In this document: piece after piece, positions 1 through 20,014 of the stretch
How positions within the stretch are numbered: the stretch's first letter is position 1
Layout of the letters: every line of letters begins with the position of its first letter
Origin: an uncultured bacterium
Lineage (GTDB): Bacteria > Planctomycetota > UBA1135 > UBA2386
Assembly (NCBI GenBank): GCA_938003515.1
Contig: CALKYL010000029.1
Span: forward strand, 1 to 20,014
Length of the DNA: 20,014 nt
Direction: 5' to 3'
Translations under genes and position numbers: made by a program
The notes under the pieces: generated by a model
Told to the model about the DNA's origin: nothing
Databases searched by the model: none
The model's input: only the letters and a program-made list of their open reading frames with translations

Positions 1-2
1 CG

Positions 3-584
3 CCGATCGCCGCCGGAGCGGTGTCGCTGCAGGTGCTCGACGCGCGCGGCGGGCCGGCGCGCGGCGCCGTCGCGTTCGTGTCCGCGGGGGACCGCCAGGG
101 CATCCTGATGCGCGACTCGCTGGTGCGCGTGCCCCTCGACGAACGCGGCGCCGCCGCGCTGCGGCTGGTGCCGGGCCGGTGGGTCTTCGTCGTCGTCACG
201 CAGGAGGGCTTCGGCGCCCGTTCCGTCGACCTCGGCGCCGACGACGCGGAGGTCGAGGTCCGGCTGGCCCTGCAGCCGCTGGCGCGCACGGTCGTGACGC
301 TGCGGGACGCCGCCGGTCGGCCGGTCGAGGGGGCGCGCCTGCGTTCGCGCGGCACGACCACGCGCGGCACGAACGACCCGGTGCTGTCCATCCTCCAGGG
401 GCTGCGCCGCGCGAGCCACGTGCACTGGGAGCGGCTGCGCACCGACGTCGAGGGCCGCGTCGCGATCCCGTTCGTGCCGGTCGAGGGTCTGGAGCAGCGC
501 CTCGACCTGCGCTGGGACGGTCGCGAGTCGGAGCCGTTCGCTCTCGAGCCGGACGCCGAGATCGTCGTCGGCGAGACCCGCTGA
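3..584 (+). CDS. C-terminal part of a protein with carboxypeptidase-regulatory-like beta-sandwich repeats (5' end outside window)
   Basis: The frame is open from the window edge and ends with TGA at 582-584, so this is the tail of a longer protein. A GTG at 21 could be read as a start, but the reading frame continues upstream of it and there is no ribosome binding site. Two similar stretches are visible, one beginning SLQVLDARGGPARGAV and one beginning TVVTLRDAAGRPVEGA. Each has the D-x-x-G-x-P-x-x-G-A pattern and a later aromatic or charged strand, typical of the carboxypeptidase regulatory-like / Ig-like fold used in secreted and surface proteins. No catalytic motif is visible. A role in surface adhesion or structure is only an inference. 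The family call rests on pattern recognition and is moderately secure; the true length and any signal peptide cannot be seen. Confidence 0.6.
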   Translation, partial: PIAAGAVSLQVLDARGGPARGAVAFVSAGDRQGILMRDSLVRVPLDERGAAALRLVPGRWVFVVVTQEGFGARSVDLGADDAEVEVRLALQPLARTVVTLRDAAGRPVEGARLRSRGTTTRGTNDPVLSILQGLRRASHVHWERLRTDVEGRVAIPFVPVEGLEQRLDLRWDGRESEPFALEPDAEIVVGETR

Positions 585-633
585 CGGCGCCTACGGCGTC
601 GTGCGTAGCTGCCGGCGGTTTCGGCGCGGCTGC

Positions 634-661
634 TTGCGCGCCCGGGCGAGCCGGCTATCGA
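634..661 (+). promoter_or_regulatory. Candidate promoter for the amidohydrolase-like gene, leaderless type
   Basis: TTGCGC at 634-639 and TATCGA at 656-661 are separated by 16 bases and resemble -35 and -10 elements. The -10-like hexamer ends 7 bases before the ATG at 669, so transcription would begin at or next to the start codon. No strong Shine-Dalgarno sequence is present. The rest of the gap 585-668 shows nothing else. Confidence 0.35.
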
Positions 662-668
662 AGAGTCC

Positions 669-1589
669 ATGGACCGTGCGGTTCGATCCCTCGCCGGCGT
701 CTGCGACGTCGCGTTCGTGCGCGGTCGCGCCGCGGCCGACGACGCGGCGCCCGACCTGTTGCTCGAGGTCGCGCACGGCGCGACGACGGCGGCGCACTTC
801 GACTCGCTGCGCGCGGCGCTGCAGGGGGACTACGACCCGGGTCTGCGGGAGTTCTTCTTCGTCAACACCGACGTCGGCGCTCCGGAGCTCGCGGTTGCGG
901 TCGCGAAGCGCGTCGTCGAGATCCAGCCCCGGCGGAGCGCGCTGGTGCTGCGCTGCGCGGTGCCGCGCACGTTCGTCGACTGCAACCGCGAGATCGACCG
1001 GGACGCCGTCGGACGCGCGACCCGGGCCGGTGAACTGACGCCGGGACTGCCGCCTTGGGTGACCGAGCCCGCCGACCGCGACCTCCTGCTCGACCGCTAC
1101 TTCGCCTATCGCGAGGTCGCCGACGCCGCGTTCGAGGCCACGTGCGGCCGCGGTGGCGTCGGCCTGTGCGTGCACACCTACGCGCCGCGGAGCGTCGACG
1201 TCGCCGTCGACGCCGACGTGGTCGCGAGCCTGCGCGCCGCCTACTCGGGCGATCGCGCGCGCACGTGGCCGCTCAGGCCGGCGGTCGACTTGATCACCCA
1301 CGATCCGGACGGCCGCGACCTCGCGCACCCGGTCGTCGCGAGCCGCGCGGAGGCCGAGTTCGCGGCGGCGGGCTTCGACGTCGTGCGCAACGGCACCTAC
1401 TCGCTGCATCCGTCGACCCGCGCCTTCGACTACGCCACGCGCCATCCCGGCCGGACTTTGTGCCTCGAGGTGCGCCGCGACCTGCTCGTGGACGCGTTCG
1501 TGCCGTTCGTGCCGCTCGCCCCTGCGCCAGACGCGGTCGCCCGGGCGGCGGCGCCGCTCGCGACGGCCGTCCTCGCCGGCCTGCGGTGA
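669..1589 (+). CDS. N-formylglutamate amidohydrolase-like protein
   Basis: The 306-residue product looks like a divergent member of the N-formylglutamate amidohydrolase (FGase) family, zinc-dependent hydrolases that cleave N-formyl or related amides from amino acids, classically in histidine degradation. Visible family-like signatures, in order, are LLEVAHGA (31-38, with H36 in the position of the HG motif), VDCNREID (103-110, like the family's D-x-N-R), VHTYAP (168-173, a second histidine region), SLHPSTR (245-251) and CLEVRRDLL (265-273, like the family's LEIRRDL). These give plausible metal and substrate ligands H36, H169 and E267. No hut genes lie nearby, so a role in histidine catabolism is not supported. 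The next gene starts two bases after the stop, which suggests one transcript with the GNAT acetyltransferase. The substrate is unknown. Confidence 0.62.
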   Translation: MDRAVRSLAGVCDVAFVRGRAAADDAAPDLLLEVAHGATTAAHFDSLRAALQGDYDPGLREFFFVNTDVGAPELAVAVAKRVVEIQPRRSALVLRCAVPRTFVDCNREIDRDAVGRATRAGELTPGLPPWVTEPADRDLLLDRYFAYREVADAAFEATCGRGGVGLCVHTYAPRSVDVAVDADVVASLRAAYSGDRARTWPLRPAVDLITHDPDGRDLAHPVVASRAEAEFAAAGFDVVRNGTYSLHPSTRAFDYATRHPGRTLCLEVRRDLLVDAFVPFVPLAPAPDAVARAAAPLATAVLAGLR

Positions 1590-1591
1590 CG

Positions 1592-2146
1592 ATGGACGGC
1601 GGCTGCACGATCCGGCCCGCGCGCGACGAGGACGCGGCGGCGCTCGCGGCGATCTACCGGCCGTTCGTCGAAGCGACCTCGGTCTCCTTCGAGATCGAGC
1701 CGCCGTCGGAGGACGCGTTCCGCGAGCGCGTGCGCGCGTTCGGCGACAGCCACGCGTGGCTCGTGGCGGAGGTCGGCGGCCGGCCCGTCGGCTACGCCTA
1801 CGGCAGCCCGCACCGGCCGCGGGCGGCCTACCGCTGGACGGCCGAGGTCTCGGCGTACGTCGCGCCCGACAGCCACCGGTCCGGGTTGGGCCGTCGGCTC
1901 TACGAGCAGCTGTTCGACCGGCTCGCCGATCGCGGCTTCTGCACCGCGCTGGCGATCGTCACGCTGCCGAACGAGGGCAGCGTCGCGTTCCATCGCCGGA
2001 TGGGCTTCGCCCCGGTCGGCGTGTTTCCGCGGGCCGGCCGCAAGTTCGGCCGCTGGCACGACGTGCTGTGGCTGTCGCGCCGCCTGCGCGACGAGCCGCC
2101 GCACGAGCCCGATCAGGCCGGGGGCCGGCGCGCCAACAGCCCCTGA
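1592..2146 (+). CDS. GNAT family N-acetyltransferase, phosphinothricin acetyltransferase (pat/bar) type
   Basis: The 184-residue protein would transfer an acetyl group from acetyl-CoA to the amino group of a small molecule. The order of conserved blocks fits the pat/bar subfamily: IRPARDED near residue 7, a TSVSFE stretch at 29-34, AYRWTAEVSAYV at 79-90, the acetyl-CoA pyrophosphate loop HRSGLGRRLYE (95-105), LPNEGSVAFHRRMGF (125-139), and a K-F-G-R-W-H-D-V-L-W ending (151-160). Length is normal for the family. Many chromosomal members act on methionine sulfone or sulfoximine analogues or unknown amines, so herbicide resistance should not be assumed. The ATG at 1592 follows the upstream TGA by two bases, implying translational coupling. 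The last 34 bases overlap the 3' end of the convergent methyltransferase gene, and the C-terminal tail (165-184) is poorly conserved in appearance. Confidence 0.85.
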   Translation: MDGGCTIRPARDEDAAALAAIYRPFVEATSVSFEIEPPSEDAFRERVRAFGDSHAWLVAEVGGRPVGYAYGSPHRPRAAYRWTAEVSAYVAPDSHRSGLGRRLYEQLFDRLADRGFCTALAIVTLPNEGSVAFHRRMGFAPVGVFPRAGRKFGRWHDVLWLSRRLRDEPPHEPDQAGGRRANSP

Positions 2147-2640
2147 CGCACGGCGCGCGGGGGCTCGCCGACCTCGCCGTGATGCCGCGCGAGCACCTCG
2201 AATCCGTCCGCGACCGCCTCTTCGAGCTCGCCGGGGCGCAGCAGGAAGTCGGGGTTGCGCGGCCGACCGAAGCGCTCGTGCCCGGCGGCGAAGGTCTCGT
2301 AGAGCAGCACGCCGCCGGGGGCGACGCTGGCGACGAGGGTGGGCAGCAGCGGCCGCCACAGGTAGTTGACGACGACGACGGCGTCGAAGCGCGCGCCGCG
2401 CAAGGGCCACGGGCCGGCCTCCAGGTCGGCCTCGACGACCGTGATGCACGGATGGGCGAGGCGGGCGAGCGCGGCGGTGTCGCGGTCGACCGCGGTCACG
2501 CGATGGCCGCGGTCGGCGAACCAGCGCGCGTGCCGCCCGCCGCCGGCGGCGACGTCGAGCACGGTCGCGGCGGCCCGTACGTGGACCGACCAGGCTACGA
2601 CGGTCGGTTCCGGCTCGCTCGCGGCATGGTGCGGGTCCAC
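2113..2640 (-). CDS. Class I SAM-dependent methyltransferase
   Basis: The 175-residue protein carries a Rossmann-type methyltransferase core. Motif I is VLDVAAGGGRHARW (27-40), the acidic ribose-binding turn is VDRD (51-54), an ADLE motif follows at 71-74, FDAVVVVNYLWRPLL spans 85-99, and a GGVLLYETF strand lies at 109-117. This arrangement resembles small TehB-like or thiopurine-type methyltransferases, but the substrate cannot be told from sequence. The start is a GTG at 2640. A TAGGCT hexamer lies 8 bases upstream of it and no Shine-Dalgarno sequence is visible. The gene is convergent with the acetyltransferase (34-base overlap) and divergent from the Mo-hydroxylase operon. It is slightly short at the N terminus, where family members usually have a few more helix residues, but the W-x-x-x-x element before motif I is present. 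Confidence 0.8.
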   Translation of the reverse strand: MDPHHAASEPEPTVVAWSVHVRAAATVLDVAAGGGRHARWFADRGHRVTAVDRDTAALARLAHPCITVVEADLEAGPWPLRGARFDAVVVVNYLWRPLLPTLVASVAPGGVLLYETFAAGHERFGRPRNPDFLLRPGELEEAVADGFEVLARHHGEVGEPPRAVRQGLLARRPPA

Positions 2641-2744
2641 GATCCCGGAGCCTACCGGACGGCCACCGCGTCCGTGCGGCCGGCCGTGCGTCGGGGGGCC
2701 TCGCGCTTCATGCGGCCGACGTCCGGGGCTATCCTGCTCGGCCC
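2641..2744. promoter_or_regulatory. Divergent promoter region between methyltransferase and Mo-hydroxylase operon
   Basis: This 104-base gap separates two divergent units. On the plus strand TTCATG (2707-2712) and TATCCT (2730-2735) are 17 bases apart, and the -10-like box ends 9 bases before the ATG at 2745. On the minus strand TAGGCT (2654 down to 2649) lies 8 bases before the GTG at 2640. A 10-base palindrome CGGCCGGCCG is at 2677-2686, but such palindromes are common by chance at this GC content. No experimental support is possible here. Confidence 0.4.
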
Positions 2745-3269
2745 ATGACTGCGCCCAGCAAGGTGCTCGCGACGCTCCGCGTCAACGGCGAGCCGCACGA
2801 GGTGGCGTTCTCGCCGCACAAGACGCTGCTCGAGGTGCTCCGCGAGGACCTCGATCTCACCGGCACGAAACACGGCTGCGAGCTGGGCGAGTGCGGCACG
2901 TGCTCGGTCCAGATCGACGGCACCCCGGTGCTGAGCTGCCTGGTGCTCGGCGTGGACGCCATCGGTCGCGAGGTGCGAACCGTCGAGGGCCTCGCCGGCG
3001 CGACCGACCTCGCGCCGCTGCAGCACACGATGGCCGACCTGGGCGCCGCGCAGTGTGGCTACTGCACCCCGGGCATCCTGATGGCGGCCGATGCGCTGCT
3101 GCGCGACAACGCGCGCCCGAGCCGCGAAGAGATCAAGGAGGCGTTGGCCGGCAACCTGTGCCGCTGCACGGGCTATCTGAAGATCTTCGAGGCCGTCGAG
3201 CTCGCGGCGGCCCGCATGCGCGGCGAACCGGCCGAGCCGACCGAGGAGTCGATCCATGGTTCTCGATGA
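2745..3269 (+). CDS. hcrC: 2Fe-2S subunit of a molybdenum hydroxylase, HcrC (4-hydroxybenzoyl-CoA reductase gamma) type
   Basis: This 174-residue protein is the small iron-sulfur subunit of a xanthine-oxidase-family enzyme and should shuttle electrons between the Mo-pterin site and FAD. All eight cysteine ligands are present. The plant-ferredoxin-type cluster uses C45, C50, C53 and C65 (in GCELGECGTC and LSC). The second cluster, in the four-helix domain, uses C104, C107, C139 and C141 (in QCGYC and CRC). Length is typical. It is the first gene of an operon in the order 2Fe-2S, Mo, FAD, the order I recall for hcrCAB of Thauera aromatica. The large-subunit gene begins inside its 3' end (14-base overlap), and a GAGGAG at 3242-3247 inside this gene serves that start. 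The symbol is by analogy with the FAD subunit's [4Fe-4S] signature; the substrate is not proven. Confidence 0.85.
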   Translation: MTAPSKVLATLRVNGEPHEVAFSPHKTLLEVLREDLDLTGTKHGCELGECGTCSVQIDGTPVLSCLVLGVDAIGREVRTVEGLAGATDLAPLQHTMADLGAAQCGYCTPGILMAADALLRDNARPSREEIKEALAGNLCRCTGYLKIFEAVELAAARMRGEPAEPTEESIHGSR

Positions 3270-5808
3270 CCCGGCGCGCCGCCGCGCCCGGCCCGACGCG
3301 CGCGGACGCGAGGACGCGCCGTGGCAGCACGACAAGGCGAAGGACGAACTGCGGCACATCGGCAAGCCGATCCGCAAGGTCGACGCGCGCAGCAAGGTCA
3401 GCGGGCTGACCCTGTTCGCCGACGACCTGAAGCTGCCGCGCATGCTGCACATGAAGCTCCTGCGCAGCACGATGGCACACGCCGAGATCGTCGCCATCGA
3501 CACCTCGCGCGCCGCGGCGCTGCCGGGCGTCAAGGGCGTGCTCACGGGCAAGGACATGCCGATCCCGTTCGGCATCCTGCCGGTCAGCCAGGACGAGCAC
3601 GCGCTGTGCCCCGACCGCGTGCGGTTCGTCGGCGACCCGGTCGTCGCGATCGCCGCGACCGAGGAGGAGATCGCCTGGGAGGCGTGCCGCCTCGTCGACG
3701 TCGAATACCGCGAACTGCAGACCATCGGCTCGCTGCAGGAGGCCGCGGCCACGCCGGAGCCTCGGCTGCACGACTACGGCGTGCGCGGCAACATCCACCG
3801 GCTCGAGAACCTCGAGTTCGGCGACCTCGACGACGGCTTCGCGCGCGCCGATCATGTGCGCGAGGACACCTTCTACTACGAGGGCAACACGCACCTGCCG
3901 ATGGAGCAGCACGCGACGCTCGCGCACTTCGACCGCGACGGCAAGCTGACCGTGTGGTCGTCGACGCAGACGCCGCACTACCTGCACCGGGCGCTCGCGC
4001 GCGTGCTGCACCCGCTGCCGGCGCACAAGATCCGCGTGATCGCGTGCCCGAACGGCGGCGGCTTCGGCGGCAAGAGCGACCCGTTCAACCACGAGATCTG
4101 CGCGGCGAAGATGGCGATGCACACCGGGCGGCCGGTCAAGATCGCGCTGACCCGCGAAGAGGTCTTCTGGTGCCACCGCGGCCGGCACCCGGTGCTGATG
4201 CGCAGCCGGATCGGCGTGACGAAGACCGGCCGGATCACCGCGCTCGACTTCCGGAGCTATCTCGACGGCGGCGCCTACGGCAGCTACGGCACGGCGAGCA
4301 CGTTCTACACCGGGGCGCTGCAGACGGTGACCTACGCGGTCGAGAACTACCACTTCCGCGGCGCGCGCTTCTTCACGAACAAGGCGCCGTGCGGTCCGAA
4401 GCGCGGCCACGGTACGCCGCAGCCGCGCTTCGCGCTCGAGGTGCAGCTCGACAAGGTCGCGTGCGACCTCGGCCTCGATCCGGCGCAGATGCGGCTCGAC
4501 AACCTCGCCGAGCGCGACTCGCTGACCGCGAACTTCCTGCGCATCGGCTCGATGGGGCTCGGCGAGTGCATCCGCAAGGTCGTCGCCGGCTCCGGCTGGA
4601 ACGAACGCCGCGGCAAGCGCGAGCGCACCGCCGACGGCCGCGTGCGCGGCCTCGGGCTCGCGTGTTCGAGCTATCTGTCGGGCGCCGGCCTGCCGATCTA
4701 CTGGAACGGCATGCCGCACTCCGGCGTGCAGCTGCAGCTGGACCGCTCCGGCCTCGTCACCGCGTTCTGCGGCAGCACCGACATCGGCCAGGGCAGCGAC
4801 AGCGTGCTCGGCTGGATCATCGGCGAGGTGCTCGGCATCGATCCGCTCGGCATCAAGGTCGTCACCGCCGACACCGACCTGACGCCGGTCGACCTCGGCA
4901 GCTACAGCTCGCGCGTCACGGTCATGACCGGCAACGCGGCGATGCAGGCCGCCGAGCGCGCCCGCGAGCTGCTCGCCACGGGCGCGGCGGCGAAGCTCGA
5001 CGTGCCGGCGTCGCGGCTCGTGTTCGCCGACGAACGCGTGTTCGACGCGGAGGATCCGCAGAAGGGCCTGACGTTCCAGGAGGCGATCTGCGAGACCGAG
5101 GCGCGCTTCGGCACGATCGGCACGGTCGGCAGCTACACGCCGCCGAAGTCGGCCGCGCGCTTCCGCGGCGGGGGCGTCGGGCCGAGCCCGAGCTACAGCT
5201 ATTCGGCGGCCGTCGTCGAGGTCGAGGTCGACCCCGACACCGGCGTCTACCGCGTGCCGAAGGTCTGGATGGCCCACGACATCGGCCGCGCGCTCAACGC
5301 CGCGGTCGCGATGGGACAGATCGAGGGATCGGTCTACATGGGCCTCGGCGAGGCGATGATGGAGGAGATGGCCTACCGCGACCGCACGCACAAGGGCCGC
5401 CGCATCTTCGTGCACAAGATCCCGTCGATGCTCGAGTACAAGAGCCCGAGCGCGCTCGAGATGCCCGACGTGGTCACCTACGTGATCGAGGACCCGGACA
5501 AGAACGGTCCGTTCGGCGCCAAGGAGGTCGGCCAGGGGCCGCTCCTGCCGATCATGCCGGCGGTCGCCAACGCCGTCTTCGACGCCGTCGGCGTGCGCGT
5601 CGACGAGAATCCGATCTCGTTCGAGAAGGTGTTCGCGGCGCTGCAGGCCATGAAGGACGGCAAGGAGCCGCGCTTCGGCCCGGCCAACGACGCGAGCGGC
5701 GTGCCCGACGTCGACTTCGGCGAATCGCTGCGCGTGCCGACGCCGTGGCAAGGCGGCGACGGCACGGCGACGAACGACCCCAAGCGGCACAAGAAGGCGG
5801 CCAAGTAG
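3256..5808 (+). CDS. hcrA: Molybdopterin-binding catalytic subunit of a molybdenum hydroxylase, HcrA-like
   Basis: The 850-residue protein is the Mo-pterin subunit of the xanthine oxidase family. The N-terminal hammerhead domain runs from about residue 35 (GKPIRKVDARSKVSG) to 165. The cofactor-binding part has the glycine motif GGGFGGK (268-273 region), a PCGPKRGHGTPQPRF loop (378-392) and IGQGSD (510-515). The CO-dehydrogenase active-site loop (A-Y-x-C-S-F-R) is absent, so this is not a CoxL. The GHGT-type loop resembles 4-hydroxybenzoyl-CoA reductase alpha as I recall it. At the C-terminal active-site motif the sequence is KEVGQGP (756-762), where most family members read G-V-G-E; here the position is Q760, with an extra acidic E757. 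The start at 3256 has a GAGGAG at good spacing. The tail after 800 is hydrophilic and lysine-rich. The enzyme is probably cytoplasmic: no Tat signal is visible. The substrate is unknown. Confidence 0.85.
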   Translation: MVLDDPARRRARPDARGREDAPWQHDKAKDELRHIGKPIRKVDARSKVSGLTLFADDLKLPRMLHMKLLRSTMAHAEIVAIDTSRAAALPGVKGVLTGKDMPIPFGILPVSQDEHALCPDRVRFVGDPVVAIAATEEEIAWEACRLVDVEYRELQTIGSLQEAAATPEPRLHDYGVRGNIHRLENLEFGDLDDGFARADHVREDTFYYEGNTHLPMEQHATLAHFDRDGKLTVWSSTQTPHYLHRALARVLHPLPAHKIRVIACPNGGGFGGKSDPFNHEICAAKMAMHTGRPVKIALTREEVFWCHRGRHPVLMRSRIGVTKTGRITALDFRSYLDGGAYGSYGTASTFYTGALQTVTYAVENYHFRGARFFTNKAPCGPKRGHGTPQPRFALEVQLDKVACDLGLDPAQMRLDNLAERDSLTANFLRIGSMGLGECIRKVVAGSGWNERRGKRERTADGRVRGLGLACSSYLSGAGLPIYWNGMPHSGVQLQLDRSGLVTAFCGSTDIGQGSDSVLGWIIGEVLGIDPLGIKVVTADTDLTPVDLGSYSSRVTVMTGNAAMQAAERARELLATGAAAKLDVPASRLVFADERVFDAEDPQKGLTFQEAICETEARFGTIGTVGSYTPPKSAARFRGGGVGPSPSYSYSAAVVEVEVDPDTGVYRVPKVWMAHDIGRALNAAVAMGQIEGSVYMGLGEAMMEEMAYRDRTHKGRRIFVHKIPSMLEYKSPSALEMPDVVTYVIEDPDKNGPFGAKEVGQGPLLPIMPAVANAVFDAVGVRVDENPISFEKVFAALQAMKDGKEPRFGPANDASGVPDVDFGESLRVPTPWQGGDGTATNDPKRHKKAAK

Positions 5809-5816
5809 GGAACCAC

Positions 5817-6797
5817 ATGCTCCGACTGCCCACGTTCACCTACCACCGCCCGCAGAGCGCGAGCGAGGCCGTGCGCCTCAAGCGCGAGCACGGACAGGCG
5901 GCGATGTACGTCGCCGGCGGCACCGACCTCTATCCCAACATGAAGCGGCGGCACCAGACGCCGACCGAGGTGATCTCGCTGCAGGACCTGCCCGAGCTGC
6001 ACGCCGTCGACGTGCTGCCGGACGGCCGGCTGCGCATCGGCGCGATGGTGCGTCTGTCCACGCTCGAGCACTACCCGCACCTGAAGGCCCACTACCCGGG
6101 CCTGCAGCACGCGATCCGCGAGATCTCGACGCCGCTCTTGCGCAACATGGGCACGATCGGCGGCAACCTGCTGCTCGACACCCGCTGCACCTACTACGAC
6201 CAGTCCCACGAGTGGCGCGAGTCGATCGACTTCTGCATGAAGAAGGACGGCGCGATCTGCTGGGTCGCGCCCGGGAGTCCGCGCTGCTGGGCGGTGCAGT
6301 CGAGCGACTCCGTTCCGGTCGTCTGCGCGATGGAGGCGGAGGTCGAGCTCGCGTCGCACGACGGCGCGCGCACGCTGAAGGCCGACGCGCTGTATCGCGA
6401 CGACGGCATCGAGTACCTGACCAAGCGGCCCGAGGAGCTCCTGACGACGATCACGCTGCCGGCGCCGGGCGCGTGGCGGGCGAGCTACGTCAAGTTGCGG
6501 CGGCGCGACACCTACGACTTCCCGGTGCTCGGCGTCGGGGCGTGCCTGTGGTTCGACGAGCGCGGCGTCGTCACCAAGGCGAACGTGCGCCTCGGTGGCG
6601 CCGGCAGCTACGCGATCCCGGCGACCGCGACCGAGGACCTGCTGGTCGGTGAGCCGCTGACGGACGATCGGATCGCCGAGGCGGGCAAGGCGGCGATGAA
6701 GCCTGCGCGCACGATGGACAACACCGACCTCGACGTCTACTGGCGGCGCAAGGTCGCCCCGATCTACGTGGCGCGCGCGCTGCAGGCCTGCCGGTGA
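5817..6797 (+). CDS. hcrB: FAD-binding subunit with an extra four-cysteine [4Fe-4S] loop, HcrB (4-hydroxybenzoyl-CoA reductase beta) type
   Basis: The 326-residue protein is the FAD subunit of the Mo-hydroxylase complex. FAD-binding motifs are YVAGGTDL (31-38) and NMGTIGGNLLLDTRC (110-124), and the C-terminal domain begins near 222. Between them lies an insertion of about 40 residues absent from ordinary xanthine dehydrogenases, with cysteines C124, C140, C148 and C157 (spacings 16, 8 and 9). From memory, these match the [4Fe-4S] ligands C122, C138, C146 and C155 of the Thauera aromatica beta subunit. In that enzyme the cluster lets low-potential ferredoxin electrons reach Mo so that the phenolic hydroxyl of 4-hydroxybenzoyl-CoA is removed. 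The ATG at 5817 follows the Mo-subunit stop by 8 bases, with AGGGA at 5807-5811. The stop overlaps the start of the next gene. A related reductive reaction on another substrate is equally possible. Confidence 0.85.
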   Translation: MLRLPTFTYHRPQSASEAVRLKREHGQAAMYVAGGTDLYPNMKRRHQTPTEVISLQDLPELHAVDVLPDGRLRIGAMVRLSTLEHYPHLKAHYPGLQHAIREISTPLLRNMGTIGGNLLLDTRCTYYDQSHEWRESIDFCMKKDGAICWVAPGSPRCWAVQSSDSVPVVCAMEAEVELASHDGARTLKADALYRDDGIEYLTKRPEELLTTITLPAPGAWRASYVKLRRRDTYDFPVLGVGACLWFDERGVVTKANVRLGGAGSYAIPATATEDLLVGEPLTDDRIAEAGKAAMKPARTMDNTDLDVYWRRKVAPIYVARALQACR

Positions 6798-7498
6798 GGT
6801 CGTTCGTCGCGCTGTCGCTCGCGCTGATCGCCTGCGCGGCGTGCAGCGAGCGGTCGGGCGGCAGCCGCCGCCGAGACGCCATCGATTCCGAGGTAAAGGA
6901 GTTCGCCGCGATCTTCCAGAACTACCTCGATGCGGTATCCGCACGGAATGGTGCGGCGGCGGTCGCGCTCGTCGGCGGGACGACGTCGGCTTCCTACGAG
7001 CGGCTGCGATGGATGTCGCTGCACGCCAGCCGGGCGCAGCTCGAGGCTGCGCCGATCCTGGACCGCGTGCGCGTGCTCGGAATCCGCGCGACCTTCGACG
7101 CGGATCGCCTCGCCGGCATGACCGGTGAGATGCTGTTCGCCGCGAGCATCGACGCCGGTCTGACGGACGTGGAGAGCATGGCGGGCTCGCGGATCACCGA
7201 CGTGTGGATCGACGGCGACCGGGCAAGCGGCGTGTACGTCTCGGCGACCCACGGACGAGGCCCACGCTTCGGCTTCACGCGCGAGAACGGCGTCTGGAAG
7301 CTCGACCTCGAGAGCATGATGAAGACGGCCGAGATCCTCTACGCGGCCATGATCCAGAGGACCGCGCGCGACCTGGACGTCTCCGAGTCGCGCCTGCTCG
7401 AGGTGATGGTGGCCGAATCGGTCGGCCGCGAACTCTACGACTCCGCCTGGGAGCCGCTGCTCGTCAGCCCAGCGGCGTCTTCAGGTGGTCCTCGATGA
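6794..7498 (+). CDS. Putative lipoprotein of unknown function, coupled to the Mo-hydroxylase operon
   Basis: The 234-residue product begins with a short signal peptide (MRSFVALSLALIAC), and LIAC at 11-14 fits a lipobox with C14 as the lipidated residue. The mature part starts with a polar, basic linker (SERSGGSRRRD). It continues as a mixed alpha/beta domain with a long helix (about 32-48, EFAAIFQNYLDAVSARNG) and a strand pattern GVYVSATHGRGPRFGFTRENGVWKLDLES, reminiscent of NTF2-like or DUF4878-type lipoproteins. I do not recognise the family with confidence. The GTG start overlaps the hcrB-like stop as GTGA, so translation is probably coupled, yet the Mo-enzyme is expected in the cytoplasm and this protein in an envelope membrane. 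The last 35 bases overlap the convergent Nudix gene. A role tied to the enzyme is inferred from position only. Confidence 0.7.
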   Translation: MRSFVALSLALIACAACSERSGGSRRRDAIDSEVKEFAAIFQNYLDAVSARNGAAAVALVGGTTSASYERLRWMSLHASRAQLEAAPILDRVRVLGIRATFDADRLAGMTGEMLFAASIDAGLTDVESMAGSRITDVWIDGDRASGVYVSATHGRGPRFGFTRENGVWKLDLESMMKTAEILYAAMIQRTARDLDVSESRLLEVMVAESVGRELYDSAWEPLLVSPAASSGGPR

Positions 7499-8063
7499 CG
7501 TAGTTCGCGGCGTCGAAGCGCGAGCCCGCACCGGACCATCGCAGCCGAGCGTGGTGCACGTGGCGTCGACCGACGGTCCGGTCGTCGAGCAGCAGCCGCA
7601 GCGCGAAGTGCACCGCGGGGAACGCGAGTTCGCCCCAGGGGATCTCCGCAGCCCGGAAGAAGCGGCACTCGAGGCTCTCGTCGCCGGGCGCCAGGCGCTC
7701 GCTCTGCATGCGCGCGCGGAACATCGCGTAGTGCTGGCCGATGTGGGTCAGGTCGAGCTGGCTGTGCGGCGCCAGGACCTCGACGTCGGCGCCGGCCTCC
7801 TCGAACGTCTCGCGGCACGCGCCCGCAGCCAGCGTTTCGCCGAGCTCGAGGAACCCGGCGGGCGTCGTCCACTTGCCGTAGCCCGGTTCGATCGCGCGGC
7901 GACACAACAGCAGCTCGTCCCCGCGTTCGACGAGGCAGCCGACCACGACGAGCGGGTTCTGGTAGTGCACGCGTTCGCAGCGCGTGCAGACGCGTCGCGA
8001 ACGGTCGTCGCCGGCGGGCACCCGGTCCTCGAGCGGGGCACCGCACTCGCTGCAGAACCTCAT
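7464..8063 (-). CDS. Nudix hydrolase with N-terminal zinc ribbon
   Basis: The 199-residue protein has a zinc ribbon formed by C4, C7, C26 and C29 (CSEC and CTRC) followed by a YQNP turn. A Nudix domain with a complete Nudix box follows: G70, E76, R84, E85, E88, E89 and G91 in FLELGETLAAGACRETFEEAG. This arrangement corresponds to the Nudix_N_2 type of family, which hydrolyses nucleoside diphosphates linked to another moiety, such as ADP-ribose or FAD, with magnesium. It lacks an obvious SQPWPFPxS signature of NudC, so NADH pyrophosphatase is not supported. It lies 32 bases downstream of the otsAB stop on the same strand and may be co-transcribed, but a TACGAT box sits 6 bases before its ATG. 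Its 3' end overlaps the lipoprotein gene. Substrate unproven. Confidence 0.85.
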   Translation of the reverse strand: MRFCSECGAPLEDRVPAGDDRSRRVCTRCERVHYQNPLVVVGCLVERGDELLLCRRAIEPGYGKWTTPAGFLELGETLAAGACRETFEEAGADVEVLAPHSQLDLTHIGQHYAMFRARMQSERLAPGDESLECRFFRAAEIPWGELAFPAVHFALRLLLDDRTVGRRHVHHARLRWSGAGSRFDAANYVIEDHLKTPLG

Positions 8064-8069
8064 CGCCGC

Positions 8070-8075
8070 ATCGTA
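8070..8075 (-). promoter_or_regulatory. -10-like element before the Nudix gene
   Basis: On the minus strand TACGAT ends 6 bases before the ATG at 8063, inside the 32-base gap after the otsAB stop. No convincing -35 element is seen. It fits the leaderless pattern noted at other first genes, but chance is possible. Confidence 0.3.
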
Positions 8076-8095
8076 GCGGCACCGACCGGCGACGC

Positions 8096-10291
8096 TCAGC
8101 CCTCGACGTTCGCCTGCGCGACGAGTCCGCGCAGCACGGCGCGGGCCTCGTGGCAGTCCGCGAGGCGGTAGCGCGCCGCGGTGCGGCCGTCGCCGACGTG
8201 CACGGTGATTGCGTCGTCCGGCGCCGCGGCGAACATGTCCTCGTCCGTACGGTCGTCCCCGAAGATCACGGCGCGCGCCCCTGCGGCTTCTTCGGTCATC
8301 ACGCGCCCGACGATGTTGCCCTTGTTGACGCCCATCGGCCGGACCTCGAGCACGCGGTTGCCCGAGATCACGGACGCGCCGATCTGGCTGAGCATCTCGG
8401 TCAGGTGCAGGCGGATCTCGCTGACGAACGAGGCCGCGAACTCCGGGTCGACCTGCCGGTAGTGGAAGGCGACCGACTGCGCCTTCGTCTCGACGAGCGA
8501 GCCCGGGATCTGCGCCGCGAAGCGCCGCAGCACGCCGAGCACGCGCGGCTGCCAGTCCGTGTTGCCGAGCGGCGTCGACGACCACGTGCTCGCGCCCCGC
8601 TGCCGGGAGACCAGGCCGTGTTCGCCGTGCAGCCCGATCGGCAGCGCGCCGAACCACTTCTCCAGGAACTCGCGGGGGCGGCCGCTGACGACGTGCACGT
8701 GCAGGTCGTCGCTCGCGGCGAGTTCGCGCAGGATCTCGAGCAGCGGCTTGTCGGGCGTCGCGAGCTCGGGCCGCGGTGCGAACTCGACGAGGGTGCCGTC
8801 GTAGTCGAGGAACACGCACAGCGGCCCGCTGTCGCGAGCAGCAGACAGCTCGCGTTCCAGTTCGGCCCGCGGCTCCGGCCGGTGCGGCGCGTCGAACTCG
8901 CCGGCGGACAGGTCGTCGAGGAACGACCGCACCCACTCGTGCACGTTGCTGCTCCGGACCGCCTCGCGCATGGCGCGCATGCGACGGCGGCGTTCGTCCC
9001 GCGGCAGCGCGAGCGCGGCAGCCATCACCTCGGCCGAGCCGTCGGTGTCGTACGGGTTGACCTTGAGCGCCTCCGGCAGCACGGCCGCGACGCCCGCGAA
9101 CTCGCTGAGCACGAGCACGCCGTCGTCGTCGGTGCGCGCGGCGACGAACTCCTTGGCGACGAGGTTGAGGCCGTCACGGACCGGCGTCACCAGCATCACG
9201 TCGGCGGCGCGGTAGAGCGCGGTGACCTCGCGGGCGTCCAGGCTCGAGTTCACGTAGCGGATCGGCGTGTAGTCCGGCGTGCCGAAGCGGCCGTTGATCC
9301 GCCCGACGAGTTCGTCGACGTCGCGCTTGTGGCGCTTGTATTCGTTGACGTTGGTCCTCGAGGTCACCGCGACCTGCACGAGCTGCACGAGCGGGGCGCC
9401 GTCGCCGCGCATCACCAGCAGCTTCTCGAACGCGGCGAGCCGGCGCGGCAACCCCTTCGTGTAGTCGAGTCGATCGATGCCGAGCATCACCTTGGCCGGC
9501 GCGGTCTGCGCGCGCAGCGCCGTGGCCTCCCGCTGCACGGCGGGGTCGTTCGCGTGGCGTTCGAACGCGTCGACGTCGATGCCCATCGGCATCGCGGTGA
9601 GCCGGGCGACGCGGTCACCGAGGTCGACCCGGTCGATCGCCACCTCCATGCCGAGCGTCCGCAGCAGCGCCGACGCGAAGTGGCGCAGGTAGCTCAGCGT
9701 GTGGAAGCCGATCAAGTCGGCGCCCAGGACGCCGCGCAGCAGGTCCGCGCGCCACGGCAGCACGCGGAAGACCTCCGACGACGGGAAGGGGATGTGCAGG
9801 AAGTAACCGATGCGCGCGTCGGGCAGGCGCTCCCGCAGCATCTGCGGCAGCAGCATCAGGTGGAAGTCGTGCACCCAGATCTTGTCGCCCGGGCGCCAGC
9901 GGCTCGCGACCTCGTCGGCGAAGCGCTCGTTGATCGCGCGGTAGGCCTTCCAGTCGGCGGACTCGGTCGGCAGGCGGTCGATCAGGTAGTGGAAGGTCGG
10001 CCACAGCACGCCGTTGCTGAACTGGTTGTAGTAGCCCTCGACCTCTTCCTTGCTCAGCTCGATCGGCACGAACCGGCCGTCGCGCAGCAGCTCGAGGGCC
10101 CGCTTGCGGGCGGGCGCGCGCATGCCCGGCATCGCGCCGGCCCAACCGAACCAGAGCCCGTCGCCCGCGTCGTGCGGGCCTCGCAGCCCCGTCGCGAGCC
10201 CTCCGGTGTTGTGCGCGATGCGCGGTCCCTCGGGCGTGATCTCGACGGCGAGCGGCAGGCGGTTGGCGACGATCAGGAGCCTTCCGTTCAT
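8096..10291 (-). CDS. otsAB: Fused trehalose-6-phosphate synthase / trehalose-6-phosphate phosphatase (OtsA-OtsB)
   Basis: The 731-residue protein joins both steps of trehalose synthesis. Residues 1-465 are a GT20 synthase that joins UDP-glucose (or another NDP-glucose) to glucose-6-phosphate: ANRLP (9-13), GG loop (30-31), [11 protein letters not shown] (139-149), [12 protein letters not shown] (164-175), [10 protein letters not shown] (271-280, R274 and K279 as phosphate ligands) and [10 protein letters not shown] (373-382). Residues about 488-725 are a HAD phosphatase: DYDGT (496-500, nucleophile D496), VSGRP (535-539), GVNKG (654-658) and [10 protein letters not shown] (678-687). All key residues appear intact, so both halves should be active in the cytoplasm. 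The ATG overlaps the GH15 stop as ATGA. An in-frame GTG at 10297, with TATCGT 6 bases before it, is an alternative start. Such fusions are well known in eukaryotes and occur in some bacteria. Trehalose likely serves as a stress protectant. Confidence 0.92.
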
Positions 10292-12090
10292 GTCCACGCA
10301 CGTACGATACCGTCGCGCGCGGCCAAAAGGTCCCCGATCGTGGCGGCGGCGTTGATCAGCCCCACGTGCGTGTACGCCTGGGGAAAGTTGCCGAGCAGCT
10401 CGCCGGTCGACGGATCGACGTCTTCGGAGAACAAGCCGAGGGGATTCGCGTGGGCGAGCATGCGGTCGAAGATCTCGATCGCCTCCTCGAGTCGCCCGGC
10501 GAGCGCGAGCGCCTCCGCCCACCAGAAGCTGCAGATCGTGAACCCGCTGGTCGTCTCGCCGAAGTCGTCGCGGTTGCGGTAGCGCAGCATGAAGCCACGA
10601 TCCACGAGCTCGTTGTCGTAGGCGTCCAGAGTGCGCAGGAAGCGCGGGTCCTTGGCGTCGATCAGCCCGATCGAGGGCAGGAGCAAGTTCGCGGCGTCGG
10701 CGTCGCCGCCGTCGAGCGCCTGGGTGAAGTAGCCGCGGGTGCGGCAGAAGCCGCGGTCGAGGATCTCCTGCTGCTCCCGATCGGCGATCGCGTCCCATCG
10801 GTCCGCCAGGTCGTCGCGGCCGTAGCGCCGCGCGAGCCGCGCGCCGCGCTGGATCGCGGCCCAGCACATGGCCCTCGAGAACGTGTGGTTCTTCATGATC
10901 GTGCGGTACTCCCAGATGCCGGTGTCCGGCGTCGGGGCCGCGGCGATCGCCTCTTCGACGAGGCGCTCCACGAGGGGCATGAGCTGCTCCGGGGAGTCGT
11001 GCACCAGCCGCGGGTCGGCGAGCAGCGCGTCGATGCTGAGCAGCAGCTCGCCCATCAGGTCGTTCTGCTTCTGCCGGTAGGCGGCGTTGCCGACGCGCAC
11101 GGGGCCGTTGCCGCGGAAGCCCGCGAGGTGTGGCAGGGTGATCTCGTCGAGCGCGCGACGCCCGTCGAGGCCGTACATCGGCTGAAGCGGCCCCGACTGG
11201 GCGACGTCGAAGAGGAAGCCGAGGAAGGCCTCTCCTTCGTCGATCTGGCTCAGACGCCGCAGCGCCTCGATGACGAACGCGGCGTCGCGCAGCCAGCAGT
11301 AGCGGTAGTCCCAGGTGCGCTCGGTGCCCATCGCCTCCGGGATGCTGGTGGTGGTCGCTGCGATGATCGCGCCCGTGTCGAGGTGTGCGTGCAGCTTGAG
11401 GCACAGCGCGGAGCGCAGCACCTCCTGCTGCCGGAAGGGCGGCAGCGCGCACGAGCGCGCCCACTGCCGCCAGCCTCCGACGGTCATCTGCAGCGCGCGC
11501 ATGACGCTGGCGAGGTCGGGACGCTGGCTGCGTCCGCCGAGCGCGAGCACCTGGTAGACGGGCTCGCGCAGCGCGAACGGCTGGCCCCCGAGCACGAACG
11601 GCACCGGCGCGTTCGTGATCAAACGCAGCCGCGTAGGCCCTCCGACGGTCTCGACGCCTTCGTCGGTCGGCTGCAGCGCGACGCTGGCGCGGCCGTAGTC
11701 GGGCCGCGGGTCGAAGCGCACCCGCACGCGCGGCTCGCCGTAGAGCGGCCGCATCAGCCGCACGACTTCGTACGGGGCGCTCACGTCGAGGCCGGTCGGG
11801 ATCCGGGGCGCGAAGTCGATCACCTCCCACGCGCTGTCGCGGTGCTCGAAGACGCCGCGCAACACGTTGGTGTTGCGCTCGTAGGCGAGCTGTCCGACGA
11901 CCGGGCCGTCGGGGCCCTCGATACGCCAGCAGCCGCCGTGCGCTTCGTCGAGCAGGCTGCCGAACACCGACGGCGAGTCCCAGCTGGGCAGGCACAGCCA
12001 CTCGACGCCGCTGTCCGGGGCCACGAGTGCGAGCACCCGGCCGTTGCCGATGACGCCGTGGTCGAGCCGCTTGGGAGGGGAAGGGGACAT
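10288..12090 (-). CDS. Glycoside hydrolase family 15 protein (glucoamylase / trehalase type)
   Basis: The 600-residue protein (from ATG at 12090) has an N-terminal beta-sandwich domain starting DHGVIGNGRVLALV with LCLPSWDSPSVFGSLLD (32-48), then an (alpha/alpha)6 barrel from about 215. Barrel signatures include GTERTWDYRYCWLRDA (255-270), DTGIWEYR (389-396, with E394 as likely general acid) and LFSEDVDPSTGELLGNFPQ (553-571, with E556 as likely general base). This subtype includes actinobacterial trehalases and glucodextranase-like enzymes that release glucose from alpha-glucosides. No signal peptide is visible, so it is probably cytoplasmic. Overlap with otsAB by ATGA suggests joint regulation of trehalose or alpha-glucan turnover. 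An ATG at 12129 would add 13 residues rich in arginine. Neither start has a clear ribosome binding site; the shorter form matches the family's usual N terminus. Confidence 0.88.
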   Translation of the reverse strand: MSPSPPKRLDHGVIGNGRVLALVAPDSGVEWLCLPSWDSPSVFGSLLDEAHGGCWRIEGPDGPVVGQLAYERNTNVLRGVFEHRDSAWEVIDFAPRIPTGLDVSAPYEVVRLMRPLYGEPRVRVRFDPRPDYGRASVALQPTDEGVETVGGPTRLRLITNAPVPFVLGGQPFALREPVYQVLALGGRSQRPDLASVMRALQMTVGGWRQWARSCALPPFRQQEVLRSALCLKLHAHLDTGAIIAATTTSIPEAMGTERTWDYRYCWLRDAAFVIEALRRLSQIDEGEAFLGFLFDVAQSGPLQPMYGLDGRRALDEITLPHLAGFRGNGPVRVGNAAYRQKQNDLMGELLLSIDALLADPRLVHDSPEQLMPLVERLVEEAIAAAPTPDTGIWEYRTIMKNHTFSRAMCWAAIQRGARLARRYGRDDLADRWDAIADREQQEILDRGFCRTRGYFTQALDGGDADAANLLLPSIGLIDAKDPRFLRTLDAYDNELVDRGFMLRYRNRDDFGETTSGFTICSFWWAEALALAGRLEEAIEIFDRMLAHANPLGLFSEDVDPSTGELLGNFPQAYTHVGLINAAATIGDLLAARDGIVRAWT

Positions 12091-12214
12091 GGTCCGGCGA
12101 CGCCGCGGCGCCTCGGACCTCTTCGGCATTCGCGGCCGATCGCCATGACCTGTCGGGGCGCCCGGCGGCTCGCCTCCGCTCGCATCCGCGGGGTCAGGCC
12201 GCCATCATGCCGAC
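12091..12214. promoter_or_regulatory. Divergent intergenic region between GH15 and SpoU genes
   Basis: This 124-base gap must hold promoters for both directions. On the plus strand CATCAT (12203-12208) ends 6 bases before the ATG at 12215 and resembles a -10 box. No convincing -35 element was found. No clear minus-strand promoter or operator was found. Confidence 0.3.
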
Positions 12215-13006
12215 ATGAGCCGTCCGCCTCGGGCCTTGACGTCGGCCAAAAACCCGGCCGTGCAGCGCTTTCGCGACGCCGCCGCGGGCGCACTCCCGGG
12301 GCAGCTGTTGGCGGAGGGCGTGCGGCTCGTGCGCGAGGCCCTCGAGGCCGGACTGCACGTCGTCGAGGCGGCCGTTTCGCCGAGGCTCGCGGACGACGGG
12401 CTGCGCGACGCGCTGCGCCAACGCGCCGACTCGTTCCTCGAGTGCTCCGACGCGGTGCTCGCCCGCATGAGCGCGCTCGACACGCCGCAGGGCGTCGCCG
12501 TTCTGCTGTCGCGGCCGACGTGGCGCGACGAGGACCTGCTCGGAAGCGGCGCGGTCCCGCTGGTGGTGGTCGCCGCGGGCCTTCGGGATCCGGGCAATCT
12601 GGGCGCCGTGCTGCGCACCGCCGAGGGGGCGGGCGCGACGGGCTGCCTGACGCTTCGCGGCGGCGCGGATCCGTTCCGCGACAAGGCCGTGCGGGGCTCG
12701 ATGGGTTCGGTCTTCCGCCTGCCGGTGCAGCACGGCCTCGACGTCGCGGAGGTGCTCGCGTTCGCCGAACGGCACGGGCTCGCGGTCGTCGTCACCGACG
12801 GCGCCGGACCGACGGAGTACACCGACGCGGACTTCGCCCGGCCGCTGCTGCTCGTCGTCGGCGCCGAGGCGGCCGGCGTGGGGCCGGAGTGGCTGGCATC
12901 CGCGGCGCAGCACGTTCGCATACCGCTCCGGGCGCCGGTCGAGAGCCTGAACGCCGCCGTCGCGGCCGGCGTCGTGCTGTTCGAGGCGAGGCGCCAGCGC
13001 GGCTGA
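12215..13006 (+). CDS. SpoU/TrmH family RNA 2'-O-methyltransferase
   Basis: The 263-residue protein has an N-terminal substrate-binding domain (about 28-105, starting GQLLAEGVRLVREAL) and a C-terminal SPOUT knot domain (about 113-260). The three SpoU motifs are present: RDPGNLGAVLRTAEGAGA (124-141, with N128 and R134), VVGAEAAGVGPEW (214-226) and IPLRAPVESLNAAVAAGVVLFE (236-257, with S244 and N246). It should methylate a ribose 2'-OH in rRNA or tRNA using SAM as a cytoplasmic dimer. The domain layout resembles RlmB or TsnR-like enzymes, but the exact RNA target cannot be assigned. It is the first gene of a probable three-gene unit; the RarA-like gene starts 14 bases after its stop. No Shine-Dalgarno sequence is seen, but a -10-like CATCAT lies 6 bases before the ATG. 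Confidence 0.9.
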   Translation: MSRPPRALTSAKNPAVQRFRDAAAGALPGQLLAEGVRLVREALEAGLHVVEAAVSPRLADDGLRDALRQRADSFLECSDAVLARMSALDTPQGVAVLLSRPTWRDEDLLGSGAVPLVVVAAGLRDPGNLGAVLRTAEGAGATGCLTLRGGADPFRDKAVRGSMGSVFRLPVQHGLDVAEVLAFAERHGLAVVVTDGAGPTEYTDADFARPLLLVVGAEAAGVGPEWLASAAQHVRIPLRAPVESLNAAVAAGVVLFEARRQRG

Positions 13007-13020
13007 CCGGGAGCCCGGCG

Positions 13021-14364
13021 ATGACGCTGTTCGGAGATCCGGGCGAGGGCGGCGGTCAAGCGCGGCGCAGCCCTCTGCCGCCGCTGGCCGAGCGCATGCG
13101 GCCGCGGTCGCTCGACCAGTTCCTCGGGCAGGAGGCGTTGCTCGGTCCGGGTCGGGCGCTGCGCGCCGCGATCGAGCAGGGCGTCGCGGGCTCGCTGATC
13201 CTGTTCGGCCCCCCGGGCGTCGGCAAGACGACGCTCGCGCTGCTGATCGCCCGGCACGCCGATCTCGCCTTCCAGCCGTTCTCGGCGGTGCTCTCGGGCG
13301 TCGCGCAGGTGCGACAGGCGGTCGCCGACGCGGTCGAGCGTCAGCGCCGCGAGGGCCGCGGCACGATGCTGTTCGTCGACGAGATCCACCGTTTCAACAA
13401 GGCGCAGCAGGACGCCTTCCTCCCGCACGTCGAACGCGGCGACGTCGTGCTTGTCGGGGCGACGACCGAGAACCCGTCGTTCTCGATCAACGACGCGCTG
13501 CTGTCGCGGTGCCGCGTGGTGCCACTCGCGCCGCTCGCCGACCGACACGTGGCGCAGCTCGTGCAGGAAGCGCTCGTCGACGAGGAGCGCGGCCTCGGCG
13601 TGCGTCGGCTGACGATGGACGACGCCGCCGTCGCGCGCCTCGCGGGACTCGCCGGCGGCGACGCGCGCCGGGCGCTCGTCTGCCTGGAGGCGTGCGCTGT
13701 CACGTGCGTCGACGGCGACGCGATCACCGCGCAGATGGTCGTCGAAGCGTTCCAGCATCGCGCGCTGCGCCACGACCGCGACGGGGACCTGCACTACGAC
13801 CTGCTGTCGGCCTTCCACAAGAGCCTGCGCAACTCGGACGTGCAGGCGTCGGTCTACTGGCTCGCGCGAGCGGTGGAGGCCGGCGCCGATCCGCGGCACG
13901 CGGCGCGGCGCCTGATCGCCGTCGCGGCCGAGGACGTCGGCCTCGCGGATCCGATGGCCCTGCAGGTCGCCGTCGCCGCGCAGCACGCCGCCGAGTTCCT
14001 CGGGCTGCCGGAGGCGCGCCTGCCGCTCACGGAGGCGGCCGTCTACCTGGCCGCCGCGCCGAAGAGCAACGCCGTCGTCCGCGCCGTCCAGGCCGCCACC
14101 GCCGCCGTGCGGGACGGCGCGCAGCACGCCGTGCCGCTGCACCTGCGCAACCCCGTCGGCGCGGTGGCGAAGGACCTGGGTCACGGCAAGGGCTACGTCT
14201 ACGCCCACGACACCGACGCCGGCGTCGCGGCGATGCCGTGCCTCCCGCCCGAGCTGCGCGGCGTGCGCTTCTACGAGCCCGGCACGCGCGGCTTCGAGCA
14301 GCGCATCGCGGAACGCATGGCCGAGCACGACCGGCACCGGAAGTCCGGCGATGACGACTCCTGA
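13021..14364 (+). CDS. rarA: Replication-associated recombination protein A (RarA/MgsA AAA+ ATPase)
   Basis: The 447-residue protein is a AAA+ ATPase related to clamp loaders that acts at stalled replication forks and interacts with SSB in known members. It shows the RarA-typical opening PLAERMRPRSLDQFLGQEALLG (20-41). Walker A is GPPGVGKT (63-70), Walker B is LFVDEIHRFNK (117-127), sensor 1 is GATTENPSF (146-154), and the arginine finger region is LLSRCRV (160-166). The C-terminal part includes the family blocks DLLSAFHKSLRNSD and AAEDVGLADP, followed by a tetramerisation domain and a PxxLRG-like ending near LPPELRGVRFYEPG. Length is normal. The ATG at 13021 has GGGAG at 13009-13013. The next gene starts within its last 14 bases, indicating coupling. 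Confidence 0.95.
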   Translation: MTLFGDPGEGGGQARRSPLPPLAERMRPRSLDQFLGQEALLGPGRALRAAIEQGVAGSLILFGPPGVGKTTLALLIARHADLAFQPFSAVLSGVAQVRQAVADAVERQRREGRGTMLFVDEIHRFNKAQQDAFLPHVERGDVVLVGATTENPSFSINDALLSRCRVVPLAPLADRHVAQLVQEALVDEERGLGVRRLTMDDAAVARLAGLAGGDARRALVCLEACAVTCVDGDAITAQMVVEAFQHRALRHDRDGDLHYDLLSAFHKSLRNSDVQASVYWLARAVEAGADPRHAARRLIAVAAEDVGLADPMALQVAVAAQHAAEFLGLPEARLPLTEAAVYLAAAPKSNAVVRAVQAATAAVRDGAQHAVPLHLRNPVGAVAKDLGHGKGYVYAHDTDAGVAAMPCLPPELRGVRFYEPGTRGFEQRIAERMAEHDRHRKSGDDDS

Positions 14365-15145
14365 AGTGCTGTTCGGTGTGGCCGGTTGGTCGTATCCCGA
14401 CTGGCGCGGCGTCGTCTATCCGGCGGGCTGCAAGGACACGCTCCGCGCGGTCGCCGCGCGCGTCGACCTCGTCGAGATCAACAACACGTTCTACCGTCCG
14501 CCTTCGGCGAAGAACTGCGCGTCCTGGGTCGAGCGGACCGCCGACCTCGGCACCCGGTTCACGGCCAAGCTGCCGCAGGAGTTCACGCACGCGGAGCGTT
14601 TCGACGACGCCGCCATCGCCGCCGCCCGTGAGGGCTTCGTGCCCCTGGCGCAGTCGGGGCGCCTCGTCGGGTTGCTCGCGCAATTCAACTACCGGCTGCG
14701 CCACACCGACGGTGCCGTCGCGCGCATCCGCCGGCTCGCCGAGGGGTTCGCCGCCGTCGCGCCGCTGTTCGTCGAGGTCCGGCACGAGTCGTGGAACGCG
14801 GACGCGGCGCTCGCGGCGCTGGCAGGCTGCGGCGTCGGCGTCCTGGAACTCGGCTATCCCGGCATGGTCGGCGGCTTCTCGCGCGACGTCACCGGTGTGC
14901 GCGCCGCCGGCGCCGCCTACTTCCGGCTCCACGGCCGGAACCGCGCCTGGTTCCGGCGCGGGGCCGGCCGCGACGAGGTCTACGACTGGCGCTATTCGGC
15001 CCGTGAGATCGAGCAGATCCGCGAGCGCCTCGAGCGCATCCGGGCCGGGGCCGGGCGGGTGCTCGTCGTCGCCAACAACCACTTCCGCGGCGAGGCGATG
15101 GCGGTGGTCGAGCAGCTCCTCGCGCGCTGCCGCGAGCGCTCCTAA
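14351..15145 (+). CDS. DUF72 (YecE-like) TIM-barrel protein
   Basis: The 264-residue protein belongs to the DUF72 / YecE family, whose biochemical function remains uncertain. Family blocks seen in order are FGVAGWSYPDWRGVVYP (8-24), VEINNTFYRPPS (41-52), FTAKLPQEFTH (70-80), FVEVRHESW (140-148), AYFRLHGRN (about 193-201) and VVANNHFRGEAM near the C terminus, as in the full-length family. Conserved acidic, asparagine and histidine residues in these blocks suggest a sugar- or metal-binding barrel site, but this is inference. The start overlaps the rarA-like stop by 14 bases, with GGAAG at 14339-14343 as ribosome binding site, so it is translated from the same mRNA. It ends with TAA and is followed by a hairpin. 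Confidence 0.9.
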   Translation: MTTPEVLFGVAGWSYPDWRGVVYPAGCKDTLRAVAARVDLVEINNTFYRPPSAKNCASWVERTADLGTRFTAKLPQEFTHAERFDDAAIAAAREGFVPLAQSGRLVGLLAQFNYRLRHTDGAVARIRRLAEGFAAVAPLFVEVRHESWNADAALAALAGCGVGVLELGYPGMVGGFSRDVTGVRAAGAAYFRLHGRNRAWFRRGAGRDEVYDWRYSAREIEQIRERLERIRAGAGRVLVVANNHFRGEAMAVVEQLLARCRERS

Positions 15146-15151
15146 AGGCAG

Positions 15152-15173
15152 GGCCGCCACGCCCGCGGCGGCC
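15152..15173 (+). terminator. GC-rich hairpin after the DUF72 gene, possible terminator
   Basis: GGCCGCC (15152-15158) pairs with GGCGGCC (15167-15173) across an 8-base loop, 7 bases after the DUF72 stop. No T-run follows, so a rho-independent terminator is uncertain. The rest of the gap 15146-15348 is GC-rich and contains a second hairpin. Confidence 0.35.
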
Positions 15174-15284
15174 GTGCGCTCTCTCGGACGGGCCGCCGGG
15201 CGGCGCCAGCGGGTGTCCCGCCGACGCGACATCGATCGCGCGACGTGGCTCGCGGGCGCGGCGCGGCGGCGCGAAACCAGCCGT

Positions 15285-15304
15285 CGGGCGGGCCCTCCCG
15301 CCCG
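15285..15304 (+). promoter_or_regulatory. Perfect 8-bp GC hairpin upstream of the small lipoprotein gene
   Basis: CGGGCGGG (15285-15292) and CCCGCCCG (15297-15304) form a perfect stem with a 4-base loop, extendable by a T-G wobble and a G-C pair to 10 pairs (15283-15306). It lies 44 bases before the ATG at 15349. It could be a terminator remnant, a 5' leader structure or an operator; no T-run follows. Confidence 0.35.
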
Positions 15305-15348
15305 GCACGAGCCTTGCTCCAGGAAGACCTGACTCCGGAGAACGAACC

Positions 15349-15807
15349 ATGCGCCTGCACTTCCCAGCCGTCCTGCTCGCCGCCCTGGTCCTCGCCTCGT
15401 GTGGGCGCAGCCGGCCGCGCGCGAACGTGCGCCCGCCGCAGCCGCGCCTCGTTTCCATCCTGGTCGAGGTCTACGACCCGAACACCAACCTCGTCTGGGA
15501 GAACGTCTCGGTTCGCGTCGTCGAGGCCGAGCAGGAGTGGTCGAACTGCTTGTGCGTCAGCCCGTACCTAGACTGGTACCTGACCGACTCGACGGGGCGC
15601 GTGCTGCTCGACGAATTCGTGCTCGCAGACGCCGAGGTCGGCTTCCTCGAGGACGACCTCGGCGCGGCGGTCCTCGGCCCCTACTCCTACGAAGACGAGG
15701 CGCTCGTCGTGCTGGAGATCGACGCGCTGGGCTTCGCCCCGGTCTACGTCGAAGTGCCGCTCAGCTGGGACCAGCCCGACGTCTTCGTCGAGGTGCCGTT
15801 CTTCTGA
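15349..15807 (+). CDS. Small acidic lipoprotein, carboxypeptidase-regulatory-like fold possible
   Basis: The 152-residue product starts with a lipoprotein signal peptide (residues 1-17, hydrophobic AVLLAALVLA) and a lipobox LASC with C18 as the lipid site. A proline/arginine linker (GRSRPRANVRPPQPR) leads into an acidic domain of predicted beta strands. A turn DSTGRVLLDEF (about 82-92) and an ending IDALGFAPVYVEVPL recall carboxypeptidase-regulatory-like beta sandwiches, where a G-R turn precedes strands and a GF motif closes the sheet. CLC at about 70-72 could form a disulfide or bind metal. The start is supported by GGAG at 15337-15340, eight bases before the ATG. I do not recognise the family firmly and propose no function beyond an envelope location. 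It stands alone between two hairpins. Confidence 0.75.
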   Translation: MRLHFPAVLLAALVLASCGRSRPRANVRPPQPRLVSILVEVYDPNTNLVWENVSVRVVEAEQEWSNCLCVSPYLDWYLTDSTGRVLLDEFVLADAEVGFLEDDLGAAVLGPYSYEDEALVVLEIDALGFAPVYVEVPLSWDQPDVFVEVPFF

Positions 15808-15848
15808 GCGTGCCCGTCCGCGCCGCCGGCCCACCCGCTTCCGCACCG

Positions 15849-15890
15849 GTCGGCGCGCGCCTCCAGGTCGGTCGAGGGAGGCGCGCCGAC
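15849..15890 (+). terminator. Strong hairpin after the small lipoprotein gene
   Basis: The arm at 15849-15864 (GTCGGCGCGC, then GC bulge, then CTCC) pairs with 15877-15890 (GGAGGCGCGCCGAC), giving 14 pairs with a 2-base bulge and a 12-base loop. It is 41 bases after the stop and 53 bases before the next start. There is no T-run, so factor-dependent termination or mRNA 3'-end protection is as likely as intrinsic termination. Confidence 0.45.
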
Positions 15891-15908
15891 GGCCGGGACC
15901 TGCCGAGC

Positions 15909-15937
15909 TTGGCGCGCGGCCGCCGCGCCGGCACACT
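15909..15937 (+). promoter_or_regulatory. Candidate promoter for the Xaa-Pro aminopeptidase gene, leaderless type
   Basis: TTGGCG (15909-15914) and CACACT (15932-15937) are 17 bases apart. The second box ends 6 bases before the GTG at 15944, and no Shine-Dalgarno sequence lies between them. Confidence 0.35.
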
Positions 15938-15943
15938 CGCGTC

Positions 15944-17278
15944 GTGAGCCGCGACGCCCACCTCGACCCCTCACTGCACCGCGGGCGCCGCCAGCGGTTG
16001 CTCGACAGCCTCGGACCCGGCGTGCTGATCGTGCCCACGGCACGCGAGACGAAGCGCAACGGCGACGTCCTGCACGAGTTCCGTCCGGGCTCCGACTTCC
16101 ACTACCTGACCGGGTTCCCCGAGCCCGACGCGGTGCTCGTCGCCGTGAAGACCGATCGAAGGCGGCACCGCGCGATCCTCTTCGTCCGGGAACGGGATCC
16201 CGCGCGAGAGATCTGGGACGGTCCCCGTCACGGGTCGGCCGGCGCGATCCGCCGGTTCGGCGCGGACGAGGCGCACGCGATCGGCGAGCTGTGGCGGAAG
16301 CTGCCCGACCTGGTCCCCGAGGGGCAGCCGGTGTTCCACACGCTCGGACGCGATCGCGACTTCGATCGTCGTCTGCTCGACTCCTTCGCTGCCGCGGCGA
16401 GCCGGCAACGCCGACGACTGCTCCCGATGCACCCGCCGATCGTCGATCCAGGACCGGTGCTCGCGCGCCAGCGGCAGGTCAAGGACCGGTCGGAGCTCGC
16501 GGCGATGCAGCGGGCGGCCGAGCTGACGGTCGCGGGGCACATCGCGCTGGCCCGGAGCGTTCGTCCGGGGATGTACGAATACGAGGCCCAGGCGGTGCTC
16601 GAGGCGGAGTTCCGGCGCGGCGGCAGCCCGCGCAACGGCTACCCGTCGATCGTCGCGAGCGGCTCCAACGCATGCGTGTTGCACTACCACGAGAACAGTC
16701 GTCGCATGCGCGCTGGGGACCTCTTGCTCGTGGACGCCGGCGCCGAAGTGCAGGGGTGCACGGCCGACGTAACGCGCACGATCCCGGTCTCCGGTCGCTT
16801 CACCGACGCGCAGGCCGCCGTCTACCGGATCGTCCTGCGCGCCCAGCTGGCCGGCATCCGGGCGTGCAAGGCCGGCGCTCGCTGGGACGCCGCGCACCGG
16901 GCGTGCCTGCGCGCGCTGACGCGGGGCCTCGTCGAGCTCGGCGTGTTGCGGGGTGACGCGGCCCGCCTCGTCCGGGATCAGCGCTACCGCCCCTACTACA
17001 TGCACGGCACGAGCCACTGGCTCGGGCGGGACGTGCACGACGTGGGCGGCTACGAGGGCGCGGACGGCGCCGCGTTGCCGCTGCCGGCCGGCGCCGTGCT
17101 GACGGTCGAGCCCGGCCTCTACTTCGGTCCCCGCGACACGAGCGTGCCCCGCGAACTGCGCGGCATCGGAGTGCGCATCGAGGACGACGTCCACGTCACG
17201 CGCGGGGGACCGCGCGTGCTGACCGATGCCGCCCCCAAGAGCGTCGACGCGCTCGAACGACTGGCCGCGCGGCCTTGA
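15944..17278 (+). CDS. pepP: Xaa-Pro aminopeptidase (M24B metallopeptidase, PepP type)
   Basis: The 444-residue enzyme should remove N-terminal residues that precede proline, using two metal ions (often Mn). The N-terminal domain (about 1-170) has the PepP opening with FRPGSDFHYLTGFPEPDAVL (46-65). The pita-bread catalytic domain follows, with the five metal ligands in place: D264 (LLVDAGAE), D275 (TADVTRT), H358 (MHGTSHWLG), E389 (TVEPGLYF) and E413 (GVRIEDDV). H248, in LHYHEN (246-251), is a further conserved histidine. Length matches the E. coli protein closely. The start is a GTG at 15944 without Shine-Dalgarno sequence, but with promoter-like boxes directly upstream; MSRDAHLDPSLHRGRRQRLL fits the usual N terminus. 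It is convergent with the sugar transferase gene, with only 9 bases between stops. It is cytoplasmic, as no signal peptide is seen. Confidence 0.93.
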   Translation: MSRDAHLDPSLHRGRRQRLLDSLGPGVLIVPTARETKRNGDVLHEFRPGSDFHYLTGFPEPDAVLVAVKTDRRRHRAILFVRERDPAREIWDGPRHGSAGAIRRFGADEAHAIGELWRKLPDLVPEGQPVFHTLGRDRDFDRRLLDSFAAAASRQRRRLLPMHPPIVDPGPVLARQRQVKDRSELAAMQRAAELTVAGHIALARSVRPGMYEYEAQAVLEAEFRRGGSPRNGYPSIVASGSNACVLHYHENSRRMRAGDLLLVDAGAEVQGCTADVTRTIPVSGRFTDAQAAVYRIVLRAQLAGIRACKAGARWDAAHRACLRALTRGLVELGVLRGDAARLVRDQRYRPYYMHGTSHWLGRDVHDVGGYEGADGAALPLPAGAVLTVEPGLYFGPRDTSVPRELRGIGVRIEDDVHVTRGGPRVLTDAAPKSVDALERLAARP

Positions 17279-17287
17279 GCCCGCCGC

Positions 17288-18664
17288 TCACATCCCGGTG
17301 CCGCGCAGGACCACGCGCACGGTGTGCGCGATGAGCTTGAGGTCCAACCACAGCGACCAGTTGTCGATGTAGTAGAGGTCCATCTCGACCCAGCGCTTGA
17401 AGGAGACGCGGTTGCGGCCGTAGACCTGCCAGACGCAGGTCAGGCCGGGCTTGATCGAGATGCGGCGGCGCTGCCACCAGGTGTACTGCTCGACCTCGCT
17501 CGGAATCGGCGGGCGGGGGCCGACGAGGCTCATGTCGCCGAGCAGGACGTTGAAGAGCTGCGGCAGCTCGTCGACGCTGAACTTGCGCAGCACGCGCCCG
17601 AGCGGCGTCACGCGCGGGTCGTCGCCCATCTTGAACGCCGGCCCGTCCTGCAGGCTTGCCGCTCGCAGCTGTTCTCGCTTCGCGTCGGCGCCGACGTGCA
17701 TGGTGCGGAACTTGAAGCACTGGAACAGGCGCCCGGACTTGCCGACCCGGACCTGACGGAACAGCACCGGACCGCGACTCGAGACCTTGACGGCGATCGC
17801 GCAGACGACGAACACCGGCAGCAGCGCGAGGATCCCGATCGCCGCGCCCAGCACATCGACCGCGCGCTTGCCGAGCGCCGCAGCCGTGTTCTCGCGGATG
17901 GAGTCGACGTGCAGCCCCGGTCGGTTCGCGCTCCACGCGATGCCTACGCGCACGTCTTCTGCGTCGAGGAACGACGGGAAGTACTGGGTCTGCACCCCGA
18001 GCCGCTCGCAGGTGTCGATCACCCGGTGCACGTCGCCGGTCCGTGCGTCGTCGGACGGGCTGACGAACACGAGGTCGACGTCGTGACGACGGACCGTATC
18101 GGCGAGCTCGGACGCGTCGCCGAGCCGGGTGAGGTGGGGCATCTCCGTGGGGTCCTCGCCGGCGAACGGGAGGAACCCGACCAGTTCGACCGACTCGTCG
18201 GCGTCTCCCATCGACGTCAGCGCCCGCGCGCTCGGGCACGCACCGACCACCACGGCGCGCAGCCGGTCCGTCGCGTCGCCGAGCGGTCCGAAGGAGAAGG
18301 CGAGGCGCACGAAGGCGAGCGCGCCGGCTCCCGCGAGCAACACGAGCCAGACGTCGAGCGCCGCCGGATCCACGGTCGAGACGACCAGCAGGCCCGCGAT
18401 GCCCCAGGTCGCGGCCCAAGCCTCCATCGTACGTCGAAGCGAAAGCTGGAGGTTGCGGCCCGGGGCAACCCCATACGCCCCGAGTCGTCGGGCGATCAGC
18501 AGCCACGCGACGGCGAAGGTGGCGAACACCGCGCCTCGCTCTGCGGCGAGGCTCGCCCACGACGCGCTGTCGGAACCCGCCCACAGACCGGCGCAGCTGA
18601 GTGCGGCCAGAATGCCGAACACGTCGGCCAACGAGGTGGCCAGTCGACAAGGGTGGCGAGGCAT
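17288..18664 (-). CDS. Polyprenyl-phosphate sugar-1-phosphate transferase (exopolysaccharide / O-antigen initiation)
   Basis: The 458-residue membrane protein would start surface-polysaccharide synthesis by transferring a sugar-1-phosphate from an NDP-sugar to undecaprenyl phosphate. The N-terminal part holds four hydrophobic segments (about 8-28, 44-60, 84-97 and 104-124). A soluble nucleotide-binding-like middle domain (RLRAVVVGACPSA, 134-146) follows, then a hydrophobic segment (about 272-293). The C-terminal catalytic domain (Bac_transf type) has GKRAVD (265-270), FKFRTMHVGAD (317-327), DELPQLFNVLLGDMSLVGPRP (365-385) and KPGLTCVWQVYGRN (405-418). This is the WbaP/WcaJ-like architecture. 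The N-terminal membrane part is somewhat short. The ATG at 18664 is directly preceded by ten C residues on the coding strand and has no visible Shine-Dalgarno sequence. The acceptor sugar is unknown. Confidence 0.92.
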   Translation of the reverse strand: MPRHPCRLATSLADVFGILAALSCAGLWAGSDSASWASLAAERGAVFATFAVAWLLIARRLGAYGVAPGRNLQLSLRRTMEAWAATWGIAGLLVVSTVDPAALDVWLVLLAGAGALAFVRLAFSFGPLGDATDRLRAVVVGACPSARALTSMGDADESVELVGFLPFAGEDPTEMPHLTRLGDASELADTVRRHDVDLVFVSPSDDARTGDVHRVIDTCERLGVQTQYFPSFLDAEDVRVGIAWSANRPGLHVDSIRENTAAALGKRAVDVLGAAIGILALLPVFVVCAIAVKVSSRGPVLFRQVRVGKSGRLFQCFKFRTMHVGADAKREQLRAASLQDGPAFKMGDDPRVTPLGRVLRKFSVDELPQLFNVLLGDMSLVGPRPPIPSEVEQYTWWQRRRISIKPGLTCVWQVYGRNRVSFKRWVEMDLYYIDNWSLWLDLKLIAHTVRVVLRGTGM

Positions 18665-18674
18665 GGGGGGGGGG
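18665..18674 (-). repeat. Ten-base poly-C (coding strand) tract touching the sugar transferase start codon
   Basis: Ten consecutive G on the plus strand, i.e. ten C on the coding strand, lie between CACCTCG and the ATG at 18664. Such homopolymers are prone to slipped-strand mispairing and could alter spacing to a ribosome binding or promoter element. Sequencing error in homopolymers is an alternative. Confidence 0.7.
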
Positions 18675-18945
18675 CGAGGTGCGCTTCTAGTCCTTCGAGC
18701 GGACGCGACTACACGGTCCGTATCCCGATCTATCGGTCAGCAGTTTGCCGCCACGGGACAACGGTGGAAGCGTTTTTTCGTGGCGCGAGCACACGCTTTT
18801 TTTTCACGCCGGACGCAGCCCGGTCCTCCTCTCTCCAGACGCCGCCTTCGGGCGCAGGCGACCGACTCCGGGTGCGCAGCCGCGGCCGGACCTGTGACCG
18901 CCCTGGCATCGATGCCACGAGCGCGCGGCCCCTCGGCTCCCCGGG
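18665..18945. promoter_or_regulatory. 281-base intergenic region upstream of the sugar transferase gene
   Basis: No gene is supported here. Besides the poly-C tract, there is a perfect inverted repeat CCGAT-CT-ATCGG at 18725-18736, about 60 bases before the ATG. Two T-runs also stand out: T6 at 18773-18778 and T8 at 18797-18804. The arms AAGCGT (18768-18773) and ACGCTT (18793-18798) flank them. On the minus strand the runs are A-tracts 24 bases apart, suggestive of a bent or UP-element-like promoter region for the sugar transferase gene. Such AT-rich tracts stand out in this GC-rich sequence. The part 18805-18945 shows nothing further. Confidence 0.45.
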
Positions 18946-20014
18946 TCACGGCTCGGCGAGATCGGCGAGCTGGCGGGGCACCGAGGCGCCGGGGACGAGC
19001 GTCAGCGAGCCGATCGCGGCGAGCATCAGGTGCCACTCGACGACGATCTGCTCGAAGTAGGACACGGCGATGAAGTTCATGCAGTGCATGAACAACGCCG
19101 TCCCGAGCGCCCACGAGCAGAACCAGTAGGTCCGGCCGGCCTCGGGCAGGCGCATGCTGCGCGAGACCCCGACGAAGGCCAGCCAGACGACCACGACGAA
19201 GGCGGCGAGGCGCCACACGCCGCCGCTGACGCCCTCGGCGACGAACTGGTTCGTCACGTCGTGCAGCCCGGGGCCCCAGTGTCCGGTGCGCAGCGTGCCC
19301 GTCAGCCACCACTCGGGGAAGAACACGAAGAACTTGTCGACGAGGTGGTATCGGTGCCAGCCGGTCGAGCCGCCGACGACGTCGACGCGGGCGAGCAGGT
19401 GCCACACCGGCTGCTTCATGATCACGAAGTGCAGCACGCACAACCACAGGAAGACGAGCCAGCGAAGCCATCGCAGCCCGCCGCGCAGCAGGAACGCCCC
19501 GCCGCCGAGGATGCCGAACAGCAGCGCCATCACGGGAGTGCTCGAGGCGCACATGCCCACGATCGCGAGCGCCGCCGTTCCGCCGGCTGCCGTCAGGATC
19601 CAGCCGCGGCCCAGGAAGCCGCGGATCGCGTAGAACGGCAGCAGGCACGCCCAGAAACAGCCGGCCAGGATCGCGTGCGCGAACGCGCCCTGGCATCGCA
19701 GCCGGCCGTCCCGGATCTCGGTGATCGCCGGCACACCGCCGAAGATCGAGAACAGGTTGCGCGCCGTGCGGTGTTCGACGAAGAAGAACGCCGCGACCGC
19801 GAAGCTGCTGAGGATGAACTGCGTCGCGACCGTCGCCAGGTCGTGGTGGTTCCGGATCAGCATCCGGAAGAAGAAGTAGACCATCATCGCGTCGACCGCC
19901 GCGCCGAGTCGATTGACTAGGATCGACACCGTCCATCCGAGGAAGAAGCCCGTCACGACCGCGACCAAGGCCCAGACGCTGATCGCGCGATCGAGGTGGT
20001 TCCAGACGCTCCGC
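18946..20014 (-). CDS. O-antigen polymerase/ligase-like integral membrane protein (5' end outside window)
   Basis: The frame is open to the window edge, adding WNHLDRAISVWAL before the TTG at 19968, so the true start lies beyond the window; about 355 residues are visible. The protein is very hydrophobic, with roughly eight to ten membrane segments. Counting from the TTG as residue 1, a large non-membrane loop (about 186-250) contains RVDVVGGSTGWHRYHLVDK and a later HDVTNQFVAEGVSGG. This pattern matches the periplasmic loop of Wzy/WaaL-type proteins, where a conserved arginine, G-W-x-R and D-x-x-N residues occur. These enzymes polymerise or ligate undecaprenyl-linked glycans at the outer face of the inner membrane. 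It lies upstream of the sugar transferase on the same strand with a 281-base gap, so the two probably belong to one polysaccharide cluster. Polymerase and ligase cannot be told apart here. Confidence 0.75.
   Translation of the reverse strand, partial: RSVWNHLDRAISVWALVAVVTGFFLGWTVSILVNRLGAAVDAMMVYFFFRMLIRNHHDLATVATQFILSSFAVAAFFFVEHRTARNLFSIFGGVPAITEIRDGRLRCQGAFAHAILAGCFWACLLPFYAIRGFLGRGWILTAAGGTAALAIVGMCASSTPVMALLFGILGGGAFLLRGGLRWLRWLVFLWLCVLHFVIMKQPVWHLLARVDVVGGSTGWHRYHLVDKFFVFFPEWWLTGTLRTGHWGPGLHDVTNQFVAEGVSGGVWRLAAFVVVVWLAFVGVSRSMRLPEAGRTYWFCSWALGTALFMHCMNFIAVSYFEQIVVEWHLMLAAIGSLTLVPGASVPRQLADLAEP

Follow-up and report, generated by a model that had tools for sequence, protein, structure and literature searches.

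A widespread clade of 4-hydroxybenzoyl-CoA reductase-like molybdoenzymes with glutamine in place of the catalytic glutamate and a genomic link to benzoyl-CoA dearomatisation

The window, the whole stretch of 20,014 nucleotides of DNA from an uncultured member of the Planctomycetota that was analysed here, contains an operon whose predicted product is a Mo/FAD/Fe-S enzyme; within the xanthine oxidase family it belongs to a separate clade, widespread among bacteria, of the 4-hydroxybenzoyl-CoA reductase (HCR) branch. With a probability of roughly one half, we read this enzyme as reductive and HCR-like, one that would supply benzoyl-CoA to a dearomatising pathway by removing the hydroxyl group from hydroxybenzoyl-CoA or a close analogue. 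Our analyses revealed conserved ligands of an iron-sulfur cluster, the separate clade, a glutamate-to-glutamine change at the catalytic position and a genomic link to the Box and benzoyl-CoA reductase (BCR) genes in several phyla.

The operon is arranged in the order Fe-S, molybdenum and FAD subunit (gamma-alpha-beta), and its products carry the xanthine oxidase family domains MoCoBD_1, MoCoBD_2, Ald_Xan_dh_C, FAD_binding_5 and Fer2_2 (Pfam). The initial annotation had equated this arrangement with hcrCAB, the gene order of HCR in Thauera aromatica, and the claim was borne out: judged by gene ends, the order was kept in 72 of the 73 sequences in which all three genes were found (the window and 72 of 80 loci). 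At one locus (L072), a single frame contains both alpha and beta.

Table 1. Features of the operon in the window
Feature	Position	Strand	Basis or remark
Gamma subunit, two [2Fe-2S] domains, HcrC-like	2745..3269	+	Pfam Fer2 and Fer2_2
Alpha subunit, molybdopterin-binding, catalytic, HcrA-like	3256..5808	+	Conserved from ~3331; start codon uncertain
Motif GAKEVGQG in alpha	5515..5538	+	Gap-free motif alignment
CAG codon, Gln in place of the catalytic Glu (HcrA Glu726)	5533-5535	+	Codon position
Beta subunit (FAD subunit) with extra cysteine loop, HcrB-like, 326 aa	5817..6797	+	
Predicted [4Fe-4S] loop, C124-x15-C140-x7-C148-x8-C157	6186..6287	+	1rm6_B alignment, conservation

The four cysteines of the FAD subunit had been likened to the [4Fe-4S] ligands of the Thauera HCR beta subunit. 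Alignment with 1RM6 chain B (E 5.1e-53) placed all four (codons starting at 6186 for C124, 6234 for C140, 6258 for C148 and 6285 for C157) on those ligands, with spacings of 16, 8 and 9 in both proteins and no gaps between the cysteines. The exact pattern C-x15-C-x7-C-x8-C was present in 79 of the 81 subunits compared, counting that of the window, and the spacing is thus not due to chance; the other two (L002 and L016) keep the four cysteines with one additional residue between the second and the third. Among the closest proteins, the best 120 listed comprised 102 with the exact loop pattern and 18 with a one-residue extension. As a marker of HCR the loop was rejected, because PaoB of Escherichia coli and its relatives also have a four-cysteine loop, of different spacing. 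The statement that the loop identifies an HCR-like enzyme therefore holds for the kinship, the alpha tree uniting the window clade and HCR in one clade, but not for the loop as the identifying feature. In structure models, the predicted alpha and beta folds matched HCR best (38% and 33% identity, respectively, in structural alignments), but the loop was modelled with low confidence (pLDDT about 55) and without cofactor, so the models back the fold and are no proof of the cluster.

At the catalytic position, HcrA Glu726, which we take to be the family's catalytic residue, lies in the motif GAKEASEG. The corresponding motif of the window alpha subunit is GAKEVGQG, and the conserved glutamate of the xanthine oxidase family is absent from this protein, replaced by glutamine. 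Among 107 aligned alpha subunits, Q was found in 80 and E in 26, with one (L072) unreadable; all 80 readable members of the window clade have glutamine, and all 26 readable rows outside it have glutamate. The Q rows group together (support 99), and a tree built without the motif columns requires a single change. Wider searches gave the same division. With the alpha subunit of L037 (Chloroflexota), the deepest branch of the window type in a 59-row alpha tree, as query, 119 of the best 120 matches listed had Q and one had no motif match. Likewise, 97 of 101 ORFs scoring at least 900 bits against the window alpha had Q and four lacked a motif match, while E was present in 120 of the 120 best matches listed for the alpha subunit of a sister-group locus (L127). 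The column of HcrA residue 326 is tyrosine in 50 of the 59 rows (Tyr326 presumably lies in the HCR pocket), and the conserved glutamate of the family aligns at Glu726. HCR, a reductase, keeps its glutamate, and loss of this residue is therefore not what makes an enzyme reductive. In the literature searched (titles and abstract starts, with partial coverage of subscription papers), we found no description of the clade or of a natural glutamine at this site, nor of a link to box genes in Planctomycetota. A natural clade with exactly this swap would offer a direct test of the role of the residue in the reductive direction.

The operon could simply encode an ordinary 4-hydroxybenzoyl-CoA reductase from another phylum. 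Apart from the shared loop and gene order, sequence comparison gave HCR as the closest relative of solved structure for alpha and beta, the latter through 1RM6 chain B, while for gamma 1rm6_C (154.3 bits) and 5y6q_A (152.8 bits) came out in a near tie. No beta subunit over the HCR cut-off was found in 294 Planctomycetota genomes, which leaves the slot free there, and two betaproteobacterial genomes with the window type (G012 and G013) have benzoyl-CoA reductase C (BcrC) and benzoate-CoA ligase over cut-off with no HcrB over cut-off. We nevertheless regard this explanation as unlikely, if far from negligible. All three subunits missed the NCBIfam HCR equivalogs, scoring 174 bits against a cut-off of 257.8 (TIGR03193), 778.9 against 994.55 (TIGR03194) and 247.1 against 404.55 (TIGR03195). 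In the alpha tree (59 rows), the window clade (35 rows, support 99) is distinct from HCR (5 rows, 100); together with two planctomycetotal groups, PlaB-a and PlaB-b, they form one clade of 48 rows (100), separate from PaoABC and from the sampled XDH-type rows. The beta tree, computed without the loop columns, again separated the window clade (99) from HCR (99). Both were quick trees with SH-aLRT values in place of bootstrap, some long outgroup branches and a small sample of hydroxylases; on their evidence, membership in HCR itself does not stand. The glutamine at the Glu726 position also argues against an ordinary HCR, as does the coexistence, in two Betaproteobacteria (G009 and G010), of the window type with a beta subunit over the HCR cut-off. 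In those two genomes 4-hydroxybenzoyl-CoA is therefore probably not the substrate of the window-type enzyme, and judged from gene content it is probably the less likely isomer wherever HCR is also present.

The genomic partners of the enzyme were sought with the model of the benzoyl-CoA epoxidase BoxB (TIGR03225) and with BCR models, in searches whose first pass scored some candidates per genome only. Of 42 genomes with an HCR-like enzyme, 27 have a BoxB above the cut-off, as against 0 of 14 control genomes. Among the matches listed, eighteen loci encode beta subunits 76-82% identical to that of the window, and all seven close relatives searched from this range (G001-G005, G368 and G438) have BoxB, while none of the seven gave a match to BcrC. 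BoxB was also found in the four Betaproteobacteria mentioned above (G009, G010, G012 and G013) and in an Acidimicrobiia genome (G015).

The 294 Planctomycetota genomes gave a beta match at E 1e-50 in 100 cases, 69 of them with at least 45% identity, a stand-in for the clade that was checked by trees for the fetched loci only. BoxB was over cut-off in 47 of the 69 genomes with the window type versus 41 of the 225 without it (Fisher p 2.6e-14), and at E 1e-60 either BoxB or BcrC was matched in 62 of 69 versus 63 of 225; these statistics ignore kinship, genomes may be incomplete, and the Box link of the window rests on its relatives' genomes. For any HCR-like beta subunit, the corresponding figures were 112 of 124 genomes versus 13 of 170. 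A rough control, drawn with a CO dehydrogenase model that matched 104 genomes (mostly through HCR-like alphas again), left 21 genomes with another xanthine oxidase-type alpha subunit and no HCR-like beta, three of which have BoxB or BcrC. Class I BCR as the general partner was rejected: it was over cut-off in 18 of 69 versus 29 of 225 genomes (p 0.014), a modest excess against the stronger BoxB link, and in none of the seven close relatives. A BcrC-like gene was found in 13 of the 20 genomes that have the window type and lack a BoxB match.

Other phyla extend this distribution. A second set comprised 26 genomes. Of its 11 Acidobacteriota and Pseudomonadota, ten have BoxB above the cut-off (L049, L050, L055, L057, L061, L066, L069, L077, L079 and L080), and the remaining one (L075) has BcrC over cut-off, not BoxB. 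Gemmatimonadota differ: BoxB was found in 0 of 12 and a divergent BcrC in 4 of 12 genomes of the second set, and the four of the first set (G006, G007, G008 and G011) had no BoxB over cut-off, with a divergent BcrC in G007 and G011. Gemmatimonadota with the window type thus totalled 0 of 16 with BoxB over cut-off, 6 of 16 with a divergent BcrC and 10 of 16 with neither. Neither gene was detected in 2 of 2 Chloroflexota, an Acidobacteria genome (G016), L038/G398 and 7 of the 69 Planctomycetota genomes with the window type. Such genomes either use another dearomatase or are incomplete, or the function is wider.

Two side observations concern these dearomatase genes. Divergent class I BCR-like clusters, with BcrC below cut-off, occur in Planctomycetota and Gemmatimonadota (L204-L209, L211 and L220-L223) and may represent another subtype. 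Furthermore, in the Betaproteobacteria with the window-type enzyme, there are two neighbouring BoxB paralogues of about 900 and 750 bits (G009:C18, locus L187; G012:C58, locus L186; G010:C18; G013:C1), the copy of about 750 bits being in the score range of planctomycetotal BoxB.

The association is also physical in some genomes. In nine genomes (L184 and L212-L219), which form one lineage with alpha subunits 72-98% identical, the operon is divergent to boxC-boxB, with the outermost ORF ends 0.26 to 0.67 kb apart. At L184, BoxB scored 705.6 bits against a cut-off of 499.1 and BoxC slightly under its own (689.3 against 712.3), and a panD gene lies in between. A further locus, L185, is separate from those nine (63-65% identity to them) and carries on one strand the operon, a TetR-type gene and, further on, beta-oxidation-type genes and a BoxB truncated where the contig stops (486.4 against 499.1 bits). 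Besides BoxB, the genes further on resemble those for 3-hydroxyacyl-CoA dehydrogenase, 3-oxoadipyl-CoA thiolase, aldehyde dehydrogenase and enoyl-CoA hydratase, names that are best hits under their own cut-offs, save for a general acyltransferase model. None of these ten loci (L184, L185 and L212-L219) gave a benzoate-CoA-ligase-like match; in G009 and G010, a benzoate-CoA ligase gene and the beta gene are about 11 and 40 kb apart, respectively. On one 17-kb contig (L160, G447:C547), a nosZ-D-Y-L-like set is flanked by a bcr cluster and a window-type beta gene.

BoxAB forms an epoxide that could rearrange to hydroxybenzoyl-CoA, and the divergent boxCB genes, together with the presence of BoxB and the lack of a BcrC match in all seven close relatives searched, would suit a repair enzyme of the box pathway that reduces such a dead-end product back to benzoyl-CoA. 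We give this idea a low probability, as BcrC-like genes accompany the window type in those 13 of 20 BoxB-lacking genomes, where no epoxide is made.

The window itself was less informative. As first annotated, no benzoyl-CoA pathway, CoA ligase or separate ferredoxin gene was found among the 18 ORFs scanned with Pfam. Its neighbouring genes were rejected as a clue to the pathway, their Pfam names being those of housekeeping and sugar genes; in one such region (8099-12129, reverse strand), a trehalose-phosphate synthase/phosphatase fusion is next to a GH15 trehalase-like gene. Clustering of the ORFs of 81 sequences revealed, among the 45 largest clusters, no partner gene common to the closest Planctomycetota loci; they consisted of the operon itself, frames antisense to it, genes in synteny among Gemmatimonadota and, from eight loci, a TetR gene. 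This TetR gene is found upstream of the operon, immediately beside it in six loci and about 1.9 kb away in two (L050 and L057), and relatives of it occur within about 3-6 kb of the divergent bcr genes in two Gemmatimonadota stretches (L204 and L205).

An oxidative enzyme, hydroxylase or aldehyde oxidase, with an incidental [4Fe-4S] cluster like that of PaoABC is a poor candidate. PaoB and its relatives, which share the four-cysteine loop, work oxidatively, and many lineages of the window clade are aerobic. However, the Pao loop is spaced differently and Pao forms a separate clade, and the genomic link to benzoyl-CoA genes also argues against an oxidative enzyme. So does the swap itself: according to PMC2671166, the E1265Q variant of mouse AOX1, altered at the base of the active site, showed no activity on any substrate tested, although loaded with 60% Moco and 83% Fe (70% and 90% in the wild type). 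PMC10420851 likewise describes the conserved glutamate (bovine Glu1261) as activating the labile oxygen and as essential for xanthine oxidase-type catalysis. By analogy, glutamine at this position should cripple base-assisted hydroxylation.

Hydratase-type chemistry, by comparison, may not need the base. AtcABC is described as a molybdoenzyme of the xanthine oxidase family acting on 1-testosterone by hydration and dehydrogenation (PMC5554518) and MhyADH as a hydratase and alcohol dehydrogenase (PMC4052635), a double activity questioned in the very title of the latter report. Both are likened to the window enzyme by their descriptions, and a link with Box as well as BCR suggests a step before ring opening; we consider it distinctly improbable that the enzyme is a hydratase or alcohol dehydrogenase acting on a cyclic enone or acyl-CoA. 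The base is gone, as would be expected if catalysis had been lost and an electron carrier or regulator remained, but the other motifs and the cluster ligands are conserved over deep divergence and the three subunits are kept together, which makes such a loss extremely improbable.

The preferred reading remains a reductive, benzoyl-CoA-forming dehydroxylase. The link to two chemically unrelated dearomatases points to a step that forms the substrate common to both, benzoyl-CoA; since reductive dehydroxylation by HCR is proven chemistry in this branch, a hydroxybenzoyl-CoA reductase-like reaction is favoured. We infer the direction, substrate, electron path and effect of the glutamine as follows. 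Electrons would pass from the [4Fe-4S] cluster through FAD and the two [2Fe-2S] clusters to molybdenum, as in HCR, and hydroxybenzoyl-CoA or a close analogue would be reductively dehydroxylated to benzoyl-CoA. The product would be consumed by the oxygen-dependent Box pathway in the close relatives of the window and by class I benzoyl-CoA reductase in others. Glutamine at the site of the base would commit the enzyme to a reaction without that base; it may keep the Mo-bound oxygen from being activated to attack the ring, and benzoyl-CoA would thereby stay unhydroxylated in an oxygen-respiring cell. HCR does without this proposed safeguard.

If so, the BoxB link suggests that oxygen-using bacteria feed benzoyl-CoA into their metabolism through a reduction usually considered anaerobic. 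The 2- and 3-hydroxybenzoyl-CoA reductases are reported activities without known genes. It is conceivable, although we lean somewhat against it, that this multi-phylum clade with its fixed glutamine is a one-way reductase of both aerobic and anaerobic benzoyl-CoA metabolism that provides the orphan gene for 2- or 3-hydroxybenzoyl-CoA dehydroxylation or a repair enzyme for box by-products. The listed proteins bear names such as '4-hydroxybenzoyl-CoA reductase', 'FAD binding domain-containing protein' and 'xanthine dehydrogenase family protein' at their sources, and our results point to a function for many genes that now carry the first of these. One metagenome-assembled record titled Klebsiella pneumoniae (L076) bears a window-type FAD subunit, and the label looks wrong for that sequence. 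The best places on plasmids were all below 60% identity, for beta (789 records) and for alpha (1100 records).

Among known systems, HcrABC of Thauera aromatica (PDB 1RM6) resembles the window enzyme in its subunits, its 16/8/9 loop and Tyr326, and differs in keeping Glu726 and in belonging to a separate clade, the window proteins lying below the NCBI equivalog cut-offs. PaoABC of E. coli belongs to the same family and shares the presence of a loop in the FAD subunit, but differs in loop spacing and clade and in having kept the glutamate. According to PMC12771579, the urolithin C dehydroxylase Ucdh of Enterocloster bolteae is a reductive phenol dehydroxylase of the xanthine oxidase family, the second reductive dehydroxylase in it, with HCR as its closest characterised relative; likened here by description, it differs in its origin (gut Clostridia), its CoA-free substrate and the cofactors named (FAD and two 2Fe-2S clusters).

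The PlaB-a and PlaB-b groups of Planctomycetota (for example L120 and L127) have the same loop pattern as the window, but keep the glutamate in eight aligned rows, as in the L127 matches described above. HCR-like matches below 45% identity, which include the L119-L129 groups, come from 31 genomes, 28 of which have BoxB or a BcrC-like gene. L119-L129 themselves are further HCR-like groups of Planctomycetota, with the loop as in the window and the normal glutamate.
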